Origin: Daphnia carinata
Taxonomy: Eukaryota; Arthropoda; Branchiopoda; Diplostraca; Daphniidae
Reading direction: 5' to 3'
NCBI RefSeq assembly: GCF_022539665.2
Contig: NC_081337.1
Span: forward strand, 8,656,679-8,720,678
Length of the DNA: 64,000 nucleotides
The notes under the pieces were generated by a model. The model was not told the DNA's origin, did no database searches, and was given only the letters and a program-made list of their open reading frames with translations. The translations under genes and the position numbers were made by a program. Shown piece by piece: positions 1 through 64,000 of this stretch (position 1 is its first letter; the number at the start of each line of letters is the position of its first letter).

Positions 1-507
1 AGAAACGCACAAAAGCGGAAGAATTGAACTGCAACAAAACGTGAGCACACGAGCCGTTTTCTTCTTTTTGTCTTGGAAAAAAAAAAAGAGATTTCAAGAG
101 TTTCGTCCCCCTTCGAGACTTTTCATTGCCAAAAAAAAAAAAAAAAAGGAAAAAACTTAAACGACAATAAATAATCCACCACTTGTCTTTATTCGCTTTG
201 TTGGATGTCATGTGCGTAAGACTCGACACTTTTTCTTTTTCCCTTAAAAAAAAAGAAAATCGAACAAAGCAAATCGTTAGATGAAAGCCACAACGGCCTG
301 GTGAATGCGTGTTGCATTTATTGTCGACTAAGCCATACCCCGTAAAAGAAGTGGGAAAAAAAAAAATCACCACTGTCGGTAGAATGAAAAGAAACAAAAT
401 AAAGGCGGAAGGCATTGCAGCGGCGGAATGAGGTCCGTTCTGGTTTCAACGTTCTGCTGTTTACCGTAGACTCCGGTGGCACCACCTCTTCGAGAAGTGG
501 TGCGAGA

Positions 508-574
508 GGGGGGGGGGGGGGGGGGTCTATTGATTCTTTCCATCCGTTTGATTTTGTATACCCCCCCCCCCCCC
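508..574. repeat. G18 run and C14 run, inverted pair
   Basis: Eighteen consecutive G (508-525) are followed 35 bases later by fourteen consecutive C (561-574). On one strand the two runs are complementary and could pair as a G:C stem; the G-run alone could form a quadruplex. Such runs are also hard to sequence, so the exact lengths are uncertain. Confidence 0.85.
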
Positions 575-780
575 GCTCTTTGCAAACGGTTTGTGTCGTT
601 TCCGCCGGTCCGCATCGATCGTCAAAACACAGTTCAAATGGACGACAAGATCCTATCTGAAATTGCCTTTGCACGGGCGAGGAGATGCTATGCGGAAAAA
701 CACACGACATTGCTATTTGTCAGAGAGTAGCATCGACGAGTGGATGATGAAAATTTTCGATTCGTTCGCTATTTTTTTTT

Positions 781-796
781 GTGTGTGTGTGTGTGT
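781..796. repeat. (GT)8 microsatellite
   Basis: Eight GT units in intronic DNA. Similar short GT/CA tracts occur near 2471-2485 and 3904-3922, and an alternating GC tract near 7281-7292. Confidence 0.9.
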
Positions 797-2918
797 TCAA
801 AAAAGAGGTAAAAGGTCCAGTTTCAAATTAAACGGCCCGATTCGAAAAGGGCGGAAGAGCGCAGTCCATCATGTTGTCCTACCATAAGGAAATTGCATCA
901 CACTGGACACTTTTTGGCAATGACAATAGACTTCTTCCATAGAAATAAAAAAGGACGTAACGTGTTTGTGCAGGATGTTTTTAGTTCTGCTTTCTAACCG
1001 GATCAGGGCGAAAGGAGAAGATAAAAAAAAAAAAAAAAAAAAGGAACTAAAAGTGCCATCAAATCGACTTAGTATTTCTTTTTCTTCTCTAGAATGCAGA
1101 GTCGGTAAAGCAAAGACAAACGGTTGATTCAAAGAGAGAGAGAGAGAGTGGTAGTCCGTACTGGCGCAAAATTCGCCGAAGGCCATTTATCAAGCGCAAT
1201 TGAATGGAACAGCAAAAGACGACAAGAGGGTGGAAGCGATCAAAGTTTCAAATGAGATTGAATTTATTAGCTCATGCGAGACCCCCGTAATTGGCTCCAG
1301 AGTTCGCTTGACTATTTCCCTTTGCACGCCCGTAAAGAAAACGCACGACCCACGCAAGGCAACATCCCTCCCCCAAACATTTCGCAAACAAAAAATACAA
1401 GTTTAAAAGGCAAAATGCCAGAAAGGCAACAAAGGAATATTCACTCAAGCCCAGTTTTTTTTTTTGCCAATCGCCTAAAGTGCGCACTCATTTTCTTTTT
1501 TGGTGCAAAGACACTCGCGCGAATAGCTAATGGAAGCTCGATTCACTTAGGCGAATAGCAAAAGGGAGACAGTGGCATACAACACGGCGGGTTCTTTAAA
1601 ACATGATTAAGTTCAAATTCAATTGGCTGTTCTACTTGAATGCTAATAATAAAACAACGTCAAAGAAAAAATGCCGCGGAATAATTGATATTTCGACGAG
1701 ATTTAGAAATGATTTCAAATGTACGAAAGATTAGGCTGTTTTAGTTTCTTTCGTTGCGTCTACATCGTAGACGTATAAAGAGACAGACGCATAAAGGTCT
1801 CTTTGAAGGCTGCAGCTAAAAAACTTGCGCGAGTTTCAAACCCCTTTTTGCCGTTCATCAACTTTTCATGGATGAATAGATGGGGGGTTATAGGTCAACA
1901 CACTGGCTGAACGCGCACAGTCCCGAACCCATCAAACAATAACGTGTTTACAATGCGCCAGCTCTTGGAATTGAACGGGGCAACGCCGCCGATCTTGGAG
2001 AAGTAAGGCACAAGATGGAATAATTCACCAACGTAAATGTTACTTGAGTTTGTTCATCTGTCTGTCAGCTGATATGAAAACTTGCGTACGAAATGCACGT
2101 GAACGTCAGGCAAAATAAAATAGCAGCCGATCGCCTCTTACAATAAATCAACTGAATAATTAAACTGGTTGAATGGCTCCGCACCAGGACTCATCAAACA
2201 CAAATAATAAAGCCATTATAACGATAACGATGCACATGGGACACAATTGCGCAAAGGTCAACGCCAGATGTTTGTAATGGCTATCGCACACGACGAATGG
2301 CAGTAATGAATTCACGTTGAAAAAAAAAATTAATAAAAAGCCGGGCGAAAGAGAAGGAGGTTGAATTGAATAAATGACGCGACTTTCGCTTCCGCCGCAA
2401 TGTCAATAACGAAATCCCAACCGAATGGGAAATAGATAGTCCTTTTATTTCATACGAACGCCCTGGATTTTTGTGTGTGTGTGTGTCACACAAAGAGAAC
2501 GTTTTTTAGATGATATTTGAAAAAATCGGCGTGGGCGAACTAAAACGAGAAAAAGGGCGGAACTTTCGGGATGGGATAGGAGAGCAGGTAAACAATCAGC
2601 GCATCGGCAAACACAAGGAAAAGGGGGAGAGAATATCTAAGACCGACGAGCCGTTGCTCGGCACGTTGACGCAAAGATGCAAGAACTCGTCAATTTCAAC
2701 GTATCCGCCATTTTTTTTTTTTTTTTTTTTTGGAGCCTGTTAAAATTCTTTTTAACATTCACTTGCTCATGTTTTTCTTTCCCTGACTGCCTGACATTTG
2801 TATAGAAACGCAAAAGAAAAAAAAAAGATCCTTTTGCTTTTACGTAAAAGGCCATTTTCGGTCGAGTAAACGAGTATAGAAATAAAAATAGATTATTATT
2901 TTTTTAAAATGGACTTAC

Positions 2919-5900
2919 ATGGCGGAAACTGCTACTGGTGTCCTTGGTGTCACTGCGGTCGCTACACGTGGTCATGACGACTTCGCCGCTGAGGATGAAA
3001 TACCAGTTGGTCCCGCGGTCGCCTTGTCGATAAACTATAACCAAATGCATAAAAAAAAAACGTTAGGCTAATCAGTAATAAATTTGCAGTTGTTGTTTAA
3101 AAAAAAAAGAAGTAGGACGTTGGCAATGATTACGTGTGACGCCGTCGTCGAGATCCTCGAGGTAAGCGGCGGAGGCGAGACGCCGCAGCAACGAGTTGCT
3201 CAGCGAATCCAGGCAGCGCCATTTGTGCAGGTAAGCGGCAATCACTTCCACGTCTCCGGCTCGACGCTCCGACGATCTAATTACAAAAAAAAAAAAAAAA
3301 AGATGAAAATACGCTGAGTTAGTAACATTTTCAAAGTTGCAACTAAGAGCAAATGACGGATGAAAAAAAGATGGGGAGCAATCGGATCATTTTGAGAAGA
3401 GCACCAAAAGGCAACCATGCAAAGTTGGCCATTGGAAATCGATTGACAAGTCTGATCGGAATCAGCGGAGGAATGGCAAGTGACCGTATATAGATAGTCG
3501 ATAAAGCTAATCATAAAGAAAAGACGTAAATAAAAAAAAGAGAGAAAAAAAATGTTTAGGGTTGAAAATGGAAATCGATCGCTGGGCTACAAGTTGCCTC
3601 TCCTTCCGTCTGAAAAAAAAAAAAGATGGATGTGCCCCAGCAATTCTTTCTCATTCTGTCCCCCCCCCCCTTTTTTTTATAGACCAGCTACATGTACGTA
3701 TGCGTAGCACATAGGGCGGGACCAATACTATATCAACCAATTCCAATCCGATTGGATGGAGTACAATGGGCTACAATGGTAAAATACACACGCATCGCTG
3801 CACGTAGGAGGATTTCGCCGAAATACAAAAGCCTCATAAAAAATAGATACATAGTAACGTGTATAAAAGATGATGAAACTCATCTTTGGCTTTTCTCTGT
3901 CAGCACACACACACACACACACAAAAAGAAAATTCCCGTGTCTGAGTGGCTACAGCCAATAGTAAAGTTCCTTGCTCCCTAACTCCCTTTCTATGATTTA
4001 TGTCTTGCTCAAAACTGTTGTAAATGCGATGGCATTGCACAAGAGATGGCACAAGTACAACAGTAAAGATGCTCAGGTATCCAGCGTGGGCTATCCCAAG
4101 TAGACAATTCCCGTGTATGGCCAACTACTTACTCACTAACATGGAAGCCCTGTAGACTATCAACAAAGGCAAAAGAAAAGCATCGCCAGCTTTTGTGTGA
4201 GGCCAACCGATGTTTATGTAAACGCAACCGTGGTATGTGAAAGGACACGCACGAGCACCCCCAACAAGAACAAAATAAAGGCGAAATTCAAAAGCATTTC
4301 GTCTCCTGTTTGGCACAGCAAAAACAGTGGGGCCAACGTGATTGCTAGAATAGCTTCGTACAGTTTGAAAACTAGGCGATGTGCGAACGAACGAAATAAT
4401 ACAGCTTTCACTGTCGTTCCAAGAAAGACGGTTGCCTTTTCAAAGGTGGAATAATCTTTCCTGCCTTTCCGTATTGATCTTCTTCTTTGCCCCCCCCCCC
4501 CCTCCATATCACCTAGGATGGGACCCACGCATTTTAAAATAGTCCCCATGTCCTTTGGCTGCGGATCTTGAAAGCAGTACGCGGATCACGGTGCCGCGGG
4601 AAATGCATTTTTGGCCTTAACATGAAGTTTTATTATTGTACCCTACGTGTCTGCATCGCAAAACAAAGTTTAATTATAGAAATGCAGTTAGAGGAAAAAA
4701 AAAATCTAAGGTTTTATGTATCAAGGAGACGTACAGGTGCCACTTGTTGCGTCGAGTCGCTGAGCTAATCTCACGGTCGTGTGTTTTACCATCGATTGAC
4801 TGTTCTCTTTCACGCCCATTTGTGGATTTGTTAGCCAACTGTTCTCCTCCCCCCTCCAGCAACTTCGATTCCTAGTTGTTGATTATCTCCCATGGCGAGT
4901 TTCGCTACGTTATGTTATATACTAGAGATAATATGCAAGCCAGTTTCTACGAAAACGATCGATAAGGCAACGATGAAACATGGACACAAAAAAAAGGCGG
5001 AAGAGGCTTCATATGGTACAATGAAAAAATACACAAGGATGGACTTCCGACATCAGCTGAGACCTCGCCTCATGCTTAGATAAACAGTATAGAACATTGA
5101 TTTTTTTTTCTTTCTAACGAGAAGTAAACATCAGCCCGATTGATCTCGCTTTTAATATAAATACATCATTTTTTTTTTTGTTCAGGGAGTGGATCAGCAG
5201 GTGATTATGTCGGCACCCACTGGCTCTTCTCCCACGTTACTTTTTCATCCATCTATATTTTATTTTTCTGCTCGTCCCCTCTATTTAGGGATTTCAGAGG
5301 ACATCAATAGCAAGAGATTGGCGTCTAGATCTAATCGGAGATGACGCACGATAGCATCGAGAAAAAAAAAAAGTAGGAGAAAGTTGATCCGCCTTTGCGA
5401 GTCGCCATTGTCATTGTCGTGGATGATTGATTTCGTTAGCCAGAAGACATGACATTTTACTATGGCCCTTCGACTGCCATCCAGAAAATCATATCGCATT
5501 TACAAGACGATCGGCTTCAACAGACAGACACACAAATTTTTCTCTTCGATTTCCATTGGCTTTGTACTGGAACGGTAGATGATACCCCCTTAAGTTTTCG
5601 AAATGTTCATCTAAACTACAAATCAGGAGTGGGCGATGGATCATTTATCATGTGACACCTTCTCAAACAGTAGGAAAAAGACGGTCACTTGATAAATCTC
5701 CGTTAGAAATCTTGCGGGAACTAACAATTTACTTAATACCCCGTCCGATGCAGAAGATAAAATCAAGAGGCGAATACAACAAGTAGCTTCTGAAAATGGA
5801 GGCACGAGCCAACGAAAAAAAAAAGGGGGAAACGTGAATATAATCACGACTAAAAAGCAACGTAGAGGATGAGACAGGAAATGACGCTCTCCCTATTTGT

Positions 5901-6430
5901 GATCAACAGCGACTCGCAAGCGAACTGGAGAATGGGAAGGGGAGAGCTCGACTCCGGGACTACACCTTTTATCGATCAAGTTCAACTTGGGGCAAACATC
6001 CGCACACAGGGAGACACACAAATCGACCGACAAATCGGCAAAACAAAAATCGATAGGCTATATCGCCACGAGAAAACAAAACAAAAAAAAAATGCAACAA
6101 GATAAATCAACTGTGACGATATCGAAATAACATTGCGTACTTTTCCAAACGCATTTTGAACGAAATGCGGCGGAATATTTTTGAAAAGAAAAGATCAAAT
6201 CAAAACTGAATCATAAAACAGGTGGTTCCGGCGCTGGCACACGTCAGCGTTTCCCTTAACACGGCGATATCAAACGGGTCATGCATAATCAAGCAGATCG
6301 CTTTTCACCATCTGCTACCGTTTGACCTCAGATTGAGGGCAATACCCAGATAGCGTTCAACAAACAAACGGGCGGCGCCATTCGTCTGTTACCTTGTATC
6401 GAAAGACGACGCCCAATGATGAGAATCCAT
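2919..6430 (-). CDS. Epac: EPAC-like Rap guanine-nucleotide exchange factor, N-terminal exons (partial)
   Basis: EPAC (RAPGEF3/4) is a cAMP-activated exchange factor for Rap GTPases. Three coding exons fit: 6393-6430 (start codon; M-D-S-H-H-W...), 3134-3276 and 2919-3034. Their phases match (2, then 1, then 0). The joined protein reads into a cyclic-nucleotide-binding domain with the motif GVTLYRQGDRGTNWYFILSG, close to the first such domain of EPAC2. The residues before it (RSSE...DVEVI) also align with the EPAC N-terminus, including the conserved Trp near the start. The DEP, second cAMP-binding, Ras-association and CDC25-type catalytic domains would lie left of the window. The first exon codes for only 12.7 residues and rests on phase and weak similarity, so it is the least certain part. 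PKA regulatory subunits are an alternative for the motif alone, but the flanking residues favour EPAC. Confidence 0.7.
3277..6392. other. Intron of EPAC-like gene
   Basis: A 3.1 kb stretch between the first and second proposed EPAC coding exons, very long compared with the 60-90 base introns elsewhere in the window. It holds a (CA) tract at 3904-3922 and several A or C runs. I see no supported coding exon. Long first introns often carry regulatory elements, but no specific site was recognised. Confidence 0.45.
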
Positions 6431-9117
6431 GGCTATCTTTCGGCCGATTGTGTTTAATTCTGACTACAAATGGACAATTGAACTAAAGGGGAAATGCTTT
6501 CAAGGCATCTTGAGCAGTTGGGCCACTGTTAAGTTGATACTCCAACACCTGTCCACATTCAAACAAATTTCTTTTCTTCTTTTTGAAGGGGGAAGGTAAC
6601 GATATCAATTAGAATTCACGCAAATCACACGCAAAAAAATAGAAAATTTCACGCTGGACGACTAAAGGGAAACAAGATTTCAATGTTCCGTGGCGCGTAA
6701 AACGAGTAAATCTGAAAATTTAAAAAATCGGGAAGAGAGCGGGGAACGATGGGCGACCGCCGCAACGCCCGAAAGTCTCGCAGCTACTAGTGAAAAGGTG
6801 GGGTAGACGCGCGAAGAACACAGCGTCCGTCATCCACGTGCGTGAAAACGACAAGACCGACACCGAACGCTGAGGCGAACGAGAGACCCAATTGAACCGA
6901 GAAACATTGAAGAGCCGGTGCGCAAGCGCAAATGTTAACAGGAAAAAAAAAAGAGACTCACGAGAATTACACACACACACAAAGTAAAAGATAGAGTTTT
7001 TCTTTTCTTTTTAAAATAGCCAAAAACCTCATCGACCGTGTGGGTGGTGTTGGGTATCAGTTCCGTTTCATATCTACGCGGGAGATAAGAGGAAAGCACT
7101 AACAATGAAACTGGTTTAATCATCATCATCCTAATAAAGATTGTCTGCTTGTAATCACGTTGGCGTCTCATCTCATCACACTGACATTTCTCAACCAAAG
7201 AGAAGAGAACGAAAATTTCTCATTTTGCTATTGATGTTAAGAACTCCTTCTTCCGTCTCTTTTCGCTTATTTGTGTCCGTGCGCGCGCGCGCACGCCCTC
7301 CATAGACTGTTGTGTGTCGTCCATGAAAGTGAGCACACACAAAGAGCAGTGGCTAAAAGCTGTTGCTGATTGTGTCTCTGCGGGATCTCCTCCCCATAGA
7401 GAGCAACCATGGACCATCAGATTAAATCAAGGCGTGGCCAAAATCATTGACTACACGATGGCAAGTACATTGTATATCCCTCCCAAAGACATGGACGGCT
7501 GTCGTGTAAAAAAGAGAAAGCAAATAAAAATTCAGTCAACCAAACAGTAGACGGTAAAAACAATCGAGTAGTAAGGCCCTCAATTGAAGGCACGAAACAA
7601 AGCGAAAGGTGGGAGGATTTTCTCAAGTTCCAGAAATTCGGGTGAAGACTTACGGTGATTAATTGGACAGAGTGTTGGGTATGAGAATAACCGTGAAGGG
7701 AAACACGTAAGAAAAAAGGACAAGCAAACGAGGGAAGGCGATCTGTCTACATTCAATGGAGAAATCTAGCTATTTCATGCCCCCTGGATGGACCGCACGC
7801 ACCCAATAAGGCTTACACAAGTCGAATGGTACTAATAATCCGGCTTGCAACCATTTGATCCGGGACACGCGCGCTGCGGTTGCCTTTAACTTTCCCGTTT
7901 TTTCCCCTTTTTCTTTTTTTTTAACCCATTCCTTTGAGTCTCTACAAAACTTTAAAAGCAAAATGACGCTCTAAAAATTTTTGCGGGGATACGAAACAAA
8001 CTTCCTCCCACTGCTTCTGATACGGGAAAAAAAACTATGACAAAAATATGCTTGTCAATAACAGCCCACGACATTCTTAATAATAATATATAAAAAAAAA
8101 CTATTTTTCTCTTTTTTTTAAGTCGGGGCTATGGATATTTGAAGTAGATGGATTGAGGCACTCACGAATAACATGCTACAACTTACTTATGTTCAGTCTC
8201 ATCAAGGACGACACAAGAGTTTATTCTGTTCAAGTCAACATACGCCCAACTCCTCCCCACGGTTTCTGAGTGATGTCGCCTTTCATCTCGTCTTTCGAGC
8301 CTCCCCTCTTTGAATAAACACTTTTTTTTTGCCGTAAATATTCGTCCGTCCTTTCAGCAAGTCCCATAATTCAAACATTGTCCACAAAAGGGTTGGCGGG
8401 GTTGCTGCTGGACATGTAATTCACCAGTCAACTGTAATTGATGAACACGCGATTGCGAGAGCTCGAGGAAATCTAATTCTCGACTAGGGAGGGAAGGAGA
8501 GAGTTGAGGCTGTGGCATAATTGCATTTTGGATGGCTATCCATGTCAAGTAGACGACGGCAGATGCAAAGGATGTCGACAAGAGTAGTAGGTCACTATAA
8601 TCCGCTCAATAACGACATCCACTTTGCCTATCGTTGATGTGTACACCCGCACAGCGCCATGACCATCATCCACCTTTTCGAACGGCACCACCATGTTCTT
8701 TATAGTAAATGCCTTCCATGTAACCCATCCTGATAGCCGAGGATTAAGGGTACCACCAACATGAGCTCAGTTTATACACCGATTGAGTTGAGTTTTATTA
8801 TGTACTGACAGTCAACGGGTAAAACTTGGAGCGCAGGAATAACAGCGGCAGCAAATGAGATATTGACCGAGAAGTATGGCAGGTGATCGCAAACAAATAG
8901 CGTGTGTAGCGTGTATGTGTGAGCGGAATTGCATTGACCTTCGTGGAGAACCGAAATCGCTGCGTAAGGAGATGGCACACAATGTGAGGACTGTGTAAAA
9001 AGCGCATCATAATGCCAGTGTTCGCTTATCCCGATTGCCATAGCGACTTAACGGGACAACGTCAAACGAGGAAACGACTGAAAGAAGAAGAATAAAATGG
9101 AAAGGGAAGAGATCGAG
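6431..9117. other. 5' flank of EPAC-like gene and intergenic DNA
   Basis: No gene is supported here. Short open frames on the minus strand (8354-8581 and 8772-9041) have no recognisable domain and no convincing splice partners. The stretch should contain the EPAC 5' untranslated region and promoter, and the 3' untranslated region of PDE6D at its right end. Confidence 0.45.
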
Positions 9118-9848
<731 letters not shown>

Positions 9849-10512
9849 TGCGTATCGTGGCTTATTAAGATGTTCTCAGGCGCACAGCCGGTCGACACGA
9901 GGACGACGGCGACCAGCCAACCAGCCTTAACGTAATCTTACTTCAATTTACACTTTTGCAGTACTTTGACTGCAAGTCCGAATAGGATGAGTTCTCTCTC
10001 AAAAGTGTTTATGCCCACAACCCACACGCAGAGGGTAAAACTTTCAGTATAAGGATAATTGATTTGGTGGGCTTGGATCAATAGCAAGGTCCTCTAATAT
10101 GTAGAGCCGCCAACGGTTACCCCGCCAAGTAACAACTTCCGATGCAATGTCAACAAAAAACCAATAAGGATGAATTCCGATAGACGTTGCCACTTTCATG
10201 TATTTCAAACACACAAAACACAACATGATGAAAGAAAAACCTTCTGATTCTGAGTTGAAACGAAACCAAGTCGTACACAAAGTCAAATTTTGTGTAAAAA
10301 AACTTTCTTTTTAAACTTAAGCCATAACAGTTCAATTGGGAAAAGGGAGAAAATATAAAAGTTAAATAAAACATAAAACCGAATAACGGTACACACTTCT
10401 TTTGAACGAAAGGATATTGAATACAATAAATGGTACACATTTTCTTCTTATAATTGTTCGTGGTTTGCACCAAAAGATTACTTTCTAAGAGCCTACATCA
10501 GTTTAGTAAAAA
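9849..10512. other. Intergenic
   Basis: Between PDE6D (start at 9848) and the 3' end of the next minus-strand gene. It should hold the PDE6D promoter and the downstream gene's 3' untranslated region. Minus-strand frames at 10044-10473 are A+T-rich and look random. Confidence 0.5.
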
Positions 10513-12758
10513 TTAACCTTGTTTGGCTTGAGCACAGTTGCAATAAACAGTTGGCCAGCGTGAACCGGAATCTTCTTGGAACTTAATCATGTCATCCGGA
10601 TGATGATGTTTGACGTGTTTTTCAATTATATCCGCCCAACAAGATGGGATTTGAAGACGTATTTTTGGCCAGCTTACAAGCTTGGGAAGGTCAGTTAAAT
10701 TTTGTGCAGCGATAGTTTCGATAATAAATGGCTGCGTCTCTGAAAGTTGTTTCGGCAGGTCGTAAATGGTTTCGGAAAGCGATTTTTTGTTCAGAGGGAA
10801 TAGAACATCCCCCTCTTCCTCGCCGGATGGCACCCGTTTGAGAGGACTTTTCTTGATATTAAGTCTTCGAACAGGAAGCGATTCACTCGTAAATTTCAAA
10901 GGCAAAGGTTTGCTAGCCAATCTTGAGCTCCTCCTACGTTCCAACTGCTGTTCTGGCGATCGGGTTGGCGTTTTCTTAAACACGAAAGAAACGGATGCCT
11001 TCGTGACCCGTTCATCTTGGGAAATGGTGGATGCTGTTACCGGCAAGAGATGTTCAATCTTTGCGTCGTTATCTTGTTTTGCTGTTAGTGATTCAGGATC
11101 AATAAAAAGTACGCCATCGTCTGGATTGAGTCCTGACTCTATTTCATCCATCAGCTCAACATCAGATAGGCTAGCTTCGCATCCCATAAGGTTACCTTCG
11201 ATCGACTTTTTCAGTTCAGTATAGCTTTCTTCGTGCCTTTCTTGAGTCGGTGATTTGGGATAGTTCTCCACCGACGTCAAATTCTTTTGGAGGACCTGGG
11301 AGACTCAACATCTCGAAGATTTCTCAATTTGTTTTCTTCGATATAATTCAAAGTATCGTCACATGAAAAAGATTGTGTGGAATGTTTTTCGTCATCCGGA
11401 GAAAGATATAAAGCCAACTGACTTGATGAAGAGTGGGCAGAGCTTTGACACGAGTCAGTGTCAAGAAATAACTGTTTCCTAAGGTTACAGGAACGAGTGG
11501 GTGATCTAGTTTCAACGACGCTCCAAGAAGATGGCTGGGGCCGATGATGAGATCGAATGGTACGCAAGACATTCCGGCGCATTCGTTTCTCGGTTGGAGT
11601 TATGACAAACGGTGTAGGAAAGCGTAAACGGAGTGATTTTTGAAATTCGGCAAGCGGCGTCTGTGACGGAGTTGGAAAAATTGGTACAATTTCGGTTTGA
11701 GGCTTAGAGGGTACGCCAGTATCAATGGGCTCGGTTGCAGGAGGCGTCAGAGGAAACAAGCATCCAGCTGAAAGAGGCATTATACCCCTTATGGAAGCCA
11801 CTCCTATGCAAACAGGTTGTGATGACTTTAACGGTGTTTCGGGTATAGCGGAAGGTTCGCTATTTACATGGTTGTCATTTTTTCTTTCCTCATTTTTATG
11901 GTTATTTTCAGCGTGGCTTCCATTTTCTTTTTCGTCGAAATGCTCGAGATAATTCATGTCTTCTTTTATTTGTTTACTTTCTTTTTTGGAGTCTTCAGCT
12001 GATTTTTGTGTTCCAACGGCATTGCAGTGTGATACTTCCAGCTCTACAGGTTCTTCATATAGTAAATCAATGTTATAGTAAGGATTTTGTTAAATTGAGA
12101 AAATATAACAACCTGTGACTTCATCACACAGCAATCTTTGCAAAATTGCTGCAGAACGCTGACGTGTAGTCATACATAGGGAAGGATGCATTGACAAACT
12201 ATTCAGAAAATTACAAACTTGGAGTTCATACTCTTTTTGCGATTCAGCTTGCCTAAAATGATACATTTGTCAATGCCAAATGATAATTGTTGAACAACTA
12301 TGAACATTTACCGTGATTGGAACACTACCAACTCAGCATACTTTGAGAACAATGGTGTAATCTTAATATCAAAATCTGGTATTGCCTAAAGAAATAACAA
12401 ACATTAATAGCTCATTGAATTACCTTGAAAACATACAGTACCTACCTCTACAGAGGAGCTGTGAACTTCGTTCAAATTACTAATAAACTCTTTCAGTAGA
12501 CTTATGCAGGTATTTAGATTTGGCAAAGATTGGATATTTACAATCTCTTTTCTGATTGACCTAAAATGATGTTGGGTTCAATTCTGTACTGCAAGTACCA
12601 TTTGATGGGAAATGTTACCTGACCGACCGAATAATTAACTCTTCAAGTTGCTCCCGGAAGTCTTCATTTTTCAGTGAGGCTTCAATCAATTTATTAAAGG
12701 ACACGAAAATGTCCTTAGACCAAGAAAATTCTGGGCACAGAAATCTAAAATTCATCAT
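10513..12758 (-). CDS. Unrecognised protein of about 650 residues, probably nuclear
   Basis: I do not recognise the family. Proposed exons: 12619-12758, 12446-12560, 12312-12385, 12113-12252, 11363-12052, 10513-11303. Phases agree and give 649 residues. The start is the first of two ATG codons directly after an in-frame TAA. Residues 1 to about 160 are helix-rich (for example FREQLEELIIRSVRSI, ISLLKEFISNLNEV). The rest looks disordered, with Ser/Thr-Pro sites, clusters of basic residues (RRRSSRLASKPLPLK) and acidic patches. The C-terminal 60 residues (around KHVKHHHPDDMIKFQ) may fold. Composition suggests a nuclear or chromosomal scaffold, which is only an inference. The last two exons are in different frames; I joined them with a 59-base intron (11304-11362) whose acceptor lacks a pyrimidine tract. 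A sequencing error or a true frameshift near 11300 is possible. Confidence 0.65.
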
Positions 12759-13449
12759 TTAAAAAACACGGAAATAGAGGCTTGAAGGAGCTACACTCAA
12801 ATACGTCCAACTTTGTTTGGCTCGACCCAACACGTGCTTCTGCGTATCTGCTACTTTTTCATCTTTTGATTTTTGAACCAGCAAGGGAAGGGTTAATTGC
12901 GATGGCGCCAGTTTTACGCGGAGCTTACCACCCCAAAACGCAAAAAACAGAAACAAAAAAGAAACATGGAAAAGGAAAGGAAAGAAAAGAGATACAAGAT
13001 AGGAAAAAAGATACCCAAGGGAATTTTCGCTGAGACAATCAGCTCCTGTTTCCTTTGCAAATTTGAAATTTCATTGTGTACAATAGGAAGAGATCACCTC
13101 TGCTGTAGGCTACGGCAGTTGTTAGTAAAGATCCCGATTCCTACCCAGACCGTAGGGCTAGACGCAAGAGCATAATTTCATATGGTGCATTTAAAAAAGT
13201 ATCACAATTTGTTTCACAAAATGATAGCTGCACATTATTTTTTCGCAAGGAGTCATACAACTTGATAGATGGTCAAATAGTTAGTCAGTTAAATTCTCAA
13301 ACAATATCGAAAATTTTTTTGGATCATTGCTTGATGTCCATGTATACTCAAGCTCCCTGTTTTTCCCTGTTGCACTGGAATATGACCCGTCAACCTAGGA
13401 ATAATCTTCATTCTCACGCGAGCGGAACCGGTTGACGGGTAAAATAACT
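12759..13449. other. Intergenic between unrecognised gene and Artemis
   Basis: Contains the promoter side of the unrecognised gene and the 3' end of the Artemis gene. No coding frame with support. An 11-base perfect inverted repeat lies at the Artemis end. Confidence 0.5.
13385..13440. repeat. Inverted repeat with 11-base arms
   Basis: Arm ACCCGTCAACC (13385-13395) and its exact reverse complement GGTTGACGGGT (13430-13440) flank a 34-base loop. It lies 10 bases beyond the Artemis stop codon, so it would be in the 3' untranslated region of that transcript. Confidence 0.8.
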
Positions 13450-14809
13450 TTACAATTTAAAAGTTCTTGCATCTTGAAAATGAAAAAAAGGAGGTTTTAG
13501 TTTGATCGGAATGTTGACTGTCGTATTCATAAAAACCTTTTCTTTCGACACTTTGTTCGGTTTGGCGATGGGTGTAACTTTATGCGGTTGAAGGGTGTTT
13601 ACCACATCTTGAATTTCCTCAAGCGAAGAATGCATGGAATAGAGTACTCGTTGGATTCCGCCTTCGTCAACAACTACTCTGTGATCGACGTTTTTCCCCT
13701 CCATTAGATGCCATTGGGTTGTTAGTCGAATCGTGAGCAACTTTTCAGAGTCTTTAAAACATAGCGACTGTTTTTTTGCTGACACCTGAAATTCAAAATA
13801 TGAGACTTATAGCAATATACAGTATATGTCGCGTAGCAATAAGAGTAGTTCTGACCGTGCCTTCACCACACGCGTGAACGCTGGTCGTGTGCTGACGACT
13901 TATGGCGTTTCTTAGGTCAGTCAAATTTTTGTAGATTTTATGTTTAAATTCTGATATGTGAACTTGAATATTCAGTCTCCGATACACTTCAACAAATAAA
14001 AATTCTGCACCAAAACCTCGCCCAGCAAGGGAGAATAATACCTTGTGTTCTGGACTTTTAGAAATCCAGTTACTGACTAAAGCTATAGTCACATCAACAC
14101 TTATTTGTCTGGATGGAAATATTTTTGCACTATCTGAACAAAATGTGCAGTCTAGGTAAACATGATCAATAGTTTTCAGTCCATATTCTGGTCTTGAAGG
14201 ATTTGACATGAAGGCTTGCAACTTTCTGCAATCCCCCTTAGCTATCCTGAAATCACCAGTATAGAGGATAGTGCCAAAAGAACCTTCATATAAAAACCTA
14301 ATATATAAAAAATTTAGTAATTTATGTCCAATGTCATTTGAAGAGGTGATTAAAGGCCCTACATTACACTGCCAGGACAATGGCCAGATGGAATTGTTGT
14401 CACACAAAAAGTTGTGCTCACATTACCGTTACAAGAATCACCAGGAAAATCTATTTTGATGGTATGATTCAATTCCAATGCTTTAAGGTAGCGACCTAGC
14501 TTTGAGTAGGTTGGCCATTCAGTAAGAATTTGTTTTGTTTTTTCACTGCAATAGATGAAGACACCAGGTTTAGTCTGCAGAGCTTGATACAAATCATGTG
14601 AATCCAGTCCTTTCATGTGATCTATGCAAATGCAGATAAAATCTATTAAAAAGGAATGACCATTACCACTATAAAAGGCATTTACCAGCATGACAATGAG
14701 AAAGGAATAAAGCCAGAGATGATTGTACGTCTAGAAAATAATCAACCGATATAAAAGGAATTTCGTCAATCACGCCCTGGAACATCTGGTCTTCGGAATG
14801 CTGTGCCAT
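13450..14809 (-). CDS. DCLRE1C: Artemis (SNM1C) DNA-repair nuclease, short form
   Basis: Artemis is a metallo-beta-lactamase/beta-CASP nuclease that opens hairpins and trims ends in non-homologous end joining. Exons 14686-14809, 14363-14621, 13856-14297 and 13450-13785 join in phase to 386 residues. Motif 2 is FLSHCHADHMKGL (His-x-His-x-Asp-His), motif 3 PSGHCPGSVM, motif 4 ILYTGDFR; then YLDCTFC, and the beta-CASP His in VHACGEG. All metal-binding residues I can check are present, so the enzyme should be active. The protein ends about 60 residues after a region matching Artemis residues around SSYSEIKDFL. The long C-terminal tail of vertebrate Artemis (about 300 residues, contacting DNA-PKcs and ligase IV) is absent. 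SNM1A and SNM1B are less likely, because the N-terminus matches Artemis in length and sequence. Confidence 0.95.
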
Positions 14810-15785
14810 TCTGGTTATTAGCAGTATATTGTTGTCTAGGAATGCTGGTAACCTAGGTTATATAGAGTTCCCAAACCCTTTGGGTTGAGTGATTTAATAT
14901 ATCTGGCTCGAATCGTACATTGCGCAACCTCAAAGTTTCCCTCGAAAACCAATTGCCGCCTGCTATCCTACTACATTGTTGCCAGTCGTTGAAATTAAAT
15001 AATTTTAATTTTATTTTAGTATTTGAGACTTTGTAAATATATTACAAATAAATGGGCATCAGTGACTTGTGAAAAAGAACTTGTTTCATTTTCATTATTT
15101 TATTCAGCTAGCATTACACATATGCCAACTTTCTCACTTCGCTACACACACGGTGACAGTTTTTTCACGCAAATAAAATTAATCTATCTTTCACATTAAC
15201 AAATTTTTTTAAAGAGATGATTAAAGCTCCAAGCATTTTATAATCACAAGATAACATCACCTCAGTTTGGAAAGCTATTTCCCATGCAGCAACCGAGTCT
15301 CAAGATGAACAGTTCATCGAATCTCTAGGCTTCGCATTCTAAAATTCGCCTTTCAATCATCATCGGTAAATGTTCGTCTTGCAACCAAAATCAAGAAAGA
15401 GCTTCATATTGAAAACTTATTAACATGATTAAAAGCAGATTAGACAGAATTGTCAAAATTGCTTACGTAATTTCAAATTCAATTCCTAATCACTAGCTTC
15501 TACCATCTTGACGCGGTAACAGACGAAACACAATTGGACTGCTATTGTGGGCGACTAGCGGAGAAACCTGGAAAATACTAGTGGTGGTAGCTATGTTCAT
15601 ATGCAAAAACACTATCGCCAAATTTCAAAACAAAAAGTATTATTTGGTTTTTAAAAAATTATTATTAAAATAAATAAATAAAATTATGAAAAATTATTTT
15701 ATTTAATTTTAGAAAACAAAATACATTTAAGTATTGTATTAAGTTCAGATTAAGTCTGAATCTTTACAGTACACTGATCAAATTT
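14810..15785. other. Intergenic
   Basis: About 1 kb between the Artemis start and the TSR2 stop. A+T-rich with TAAA-type runs around 15650-15720. It should contain the Artemis promoter and the TSR2 3' untranslated region. No supported gene. Confidence 0.5.
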
Positions 15786-16422
15786 TCAGTGTTTTTTACC
15801 CTTTGATACTGTTACCCAACCATCTTCATCAGGCTCATTTCTAGTTGATTTCCTTGAGGTATCCAAATCTTCTCTTTGATTTTGCAAAGAGCCTTCAAGA
15901 TCATTGTCTTCCTTCAAAGTAGAACTGTCATGATTTGAGGCAGTTTTGGAGAGATGAACAGAGCTGCCTTTAAATTTCTTTAATTCTAAAATGACCTCTT
16001 CTTCTTTTCCATCCTTGATTAACTGGAAGTATTTACACAAGCTCTCCCCCATTTCTTCGAGACTGCCATCTTCACACAAAGTGTTGAATTCATTATTCAT
16101 AAGATCTTCCATGTACTCTGCAACTTCCTGAACCAAAACATTGTCTACAAATATTTTTAAAAATCTTTTAGTGACTCCTCATGAAAGTAAATTGCAAAAG
16201 ACTACCATTTTCTTTAAAAAAATTCTCAACAACAGTTACCATCCATTTTGCTATTTCTCTGCTCTGTGTTCCACCCAACTGGTGCTCCACTGCAAGCTAT
16301 GATAACCAGAAAACAAACTGAATCATTCGAAAAGTTATAATAGGGAAAAATATTCAAAAATATACCTGCAGTGCAGTCCAATTATTAAAGAGAGTTTCCA
16401 CTACTGTCGAAAACAAACTCAT
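15786..16422 (-). CDS. TSR2: TSR2, chaperone of ribosomal protein eS26
   Basis: TSR2 carries eS26 (RPS26) from importins to the 90S pre-ribosome and acts in 20S pre-rRNA processing. Exons 16366-16422, 16206-16296 and 15786-16144 join in phase to 168 residues. The conserved core reads NNWTALQLAVEHQLGG, then KAKW-like IAKWMVTVVE, then a third exon with EYMEDLMNNEF and LCEDGS. An acidic, low-complexity stretch follows, and the family's C-terminal DGWVTVSKGKK tail. I chose the ATG at 16422 because it gives the usual family N-terminus; an in-frame ATG at 16491 would add 23 residues. The gene is head to head with UQCC5. Confidence 0.93.
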
Positions 16423-16609
16423 GCTTGCAAATTCAAGAACATGTGTCACGTTGTCAGAGGTGTAAGCAGACGACGAACAAAATGAAAACATGATCGACAG
16501 TCGGTCAGTACGGAAGGCAAACTAATACACATGAAAGCAAGTTTTTGAGTGAATCGTTTGCTAGGTGTCAGTTGCTGTATTTGTCCCATACATCTTTTCT
16601 AGTGTTTTA
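16423..16609. promoter_or_regulatory. Shared promoter of TSR2 and UQCC5-UQCC6
   Basis: Only 187 bases separate the TSR2 start (16422, or 118 if the 16491 ATG is used) from the UQCC5 start on the other strand. Both genes must be driven from here. I saw no clear TATA box or other named element. Confidence 0.6.
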
Positions 16610-16885
16610 ATGCAGTCAAACAATTTAAGGAATTTTTTGGACAAATGGCCGGGTAAAAAATATCTGGGTATCTATCGATTCCTACCCATCTTCTTTGCAT
16701 TAGGCGCTGCTCTGGAGTTTTCTATGATACATTGGAAAGTGGGATCAACAAATTTCTGTATGTCCTAATTATTAAATAATTGTCCTGTAAGTTATGTTTA
16801 AAAAATTTTTTACTTTACCTCAGATTCTACATTCAAGAAGCACCAAGCAGAAAATTTAGCAAAGAAAGCTTTAGGTCTTGAGTGA
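16610..16885 (+). CDS. UQCC5: UQCC5 (SMIM4), complex III assembly microprotein
   Basis: UQCC5/SMIM4 is a small inner-membrane protein needed for assembly of the cytochrome b part of respiratory complex III. Exons 16610-16757 and 16824-16885 give 69 residues, near the human 70. The conserved middle is PGKKYLGIYRFLPIFFALGA (human PGKQRFGIYRFLPFFFVLGG), which starts the single transmembrane helix; then GSTNFYSTFKKHQAE, as in the human ETFYDVYRRKASE. The start context is poor (T at -3, C at +4). The second exon continues straight into UQCC6 after 8 bases, with no room for a new promoter, so the two probably share one mRNA. Confidence 0.9.
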
Positions 16886-16893
16886 AGAACAAA

Positions 16894-17082
16894 ATGCCAG
16901 CAGGAGTAAGTTTGCCTACATACCTCAAATTCTTTGCTGCTTCTATGCTTGCCATGATGGCAGGATCCCAAACTATCCATGTAATATATCATCCATTGGA
17001 AGGAATGGATATTTTAGTACAACAAGAAATTGAAAGACTGAAGAAAGCACCATTGCAGACCGAAACAAGTAGTAGTACTTAA
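16894..17082 (+). CDS. UQCC6: UQCC6 (BRAWNIN), complex III assembly microprotein
   Basis: UQCC6/BRAWNIN (C12orf73) is a mitochondrial inner-membrane microprotein required for complex III assembly. The 62-residue frame begins MPAGVSLPTYLKFFAASMLA; human BRAWNIN begins MPAGVPMSTYLKMFAASLLA. One hydrophobic segment follows, then a short charged tail. The start codon lies 8 bases after the UQCC5 stop, in another frame, with A at -3. An in-frame TGA at 16879-16881 rules out a fused product by simple readthrough in this frame. UQCC5 and UQCC6 are reported to act together in complex III assembly, so linkage on one transcript would co-regulate partners. Human genes are unlinked. Confidence 0.93.
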   Translation: MPAGVSLPTYLKFFAASMLAMMAGSQTIHVIYHPLEGMDILVQQEIERLKKAPLQTETSSST

Positions 17083-17230
17083 ATAACTGTGTATTTCAAC
17101 ATCATTTGTTAAAGAAAATACATAAAAAACTGTAGGAATGTTTTGTATTCTGCAAGTGGTCAGAATAGCTATTCATATTGTAGATACACAGCAGATAACC
17201 CTGACCAAACCACATTTCCCAAACTTGTAC

Positions 17231-17233
<3 letters not shown>

Positions 17234-17270
<37 letters not shown>
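17234..17270. repeat. T37 run between convergent 3' ends
   Basis: A run of 37 T on the plus strand lies between the 3' ends of UQCC6 (plus) and GMPPB (minus). It could be a mononucleotide repeat or the poly(A) remnant of an insertion; no target-site duplication was recognised. Confidence 0.85.
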
Positions 17271-17274
<4 letters not shown>

Positions 17275-17351
17275 ACAGAAGGAGAACAAGGCACAAAGTA
17301 AAACATGTATCTTAAAAACAAAACAAAAAAATTATGCTTGTAAATTGTAGT

Positions 17352-18749
17352 TCACATAATAATTTGTGGTTCAGGGACAGAGTCAGATATGGCTTTATGG
17401 GGAAGAACTTTGCCTCCATTGATGTAAATCTCATCTTTGACGATGACGTCTTCGCCTAGAACGGTGACATTTTCGAGTCGGACCTGGTAGGAATTCAAAG
17501 GTAAATAGTAATAACCAACGAACTGGTAAATAAAATTTAAAAAATAGACAAGACCAATGACGTTAATTAAACATACCCATCGTCCGACAACACATTTCCA
17601 TCCAACTATGCAAGAGTCTAGCCACGAATGTGATTTGATTGTTGCATCTCGTAGGATAGTACACCGCTTGACGCAAACACCATCTTCGATTACTACTCCC
17701 GGCCCAATAGTTACGTTCGGGCCTATTCGGCAGTTCGCACCAATAACTGCTGTCGGGTCTACTAATGAGTTGCCCACAGCCCCGGGACCCGTGTACAGCA
17801 TAGAAGGGTTTTTTTCACGCACAGATTTCAAGTAAAGAGATGTGCCTGTAATAAAATCCTTAGGCTGTCCAACATCCATCCAAAACCCTTGTAACTCGTA
17901 TGCAAACAATTCGGCTTCATTTGCCATACAGGGAAATACTTCCTTTTCAATACTCATGGGTCGTAACTAAAGTAACTAAAAATTTTGTTATCACTTTTTT
18001 TTTTAAAGCACAATGTTATTACCTCAATGCGCTTCATGATAGAAGGATTAAAGATATACATTCCTGCGTTGATTTTATTGGAGACGAATTCTGTTGGTTT
18101 TTCTACAAACTTTTCGATTCGGCCTTGATCACTGTAGACAACCACACCATATTTGGAAGGTTCCTCCACCTTCGTTACCTAAGATAGATAAATTTAGTGA
18201 TTTATTACATTTTTTTTTGTCGTCAGATAAACGCTTAAGGTGGAAGAAACAGTTGCAATCCTTCATCACACTCACCACTATGGTGCCCTCTTTGCCGTGA
18301 GCCTTATGAAAATCTACCATTTCCTTGAATGGGAAATCACATATGACGTCCGAATTGAGAACGAAGAAAGGTTCATCGCCACAGGCTAGAATATCCTTGG
18401 CTAGCGCCAAAGGACCGGCAGTACCAAGAGGTTCCGTTTCATGCGAAAATATAAGCGTAATTCCCAACTAAATGGCGCGAAAAACAAGGAGTTAAAATTA
18501 AACGGGCAAATTTACTGCTCATACGTTTAAGAATGAGACCTTGTCCGTTTCGGCCCTTAGTTCACTCTCCATTTGCTCAGCTCTATATGAGACAGCCAAA
18601 ACAACTTGAGTGACTCCAGCTTCAAGCAATGCTTCAATCTGATGCATAAGCATTGGTTTATTGGCAAACTCAACTAAAGGTTTGGGTCTACTGAGTGTGA
18701 GAGGGCGAAGGCGTGTTCCATACCCTCCAACCAGAATAAGAGCCTTCAT
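17352..18749 (-). CDS. GMPPB: GMPPB, mannose-1-phosphate guanylyltransferase beta
   Basis: GMPPB makes GDP-mannose from mannose 1-phosphate and GTP, the mannosyl donor for N-glycans, GPI anchors and O-mannosylation. Exons 18525-18749, 18276-18467, 18023-18178, 17577-17966 and 17352-17483 join in phase to 364 residues (human 360). The N-terminal nucleotidyltransferase signature is [13 protein letters not shown] followed by SRPKPLVEF. Then [38 protein letters not shown] and [15 protein letters not shown]. The C-terminal left-handed beta-helix carries [15 protein letters not shown], and the protein ends VPEPQIIM. A 5' untranslated exon probably ends at 19287 (strong GTAAGT donor) and splices to an acceptor just upstream of the start codon. 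The product feeds POFUT1 indirectly, because GDP-fucose is made from GDP-mannose. Confidence 0.97.
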
Positions 18750-20383
18750 TGTGCCGAGCTTTACATCTGTAAAATATGGAGTACATGTAATTTCAACAAT
18801 CAAGCTAAATCAAGTTGCGCGCGAAGTTTAATATAGTTTTGTGGCAATAGCCACCAAACTATATTAAATAAATTACCTTTTCCTCCCATGCTGGTGTAGA
18901 TATTGCTATAAATGCTGAAAAGCACACAAGGAAAAAGCTGATCTAGTTGCGAGAAACATAATACAGGGTACTATATACATGATAGCTACACAGAACTAGA
19001 AACGTGTAAACTATTTCAGATAATGCACTACCAAGACATTTCATTGCCATTATAACAAACTAACACAACTTAGGAAACCCAGTCAAACACATAAACTGAT
19101 GTGCTACGCGGTTCACAGAGCAAGACATGTGAAAGAGAGGTCAAATGAAGCGACTCTTGTCAGGCTTGAGAAATAACGATCCTCTCACCCGAGGTAAGTA
19201 AAGCATGAAATTTCAAACATATATTCGGTATATGACAATATATATACGTTCGGAACTTATTTGGAACGGAGAAACATTTTACTTACGTACAGAAGATGAA
19301 GTGATCTTTTCCAACTGGTTCGTGAAGGAAAACAGTCTGTTTTGCCACGTATTCGATTGATAGTTTGATACGCCTTTCCTCACGTAAGCTTTTTTGACAC
19401 TTCGAAGTTTACACGTAAACTGTTTCTGTAGCCACAGGGTTGCAGACGACACACCACCATCATATATCGATTGCGGATGGAGCGATATGTTAACGTAAAA
19501 GTAGCAAATATTTAAGCAGCGATTCGATCGGTTTCATTTTGAAAAATATTTTTTACTCGTCTGGCTAGTTAAACTGCGGTTGTCCACTGTGCATTTCAAC
19601 TTTTTTGTTCATTTTAAAAAATTTACACTTTCAGTTTGCATGCAGATAGCTGCCATGGGAGCCCATAAATCGAGGGAAAATAATATTGCCAGGCCCTTTG
19701 ATTTATCAAGCGGGAAGCAACATCAGTCTAGAAATATTTTATTTTTGACTCTCTAGTGGGAGCAATGACGTTTCGATCTATTTCTTTATTTCTCATGTTG
19801 TTTGTAAACAACTTCAATGAGAAATAACGGCACGTTTTCTATATTATAGCAAATCGAAAACGTTACAAGTTGGTGGAAATTTCTAATGAAACAATCAATA
19901 CGAGAAAATGTTAAGATAATACTTTCCCTTGACTTCAGTAAAAACGCAAAAAAATTATTTGTCACAAAAATTTCGGAAGATAGGTATAAATAGATTTCGT
20001 TTTGGTTATCACTGATCAGGCGGCCACAAGAATGATGACGTGCAATTCCGCTCTCACAACCATGGTGAACAAACCAACCAAGTTTTAGTTGAATAATTTT
20101 ATTTGTTTTAACCAAGTTTATTTTCAGTGACCATTACTATGACTGACACAGACCGTACGTTCCTTATGAGTAAAAAAATCAGAAAAGTTATTGCCATTGC
20201 CATCTTTACTGTGAAGTGTTTTACCAACAATCGTAATTACTCAGCCGGATCCGACCTTGCATGTTGAGACTGGCAAACTGGTTGGAGAATTTCGACTAGC
20301 CGATAGCCTTCCTGAGATAACTACCAAGAAGAATTAAGCGAAAAATCACTTTACCATTGTACCCCAGGGTTAACCCCAAAACA
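18750..20383. other. GMPPB 5' region and intergenic DNA
   Basis: Includes the probable GMPPB 5' untranslated exon (low edge at 19287) and its intron. A hairpin-forming inverted repeat lies at 18827-18868. No other supported gene; frames near 19786-20337 look random or too short. Confidence 0.5.
18827..18868. repeat. Hairpin: 19-base arms, 4-base loop
   Basis: The arm at 18827-18845 and the arm at 18850-18868 are reverse complements with one mismatch, separated by AATA. It lies in the proposed 5' untranslated intron of GMPPB. Confidence 0.85.
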
Positions 20384-20987
20384 TCAAGAGACATAGGAAA
20401 TGGAAGGCGTGTTATCGTGGAACTGTAGGGATGGTAAAGCCAATGTTCCATCATCGCCCGTTGCTTGTCTCTGGCCTGAATCGACAAAAGGAAAGAAATG
20501 CATAAATTTTACCCCTCGCTTAACTAGGAATCTCACCGGTATTAACGATTTTCAGGAAGACGATGAAAAAATAAAGAATTTGACCATCAACAACTTCGAT
20601 ATTGTAAGGAATAGTAGTGTCTCCGCACAGCTGGAAATGCTGGAGGAACGTCCAACTAGGGAAAAACTGGTCTCTTGTTTTGTTGATGCCACGGCCCACT
20701 AAAAAACAAACGGAACAATGGTTCGAGGAAGGGTCGAGAAAAAGAAACAAAGAAACATTCCCTTTGCAAACTATCCCCAATAGGGAAGTCATACCGACAT
20801 AAGGCAATGGCAAGACGAATTTCAGCTCCAAGGATACGGTCGCTTCAACCATCAAGGACACAAGCGTGAGCGATTCTGTAAAAAAGTAGAAACTAGTAGA
20901 TGTGAACAAAACACACAACACTGAAATTACAATTTCGAAATCACCATTTATATTGAGTACCAAAAGTTGCAAAGTCATTTTGTACAT
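20384..20987 (-). CDS. Candidate small gene, 125 residues, unknown
   Basis: Not recognised. Four candidate exons, 20945-20987, 20795-20875, 20537-20698 and 20384-20475, have GT-AG borders, matching phases (1,1,1), pyrimidine tracts before acceptors and a stop in the last exon, giving 125 residues. The sequence has a hydrophobic middle (QILYFFIVFLKIV) and no cysteine-rich or other known pattern. The consistent phases across three short introns are the main support. Without similarity the model could still be chance. Confidence 0.3.
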
Positions 20988-21462
20988 GGAAAATTTTCAC
21001 ATACTTTGCTATGAAAATCAGTGATTCAATATGAACCAACACTTTGTTATGTAGATTTTTGTGTCTGATGCTGCTGAGTTAACATGTTTTAAGTTTATAA
21101 ATTTACGATCACTTATGGGTTTGGAGCTAAGCCCAAAGGGAAAAGTTTCACACCTGAGCAAGTCGGTTCATGTTTCATTCTTTCACCTCATTCATGGAGT
21201 CATCAACTACCTCATGGGCACCAAGTGATCCATATCTCTCAGCTATGGACATGTTGACAAGGTGCAGGATATTCGCAACATCTCAATCAGTTGGGCACAT
21301 TTGGTAGATGAAGATGTTCTCCCAGTCGACTGTAAGACAAAAACAAGCCCAGGCATAACACAAAAGCACTGTAGGAGGAAAAATCAATTGCCGTAACTCA
21401 GACATTATGAAAGAAAAACGTTAAAATGAAATTATGAATATATCGATAAAACGGCGCAAAAT
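20988..21462. other. Intergenic
   Basis: No supported feature. Plus-strand fragments around 21110-21330 look faintly coding but are broken in every frame and match nothing I recognise. Confidence 0.4.
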
Positions 21463-22134
21463 CTAACCGACTTGACGAGTGTTACAATGCAGAGACAAAA
21501 GGAAACGGTCCAAACTCTTCAGATCGTCATCTTCATCTCGTGATGAGGGGCGAAATTTCTTGTGGGCTTGAGATATGCTGGAATCTTCCATGCCACAATC
21601 ACATCTGTTGGACGGCAAACAACCACAACGATGACGTTTCGAGGCTGCCGTTACGCTAGGAAGGGGCGTTGAAGGTCTTTCCAAGTCCATTTCTTCCTCG
21701 ACCGCCATTTGCTGAACGCCATCCGCCATTTTGTGTGCCGACGTCGCCATTTTATTCTCTCCTTCCCTTCCCAGCTCGTCGTGTGTAGCCGTTTCCAAGA
21801 ACAGCAAGGGCTTCAATTCCTTCCACCTCTTCTGACGTTCCATTTGACGACATTTGACCTCAGACTGGGCGAAAATAAAGGCATTGTGAAGTAAAACCTC
21901 TCGTCGCAAGTCGTGCTGCTTCCGCGACGCAATTTTCGCTTTGGTGAAGCGCTGGATCCAACGGGAAAGTTCCTCGGTCGTGTACCGTCGTTGTTGCTGA
22001 ACGCCAGGCTCTTCTCTCGGCTCGGCAAACTTACAAGAAGGTTGGGTTGTTTGATAAGTGACTTGACATAGGTCAGAGTTATACTGAGCTCGAATACACT
22101 TGTTTACAGAGAAATTCAAGCTTTTCTGACCCAT
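21463..22134 (-). CDS. Unrecognised intronless protein, 223 residues
   Basis: A single open frame of 224 codons on the minus strand, unusually long without an intron for this window. I take the ATG at 22134 as start; the frame stays open to 22188 without another ATG. Residues around YTTEELSRWIQRFTKAKI and LRREVLLHNAFIFAQSEV suggest a helical N-terminal domain rich in basic residues. A Cys-rich basic patch (KRHRCGCLPSNRCDCG) and an acidic tail (DEDDDLKSLDRFLLSL) follow. Intronless structure, an N-terminal helical motif and a nuclear-looking basic patch recall immediate-early response (IER2/IER5) or SERTA proteins. The similarity is weak and I do not assign a family. Confidence 0.55.
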   Translation of the reverse strand: MGQKSLNFSVNKCIRAQYNSDLCQVTYQTTQPSCKFAEPREEPGVQQQRRYTTEELSRWIQRFTKAKIASRKQHDLRREVLLHNAFIFAQSEVKCRQMERQKRWKELKPLLFLETATHDELGREGENKMATSAHKMADGVQQMAVEEEMDLERPSTPLPSVTAASKRHRCGCLPSNRCDCGMEDSSISQAHKKFRPSSRDEDDDLKSLDRFLLSLHCNTRQVG

Positions 22135-22739
22135 TACAATACGTTTCACACCCGCCCCTTTCTCTTTGTTTGCTAAATTAAAGCCCAAAATTGGCTCCAG
22201 TCACCCGTTAACACGTAATGATCTTAATTACGATCTCTCTCCAAAACTCGTTCTGGGGAAGTTGGGGTTTACCTAGTCGTCTCGTAAAATGATTGAAGAG
22301 CACTCGTGAAGTTGATTCTTCTCCGGAACACACGAGATTCGAGGGATGGCAGGACAAACGCTGAAAACGACTACCAACAAGAGCTTTCACAACAGTGTGG
22401 CGTCAGTGAAAGCTGGAAGGGTTTTTCCTCAATAGTATTCCTACACCTCAAGCGCGAACGCCACCTGGAAATACTTGTTCTTGACAAAATAGTTCCTATT
22501 CCCTCCGGGCAAATTTTCTCGAGGAAAACCGACAAGATAGAGAAGAAATGAAACTAGGGGGAAAAAAACAGAATTAAAAAAAAAAAATTCATTTATTTGT
22601 ATTCGGATTCTCAATATAATTCTCAATACATTTTATAATTATGCAATAGGTAATAACAACTTGTGGAGAGTTGCACAAAAACTTGTAAGAATACCCGCCA
22701 TCATTTTTGGCGCGAATTTTGTGCCAAATAATATCAGCT
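22135..22739. other. Intergenic
   Basis: Between the intronless gene start and the PEX7 stop. It should hold the first gene's promoter and the PEX7 3' untranslated region. No supported coding frame. Confidence 0.5.
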
Positions 22740-24044
22740 CTAGACAGTGTTCAACACAGACGGTGGGGTATAAATGGAGACTGTACGATCCCAGGAACAA
22801 TCCGCCATTTTGTCTGGTGTTAGGCAGCTAAAATCGAGTCCATAAACAAACTCACGATGATGAGCAAATACTTCTGGTTGAAGACGACGTGTATCCCAAA
22901 CACGTGTTGTCATATCATAAGAGCAAGATGCCAACAGGTGTGCTTGATGGGGCGAAAAACGCAGCCTTTTAACGGCATATTCATGCCCCTAGGAAAATTA
23001 AACTTTAGTCACAGGTTTTATTCTAATAAATGTTATAATGTCTGGAAATTACAATGAGTTCAAAGCATGGAGTACTGGTGTTCCTCAAATCCCACGCTCT
23101 CACCCTGCCGTCTACGCCTCCTGTTGCGATGACGTTACGGTCATACTTGGACCAGTCACATGCCAAAACTTCTGATGCATGGGCTGTTAGCTTAACAACA
23201 GGCTGACCTGGTTTAGTGCTGTTCCACACACACAAAGTATGATCACCTTTGAAATACAGACGGTTATTGCGGGTTACTACTGATTTTTCGGCAACGATAT
23301 TTTTCCTTATTCCGTTTCCTCACCTGATACGGAAGCAAAGCAGTTCGGTAAATGTGGAGACCAAGAAACATTATAGACTAGATCAGAATGTCCTATGAAA
23401 GTACAAAGACTATTGGTGCCCTTAGGGTCCCACTGCAATAAAAATTATAATTAAACTATTCTCTTTCAACAAGCAATTGCTAAGCTTGTTATACCAATTT
23501 GACACTCCTGTCCCATGAGGAACTCAGCACAAGTTGTTGCTGTCTTGTTTGATTCCAGTCCAAGCAACACACTTCTCTTGAATGTTCTTTCCACACAAGC
23601 TTTGGCACCTAATATTCCAATAATATATTATTTTAAAAGATTTGTTTGGTACAATGAACATTATTGAAATACTTCTGGGGTTTTCAAGTCCCACAGTTGG
23701 ATTCCTCCATCACCTGAGGCTGTTAGTACTATATCAGGATGATCTTCAGCAAATGCCAAATCAAAAAGCCCATCAGTCCATTGACTCTGAACAGCTAGTG
23801 TTAAGTGATTGCTTGGGCTTAGGTCAAGGATGAAAAGAAATCCCGACCCTTGGTAAATTTCGCCATTAATAAGTATCAGTCAAAGTTTTTCAATGTATAA
23901 TGGTTGCTAAGTATTTTTTTTTCTTCTACTACCTGAAAGTCCATAATTTTTTGAAGCTACACAAGCGATTCTTCGTTCGATGAATGGTGAAAACTTAACG
24001 GAGTATCCGTGGCAATCGTTCAAGGGAAAAGAAACAAGATCCAT
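22740..24044 (-). CDS. PEX7: PEX7, peroxisomal PTS2 receptor
   Basis: PEX7 is the soluble WD40 receptor that carries PTS2-tagged proteins (for example 3-ketoacyl-CoA thiolase) to the peroxisome with the PEX5 long form. Six exons, 23933-24044, 23673-23848, 23495-23608, 23324-23432, 23053-23246 and 22740-22988, join in phase to 317 residues (human 323). Landmarks: [10 protein letters not shown] at the start, [83 protein letters not shown], and [12 protein letters not shown] at the end, giving the expected series of WD repeats. It is divergently arranged with POFUT1. Confidence 0.97.
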
Positions 24045-24247
24045 GATTTAATTTTTTGTCTTTGCGATACTTTTCTGTACAAGTTCTTTTGGCATGAAGA
24101 TACATGATCAGAGAATTTTTTTTTTGTTTATCTGTCATCCGGATGGAAGCCATCTAACAAACAAAGTACGAACTACTAGGATCGCCATCTATCATATGTT
24201 TGTCAGTAGCGTTTGAAATTTCAGAAGTAACATAAAAGGGTACAGAC
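24045..24247. promoter_or_regulatory. Shared PEX7/POFUT1 promoter
   Basis: The two start codons are 203 bases apart on opposite strands, so the interval must contain both transcription starts. No named element recognised. Confidence 0.6.
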
Positions 24248-25763
24248 ATGATGTTAAAATTACTTATTCACGTTCTTTTTTCTGTATCTGTATCCGCAGG
24301 TGTGGACATAGATCCGAATGGATATATTCTCTACTGTCCATGCATGGGTATGAAATTGCTTATATTTTCCATTTATTTCCATAATTTGAATTTAAAAATT
24401 TCATTCTTGGCTATCTTTACAGGAAGGTTTGGTAACCAAGCGGACCACTTTCTTGGGTCACTTGCATTTGCCAAAGCCCTTAACAGAACACTTGCCCTCC
24501 CACCATGGGTAGAATATAGGTTTGGGGAACCTAAATCAGTCCAAGTTCCATTTTCTCATTATTTTGAATTGGAACCTCTTTTGAAGTTCCATCGTGTTGT
24601 TACAATGGAAGAATTTATAGCAAACATAGCTCCTAAAGTCTGGCCTCCAGGGAAACGAACAGGTACATTGTTCACCCGTTATGTTTCTTACTTTAATTAC
24701 TATTCATTTTAATACAGAAAAATTATATTACAGCATTCTGCTACATGGCGAGAGGCCAGGGTACAGACTGCAATGCCAAGGAAGGAAACCCCTTTGGGCC
24801 CTTTTGGGATACTTTCAATGTAGATTTTGTTCAATCTGAGTTCTATGGGCCATTAAACTATGATGTACATCACCAAGACATGGCTAGAAAATGGAACAGT
24901 AGATACCCACCACAAAAGTCACCAGGTATAGGTTAGATGAAATAAATGTTTTATCAGTTAAGTTAACTAGGCTTCTGTTTATTTAACCTTTTTCCTCAGT
25001 ACTCGCATTTACCGGAGCTCCAGCTAGCTTTCCCGTTCAGCTAGAAAACAAGGACTTACAAAAATTTCTTGTTTGGACTCCGCGCATAGCCAACCGAGCA
25101 ATAGATTTCATCCGTAATGTACTTCCAATCGGATCATTTGTTGGAATCCATTTGCGAAATGGCGTTGACTGGGTTAGTATGGCTTTCTAATTAATATATT
25201 TTCCGACGAAAACCTTTCAATCCCTTGGGTTAACTAAACATTTGCTCTTCCTACAATAGTCAAAAGCCTGTGAACACCTAGAGCACAGCCCGAATTTGTT
25301 TTCTGCTCCTCAGTGTTTGGGTTACCGCAACGAGTTTGGAATTGCATCGCAAGATATGTGCTTCCCGACACACGACGCAATAGCAAAACAAGTAAAACTC
25401 GCCGTCAAGGAGTACCATGCGAAATCGGTGTTTGTCTCTTCCGACAACGACCATCTCATTCCGTTTTTGACCAAAGCTTTGAAGCGAATGGAGGTTGCTT
25501 TACATAATTTTTTTAGGGGCCATAGAGCAGTTTCTTCTATAATTTATTTTTAAATCCAGGTTACTGTTCACAAGTTAGCCAATCCAGAACCTCATGTCGA
25601 TCTAGCCATATTGGGACGAGCAAACTACTTCATTGGCAATTGTATTTCGTCATTTACAGCATTTGCCAAACGTGAGCGAGACGCTAATGGTTTGCCGTCT
25701 GGCTTCTGGGGATTTCCTTCAAACAGGGCAAGTGCAACCAAACAAAAGCATGAAGAGTTGTAG
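24248..25763 (+). CDS. POFUT1: POFUT1, protein O-fucosyltransferase 1
   Basis: POFUT1 adds O-fucose from GDP-fucose to EGF repeats of Notch and other proteins in the endoplasmic reticulum. Exons 24248-24347, 24423-24662, 24734-24925, 25000-25172, 25260-25493 and 25560-25763 join in phase to 380 residues. A signal peptide ([17 protein letters not shown]) leads. Then [20 protein letters not shown], which forms the nucleotide-sugar site, [10 protein letters not shown] with the catalytic Arg, and SSDNDH. The protein ends HEEL, an ER-retention signal as in the fly enzyme. The adjacent second ATG codon is an equally possible start. Its stop lies 63 bases from the stop of convergent NUDT17, so the 3' untranslated regions probably overlap. 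Confidence 0.97.
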
Positions 25764-25826
25764 ATGAAACGTTGAACAAAACCGAAATAATCTCGTGTGT
25801 ATAAACTTTGAAGTGATTATAACTGT

Positions 25827-26782
25827 TTACAATTTCGATCCGTACTCGTTGGTTTTGTTCTGATTCCATTTCATCCACTGCTGAAGAGCGAATCTCGTTC
25901 CCCACGTAAGCCGCTCAATGTCTAAAAGAGAAGAATCTGGCGGAGGAGCGATTGCCTCTACGATCGGTCCAGTTTCAATGCTATACTGCTCATTTTTTCC
26001 ATCTACATATTGTAGAACAGACAAATGCTTGGGTATATCTTCTACTGAATGTCCAGTTGAAAGTTTTTCCACAAATGAGAAGGGAAGCCACATGGCAGCA
26101 TCTGTTTCTTCAGGATCCAACTTTAGAAAACCAAATCAAATTTTGGTAACAATTATGTGTACAAAATAAGTACCTTGATTAGTTCAGTTAGTTCTCTAGA
26201 TGACAGTTTACTAGTTAGAACCAAGTAGATAACAAGGTGCTGCCTCATTGGCTGGCCAAACTCCAACTTGTGGGGATAAACTGATTCCCATAGTCCTAGC
26301 AAGTGATGATCGGTGTCTTTTAGCTCCAGTCCTGTCTCTTCTTTTAACTCTCTCAGTCCTGCACCAAGTAATGTTTCCCCAGGTTCTATATGCCCACCTG
26401 GTGGCACCCATACACCTGGAAATGTTCTCATGTGAGGTGCCCTTCTGGTAACAAGGACACATTGATCTGAACTAGCCAATAAAACTGCAACTCCAATTCC
26501 AACACCTTTGTCTTTTGATTCCTGGGATAGGGTGGCTTTGTTCGTCATTTTGTAGACTGGACATTCTGATGCATGTCTCAATAGAATAGCATTTGTATCA
26601 TCAAACGAAGTCAGCTCATGAACGACGAATCCGTCTTTTTCTTGAGTTAATCCAACGTATCCCGAGCCTTTGTCAGCGAACCCGAAGAACTTGACAATAC
26701 ATTCTCCAAATTTTGCCAAAATTCGTTGGCTGCTTGTTTTTTTTAGGTAAACTTGCACTTTAGGAATTTTGGGAGAACTCAT
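25827..26782 (-). CDS. NUDT17: NUDT17-like Nudix hydrolase
   Basis: NUDT17 is a Nudix hydrolase thought to act on nucleotide-containing metabolites; its physiological substrate is not established. Exons 26174-26782 and 25827-26120 join in phase to 300 residues. The Nudix box is complete: GGHIEPGE, seven residues, RELKEETGLEL. Before it stand VLVTRRAPHMRTFPGVWVPP, as in NUDT17. The preceding domain of about 110 residues and the trailing helical part fit NUDT17 rather than the shorter MutT enzymes. The gene is convergent with POFUT1 and divergent from STEEP1. Confidence 0.9.
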
Positions 26783-27266
26783 TTTTTTTTAAACGTAACT
26801 TTGGAACTGTTATGTTCTAATATCATAGCGGTGAACTGTGGCCAGCCATTTGATAAAGAATTAGATTTTGATTGGTCACCTATGATTATGAAAACAAATA
26901 TTATTGCTGCCTGCCACTGTCAAGAACTACTCGTCGAGAAGAAAGTGTTCCGGCAGGGCAGAGCGTCAGCAAACTATGTTTATTTAGCCTTCGTAGAGAT
27001 TGGGTTCGCATTGCATAAACTGCAACGCTATGGCCTTTGGTATTGTTATTCTGGACATGAAAAGTCTTGTGCAACACGACAACAAAAATAAATGAATGTT
27101 AAAAAACGTACTGTACAGCGTACTGTCATACTAATCCAGATGGCGCTACATGCCTGTATAGCAGACGAACAAATGAAAATTTTGAAGTGAAGTGTGAAAT
27201 CAAATTAAAGCTAAGCAAGATTTTCAAATATTCAATTAGACATCGAATCTTATTTTAACTGACACA
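26783..27266. promoter_or_regulatory. Promoter region between NUDT17 and STEEP1
   Basis: A 484-base gap between divergent start codons. An open frame at 26753-27091 is a shadow without support. No named promoter element seen. Confidence 0.5.
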
Positions 27267-28114
27267 ATGCCAAAAGTTGTTTCCAGAAGTATTGTTGTGT
27301 CAGATACCAAAGATCAAGAAGAACAGGAAGAAAAGCCTCTTCAATCTTATTACTGCTTGTGTGGCCAGTTTACTTTAATTTTAGGTGGTTTTTCTAGTAT
27401 TTTGACAAATTTCTTCAATGTTATTTATTTGATTCAATTCCACCTTAGATTCATTGCTCGAAAAATTACCACTGAGGAAAAGAGATGGTTCTCGTGTCAT
27501 TGATGGTTCAAAACAAGTGAATAAAGTCACATGTGATCCTGATGAAATTGTATACATCAAACGGGAAGAAGGCATTGAAAAACAACACAGATTTTCCTGC
27601 AAAAAGTAATTAGTATTATTATAAAATTGAAATCAAGTCTCTAATTCTTTAAAAAAAATAGGTGTGGTCTTCAGCTTTATTACAAGCATGATCCAAAAAG
27701 TAACGTGACTTTCATACTAAAGGGTGCTTTGGTGAGATCAGGTGAAGGGCAATTGAGGAGCATGTTTAACACATTAAGCACAAGCACAGAAAGTGCGCAA
27801 AAACAACCACAGAAGACTATGGTTACGAAACATACCAAAAATATGGTACATTATTGTTTATTTACATCTTAGAATATGATAAATAAATTAGATTTTGTAT
27901 TGTTTTACAGGGTAAATTCTCATCCGTCACAGTGTCAACTATTGAGGACGAAGAAGACGAAATGGAAGAGCGAGAAGTGGCAGATTCATATGCTAACAAT
28001 GCACGCATCATTGAGAAGCAGTTAGAAAGAAAAGGAGGACTGAAACGCAAAACAGACGTTCCCGAAACGGAAACACAGAAAAAACTTGTCCGGGGAACGT
28101 TGATCGATAAATGA
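27267..28114 (+). CDS. STEEP1: STEEP1, STING ER exit protein
   Basis: STEEP1 (CXorf56) promotes exit of STING from the ER by aiding membrane curvature and COPII loading in mammals. Exons 27267-27384, 27449-27605, 27662-27845 and 27911-28114 join in phase to 220 residues (human 222). The start [16 protein letters not shown], the YYCLCGQ motif, the RDGSRVID block, the CKKCGLQLYY pair of cysteines and the exceptionally conserved [15 protein letters not shown], then [20 protein letters not shown], identify it. It ends GTLIDK. The CxCG and CxxCG motifs may bind metal. Whether STING is also encoded in this genome cannot be told from the window. Confidence 0.97.
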
Positions 28115-29006
28115 AGCTACTGAGTTATTAAATACTTCCTTTTTTTTTAAATATCATTCGAACTTTAAATAAATGTTTTTGACGAAACGTGTAACTAAAG
28201 GAATAGTCACAGCCAGCTGTATCATTCGAGTACAAAGGGAAAATATACTGACGTTTCCAAGACCCATGTTTTAGGATTAAATTTTCATATGATCGACTGC
28301 GTGCCTGGTAGGAGGAGGTGAGGCAGGATTGGCTAGATTTTGCCATTCTACAGGTACGTCAAGAGCCACAGAAGACCAAGAAAAATTCCTATTATAATCT
28401 TGTGCGTTGGTTAAAATTGACGTAGTCACTTTATGTCACTGTGTTCGTTGGGTTTAGTAAGATAGTAGAATAGACTACTGATAGATAAAAATCTCTGTTT
28501 GCCGTCCCACCTCAATATCATAACCTTGCAAGTTCCAAGTTAATTGAAGGCGAATTGTTGCTACGCAAATGAGCTGTCCCATTATCCTTCGCTGTTCTCT
28601 ACGCATCGTTAATAATTGTTGTTATGAATAACCTACGGATATTCACACAGCTAGGTACGCGTTCCACTGCCTGAGAACACCTCTTATCGCGCGTGCCATA
28701 GAGTTAACTTCTGACATGACATATTTGATAATAGCTCTTACGTGAACGCTCAGATGTCTGAAGAATCAGCCCCTCTTCGTTTTGGATGAGGCCCATTTAG
28801 GTCGAATCCTTGAAATTGTCTAAAGTTTTGCAGTTTGCCCTTGATCATGCAACATTTGTAATGTTTCACGTAGGATCCAATACCATAGTCATAAGTTGAG
28901 GCGTTGTTTCAGTGATTGACATTAGCAGTTGGCTCTACTTATTGTTTGTCTGTGCTACGATTACGGAGTGAAAACTTACAATAGTGCTTAGAATTCCTAT
29001 GCTATA
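28115..29006. other. Intergenic
   Basis: Between STEEP1 and the TMEM59-like gene. Contains the STEEP1 3' untranslated region and the promoter of the next gene. No supported coding frame or RNA gene. Confidence 0.5.
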
Positions 29007-30517
29007 ATGTCAACGACAAGACAACACCCGTTTTTAAACATCTTTTGCCTGAAGGTTGTCATAATCTTGATGGCTCATCAGATTTTTCAAAATTTTGCCT
29101 TTGGAGACATCTTTGTGGTAACTTACAAAAAAATAAATAAATAACTAAAGAAGTTTTTAACTTATGAGAATGTGGTAACAAATGAGTAATGAATTCTTTA
29201 TATCCAAAGATGAATGCATCCATGATTGAATCAGATTGCGTGTCTTCTTGTGGCACATCGCAGGTAAAATTTTTGTTTTCTTATTTTGTCGTTGGCTGAA
29301 AGACAAATACACAACTAATTTTCTCATCGGAATCGGAGAAATGGCAATACGTACACAGACATCGACATTTGGCAAATGCACTCATGCCTTTTTAATGGAT
29401 AGTATTTCTAACTTAAATTACATTAAAAAACAAACAGGTGGATTACGATTTCAATTTTGATTGCCAACGTGGTTGTCGTTTCTTTGAAACGTACAGGACA
29501 GCGTCCATTTTAGTGCAGTTTGACGACATGGCTGCACTGAAAACTTGCCATCAATGTAAATAAAAATGCATAGCTGTAATGAAAACTCACTGGTTTAAAT
29601 TTTTTTTATCTTTAGCTTGTTTAGAGGCATATGGCAATGAACCGAGGAAGATAATGGCATGCTCTAATGGTTGCACTAGTGCTCAACACGCGTACCGTAA
29701 AGTCTATTCGGTATTTCAAGGTGGTTAAAGAATCGACAAAAATATTAAAACTAAATTTTGTTCTGTTGCAGTTGTCTTTACAATGGTTGCAAGAACTGCA
29801 TAAAAACGTGACTTTTTTCGAAACTTTGATGGATGTGACAGATGCTGTCGTCAACTCAAGACGTTTCGTGGATGTTCCCATTCGTTTTCGTGAGTCATTT
29901 TATCATAAATATTTATCTAGGTACAGTGAATTTAACAGGCTTTTCTTTGTTCTATTATAGAAAGCACGAACCAGAATACAAAAAGTTTACCTGTAAAAGA
30001 AGAATTTTTCCCCGTTCGAACTCAACGTACTTTAGAAAAGCAAGCCGATTTGCCAGAAGAAAATTACGACGTGAAGAAACCATCATCCATGGTGCCAGAT
30101 TGGATCGCTCAAAGCGCTTTTGTTTTTTTCACACTCGGAATTGTTTTGTTGCTGGGAGTTTGCTGTTATTGTTGCATTTTTGCACATTTCTTTAGACACG
30201 TAAGAATTTTAAATTTAAGAATTCAGTAATTTTACAACGTTTGCTGATTACATAACACAACATGTTTGGTTTGTCCTTGAACCCTTTTGCAGATGCGGGA
30301 AAAGAATATTATGGATACCGAATTGCCACCTAGCTACGAGGAGCTTATCAGAAATAGTTATGTCATAATGTCACCATCCAGGATAAATCATTATCACCCC
30401 ACAAGAGTCAACAAACGAGAAGAATTGTGCAGCATCGACATTGACGAAACTGCAGAAGACACTGAAGCAGAAGCAACATTCATTTCAAATGGCTATTGTG
30501 AAAACCTTCAAGGTTAA
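29007..30517 (+). CDS. TMEM59: TMEM59-like type I membrane protein
   Basis: TMEM59 is a Golgi/endosomal single-pass protein that modulates glycosylation, Wnt receptor clustering and autophagy. Eight exons, 29007-29117, 29210-29263, 29303-29350, 29438-29555, 29616-29710, 29772-29889, 29961-30199 and 30293-30517, join in phase to 335 residues. After a hydrophobic leader come cysteine motifs in the TMEM59 order: ESDCVSSCG, FDCQRGCRFF, SCLEAYGN, ACSNGC (human SCHRAC, ACQRGCRLF, CTEAY, CHLGC). One transmembrane helix (FFTLGIVLLLGVCCYCCIF) and a cytosolic tail with PPSYEEL, a PPxY-type WW-binding motif, follow. The fifth exon donor (TCG|GTATTT) is weak and was chosen by phase. The assignment rests on cysteine spacing and layout, so a related family is possible. 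Confidence 0.7.
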
Positions 30518-31772
30518 TGTGGAACGACAACCATGAGGCATGAATATAAATTTTTTACCACTCCCGGTATCTGGACAGCTGTAAATATTGTACATTCATG
30601 TATTTATAACGACGAAATACGCGTAAAACAATAAACAAAAAGAAAAAAGCGAGGGAGGGGAATTCAATTGCTTCCTTGCAAAAAATTTGGCAACTTTGAT
30701 TCATGTCAAAACCCTCTACCTTAAGTTGCAATTGTATTTATTTCATAACAATACAAATTCTATTGAAATAAAAGTTCGCAATAAAAATAATAACTGAAGG
30801 ATATACTATAAATAGTTTAAAATTTTACGAAATACGAATATATATATAGATATACTTTTTAGGGAAGGGGGAGGTGGCAGATGAACCATGTGTTGCTAAC
30901 TATTACGGCATGTAGGAGTTAGCCCCTGGCGCCATGAAATTGGGGGTACCACGACCCATCCCCGAAAAAAAGAACAGGCAGGATAGGTGTGGGCAATCCA
31001 TACTCGGTGCGGTACAGGGCTGAATACGGTGCACCGGAACTCCGAAAGCACCACCACCATCTTGTAAAACTGCAGATGAATTGGCGCCAAAACCAAAGCA
31101 AAACGAAAACAATTACCCTATCAATGACCTTGTCGCTTGATAGGTCAAGCCGAATTACGTAACTAGTGTTGAATTTTTCTGTTGTTCGGTGGGGGTAATT
31201 TTCACATTTAAGTTATTCTAAATTATTTAAGCTAAATGTATGAATAATAATAATATGCAAGTATGCTCTGCAATCCTCGCACCGAAACCAAAACACCACA
31301 CGGGGTCGATGAAAAAGCTCGCAGGTTTACGCGGGGCTGAGCCCTAGGCGCCGAGCCTTACGCTCTCTACGGTGTACAAGGGTGTACACCATGCTCTCTC
31401 TACTTTATGGCAACCCGGCTCATTGGAAGGAAGATCGCATAAAGCGACAACTCTGTTTTCCAGCCAAACAAAATGGCGCTTTACAGCTAGAACAACTCTT
31501 AAACGTTTTAGGTGAGTACTTCTTTACTCCATAATTTTTCGTTTTTCAGTTCTGACGAGATAGGCCTAGAAATTACAAAATCATCCTTTAATGCTAAATG
31601 CCAGTGTGTAAAGGAATCGTTATATTCATGGCATCTGTTGTTTCTGACAAACAAGTAGTTGACATGCGATGGAGACACCGCTTTCCCCCGTGTTTACATA
31701 AAATGTTTTCAACAGTCGCTAATGTTTTTTCATTGTGTACCTTTTAGTTATTTAACAAACTATTTCCTGGAA
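30518..31772. other. Intergenic; WDR33 5' untranslated exon
   Basis: Holds a broken minus-strand coding-like block (30903-31112) and the WDR33 5' untranslated exon. That exon ends at 31511 (TTTTAG|GTGAGT) and splices to 31748, 25 bases before the start codon. A motif AAAATGGCGCT (31470-31480), resembling a YY1 site, lies in the probable first exon. A short stem (GGTGTACA, 4-base loop, TGTACACC) lies at about 31371-31390. Confidence 0.5.
30903..31112 (-). pseudogene. Broken coding-like fragment (C-terminal tail)
   Basis: Two overlapping minus-strand frames look like one low-complexity protein tail interrupted by frame changes. One frame reads FGFGANSSAVLQDGGG, another continues PYSALYRTEYGLPTPILPV, and the first resumes GMGRGTPNFMAPGANSYMP before a stop. 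The composition recalls Gly/Pro/Tyr-rich tails of RNA-binding proteins. No splice sites explain the shifts. It may be a gene relic, a processed fragment or an error-prone region; I cannot name a parent gene. Confidence 0.3.
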
Positions 31773-34700
31773 ATGGCAACCCAAATGGCATATTATCCTG
31801 CTGCCAATGGCATGAATCAGTCACCTTTTCAGTCGAGACATGCCACTGGTCCCAGTCAAAGCCCTGCTAATATTGGAAGTAACTCTTTCCTTGGAGCTGG
31901 ATTACCAAGAGTGGTTCCAGGAGGTGATCCTTTGCGACCGCCGATTCCTCCCGGCCGTCATATGTTTCATCCATTCAACAGACCATACCCAAAGCCTGGC
32001 CAAGACAGGTCTGACTATGATTCCAAACAGCTACGCAAGAGCTCAATGCGCAAGACTGTAGATTATTACTCATCAGTAATTCGAATGCTAGAGGTAATTG
32101 AGAGGGTGTAAATACAAGGATTGCCTCCCTTTTGCTAATTAACATTACAATTTTTTAAGTTACTACTATTATTAACCATGTTATGATTTTATTCAATACA
32201 ATTTTTTGTTAAATAGTATTATCTTGCTTGGATTTTAGACGAGAGTCTGGCAGCGAGACGCCAGAGACAGAAGAAGCCTTCAACCCGACGTGTGTTACTA
32301 TCCAGAAATGGTCCCCCCCTCTTGCTACTTGGATATGCCCAGCAATGCCATAACCACACGGTTTACTAAAGTATTGCATACCACACACATTAGCTCTATT
32401 TGAACATTTTTCATTTTCTTTTCTTTGTTTTCGCTTCCGTTAAAAGGTAGCGACGAATAAAATTCGTTGCCCTGTATTTTGCCTTACATGGACGCCCGAA
32501 GGCCGTCGATTAATCACAGGAGCTTCGAGCGGTGAATTTACACTGTGGAACGGCTTGACATTCAATTTTGAAACCATTCTTCAGGTACGGATATTGAGGA
32601 AATTGCACCCAAATAAATCATTAGAAGCTGTTATACCTTTTGATTCTATGGATTTCCAAATAGGCTCACGACAGCCCAGTACGTAGTATGGTTTGGTCTC
32701 ACAACGATATCTGGATGGTGACCGGTGACCATGGTGGTTACATCAAGTATTGGCAGTCTAATATGAACAACGTCAAAATGTTTCAAGCTCACAAAGAAGC
32801 CATTCGGGGCATCAGGTATTGAAACCAAAAACAAAATCAATAAATAAAATAAAAATCATTTTTACCATGGCTGTGATACGTATAACCTCCAAACTTTCCC
32901 ATTCCTTTCTTCTATAAATGCCCAATGTCCAATAATACAAGTTCACTTGTTAGTAAAGGGAAAAAAAAAAGATAATTGATCTGTGATAGATGCAACTGAG
33001 GACAATAAAAGACACTTCTTTTCAACCCTCTTTGTAAACTTTGAAGTAAACATTTCATACGCTTCATTTTATGGAATGCGACTGTTACGCACCCAATATT
33101 GTATAGTCGTCAGGGCGTATATACAGCCGAAACTTTTACGGAGACTACAGTCCCAAATTTTCTTAGGACCCCCCGCCTTTTCTCGTTTTACCATTCTTTC
33201 TGTTTACCACTAGTCCAAATATTTTCATTTCCTACTTGTAGTATGACAGTCGTGAGCCAATTTAAATGGGCCTTTAAAAATGCTCCACCTTTTTTATATG
33301 TTATGAACAGTTTCAGTCCAACGGATCAAAAACTGGCCTCGTGCTCTGACGACGGAACAGTACGAATCTGGGATTTTGTCCGCTGTCAGGAAGAAAAAAT
33401 TCTTCGAGGTACTGAATAATTTTTTTTTTTTCGAAACTGTACATGCATGATGTGAATAAATTTATTTTCAATAGGACACGGTGCTGATGTCAAGTGCGTC
33501 GATTGGCACCCTCAAAAGGGTTTAGTCATATCAGGGAGCAAAGATAATCAGCAGCCAGTTAAACTATGGGATCCTAAATCTGGTCAATCATTAGCTACGC
33601 TACATGCACATAAGAGCACCGTAATGGACGCAAAATGGAACAAGAACGGCCAATGGCTCATTACCGCGTCGAGAGATCACTTGATTAAGCTTTTTGATAT
33701 TCGCCGGCTGGACCAGGAGTTACAAACGTTCCGTGGCCACAAAAAGGAGGCATCATGTCTCTCATGGCATCCTTTTCACGAAGAGCTTTTTTGTAGTGGT
33801 GGATCTGACGGAGCCATATTTTTCTGGAACGTTGGGTAAGTTAAGATCATAGGTTAAAATCGGCCAATAATATTTCCAAGTTTTCCACTTTTTGCTTAAC
33901 GTAGAACGGATAAGGAAGTTGGAGCCATCGATCAAGCTCACGAAAGTCTCATTTGGTCTTTGGCATGGCATCCAATCGGCCACATTTTGTGTTCGGGCTC
34001 CAATGATCACACTTCAAAGTTTTGGACGCGAAACCGACCGGGCGACAAGATGAGAGACAAATACAATCTCAACACGTTGCCTCCAGGCGTGATGCCGGAA
34101 GACGCTGAGCTGTTAGACGATCACCATGCACCCAATATACCCGGCATGGGACCAGAGGACAAAGTGGAAACCGAGGGGGGAGATGGGCAATTAAGTCAAA
34201 GCAGCCTTAGTTTGTTGAGTGCGGGAATGATTCCTGGTCTGGATGTGGAGCCGTTGGCACAAGACGTAAAGCCCATCAAGAAAGTACCCTACGCTAAACC
34301 TATTCCGCGTCACTTTCAGGCACAGTGGAACGATAGTAACGCTAGTAAAAAACCAGCCATTTTACCCACACCCAATGTTTTGTCAACATCCATTGGCCAA
34401 TCTGATGATGAAGATTATGTTCTTGGCGTGGACCCCGTTGCTTTCGGAATGGAACAGCTTGGACGCGCAACACTTACCCTCTTCGGTATGCCGGCAAACG
34501 ATGCAGAAAAAATGCAGGAGTTACTTGACACGGTCCAATCGGTGCCAGCTGCTGAACTACCGGTCCCGACAGCAATTATTATCGACGGTACGATTTTATC
34601 GATCGAAGCCGACTCGGACTTAGACAAAGCCATCCGCACTGGCGAAGAGGAGTTGAACGAAGTTTTATTTTCAATGGGCCTAAAAGTGACTGTAGAAGAG

Positions 34701-35885
34701 GAGGAATCCAAACCAGTAACAGTTCCGAACGACGAATACAATCAAGATCGTGAACTGGATGATGACGATTTCTATCCGCGTTCTCGTACACCCGTCCTAG
34801 ATGATTCGCCAGGCTATGCCAGAGGTCATTCGGGTATCGGTCCGACGCCAACCGGTGGCCTTCTAGGAGACTTTCCCAGAGGTATTCTTTTTCGATGATT
34901 GCCCTTTTGTATTTCCTGCATTACTAAACCTTTTTGTAGTTGCCGAATTCCAGCAGAGGGGCCACCCGGTCCAACCAATTCGTCATCCACTACCTCCGGG
35001 AGTCGGACAGCAACACCACCATCATCAGCAGCAGCAACAACATCAGCAGCAGCATCACCACCACCATAATCATCATGGAGGTTGGCAAGGACAACCCCCT
35101 CCTCAAGGTTTGATTTAAACATGGCTTATTTGCTCAACTCAGTTAATTACAATTGTTTTCTTAACGTTCTTCCAGAGATGACTAATTGGGATCGTCCACC
35201 TTTTGATCCAGCACAGCAACCACAAGATCGGTTTCCTCCACGACCACCTCATGGTCAGGGCCCAATGAATAGACCCTACTTTCAGCCACCTCACCATCAA
35301 GACCGATTCAATCAAAGTGGACCTCCACTTCCACCTCCTGGTCGAGGTAAAAAATTATAATTTTGGTTTGAATTCTATTACTCGGTTAAAATGAAAATGC
35401 TTTTAATTGGAACAATAGGTAGAGGGCATCACGGACCGGGTGGAAATACCTGGGGAGGTCCGCCTTCAATGGAAAACGAAGAAGAAATGCATTATATGGG
35501 TAACGGAGGTCCCCCCATGCCGCCGATTGAAGACGATATGCGGATGGAAGGTGGTTATCCTCCTCCACCTCCCCCTCAAATGAACGAGCGACATGGAGAT
35601 GGAAACTTTGGGTGGGGACCGGGTCCGAACAATTACAGAGGAGGTAACGTCGGAGGTATTGAACCGCCTGGGCCTTACGATAGAAACGATGAAGAATATG
35701 GCAGTAGAGGTCCACCAGGTCACTTCGCGCCGAACTATCCTGGACAGTTCCATCCACCACCACCACCACATCATCAGCCTCCATCGGGTCGTTGGAATCC
35801 AGATGGTGGCGGTGGTGGTCGAGGAGGTTACGGAAGGGGAGGAGGAGGTCGGCGGCCTCGAAGAGGAGGGTACAACAACTACTAA
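31773..35885 (+). CDS. WDR33: WDR33, polyadenylation-signal reader of CPSF
   Basis: WDR33 is the WD40 subunit of cleavage and polyadenylation specificity factor that contacts the AAUAAA signal with CPSF30. Ten coding exons, 31773-32093, 32239-32370, 32447-32584, 32664-32815, 33311-33408, 33475-33835, 33905-34881, 34940-35107, 35176-35346 and 35419-35885, join in phase to 994 residues. The N-terminal FDGK-like region is [20 protein letters not shown]. Seven WD repeats follow, with [54 protein letters not shown] and [13 protein letters not shown] long acidic linker leads to a His/Gln/Pro-rich segment and a C-terminal Gly-Arg tail ([20 protein letters not shown]). It is shorter than human WDR33 (about 1336 residues), mainly through a reduced collagen-like region. 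Confidence 0.97.
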
Positions 35886-36077
35886 TAAAAAAACATTGCT
35901 TTACAAACGATGGATGATTTTGTATCTCTTACTTTCTCGCCATTTTTTTTATAAAATGTGTACAAAGACGATAATGGATAATTCTCGCCATGTTCACCGT
36001 ACCAACTGACTGCTAGGACCAAACACAATTAAAAAACTAAATAAAAGGTCAGTCCTCGCTGGAAATTTCCACATAAG

Positions 36078-38080
<2,003 letters not shown>

Positions 38081-38446
38081 TTTTTATGTTGACGCATTAG
38101 ACTTCAGGACACGTGGGAATATGTGATTGTTGTGAATTCCAATGGCAACACGTACACGGAAAAAATGAAATATTTTTTAATAGACAAGTGACAAAAATAT
38201 TTTATTTTAAAATTTCTAATTTTTTCCATTTCAAATTACAATAAAAAATATAACGAGATCTCTCATAAATTTTCAGTTGCTTTCCTTTCTCCTTAATCTG
38301 AAAACTTGGCAAAACTCTGATTTTAAACTTTGTCTGCTTGAGTTAGTTGTTCTCCAAGACCTGTGCATCAAACTACAGTGTATCCAATCAGCTTAGTGCG
38401 TATCCAACTCACGTGAAGGCTGGCCTGACACGTGATAAACTACTAA
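38081..38446. promoter_or_regulatory. Shared ALDH9A1/NSUN5 promoter
   Basis: A 366-base gap between divergent start codons. Its ALDH9A1 side is A+T-rich; CACGTG-like elements (ACACGTGGG near 38110 and ACTCACGTGA near 38408) stand near each gene and may be E-box sites. This is inference from motif only. Confidence 0.5.
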
Positions 38447-40488
38447 ATGGACGTAACAATTAATGCTTCTCAACAGATTCGACTAAAACGTGCCACTGTT
38501 CCGGAAATTTACCGAAAAGCTGCTCGAATTTTAAAATCAGCAGAAGAGAGGAAAGGAAGTCTTAAAAATCTTATCTACTCGTCTGGTTTTCGTGTAAGTC
38601 AACCCTCTGGATGTGGGAGTATAGTTGTTGTTTAATTTCGAAATCACTTTAGGATGTCAAACCTCTTTATGCACTGGTGGCTGAGAGTTCTAAGCACCAG
38701 AATGAACTGGATGAGCTAATTAACAACACACCAGGGCTCCAAAATGTGCAACCTTTTGATCCTCATTTGGCTAGGATTCTCATCACAGAGTTGATTTGGG
38801 GGAAAGGTTATTTAAAACCGGAAAATGCTCGAGCCATCAGGATAATTCTAGAATTAGAAAGTGAACTCAGGCAGACATTAGACAGCCGAAATTCCCAAGA
38901 GGAAATTGACTCTGTGCAACAAATTTCAGGTAGGTTAACCAAATCTCTCTTTTCTATTTTCAGTCGTGAAATATGGAGCCTAACACAAACAAAGGATTTT
39001 ACCAGACGGAGTACCACAACTCATCTTCTGCCCTATGCACCTTGTTCCTCTTCAGTGTTGCAATGTTTTCCCTACCTATAGCTTCCTATTTTGCCACAAT
39101 TTATCTTTTAGATAAATATTTTGGCATCCCATCATCAGAGAGTTATATCTATGCTGTTGTGGTGGCCATCATAATGGTTCAGTTGATCATAGCAGCATAC
39201 ATATATAAAGCATTCCAAGATGATAAACCTCCAAAACAAGATTAAAATCTTTGCCATGTTCATTTTCACAATACAATTTCTGGGAAAGGAAACAATTTTC
39301 TTATCCTTTTATTTCAGTTCCGCGTTATGTACGTGTCAACACGCTGGTTTCCACTACCGAAAAAGTCTGCAACCAGTTGACTGGAGAAGGATGGAAACAA
39401 GTTCGTTCAAAAAAAAGGTCTGGTTACGAAGGTTTCATCGAGCGAGTTAAAAGCCTCGGTGAAAATGAATTTATCTTGGATTTTCATCTGGATTTCCTGC
39501 TGGTTTTCCCATCTACTGCACAGTTTTATAATCACAACCTGTTGAAAAGTGGAGCCATTCTTTTGCAGGATAAAGTATGTCTATAAAAAAAGTGAATTGC
39601 TTCCAATTATCATTTTATTCGAATTCCAAAGGCAAGCTGTATGTCAGCAGTCGCGTTAAAATGCAACCCATTTTACGGCAAGATGATCGACGCCTGTTCC
39701 GCGCCTGGAATGAAAACTTCTCTATTAGCTGCCTTATCCAATAACCAAAGGTATTCAAATGATACTTTTCTTTTTGCTTTCCTAATAATATTAATCGTCG
39801 TTCTGTAACCATAGTCCCATCATTGCGATCGAACGAAACGGAAAACGATGCAAAACTCTGCGGCAGACCATATCAAATACCCACGCATCAAAGGTAACAG
39901 TTCAACAAGCTGATTTTCTTACCATTAATCCGTCTGATTATCAAGACGTGAAATACATCCTTGTGGATCCATCTTGTTCCGGAACAGGTAAGATTTCACT
40001 ACAAAGGTGGGTGGCACAGCACGGATGAGACATTTCCATTTTGTTAGCAGGGATTGTCAGTCGTTTGGGTCCAAAACGGAAATCGGAAAACAGGGACACT
40101 TTGGAACTTCGTCTGAAACGCTTAAGCTCATTGCAGTCACGGTTGGTGGAGCATGCGGCCACGTTCCCTTCAGTTGAACGCATTGTAATAATATTTATTC
40201 ATTTTCATAAGATTACCACCTCCATTTTTTTTTCATTTCTATATTTACTAGGTGTATTCCACTTGTTCGATCTACGAAGAAGAAAACGAAGCTGTTGTGA
40301 GGCAAATTCTGACAAAAATTGGACAATCATTTCAATTAGAAGAAGCATTGCCTTGGTGGCCGAGACGAGGAACGAACCGTTACGATAATTCTCCTGATGA
40401 CATAATAGGCATTAAATGTGTTCGAGCCGAAGCTGATAAGGACTTAACAAATGGCTTTTTTATCGCTCTTTTTGTGCGGAGAATTTAA
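38447..40488 (+). CDS. NSUN5: NSUN5, large-subunit rRNA cytosine-C5 methyltransferase
   Basis: NSUN5 (yeast Rcm1) methylates one cytosine of large-subunit rRNA near the peptidyl-transferase region. Seven exons, 38447-38593, 38653-38929, 39318-39574, 39632-39750, 39815-39987, 40051-40184 and 40252-40488, join in phase to 447 residues. Motifs: VPRYVRVNTL, the SAM-binding IDACSAPGMKTS, the motif IV catalytic-Cys region VDPSCSGTG, and the motif VI second Cys in VYSTCSIYEEENE. It ends SGFF-like NGFFIALFVRRI. Intron 2 (38930-39317) is longer than the rest because it contains VMA21. Confidence 0.95.
38973..39245 (+). CDS. VMA21: VMA21, V-ATPase assembly factor, nested in NSUN5 intron 2
   Basis: VMA21 is a small ER protein that chaperones assembly of the V-ATPase Vo sector. 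The intronless frame codes for 90 residues (human 101). It has two hydrophobic helices, around LFLFSVAMFSLPIASYFATI and YIYAVVVAIIMVQLIIAAYI, separated by a short loop with GIPSSESY, and a charged tail ending PPKQD, like the human carboxyl end (GKQD). The start has a good context (A at -3, G at +4). It lies on the same strand inside an NSUN5 intron. A pyrimidine-rich acceptor (TTTTCTATTTTCAG) ends at 38963, 9 bases before the ATG, so its mRNA may be made by alternative splicing from NSUN5 exons. Confidence 0.9.
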   Translation: MEPNTNKGFYQTEYHNSSSALCTLFLFSVAMFSLPIASYFATIYLLDKYFGIPSSESYIYAVVVAIIMVQLIIAAYIYKAFQDDKPPKQD

Positions 40489-41092
40489 GCTGGAAAACTT
40501 GAGATTTTTGTATGCTTTGAGAAGAACTCTTTGTTCTTATGAGTAAAATAATAAGTTGGCATTGATTTTTAAAAATACAGTCAGTGTTCTCATGTCTTTA
40601 TGAATCGTCAGTCTTTCGAAATGTTGTTATTCGTTTTCATTCGTATTGTTGATTATTAAAGTAGACTACGATCTGTCACGTAGCAATTAAAGATAGGACT
40701 GTTATGGAATTTTTTATTTTTTCTGTCGGCTTTTTTAGGACACGCATTTTTAATCGAATATGCAAGCTTTTACGTTTATTTGCATGTTTTTTTTTTACAA
40801 CCTTAAACAGCACCAAAAACTTGACTTCCAAAATGGTTCAGATAACTTCGGAAATTATAGTTCCTCATATTCAGCCCTATTCGTCCTCTAGTATAAACTG
40901 CATTTCTGTCTAAAAATTCAAAATCAAAATCCGGTGAAGAATAAAGTGAAAACAAAACTTTTCGTCTGGTATGTAGCGCCTGTTGCCAGGCAACGGCGTG
41001 CCAAACTATACCGAGGTCGTCTCTGATACATCCAAGTTATATATCTCATGGTTGTTATTTAGTTTATATTCCTACTCATCGAGCAACAGTCG
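40489..41092. other. Intergenic
   Basis: Between NSUN5 and IP6K on the same strand. Holds the NSUN5 3' untranslated region and the IP6K promoter. An open frame at 40704-40913 lacks support. Confidence 0.5.
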
Positions 41093-42507
41093 ATGGATTC
41101 TCCCAGTCGAAATGAGGAGCCTAAACTTCCTCCTCAGGTGTCCCTCAAGGTAAGATTTCAGTTGTCCATCAATAGTAAAAAATCAACACTTATTTGGTAC
41201 TGAATGGTGGACAACAGCTGGAGCCGTTCGTGCATCAAGTCGGCGGCCACTCTTCTATGCTCTGCCTCGATGAAGCTACAGTCTGCAAGCCGCTTCTTGT
41301 CAAGGAGAAAGCTTTCTATGAAAATTTGCCAGAAATTCTTGTTCCATTTACTGCCCAGTACCGTGGAACAATCCAGGTGACTTGCAACGAGGATGCTGGT
41401 GGCTACCTCACCCTAACTACCTTTCCTCCTGCAGGCTATATTGCATATGAAGGAACTATGCCAGTGAAACATAGGTACAAAATACTTTTTATAGTTAATG
41501 ATTAAATTTATTCTTGAATTTGTATAAGTAGAATAAAATGGCATCATGGGATATGCATTGATATTGAGTGTGTGGAGACATCCAGTGATGAAGATATTTT
41601 CGAAGATGATACCAGCATGACACCTGTAAGTTCTTCACCATGTGTGGAGCATTCTATCGAAAGAAGGCCAAGTCATAGTCACAACCCTTGGATTCTGCAC
41701 TGCCACAGAGGACACATAGCCAAAATGCTTGGGCTAGACGTGGACGCCATCCACTCCCAACAGAGTCACTCCCCGTGCCATTTCGAAAACTTACCGTCCT
41801 TTGAGTTCCTTCTCCTCGAGAACCTCACGTGGAGGTAATTAGCTTATAGCCACAATTTCTTTTCATGATTAAGATCTTCATTGGCGTTTGGCAGGCGGAA
41901 ACGACCTTGCGTCTTGGATGTTAAAATGGGTATTCGACAGTACGGCGATGACGCCCCTGAGTCAAAACGTCGCAGTCAGAGTCTGAAAGTTGAAAATTCA
42001 ACTTCAGGATCTTTGGGCATTCGCCTGTGTGGCATGCAAGTCTTTCAGGTATATTCATATCCAAATTATCAGGTGTCCTTTTAAAGTTAAATTTTCCTTT
42101 TCTCGTTTTAAATGAAGGTTTCGACCAACAAGTATTTGTGCCGAAACAAATATTATGGTAGATCATTGACAGACGATGGGCTTCGCCGTTCTTTGACGCA
42201 ATTTTTCCATAACGGCGAGCGTCTGCGAACCGACATCTTTCTGCCTCTACTGGATCGCCTCAGCAGGTTGTTGGCCGTTATAAACCAGCTGGACTCCTAT
42301 CGGTTCTTCACCAGTTCCTTGCTGGTCATCTACGACGGCCTGGATGACCAACCGAGTGAAATTGACGTACGTGTTATTGATTTCGCACACGCGACACACC
42401 GAGACATGGCGGCCGAGTCCCAGACGTACACAGGGCCGGATGACGGTTTCATCTTTGGATTGAAAAGTCTCATCGAACTGATTGAAGAACTCTCGAAAAA
42501 GGAGTGA
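41093..42507 (+). CDS. IP6K: Inositol hexakisphosphate kinase
   Basis: IP6K phosphorylates InsP6 to the pyrophosphate 5-InsP7, a regulator of energy and phosphate balance. Exons 41093-41149, 41218-41474, 41532-41834, 41895-42048 and 42118-42507 join in phase to 386 residues. Motifs: [14 protein letters not shown] at the start, PFTAQYRGT, the inositol-binding PxxxDxKxG as [37 protein letters not shown], and the catalytic metal site RVIDFAHAT followed by [13 protein letters not shown]. Size and the VGGH motif favour IP6K over IPMK or IP3K; which vertebrate paralogue it resembles cannot be told. Confidence 0.95.
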
Positions 42508-45500
42508 AGAAAAAAAGAAGCAAACGAAACAAGATACAACCGATGGATGTAAAAGGAAAAGAAAATGGGTGCTTCCAGTTATAGTTATGTAAACCGGTTT
42601 CACCTGCTTCGTCTTACAGCCACCACCAGTCCGCACGTCATTTGATCCGTTCTTTTGACTCAGCCAGTTCTGCACGCTTCGGCTGACGGGATATCGGGGG
42701 AATTATGTTTTTAAGAAATGCTAGTCTGCTTCTTTTTTGTTATTATTATTATTCCTTTCCTCCGATATTCCTTGCTTTTATGTCTAATCTTCTTCTCTCC
42801 AATATAGGCCATGGGAGATTGCTCTTTTTTGTCACAGAGCCAAACGAAAAATAAGGGAGCTGGAAGAGGAAAAGGTCAATCGTTGTTTGTTTTTCATCAT
42901 CATTCCACTTGTTTTAGTGAGTAGATGAAATTGCTTTGCCGTGGCGACATTTGGAAAAGAACAAAACAAATAAAACATTAGCCAAATTTTTCTCATTGGA
43001 CCGGTGATGAGTTATAAAATTTAAAAAAATTGCTTCGTGTTAAATTGGGAAAGTAAATAACAAAAAACAAAACAAAAAAACATGAAACACCAACGCTTAC
43101 ATATTCGCTAAAAAAGTCTTTACTGAAAACCGATATCGTTACAGTAATGTTGCAGCCCTGGTTTATAAAAAAAAGAACTTAAACCAGAAATTGAATACAT
43201 TGTTTTCTTTTCACTTGGTGTTTCCATTTGTTGCTCTTCCGATGCCTCTATATTTCCCTTTTCTTTTTTATTTTCCCATTTATTTTTAGTTGAACTTGCG
43301 TACACAGAAAGTAACTGTATAGTTTGGGCGATGTGGTTATATCCTCGTAAATTCGACATTAGGAACCGGCGCCATTGTTGGACGAAGAGTCGAATGTAAT
43401 AAGAAAGGGTTCATACAATTGAAAGACGAAAATAATAATGATTATGATAATCACCGCCAGTGCCACTCCGTTACAAACGTATTTCACGATTCGACGAGTA
43501 CTGTATACGCACACAAGTTCTCGCGTTCGGGAGTAGACCGCAGGGCGATTAGACAGAAAAGGCGTGCAACGGTACTGCGTCATTTGGCATCCCATTTCGG
43601 AAACCGTATACAAACCGCATTTTCTCTGTTCGTGTTGTCTATATACAGTTCTTATGTTATGACTTGGGTTTTATGCACTTTTAAATACGGATACCGTCTG
43701 GAAGAGCTACTTCCGCTACCTTTCCCTGATCGATCATTAATTAGATGGGACGGGGGAAACGGATATCGGGCTGCCCTCGAGCTCTAAAAGATCGTCGGTC
43801 ATTGAAAAATATCCAGTGCCGCAAGAATGCCATCATCTTCCGTATCGTGACTGTGTTAGTCACGCCAATCGTCATACTCGGTTACGCAATGAATATGAAG
43901 ACCGACTGTAAAATGAATTGTAGAACGATGGATAACTTGTCTTGACTGTTTTTCTTTTTCTTCACGCTCCTGAATGCGGAGTTAGGAGGAATGACTCCGG
44001 AAACCAACGTTTCCGTCTGGATCTATTGAGGGGAAAAAAAAGATGTCTGTTGAACTGATCGTCCGCGCGTGACGTGAAACAAGCGAAACGGAATTGGCAA
44101 AAGAAAAAGTCTATAACATTTTTTGGGAAGCAATGTTGGCATTAGCAGTGAGTAATTTTCTTTCGTTTCAGGATGATATCTTTTTTTGGACATAAATAAA
44201 TAACAACATGAGAAATACTGACAAAACATCAAGTACGCAGCGGCAATCAACCCATTTCTGTTGCTTGAACTAATGAAATACTTTGAATGCTTGTCCATAT
44301 GTTAGAACTATTTACAAACGCGTCACCACACAGATACAGGTTAACTGTTCTTGTTAATGTGACAGGTGGGCTTAATGAACAACACTTGTAAATTACGCGT
44401 ATTGGACTGTGAACAAATATGGCAACAAACTTCCTTCTAAAAACAAAAGAGGCATAGTTTTTATCTTTGCTTCCTACTTCCGTAATAAAAATAATTTTTA
44501 TTTAAACCCAAAGAATAGTAGTCCGTGTTTAGAGTGCAAGGTCAACGAACTGACCGGTGTGTATGTTACGTGAAAAATAACACGTCCCAGGGCCGAAAAA
44601 ACCCAAAGGAGAATAGTAAATTAATTTTTTTAGTTTTTTTTGTCTCTCTACACATTAACACAGAACAAGTTTCTTAAACTTTTGGTACACTGGCCTATAT
44701 CTCTCTACGTCCTGAAGAAGAAAAACCAGACTATTACATGCATAGACGACGCATATGTGCATACACACTGTCATTCAGATTAATGACACGGGCATTGGGA
44801 AACACAATAAAACCTCAAAAACCACCCCTCAATATTTTCTGTTCCTCTTTTTCTGTGATTGCTTATCCTCAAGCACAATTGTTTCCATCATTTCTCTTTG
44901 ATGACAGAAACTATATTCGTCCCGATTGTTGGCCCTCAACAGAAAGCCGCAAACAAATGTATAATACTCTTTCTAAGTCTGAAATTTTGGTTAGATTGCG
45001 TTAGAACAACCTGGCGTTTTTGCTACATCAGTATGATTCTACAAGAGCTAGCAAAATATCTCAGTGCTATAGTTTTCTTTTCCTGTTTTCCAAGAGAAAA
45101 TAGAAATGAGAAAGAATCAAATTGTCGAATCAAATGCACTGATTTGGTTAAAATGCAGAAACTCGTTCAGGTCTAGTGAAACAATGAACCCCGTGAGCGA
45201 CACTCCCGAATTTCTATAACAGACAAATCATTTTTGTTGAGTGAAAGTCGTACAGGTCGTGAGTATGGTAGCATATCCTGACATGTAGTTGTTATCTCAT
45301 CTGCGTCAATAGAACAAGAAAAAGTAGAGAAAGAAAAAAAGATTCATTTTCTCTTCCGGAGGGCATCGGCAACTAAAAAATATGTTTTATCTATTGTTTC
45401 ATCTGCATTTTCACCTGTGGTTGAACACTTGAGGCAGGGACTTGATCTCTTCTTCGTGAGTTTGAAAACGAAAATTTTTCGACATTGTATTGTAGTAGGA

Positions 45501-48500
45501 GCAACCCTAATGACGCTTCTTATTCTCGGATGAAATACAAAAAAAAGGTAGACGTAAATGATGTAGAGAGGGCGAGAAAGAGAAACGAACGAACGCGCCC
45601 AACTTTCACGAAACATCCGTCTCGTTCTTGTTTTCTTTTTCCTTTCACGTTCGTAGCCTAAACGCACCTTTCACCCTATACACTACGTTTGCGTGTCTTA
45701 TTATTTGTAATTAGCGAGACGGTTACTTATGCTTGTAAATTCAACAGCGAAAGGAAAGGCGGAGGAGAAAGCGATTTCCGTGATTAATGTTTTCCTGAAC
45801 TGTTTCTTTCAACGTTGAAAAGTTCGCCTTTTCTTTGTGCGTGCAACCAGACGCTTATTCGGGAGTGCATTTTCAAAATCCCAGTTTCACTATTATTTTG
45901 CCCCGAAATTGATTTTTTTCAACGTCAATTTCACGTTAAAAGAAGGAACATAGTAAAAAGATAACTCGTATAAAAATACAAGAGATGTTGAGAGGAATAT
46001 CAAGCTTTAATGTCCCTTTGTCAAAAGATAGGGAATGATATATAAAAAGCTCTAATAGCATTTCATGCAGGCCGCTCCGTAATATCACAAAAAACAGGAT
46101 CCGGACAGAGCAGAACATCAACTATATTCGAAAAAGCTAAAGTAGGTTGTGAGTTGACAGGGTCAAAATAAAAATTTAAACAGAAAACATTAAAAGAGAA
46201 ACGCTCTTCCTACTCCACCTCTTCTTTTCACGCTAACGGCGGCCGGTCAGAAAAATCGTGCACGGCCGCTATATGTTTGTTAAAACGCATTTTCTAAAAG
46301 GAACATTCTGCACATGAAATATTTCCGCTGTACCGTTTGAAGAACATTTCACATCGTTTTTATCAAAAAAAAAAAGGAGAAGAAGACAAAGAGATAAATA
46401 AAGGGACGTCTCAAAGATACATATCACCTTGGCCGTATAAGGTGCTGTGAGGTAGTGGAACGGGCCCAAGACGCCGCGTATCCACCGTATTCATTTAAAG
46501 CTCGCAGACGAAGCGTACGGGAGAGAGATGGACGCTGCTGCAGTCCCGTTAGTTCCTTTATTCAAGGCTTGGATCACGATAGAACTCGGACGCACATGAA
46601 ACATTAACAAAGGGATTGAGGGGGAGAAGAAGAGGAAGAAAAAGGTTAAATTCAATAGAACGTTGTCCGTCTCCATGGTCGGTAATGACCCACACCTGCG
46701 GCTTTGAATCCACATTTCCGCATGCACATGTACGTTTTTTTATATCATTTTGCTAGCTGATTGTTGACCCTTACCAGGTGACCTGATGACCTTGGTATAC
46801 AACAATAATCGGAAACATAAACTTTGTAATAAAAAATCCCGAAATATCGAAGGTCTCGTTTATGCGTGTACAGTGAATATAAAAAAAGAATAACATAGTT
46901 TAGCTACATTTCTATACACTAGAATTGGAATCTACTTTTTGGAAAGGTCATTTTCTAATGCCAGGAATCGATGCTCTTGTTGCTGGCTTCTGGTTGTTTC
47001 TAGACGCAAAAGTCAGAGATCGCTGGATTCGAAAAGAACTTGACTACCGGGTTTACTGTTAGTTTCAAGATCAATTTGGAATTCAGATATAAAAAACAAA
47101 AACGAGGTTTCAAAAACAAAAACAAACGAAAAATATTTGACAACAGTTGCAAGAATGCAAACTGCATGTTAATCTAATCATTGGGTTATTACTCCCCTTT
47201 TCTGAAGATCCGGTTTTCTTTGCCAAAAAAGCGTCCCCTTTTTCGGCTGGGACGCCAAATTGGAAAACGAAAAAAAAAAATATTTCGGTGTAAATTTTCG
47301 TGCCGTATTCAATTTCACGTTTTCTGTTGGTGTGGGAGTGCCCGAAAAAATCCGTTTGAATTGCGGCTGGTTTCACGTAGGAAACGACAGCGTCATCGAT
47401 GTGGGTTATCGGTGGGTCTTCACCTAAATTGCGCAGAAAAGATTGCTATTATTTAAGGTCTTTCTTTCTTCTCATACTGACAAAACTCTGAAAACTCTTT
47501 TAAGGATAAGAAGAAGTTAATGAAAGAAAGAAAGAAGAAGAAGAAGTAAAGAAAGAGAGAGAGAGACCTGGCCGGAGTTGAGAATGTGGGTCACAGTCCT
47601 TCTTGCGGGCAGGTTTCCCTCCTCTTTGTTCGAAAAAAACCCCACCTCTTCGCTCTTGTCTCCCGCCCTTAACCGAAACGCGCAACACACACACACAAAA
47701 CCTCACGCGTTCCCGTCATCCCGTTGCGGGCATAAATACCTGCGGACGGCGTCGATTGCCGGTCATACCTCAGACAGGAGCAGCAAAAGCCAGTGCTGCA
47801 CAAGATAAGCGAAAACAAAAAAAAAAACAAAACTTGTTGATTTTTTGAAGACACTTCAAATTTCACGATCAAAGGTATTTAATCATTTTTCTAAATTTTT
47901 CCACTGGTTTTATTCGTAACATATTTTTGAATAGCTAATCTAAATTTTACGTTTGTTCTATTTTTGCCATGTTTTCGTAACACAAGTAAATTTGCTTTCA
48001 AATTCGAACTCTAAAATGTTGATGTGATTGAAACCTCGTAGTATTTTCCAGTTTGGTTCTTCCTGTAATTGTAGGAAAGAAAATTTCCGATACGCATCAA
48101 AACGAGCGAGTTGGGGTTGTTTTGCACAAAGTTCATTGACATTAGATGACATGACCGATGAAGCAGGTGGAGGGGAGGTCCTGTTTTTCTTTGTGGGTCA
48201 AGAGTTAAAGGCTCTCTCTGTCTTTCATCTTCCTTTGCCCTTCTTATTCATCTCCCGAGGCAAAAGAGGAGGTGAGACAGGTATACGTACACCCGGATAT
48301 TCGTTCTGCGCCATCCGTTACGGTTCATTGAACTCTCGACCTCGACCTCTAAAAACATACACCTTCCATTAAGTTACCTTCTCATTTGGCATAGGCTTTG
48401 TGCAGGTAAAGGGGGAGGGATGAGTTTTCCGTCTACCGGCGGACGCTCGCCTATGTCGCTCACTTCAGCTTCGATCGCAACCCAATTCGAACCGTTTTTT

Positions 48501-48548
48501 CCACTGCTGTCCTGATTTGATAGAATCACGTTTATTCTTATTCGCAGA
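42508..48548. other. Large gene-poor region
   Basis: Six kilobases without a gene I can support. It starts with the IP6K 3' untranslated region. A minus-strand frame at 43359-43613 (84 codons) has one strong hydrophobic helix and several cysteines, but no splice partners I can see. A TATA-like promoter near 47732 and a 5' untranslated exon ending at 47874 (CAAAG|GTATTT) fit the lectin gene at 48549. The rest is A+T-rich, with no RNA gene or transposon recognised. Confidence 0.5.
47732..47768 (+). promoter_or_regulatory. Possible core promoter of C-type lectin gene
   Basis: ATAAATA at 47732-47738 resembles a TATA box; TCATAC at about 47763-47768 resembles an arthropod initiator, about 30 bases downstream. 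A donor at 47874|47875 and an acceptor ending at 48547, one base before the lectin start codon, would make a 5' untranslated exon. Motif-based inference. Confidence 0.35.
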
Positions 48549-49436
48549 ATGTTGCTGCAGACATTGTTCATGATCGTTTGCGGCTTGACTGCCGTCACTG
48601 CCCAGCGAGTCCTGGCCCTGCCCGACCCCAAGTCCTGTGCCAAACGTGAGTTACTCATTTCCCGTGTCCACGTTCGAATTTTTAAAAAACATGATCGATT
48701 TAATAGGTGTGAAACACGCCCTGTGGACGGATCCCCTTGGAAACACCCACAACTACTTCTTCAGCTGGCTGCACCCGGCTACCTCCTCCTTGGAAGTCGA
48801 CTGGCTCGACGCCCGTAACGTCTGCCGTCGCCACTGCATGGACGCCGTCAGCCTCGAGACCCTCCAGGAGAACGAATTCATCAAGCAGCAGTTGGCTCGC
48901 TGTAAGTACTTTTTTTTATCACACTATCTATACAATTTCATTTCATCCTAAAAAATTTGTTCATTCACCAGATGGCGTCAAGTTCATCTGGACCAGCGGC
49001 CGCAAATGCGACTTCGACGGATGCAACCGCGCTGACTTGCAGCCAACCATCGTTAACGGATGGTTCTGGTCCGGCTCTGAGGCCAAGATTCCTCCCACTG
49101 ACCAGCGCGCTCTTGGAGACTGGTCCAACACCGGTGGTGATGGTCGCCCGCAACCCGACAACCGCGAAGACGATGTAAGCATCCGCCCTTATTCTTAAAA
49201 CACGCTGTTAATCTGATCACATTGTCCACACCTGTCCAAAAATTTGAACCTCCTCTTTTTTTCTAAAAATGCCTTTACAGGAAGGTGAGCCTTGCTTGGC
49301 CATCTTGAACAACTTCTACAACGATGGCATCAAGTGGCACGACGTTGCTTGCAACCACGAGAAGCCCTTCATCTGCGAGGACAGCGAGCAGTTGCTCAAC
49401 TTTGTCCGCTCCCGCAACCCGGAGATCCCCCTCTAA
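48549..49436 (+). CDS. Secreted C-type lectin-domain protein
   Basis: Exons 48549-48645, 48707-48901, 48972-49174 and 49281-49436 join in phase to 216 residues. A signal peptide (MLLQTLFMIVCGLTAVTAQR) is followed by one C-type lectin domain: FSWLHPATSSLEVDWLDARN, CRRHCMDAVSLETLQENE, VKFIWTSGRKCDFD, WFWSGSEAKIPPTD, GDWSNTGGDGRPQPDN, CLAILNNFYNDGIKWHDVAC and KPFICE. In vertebrate lectins QPD is typical of galactose binding and the second calcium motif is WND; here they are QPD and WHD, so calcium and sugar binding are uncertain. Such secreted single-domain lectins are common in arthropods, often with roles in immunity or matrix. GC-rich coding sequence contrasts with the flanks and suggests high expression. 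Confidence 0.9.
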
Positions 49437-49946
49437 AGGAATGAACAACTTCTTGTTTGTTTGAATTTATTTTATTCTTTTTTTTTATAACAACTCGTTT
49501 TTTTCGAATAAGCATATAAGTTACGAAAAAAAAACTCATTCATTAATGGCCGTAATGCTGTGCAACGGTTCACATGGCGATGTACATACAGCCAGACCTT
49601 TTTGCAATCAATGTTCACGCACACACAAACATGTAGGAGTCTCTGATGACCCCAACCGTATTGCTGCTCTTCCCCTCTCTCTTTTTGTCCTCTACAGCAG
49701 GTTTCCCCATTTGAAAAAACCCCAGTTATTATTACACACACAAACACCACACTGACACCATACATGAAAAGAAAAAAGCATTCGCGTAACATTCTCTTAT
49801 GTCTCTTTTCGGCCACGCAATACATTCTTTTGTTATCTTATATAGCATCACCGATTTCTTGGTACGAAAAAAAAAAACAGAAAGAAATAGTAATAAGGAA
49901 AAAGAAATTTATTAGATTTGTTTTTTTCTGTGTTTACGTAGTGGCT
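49437..49946. other. Convergent 3' region, lectin and TUBGCP3
   Basis: Between the stop codons of two convergent genes. T-rich and A-rich runs and short CA tracts; no coding frame with support. Confidence 0.5.
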
Positions 49947-52900
49947 TTAGTGCAGTTGAGACGGGAAAGACAAGGTAGTCATTCTTCTATGAAAATATGT
50001 CAAAGACATACTCAATCGAGTATCTTTACGCTGGTAGCACTCGTTAAAGTCGAGCCGGACGCCGAGTCCTTGCAAATTGGGGTCGGAATGAGACGACAGC
50101 ATGAAGAGAAACGTCTGTACAAAGTTCTTTTGAAGCCATAAAAGAATGTAAAGCGAAAATTGGGTGTTACTATTTTAGGTTCACTTCTTTTACCTGGTAC
50201 GAGGCGCTGATAGCACACAGTTTGGCTTTGATACTGGGGAGAAATGTCTCGATACTCGATTTGGATTTCCCCTAGATCAGAAACAGAATGCAAAGAGAAA
50301 AATCAACTTGAATTCACGACCTACTGGTCTTTATTTACCTGGCGTTTTTCCACTTCGAGAATGGCGGACGAAAATAGTCTTTCTTGGATTTGGCTGAATT
50401 GCAGCATGGCTTCATGGATGCCTCTCAAATGATCTCGTATATCCTGAAATACATTAATGGGAGATGATGGAAAATATTTTCACAAATTATTATTCACGTC
50501 TCACCTTGGACTCTTCGTCGAGAAGCGCTCGGCTAGTGACCGTCTGTAGGAAGTGTTCGTGAGCGGTCAAGAGTTGATCCATCGTTTTGGAACTGCGCAG
50601 GGCAACGCTTAACTGTTCCCAAGCACAGGCCACTACTTCGAAAGACAGGTAGTGACTCATCTCTTGGGCAAAGTGAATCATCTCGGAAAGTAGCAGCTGG
50701 GATTGATGGAGTACTCCTTGGACCTCTGCCATAAAACCATTTTCCCCTTGTGAATTTTTTTACTCCTTCAAATGTTATCAAGGCACGAACCTAATAAGCC
50801 TCTGAGCTGTCGACCCTCCGTCAACTGTTGATGTCGCAATTTGGACATAATCCATTCCATCCGTTTGGATCGCCACAGGGCGTAGAATAGTGTTTCATAG
50901 CGGGTTTTAACTTCGGGTGTCAGCACGGTACCAAGTGGCCCATCCACTTTGTAGTCGAGGCTAAAAACATCCCATCCACTGTCACCCTGTGACGGTTCGC
51001 TGATGCGCACGTCAAGCCTTCTCAGAACGTCAGCGTCGTCGTATTGGCTGTTGGTGCAGCGGATGCACTTGTCGAGAATGGAGGCCAACAAACGGCTCAT
51101 TCGTGTACTAGCTGGTTTGTCCAGCTCGGGTCTAAAAAGAGTTACGAATAGTTATAATCTGCATAAAGATCTGTTTTACCAACGTTCCTTACTCGACAAG
51201 CTTCATTAAATGATTGACGAAATCTCCTTGGCCAAGTAACAAGTACTGACGTAGCGCACATAAATGAAGCTTGATATGATAGCGGTCCAGCAAGACTTGT
51301 AACAAATATTGAGACGCAGTGCTGTAAGCTTCTTCTATCGATTCCCAATCCAGGGACAGAAGCGATTCTAGATTCAAGGAAAAATTTCATGTAGATGTAT
51401 AAAAGATGGAAAACTTATGTTCATCGCTTCATACCACTACGTTCCTCAGCTGTACGGCGAATCTGGTTCAAGCCAGGTATAGGGCTTTTATCGAGACATA
51501 TCTCGCGAAGAAAGCATATGCTTTTTCCTGTGGTGGCTACTTGATGGCCCTGCTCTTGAGTGAAGAAATTGGGTACCATGGTAGAACGTTCATAGTACTT
51601 GTCATTCCACAAACTGCCAGGATCTACGGCGAGATTTATGCCGATAAAGAACTCGCCGTAAGGATCACGCAATTCACCCTCAAAGGTCCAAAGCATCAGC
51701 ATCTCATACAATGGCCGACATACTTGGACAAGAATTTTCAATACAACAGTTTTCAAGGTGGCGTTGCCTTGTAAAACAAACGAATGGATGACTGAAGCCA
51801 GAGCTCCGCCTCGTTGGCCATGGCAAGCTTCCACCAGAGCGGCCAGCAGTTTCATCCGGGCTTTAGGTTCTTTCGTCCATACTAACAGTCTCTGGAATGT
51901 TAAACCTTGCGTCTCTACTCCAACGGTATCACCCGATCTGATAGTTTGTACCTCCATCTGGGACTGAAGAACTGCTAGCAGCCTGTAATATTCACCTGAG
52001 CAAGATAATTAAAGTTATGCATTCTGTTAATGCTAGAAAAGAGAAACTTTTAGCTTAAGGATGTTCTTACTCAGTTCCTCTTGCAAAGCAGCGGCGAAAG
52101 CTCTAGCAGCTAAGCCACATGTTGATTCAGTTTTGGGGGATTCACAATATTTTTGAACTTTGTGAAAAAGCCATCCTAGCTCAACCAAACTGAGAATCAT
52201 CTGTTTCAAAGCTTTTGGCAATTTGACCTTTGGGAAAAACAAAACATTTTTTCGATGATCCACAGAATAAGTTATGCAGCTATTTGATTACAGTTGATTT
52301 AAGCTGAAGGTTCTCATGGGTTGCATCCCACTGGAAGACTTGACCTTGAATGCCTTGAAATGCATACAAAATTTCTCTCAGTAAAACTTGGTTGGAGACA
52401 TCTGAATGACCTGTAAAATGATATCTCTTTAATATGCTGCTGTTTAACAATTGTTAAAAGGTATACCATAAAGTGTTGACTGTGCAGAAGTTTTCTTTTG
52501 TAATGTTGTTGAAGCCAAAGGACAATAAGGAGCTTCAGTGTTTTTAGGAGTTTTGACAATTGTTGTAGTCTAAAAACAAAAACAAAAAATGTAAAATGCA
52601 CAAGAATATCTTGAAGTTTTTTAGAGCATCTTGCATCAGAAGTAAATGTCACCAATGATGGCAATGTGAATGAATGGCGAATCAAGGGTTCTGTAGCTGC
52701 TGAAGCAGGAGTTTGAGCCAAATAGTACATTAGTTCCAAAACAGCTTTCCTGTTTTTGAGGATTGACTAAACAATATGGGTTGGTCATTATTAGTTTTAT
52801 ACACTAACAATTGTGAAGATTTGGACTCACACTTGAGGTCAATCTGGTGTACAGTTCATCAAACTTTCTAGCATCCTGATACCGTTCCTTGCTACCAAGC

Positions 52901-53178
52901 AACTTTTTTATGTTCTGAACAATTGAAAACTCTGTTTCATGGTTGTGCAAAGAGAGTTGCTGAGATGACAATAACTGTAGTGCAAGCTTGTATTTTGCTT
53001 CGTATTCTTTACCTGTTAAAATATAAAATATGATTGTTGGTTTTCGTCCCATCTGGTCAGACAACAGACAATTTAAACAAGTAAAAAACGTCATCAAAAT
53101 ACTAGTTTCTGAGGATTTTCCATTGCTTAAGGATCTGCAAAGTTTCTCGACGAGAGCTGGAATTGTATTTTCATCCAT
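49947..53178 (-). CDS. TUBGCP3: Gamma-tubulin complex component 3
   Basis: GCP3 (fly Grip91) pairs with GCP2 in the gamma-tubulin small complex, which nucleates microtubules at centrosomes. Thirteen exons: 53103-53178, 52831-53012, 52602-52766, 52467-52569, 52292-52410, 52071-52227, 51435-51995, 51193-51367, 50791-51131, 50505-50725, 50339-50443, 50194-50271 and 49947-50126, joining in phase to 820 residues. Matches in order: LLREILYAFQGIQGQ, ELGWLFHKVQKY, EYYRLLAVLQSQ, FQRLLVWTKEPKARMKLLAAL, GELRDPYGEFF, LWNDKYYERSTMVPNF, TGKSICFLREIC, LRQYLLLGQGDFVNHLM, GDSGWDVFSLDYKVDGPL, and GVRLDFNECY at the end. Human GCP3 has 907 residues; the region after the N-terminal helices is shorter here. It is divergent from the MOSPD1-like gene. 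Confidence 0.96.
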
Positions 53179-53491
53179 TATTCAATCTTGTCAAAACTAA
53201 TGTATTTATTTTTATACACAAAATACATAAGCAAAAACGCGGGTAACGAACATTAGCAGACTTTCAAAAAAAAACTAAAATGATCTACTGCTTTTTCCCA
53301 TTATAGTAATAGTAAAGAATTATGCCGCTAGATGACGCAAGTTTTTGTTTACGAAACATCTTTCAAGGACAACGACAAAATAGAGAGTGTTTAGGACTCG
53401 AGACACTGCGTTACAAATAAAGAAAATTATCCAGCTTCCTAGATTGTAGATCTTTCTTAAAGACCATTTGTACATATAGATAGTGTGTAAA
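53179..53491. promoter_or_regulatory. Shared TUBGCP3/MOSPD1-like promoter
   Basis: 313 bases between divergent start codons. No named element recognised. Confidence 0.55.
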
Positions 53492-54367
53492 ATGACAGAG
53501 TTGAAACGTTTACCCGTGTTTGTTTTCCCGACCTCGCTTAATTTCTTCGCTGAAGAATCGTCTTCACACAAACAAATGGTCACTGTTTACAATCCATATG
53601 ATTTTGTGGTGAACTTCAAAGGTGTGGTAAAAAGAATTTGTTTCTATTGTTTTCTGGCATATGGAGATAACATTAGAAATTTTTTTATTTTCCTAGTGCT
53701 ATGCAATGCACCACACAAGTACAGGATTGTTGACCCTGAAGGATCCATTAAACCCCATTGTTGTGTAGATATAGTTATACGTCATATTTCTATATTACCA
53801 ACCTGCTATCATGTTACAGACAAGTTCAGGATTCAAATGAATGATCACATTAGCAGGCAATTGTTAGGGAAAAAGGATCTATCAGTTACTTTATTACCAG
53901 GAAAATCCTCAGGAATCTCAGAATCTAGTGCTACTAGTCAGGATACATACAAGCAATTCTCTACAGAGCTGACTGCAGCCTCATCTGGTGATTCAAGTGC
54001 ACCAATCGTGCAAATCCAGGCTTCCTCTGAAAACCTTGCAAAACTAGGTTTTCCACTGCTTTTGCTTTTCTTTAACCATCACTAAAACATTGCATTTCTA
54101 TAGGTTATCAAACTGCTGGGCCAAATTATATTGCTATTGTGGTAGCAATTATTTGTATTATAGCTTTAATGTTGCCTTCTGATGAATCTGAAAGCAGCCC
54201 ATCATCATCGCTGTGGTCTTTGTTTCACTTGTCTTCCCAGCAGAAATTGGTATTTGCCTATTCTCTTGGTATGTATATAAGAGACTTATGATAATTTATC
54301 AAGTAACTGATTTTTCTGATATGATTGTATTTAAGGTCTGGTTACGATGGTCATATTTCGAGTATAA
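53492..54367 (+). CDS. MOSPD1: MOSPD1/3-like MSP-domain membrane protein
   Basis: Motile-sperm-protein (MSP/VAP-like) domain proteins sit at ER contact sites and bind FFAT-like motifs. Exons 53492-53621, 53697-54047, 54104-54268 and 54336-54367 join in phase to 225 residues. The MSP domain reads LPVFVFPTSLNFF, KQMVTVYNPYDFVVNFKVLC, then APHKYRIVDPEGSIKPHCCV and DIVIRHIS, close to human MOSPD1 (VFVFPTELIFY, KVLCTTPNKY, VKPQCCVDIVIRH). A Ser-rich linker leads to two C-terminal hydrophobic segments, IAIVVAIICIIALMLP and KLVFAYSLGLVTMVIFRV. The human genes MOSPD1 and MOSPD3 are both close, so the symbol stands for the pair. Confidence 0.93.
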
Positions 54368-54565
54368 GCCTTTCTCCTATAGAAAATTACTGAAAATGCA
54401 AAGAATGGGCAACTTTGTATTCGCCTACGAAATGCGAGAATAATTGTTGAGATTCATTAATGTCGAATTCATAAAAAAAAAGAACATTTAGATAATTTAT
54501 AAAGTGATCTGAACACGGGTGTTCTCTTGATTGACACATGCAAATGAATACTGAATTCGCATTTG

Positions 54566-57500
54566 TTAAAATGGAATGTCGTGCCCGCGGTTGCAGACAA
54601 AGCTCCAACCACCCTGTAAAATTCATAACGAATTGCAAGAAAAAAATTATAATTTTACACATACAAAGAGGGTTTTTTGCATTTGTGGTTTGTGATAATC
54701 TTACCCCAATCACAAACTCCCATCCAGTGCCGACAGGACAAGATGCAGTTATTCCTCTTCGGATACAAATGGAACCTTTTTCGTTTATTTTGGTTTCATT
54801 CAGTTTTGTATCCAATACCGCCCAAACCTAAACAGTTAGTTTGATTTAGGTATCCAAAAACTGATGGAGTTCAAAACGTACTTGGTCATGTTTCCCTACA
54901 GACACGTGTAAGACGTGTTCATCGACTAGTTCCCATGAGGTTCCTTCGGGTAGGATAGAAACAATATCCTTGCGTCGGTACAAACGATCGTGGGAGTCTA
55001 CTGCCCATACTTGAATATCACCTGCTGAGATCTGCCGAAGAGCGGCAGTGCCTTCGGGTCGATCCATCAAGAGCCAAGCCACGCCTAAATTTTAATATTG
55101 AAGTGAAGGGATCTCTTGAAATGGATTGAATTTCTAACCAACCATCAGGATTGATGTTGGTTACTCTGTGTCGCAAAGCTGGCACTCCCAGTGAAGTAAT
55201 GGCCCACACCCGTCCCTCTACTCCAATCGACAAAGACTGGAAGGCATGCTCGCCTAACACGGCTTCCCATGAATCACCTTGTGGTTTTATCACAGTCACT
55301 CCTACCCGGCGTAGAATGGAACCATTAGCTGCAATAGCCCACAATAGAAGCGGCTCTTCTGGACTTCCGCTGTGATCGACCTAAGTGAAACGAACGATGG
55401 TCATGACTAATCCCTTGAAGTTAAAAATCTTAAAAGACACACCTGCATCGAAATGTCTAACAACTTAGTAAGACCAAACTGAAACCATGGTCCAGTACTT
55501 GTGTACCGACATTTGCGCTGCCAGCGCTTACGCCTGACGTAATCAAAGGAACCTTTGTGTGCATGGTAACGAGACGGATAGTCGGTCGCATATTGCCATC
55601 CTTCCCTATCTGCTCCACCGGGAGGATGATAATCGACGAGCCATTCAGAAATCTGAAAACGAAAAGGTAAGTTGAAATTTCATGACATTCTCCTATTTAA
55701 AAAAAAAGTTTATAATACCCAGCTCCAACTTCGATTTGGAAGCGACATATTTTCTTTACTGTAAGTATGGAATCCGGTTATGTCGCTCCAGGGCGGCCTA
55801 TCAGTGGGCAGACCACGAGCTGAGAATCCGGCCTGCAAGGACCGACTTGAGTTATTTTAAATTTTCTTCGACAGTAGGTATGTAAACAAGTGAGTCGAAC
55901 CACAGGGTTCCAACGTTGGTTCTCATAAAGATTAACAAGTCCCTCGTCAGTGACGGGATGGATTCCATGAGAACTTCCATCAAAAACTCCTTTGAAAAAC
56001 CCGCCCCCGTGGTAGCCTGTGTGAATCCAGCTAGAGCGAAGTGAGAGATTCAGGCTGAGAGTTAGCAGGCAAAAGCTAAACCAGAAGACTGAGGAGAAGA
56101 AAAAAAATTTAACAAAAAATACTTGCCAAGTTCCATCCTGACCCAAAGCCCAGACAATGCCGCTGTATGACGCTTCCATGTGGCGAAAGTGTCCGCCAAG
56201 TTGCGTCCACAATGCATGTGAAGGGACAGAGGTTTTGGGAATTGAGTACGTAACTGAAAAGAGGTTAACGTCGCCTTTAACGACCAGATGAGATACACTG
56301 AAAGGAGAAAGTCTATACGCAAACGTGAAGACGACTTCGTTGATTTTGACCTGCAAAAGGAAAAAAGAAAATAACTTACTTCCCTTTTCGTTTGAAGAAA
56401 AGTCATTGCCTTCACTTACTAGGTATTGTTGTTTCTGGCAGTGAATGGATATAGTAAATCTGTTTCCGGGTTGTAGGTCGAAGACCCCCGATTTCTCTTC
56501 AATGTCCCATAGGTTATTGGAGTACGAGTTGCGCACAACTTCGACAGATCCAGGACAGGAATCGAATCGTGGATTAATGTGTAGGGCCACATCCCGCTTG
56601 GCCGTGAATACCTCATGGAGATGAATAGTTGGACCGCACTGGAGATTAACAGAAAAACGATTTGCATTGGCAGCCACGGCACCGTTTATAATGATTCCAC
56701 AGCCTCGGTAAAAACCGTCTGGAATATCGCGGATAAATAATGATGATTGATTGCCCGCATTTGAAGTCATTTCAACTTGGTAAGGAATGTCTTTTGCTTC
56801 TAGTTCCACCTATGTATAAATGAAACACTTTGAAAAACGAGATAACAAGAAAAGTAGTTGAAGCGAACCTGTGATTCGTGAACAAATGGATCACCCATAT
56901 CTGTTAAAGCCCAGATCGATTGAGCGAAAATTCCTACGCACTGGCGCGAGGCGCGAGTCACTTTCGTCAAGTGAGCTGCCCAGTCTTCAACTTCTTCTTC
57001 ACTAGTAAATGAAAGCTTTATTGGTGAATTCTGTAGATGGTGGACGACTAGTCCGAGATCCCCGGTACGTCGGACGGCAGTAATTTCAACAGCCAATAGC
57101 CGTAAATCTTCTACATCCAGTAACGGTTCTTGGCTGCAGCAGCGTAACCCAAGGTTGACCCAACGATTATGTAACAAAGCTCGCCCATTCTTGATCCAAT
57201 CAGTAGTTTCAGCTGCCGTGGAATATTCAGCAAATTTGTCCTTCCACTCACTATGGCGTTCACGCAGCTTCTGTAAAATTTCGGCTCTCCAAGGTTCTGT
57301 CCAATAAGAATCAGTGCCGTCTTCCAGACGGTGAATGAAACCTTTTCCATCAAAAGCCAGCCAGACGAAAGTCATGTCATCCGTTTTGAGCACCTTCCAA
57401 GACCGTCCTCCGGATTCTTCCGTTTTGATGCCTGTCCGTAAGTAAAGTTCTTGGTCTTGTAATAAAAGTCCGCATACTTGTTTGTCAGATCCGGTAAAAA

Positions 57501-58770
57501 CTAAGTTCATTTGGCCAACCATGGCTGTCCAGCTTGAGCCGAGGATGGAGGAATCCAGCCCTTTTCTTAACCAGACTTCATTTTCGCGGCTGACAGCCCA
57601 AGTCGAATTCAGTCCCACTGATATATGACTGAAAGAGAGTCCCTTGAATGGAGGAGGTACCTCGTACCAAGTGATACCTGTCTCACAATTCCAGGTCACC
57701 CCGTTGCGAGTCAATAACTGGCCGGTCCTGAAAAACGGTAAGAAATAGAAACGCTGTACATTGCTAGTGTTAATATTTGTTTATAATTTTTTTTTTTACC
57801 AAGCTAAAATCCATACGACACCTTGAGGGCTGACACTGACTTGACATGGTTCGCAGCCCTGCGGTGTATCTATCTTCCTCCAGCTATTACCATCGGGACA
57901 CGTTAACAAATTTACCCCTTCTCTGTTAAGGATAATTAGTTCAAACATTTGAAAGAATTAAAAGGGTAATTGTAATACCTGTAGAGTAGGAGACCATTAA
58001 TTGTGACTGCCCATACAGCCACGAAGCCGGACACAGCGCCTGGTATTTCGGCACCACCCGTTGCAATATCGATGAATGGTTCCATCGTATCGTTGAGTAT
58101 CACTGGGGGTAGTGAAACCCAAGTTCGAACACCATTATATCGCCTATTTCGTACCCATTTTCTCCTTCTGACACAGGAGTTCCAAGCTTTTGTATTGGAA
58201 TAAGCTCGAGGAAAATCAACTGCATACATCCAACCCTATTTTTAAAAAACATTGAAAGCGCTGTTGTGTCCATCATGATATTGTTATGATGAAGCATACC
58301 TCAGCATCAAGGTGTTGCCCTTCATGCAGCAACTCAAGGTGCCATTGATCATCCCATACCCATGCTTGGCTAGGCAACTTAACTATTTTGAGGTCTCTGT
58401 CAGTTAAGCCATCTTGGCTTGAATAAAATGGTCGGTCTGTGGGTAACAGTTTATCACAGAAGCCGTCAATCGGGTTCCATCTTTGATTTTCGTATGCCTC
58501 TTCTCTGATTCGAATAGGCAACTCCGACTCCAATCGCATATGCACTTGATGATCGCCACAAATAGCCCACAAAGAAGTTGAGCAGCAACTAATGCGTTTA
58601 ACACGTAACTCTTTGTTACACTCGTCCGCCAACTCGGACCACGAACCGTTCAATAGTTGTATGACTTTGCCTTCTGTTGTGACTACATATAGACTTCCAC
58701 TATTTTCTTTCAATATAGGCATCACCATCGTCAGTGTGTTCAACTGTAAATATCCACCGACGACAAACAT
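54566..58770 (-). CDS. TECPR1: TECPR1 (fly Pex23) with an inserted galectin domain
   Basis: TECPR1 acts at damaged or bacteria-containing lysosomes: it binds ATG5-ATG12 and forms an LC3-conjugating complex. Thirteen exons: 58300-58770, 57979-58235, 57800-57922, 56869-57727, 56420-56809, 56127-56350, 55901-56030, 55719-55832, 55443-55652, 55143-55380, 54882-55084, 54705-54827 and 54566-54613, joining in phase to 1129 residues. Order: tectonin repeats, dysferlin motif YENQRWNPIDGFCDKLLPTD, more tectonin repeats (PEGTSW type), PH-like segment, SIWALTDMGDPF, galectin domain (about 600-730), LWTQLGGHFRHMEAS, second dysferlin motif YENQRWNPVAGF, tectonin repeats. Galectin residues His647, Asn649, Arg651, Asn664, Trp671, Glu674 are present; the last Arg is Lys676. 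Intron 6 has a GC donor (TTG|GCAAGT). Other ATG codons at 58728 and 58722 are possible starts. Confidence 0.93.
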
Positions 58771-59429
58771 CAATTTTTGACAGCTAGCTCTTCAGGAGCG
58801 TCTGCTTCCAGTTTACTTCGACCAGCCAAAAGACCGTTCAGGAGTATCGATGCGCAAGAGCGAGTTTAAGTAAATCTAGAACAACCGGTTAAAAGAAATT
58901 AATAGGAGGTGAGTTCGTTATTTGGATGGCTAAAATTGGCATATTCTGAATTTTTATTTATTTGTGTTGAAACAATCATTTGCCCTACCTCACCTCAGCA
59001 ACTGGGCTAAAAATACTACTAGAGAACTAGACCCTAACGGACGACGACGTCAAGGCAAAGTTATGTGCATTTTGTCGGCATAAGATAAGCAACCCGGTGT
59101 ATCACGAACATAGAATAGTATGAATGCTAGTCGTTAACGAGTTGAAGATTTTTGAGGAAGCTCCGTTTTGCACAGCTTTTTTTGTTGTTTTGGCAAACCA
59201 AAACACTAGTAGGTAGTGCTTTAATAGCGTAATAAACAAAATTGGCGATGTCGCTTCGTGCACTATGGTAACCATAACAACTCGTGTTTCAAAGAAGACC
59301 GAAGCTCAGGCTGTTTTTGAAGGGAAATTCCAAATGCAAGGAAGACAAACGCTTATTTGATGCCTGTCGCAGGATGTCTGTGCCATAGAGTGTAGTCGAG
59401 AAAGACACACGACACCATCGATTGCAGCA
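58771..59429. other. Intergenic between TECPR1 and rootletin
   Basis: 659 bases between divergent start codons; should hold both promoters. An in-frame start further upstream for either gene was not seen. No named element recognised. Confidence 0.5.
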
Positions 59430-62400
59430 ATGACGGAGAACTTTAAACAGTTAACCAAGGTGTGACCTCAATGAGGCCAATTAAACATTTGATGATTGTT
59501 CCCGCTGGAGAGTGTTCGGTTGCTTTGCATGACTGTAGCAATTCCTCGATCGTTTCTTGGCATGCGTCTCGTCTTTCTGTTCAATCAACCTGCTGTGGGG
59601 TGTTTATCAGACAAACCCAGTACACGGTCACCATGGTGACAACCTATTGATCAAGCAAAAGTAGACCTTCTTGTGCCTCCTAGCCTGCTGGGCACTGTTT
59701 GGGAGTTAGTTTTACTGATCTACTGGTACCACCAATTTGCTTTTCTTGTCAACAGAGATTGCAGGAGACTGTTTGCACTAGTCGTCAGGATTCCTCACTT
59801 CTAGTTAGAGAAAATGATGGAGATGAGTTGCAAGCTGTACCTGCTGTAACAAAGATTTGCAACATTCTCAGTTTTCATCTAGCTATTCCCATAGATAGGA
59901 AGAAGAAAAGCCATTCAGAGGAGTGTGTCTTTTCTCCCATTGAGGACTGTATAGAAAGGTAATCGAACATTTAAATTTTTTTTTTTTTTTTTTTTTTTTA
60001 GCTATGAAGGTATATAATTTTTATTCTTCATATATACTTCTAGAAGAAATACTATCAACCTTGGCAATTTTTCATTACCCTGTCCCTTGCCAACCTCAAG
60101 TGAAGCTGATAACCTGTCATCCTCCGTTCGAGCTTCAGCTATGTCTTCCGCCGCCGATCAACCCGAAAGCGGAGCAGAAGATGAGAGTCAGGATGAGGGA
60201 CAGGAAACATCACTACGTCAAGATGTAAGATCGAAAAAAAAATTCATAATTTAATTAAACGAAGTCTGTTCAGTTTCCCTTGACTTTTAAAGACAAATAT
60301 TGGAAGAAGTTCACTAGATGGCCGGAATCATAACGTTTCTTTTATTGTTTTGATTATAGGCCTACGTGAAGCAGTATCTAGCTGAGCACGAGAGCCAAGT
60401 CGGTTTATGGGAGCAAATGACTTCGTTCCGTCGGGAATACATGGATATGCGCAACCAGGTGGAAAGCATCTTGACTCGCTTGCACATGGATTTTTCCAAC
60501 ATGACACGCGACGCTTCGTGTAATTTTGTTTTACTACTTTCTCAAATGGGATGCCCTTCGTGTTCGACTGGGGTAAGTTTTCAACATTTAATTACATTCC
60601 GGACTCTCCTACTGCTCATCCGTTCACGCATATCGAGGAGCGCGTCAAGAGTATTTAATGATCTTTTTGCATGTTTTCTTTTTGGGGTTTTTGGGTTTAT
60701 TATCATTATTTTTTTACTTTAAACTAATTCTAATTATTTTTTTACTTTAAACTAATTCTAATTATTTTTTTGCGTCAACGTCGATTGTATTGCAGGCTGG
60801 ACTTGAGGCGTGTTCCGAACGGCTCAAAAATCTGGAAAATGAACTTGAGAGAGCGCGCAGCGAAAGCTCTTCCTTGTCAAACAGAGTGGAATCAGCATTG
60901 GAAATTAAAAACCAAGTTGAAGACAAACTGAATGACCGAGAAAATGTTATACAGTCGTTGACGGAGACAATCGATCAGCTGGTTAGTCTTGTGTGGCAAT
61001 TCACTTATATCTTCACCCCTTTCCTAATCTGACTTGTTTAATCGATTCGCTTACTATTGTGTAGCAAAGCCACTGCCATCAGCTAGAAGAAAATTCAAGC
61101 GACGGGCCTCAGTGGGAGGAGCTGATTGTCAAGCTAGAGGGTGCTCTTCGATCGATTGGTCGCCTGGTTGTCGACGACTCGGATCTGTACAGTCCTGACT
61201 ACGAGGTCCAACTAGATAGTGAAGAAGCTACTTCAACGTAACTGGTTTACTTATTTATGTGCCTATAAATGTTCAGCCACTGATCGCCGTTTGTTTTTCT
61301 AGTAATTGGACAAACCTGCCTCTTTTGGCAGAGAGTACTCTAACTGCGGTGCGTGCTGCGCTGTCGCGACGTCGAAGTGAAGTCCAGCAGTTACAAGTAT
61401 GTCTTCCCAAAGAAAGACAAAAATGATTAAACGAAGCGCTTTGTTTGATTTTATCGTCATGTATGTCAAATTAGAGTGCAGTTAACGAGTTTCAACAAAA
61501 GATGGCACAGACGGACCAAGGTAAAGGCGACTTCGAGAATCGTGAAAAAGCTTATCAGAAAGAGTTAAAAGACTTGCGAGCCCAACTATCAGAGCTGAAC
61601 CACGAAAAACAATTACAAAGCGAGAGCGCACTAAAAGCCGAACGGCTAAAGAAAGATATTGAATTGGAACTAGAAGAAAAGGACAAAACCCTACGCAAGC
61701 TAAGAGATGAAGTAAGTATTTATCCGTATCCCAATTGAACTGTGAGGCAATCTGTTGTATAATTGGATAGCTTCACCGAGAAAAAACAAATCGCCAGCTT
61801 ATGGAAGAGACGCTCGAAGATTTGAAGGCAGAAGAAGCTCACCAGAAAAGCACTCACACGGAGTTGCTGACTGAAATTCAGCAGTTATCGTGCGACAACC
61901 AAATGTGGTATGATATCTTTTGAAAGTCTCTATAGGTTAGATTTAATTCTGGGTATATTCTAATAGTCGTACCAACATTACAACGTTCGAAGAACGCTTA
62001 AATCGCCTTCGCAAGGAGATGGACCAAATGCGTGAAGAGCGAACTCGATTGACTGTAGCGCTTGACTTTTCAAAAGATGAGAGAAATCTTCTTATCAAAC
62101 AATTGAAAGAATTTGAAGAAAAAGCAGGTATGACGAATAATGATTGCTCAGTTATTTCAATTACGCAAAACCTAATTCATCTAACTAAATACAGGAAGCT
62201 TGAAAGACCAATCAAGAAGTATTCAGATGGATAAAATGTCAGTGGAAGATTCACTTTGCCGTTTGCAGGTTCTCAAATCTCTCGACGAAGCCCAGATACA
62301 AAAGTTGAATGCGGATATTGAACAAGTAATATAACGCACATCTCAGAATTTTCGGGTTTATAGTAACGGAAAGAAATCCACGGAACAGATAAGGAAAGAA

Positions 62401-64000
62401 AGCTCCGATTTTTTAAGAGAACGAGAGGAATTAAATGAAGAAGTGTCAGCCCTGAAACATGAATTGGTCAAAGCCGAAGAATTGCGGACGCGGCTCGAAT
62501 CATTCAACACCTCTTTGGAACATTCACTGAACGTTGCAAACATCGATAACGTGGAAACGAAAGAGCAAATAGATACTCTGATACAGGTCTGTTTACTGTT
62601 TCCATTCAGTGATCGAAGGGAAAAGTTAAACTAACAAAATCGTCCTTTTTTTTTTAGATAAATGAGCAACTGACAGAAAAACAGACGTCCATGGAACAAC
62701 GCTATGCCGAAATTGAAACTGGCAATAATCATTTAATGGAAGAAATTGGGAAGCTAACGCGAGAGTTTACTTTATCGAAGGAACGGGAACAATCGTGGAA
62801 AGAGGAAGTCGATCGACTTCGCTTAAAAATTAGCAGTCTGGAAGAAGAAACCCGTTCTGTCCATCAGCAGCTACTAGGAGCTCAGAATGTCAACCACTTG
62901 ACTCAAGTATCGCTAATAGCAACTCAAACTAATTACGAAGAGCTTCAAATCGAACTCGAACGCGTCACGAAAGAAATGCAGGCAAGAGTTTCATTTTAAC
63001 ATTTGGGTGGTCGATTATTTTAGTGTCGCTATTTTTACTAGACGATCGGAGCTGAGAAAGAAAGTTTGTTATTGGAGTTGCAACAATTAAACGAGTCAAC
63101 CAATCTTGCCGTGACCCAACTTCAGGAAGAGAATAAAAATCTTTCTCGGGACATAAATGACTTGGACAAACAGTTGCATGATGTTGCAAACGAAAAGACT
63201 GTTCTAATGCATGGTGTGGAGAAAGAAAGGGTAAAAGGGTTGACATGACACTTTTCTGGAACATAAAGACCCTATATAATTGTTTCTATTTTTCAAAACA
63301 ATATTTCAGCAAGAGAAAAAAGCTACACTACAAAACAAGCTTGCGGAAGTGCAACAAGAACACAAGCGTCATATCGAATTAGTACAATCCCAGCATAGCA
63401 AAACAGTTCAAGAAATGCAAAAGGACATGGCTCAGCAGCTAGCAAAACTTCAAGAGCAACTGAACAAGCGTGAGAGTGAAAAACAGCAACAACTAACCCA
63501 AGGTAAGTAAGATACGTTTCATAATATCATTTGATATCCTCGGTATATTGCACATTTGGGTATAGCTCAGAGTGAAAGAAAAAGCCTCCAGGAAAAGCTG
63601 AGCGCTTGCGCAGCAGAGTTAGAAGCTGAACGAAAAGAACTGGCACGTGTACGCCGTGAAGAGGCCGAGCTTCAGGCCCAACATAACCAGTCTATGGACA
63701 ACTTCCGTGCGGAGATTTCACGCCTGCATGGAGAGCTCCGCGCGGCAGGGTTAGTGGTCCAAAAATGCTCGCAAGAAGTTATTCCAGCCTAAACCGTGAA
63801 TTATGTTATCCTGAATGTTTCCTCAGGGAAAGCCGTACAAAAGAGATGCAGACGGCAGAGCAAATTCTGGCTGTGACAAACGAGAATTTGAAGCGATCGG
63901 AGGAAGATTTTGGCACCGCAAAGACAGAACTTACCGCAACAAACCGACAGCTGAAGGAAGCGCAGAGGCAATTGGAAGCGCTTCAGATTCAACTTAGCAA
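59430..64000 (+). CDS. CROCC: Rootletin (CROCC), N-terminal part, runs off window
   Basis: Rootletin forms the ciliary rootlet and, with CEP250, links centrioles. Seventeen exons are seen: 59430-59459, 59756-59958, 60044-60224, 60360-60572, 60796-60981, 61065-61237, 61303-61396, 61475-61711, 61771-61907, 61967-62127, 62195-62325, 62374-62586, 62658-62981, 63042-63230, 63310-63502, 63566-63749 and 63827 to the window end, at least 1007 residues, all in phase. After a Ser-rich N-terminus comes the globular-looking SQVGLWEQMTSFRREYMDM, matching the rootletin LLLWRQVVGFRRLVSE region. The segment STLTAVRAALSRRRSEVQQLQ matches human STLALIHSALHKRQLQVQDMR. From 61475 on it is continuous coiled coil. 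The exon ending at 62981 has a GC donor or, 6 bases later, a weak GT donor. General coiled-coil proteins are an alternative, but the two matches favour rootletin. Confidence 0.8.
60705..60770. repeat. 28-base tandem duplication
   Basis: Two exact copies of a 28-base unit (60705-60732 and 60733-60760) plus a partial third, inside a rootletin intron. Confidence 0.85.

Follow-up and report, generated by a model that had tools for sequence, protein, structure and literature searches.

Two complex III assembly microproteins probably encoded on a single mRNA in Daphnia carinata

The closest described system is that of Drosophila melanogaster, in which CG32736 (Sloth1, SMIM4) and CG42308 (Sloth2, C12orf73) are reported to share one transcript, backed by a cDNA clone and RT-PCR (Bosch et al. 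2022, eLife 11:e82709; PMC9681215). According to the same article, the two frames are separated by a spacer of 5 nt (GCAAA), the start contexts are ACACATG for the first frame and CAAAATG for the second, and reporter mutants support leaky scanning (PMC9681215). The loss of either gene is described as lethal, with complex III defects, and Sloth1 and Sloth2 co-immunoprecipitate (PMC9681215). Paralogy of the two proteins was proposed from a subtle similarity (27%). Furthermore, a similar bicistronic architecture is described for the choanoflagellate Salpingoeca urceolata, the sea squirt Ciona intestinalis and the lamprey, the two genes being separated in jawed vertebrates (PMC9681215). The human protein SMIM4, also designated UQCC5 (PMC10199267), and C12ORF73 are reported to be mutually dependent in early complex III assembly (PMC8719881), and BRAWNIN/C12orf73 is described as a complex III assembly factor (PMC7066179).

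The words ‘arthropod’ and ‘crustacean’ are missing from the main text of the fly article, and its accession list includes no crustacean (PMC9681215). CG32736 is absent from the main text of a study of conserved fly upstream ORFs that had Daphnia magna among the compared species (PMC2276209). In the open-licence literature, no case of a crustacean UQCC5–UQCC6 pair appeared among the matches listed, judged by title and start of abstract.

Here, we analyse a window of 64,000 nucleotides from Daphnia carinata (contig NC_081337.1), part of which probably encodes two complex III assembly microproteins, UQCC5 and UQCC6, on one mRNA. An earlier note on this DNA, made from the letters alone, implied that such a pairing was new and did not mention sloth1–sloth2. 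This novelty is unsupported: the arrangement has been known from the fly since 2022, and the Daphnia locus is a further instance. The addition made here is one more genome with the UQCC5–UQCC6 pair, together with TSR2 and GMPPB as its neighbours. Its value is comparative; the fly biology and the mechanism are already published. The features of the locus, in positions of the window, are the following:

16423..16609, no strand assigned: presumed shared divergent promoter region of 187 bp, between the predicted TSR2 start (16422, on the minus strand) and that of UQCC5
16610..16757, plus strand: UQCC5/SMIM4 (sloth1) coding exon 1, 148 nt, with the weak start context GTTTTAATGC; included in the PF15114 match of the spliced product
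16645..16656, plus strand: out-of-frame mini-ORF of three codons (M-A-G-stop) within UQCC5, with C at -3 and G at +4
16758..16823, plus strand: predicted UQCC5 intron, GT-AG, phase 1, 66 nt (GTATGT...CCTCAG)
16824..16885, plus strand: UQCC5 coding exon 2, with the stop TGA at 16883-16885; part of the region matched by PF15114 after splicing
16886..16893, plus strand: intercistronic spacer of 8 nt, AGAACAAA, which creates the UQCC6 start context AACAAAATGC
16894..17082, plus strand: UQCC6/BRAWNIN (sloth2) coding sequence, 62 aa plus stop, intronless, in the exon that also holds the UQCC5 stop
17117..17126, plus strand: variant words resembling poly(A) signals 3′ of UQCC6, AATACA (17117) and CATAAA (17121), as motif matches only

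UQCC5 and UQCC6 lie on the same strand, 8 nt apart and in different frames (offset 2), so read-through cannot fuse them. Without splicing, the frame opened by the ATG at 16610 reaches a stop at 16768 after 52 aa, and removal of the 66-nt intron gives a UQCC5 frame of 69 aa which ends with the TGA at 16885. The earlier note had given the ORF coordinates, the 8-base spacer, the differing frames, the T at -3 of UQCC5 and the A at -3 of UQCC6, all of which are as claimed; its placing of the UQCC5 stop and the UQCC6 start in one exon is likewise borne out, this being the second coding exon. An intron of this size is ordinary for the stretch, since the two predicted introns of the neighbouring TSR2 gene are similar (69 and 61 nt). 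Retention of the UQCC5 intron would lead to a truncated UQCC5 of 52 aa. Within the intron, at 16771-16792 on the plus strand, a donor-like GTAAGT (16787) and an ATTAAA (16771) are present. These words could permit alternative splicing or early polyadenylation, again leading to the 52-aa form. Beyond the pair, a motif scan of 17083-17352 found another variant poly(A)-like word, AGTAAA at 17297, and no canonical AATAAA or ATTAAA.

On its left side, the pair is flanked by TSR2 (15786-16422, minus strand, three predicted exons; PF10273, E 7.7e-26). TSR2 and UQCC5 are arranged head to head, with 187 bp between the predicted starts, or 118 bp if the in-frame TSR2 ATG at 16491 is used, and the interval is a candidate shared promoter. 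On the right, a frame at 17352-17957 on the minus strand encodes a GMPPB C-terminal domain (PF25087, E 4.9e-53) and is convergent with UQCC5–UQCC6. A run of 37 T occupies 17234-17270, between the convergent 3′ ends of UQCC6 and GMPPB.

Both protein identities proposed in the earlier note are supported by Pfam profiles. Spliced UQCC5 matches PF15114 (UPF0640), which we take to be the SMIM4 family, with an E-value of 3.7e-34 and 116.9 bits (cut-off 27) over profile positions 2-65 of 67. UQCC6 matches PF14990 (DUF4516), presumably the C12orf73 family, with an E-value of 1.8e-15 and 56.8 bits (cut-off 27) over positions 1-36 of 46, a span that takes in the hydrophobic segment at the N-terminus. 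In genome-wide protein matching, which scored best candidates only, UQCC5 exon 1 (residues 1-51) and the whole of UQCC6 each found one match in the 108,149,354 bases of the species' own genome, namely the one in the window. No relatives of UQCC6 were found when contig collections of prokaryotes and viruses were scanned, an expected outcome for genes of animals, and neither protein has a relative among the solved structures (one match each, E 0.81 and 0.83). For a membrane helix, of which each protein of a sloth1–sloth2 locus is expected to have one, the usual hydropathy cut-off is 1.6. The highest 19-residue means are borderline, slightly below this value (1.53 at residues 19-37 of UQCC5, 1.37 at residues 13-31 of UQCC6), and the membrane segments therefore rest on family membership. 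Both microproteins are predicted to be mitochondrial.

A common origin of the two proteins was also considered. BLASTP produced no alignment of UQCC5 with UQCC6 at E-values up to 100, and their Smith-Waterman score of 23 was reached by 1021 of 5000 shuffles. Paralogy is thus unsupported by these two sequences, as no alignment was found and shuffles reach the score; it is a proposed origin of the pair and no requirement for orthology with sloth1–sloth2.

The same genome holds matches to glycosyl hydrolase family 7, an observation separate from the present locus. Nine of them are distributed over three contigs (C3, C5 and C10), with none in any of 14 control genomes. A family 7 exon of 120 aa on C3 aligns over its whole length with PDB 4xnn (E 2.7e-68), which we take to be a Daphnia pulex enzyme, and the copy on C5 is more diverged. 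These matches agree with a Daphnia-like crustacean as the source of the DNA.

Proximity of reading frames is, in itself, of little significance in this stretch. From 89 plus-strand and 96 minus-strand ATG-initiated ORFs of at least 50 aa, 10 same-strand raw pairs lying 0-30 nt apart were counted in the window; UQCC5–UQCC6 is absent from them because UQCC5 is spliced. Adjacent raw ORFs are common here, and it is gene identity, not proximity, which makes the UQCC5–UQCC6 pair more than chance, since the neighbours are the only ones found in the genome for two families with jointly acting proteins.

The two start codons differ in their surroundings. The UQCC5 start (GTTTTAATGC) is weak, with T at -3 and C at +4, and the UQCC6 start (AACAAAATGC, comprising CAAAATG) is stronger, with A at -3 and C at +4. 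That a CAAAATG second start is common to the Daphnia locus and the fly is suggestive; A-rich contexts ahead of the ATG are common in animals. From start to start, the spliced mRNA would contain two further ATGs, one out of frame at 16645 with C at -3 and one in the UQCC5 frame at 16724 with T at -3. These are the single in-frame ATG and the single short out-of-frame ATG which the earlier note had claimed. As neither has a purine at -3, ribosomes that fail to initiate at the first start could scan on to 16894. The interval 16824-16893 contains no ATG. The small number of intervening ATGs had also been offered as an argument for scanning, and this part of the claim fails: 20,000 synonymous recodings, weighted by window base composition, gave 1, 2 or 3 of them, with P(<=2)=0.63, so that ATGs are not depleted. 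A small ATG number between the starts is accordingly rejected as a mark of selection, two being the synonymous-recoding expectation. Upstream of 16610, ATGs occur at 16482, 16490 and 16531 and would open short uORFs if the mRNA begins before them. The region 16540-16757 showed no stable RNA fold (z-score -0.13; a fold as good or better in 84 of 200 shuffles), and a stable structure around the UQCC5 start was rejected on this z-score. Rfam gave no match at the gathering threshold in 14500-19500.

Taken together, the sequence and the analyses make it very likely that the locus is the orthologue of sloth1–sloth2, expressed as one spliced bicistronic mRNA from which UQCC6 is produced mainly via leaky scanning. 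The operon-like bicistronic pairing suggested in the earlier note thus appears to be the best reading of the sequence, in agreement with the fly. We infer the intron, the transcript, the mode of translation and the avoidance of decay in the following form. One capped, singly spliced mRNA would begin between TSR2 and 16610 and carry UQCC5 followed by UQCC6. Many scanning ribosomes would skip the UQCC5 AUG, which is weak, and begin translation at the more favourable one of UQCC6. The two microproteins of the inner membrane would then be supplied in balanced amounts to the early (cytochrome b) stage of complex III assembly. As the sole intron seen in the coding part precedes the UQCC5 stop, no exon junction would follow this stop. 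With no junction 3′ of it, the UQCC5–UQCC6 mRNA should escape junction-dependent nonsense-mediated decay.

A first alternative keeps both frames on one mRNA but would have ribosomes arrive at UQCC6 chiefly by reinitiation, once they have terminated on the mini-ORF at 16645 or on UQCC5. Reinitiation is favoured by very short uORFs, and the mini-ORF, with its G at +4, is located 35 nt past the UQCC5 start, with 171 nt from its stop available for reloading before UQCC6. However, a long first ORF and a short spacer disfavour the process, and the 69 codons of UQCC5 together with the 8-nt spacer are unfavourable for reinitiation after UQCC5. In the fly reporter, moreover, more initiation at sloth1 was reported to lower the downstream output, which favours leaky scanning (PMC9681215), and we consider reinitiation as the main route unlikely.

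Alternatively, UQCC6 could be translated, additionally or mainly, from a separate mRNA which arises by an internal start in exon 1 or the intron, by skipping of exon 1 or by spliced-leader trans-splicing at 16823. The acceptor at 16823 has a pyrimidine-rich tract, and trans-splicing at this position would leave a 70-nt leader (16824-16893) free of ATG; donor-like words at 16462 and 16787 would also suit a separate mRNA, and spliced-leader trans-splicing is reported from copepods (PMC4664967). In water fleas, by contrast, no report of trans-splicing appeared among the literature matches listed, judged by title and start of abstract, which is weak evidence. The intron itself is just 66 nt long. 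Simple word searches, themselves weak evidence, found TATA on neither strand across a scan of 500 bases (about 16400-16900), and the only plus-strand initiator-like word, a weak guide as well, sits 5′ of UQCC5 (16568), with none in 16610-16893. Since the fly orthologue is also described as a single transcript (PMC9681215), a separate UQCC6 mRNA seems quite unlikely. Even so, the assertion in the earlier note that UQCC6 cannot have its own promoter nearby was too strong, as UQCC5 exon 1 or the intron could hold one. Very improbable, finally, is the reading in which the ORFs are adjacent yet belong to separate close-packed transcripts, or in which one of them is a decayed copy. The intronic ATTAAA at 16771 could in principle end a UQCC5 mRNA early, but the 8 nt from the UQCC5 stop to the UQCC6 start offer no space for a usual 3′ UTR and a promoter; against decay, both frames are intact, their scores are far above the family cut-offs and no second copy was found.

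The preferred reading, a bicistronic UQCC5–UQCC6 mRNA with leaky scanning, can be placed among known systems. The pri/tal, Sarcolamban and wurmchen1/2 genes resemble it in that several small proteins are made per mRNA, although the proteins and tissues differ; wurmchen is reported to encode two proteins that belong to one complex and are not redundant with each other (PMC11475943). Human SMIM4/UQCC5 and C12orf73/UQCC6 are alike in being described as jointly acting complex III assembly factors (PMC8719881, PMC7066179), but their genes are unlinked, on chromosomes 3 and 12 (PMC9681215). The cooperation of unlinked human orthologues, to which the earlier note had pointed, agrees with the reported chromosomal positions (PMC9681215) and mutual dependence (PMC8719881). 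In Salpingoeca urceolata, Ciona intestinalis and the lamprey, the likeness consists of linked sloth1/sloth2 as described by the authors (PMC9681215). A broader hypothesis, which we regard as doubtful, is that the operon-like unit predates the split between animals and choanoflagellates and became unlinked in jawed vertebrates. It would have preserved a design for leaky scanning, in which a weak first start is followed by CAAAATG at the second and introns are confined to the part 5′ of the first stop, which avoids decay; in this lineage, the three-codon mini-ORF would additionally tune the UQCC5-to-UQCC6 ratio.

The fly remains the closest counterpart. Its spacer is 5 nt in contrast to 8 nt in Daphnia and differs in sequence too, and its proteins measure 79 and 61 aa compared with 69 and 62 aa; the fly transcript is demonstrated, whereas that of Daphnia is predicted from sequence. 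Fly and Daphnia share the two families, their order and strand, the difference in frame, and the weak first start followed by CAAAATG at the second. If the transcript is confirmed, Daphnia would provide a crustacean case beside fly, sea squirt, lamprey and choanoflagellate, and would support an old operon-like pairing lost in jawed vertebrates.
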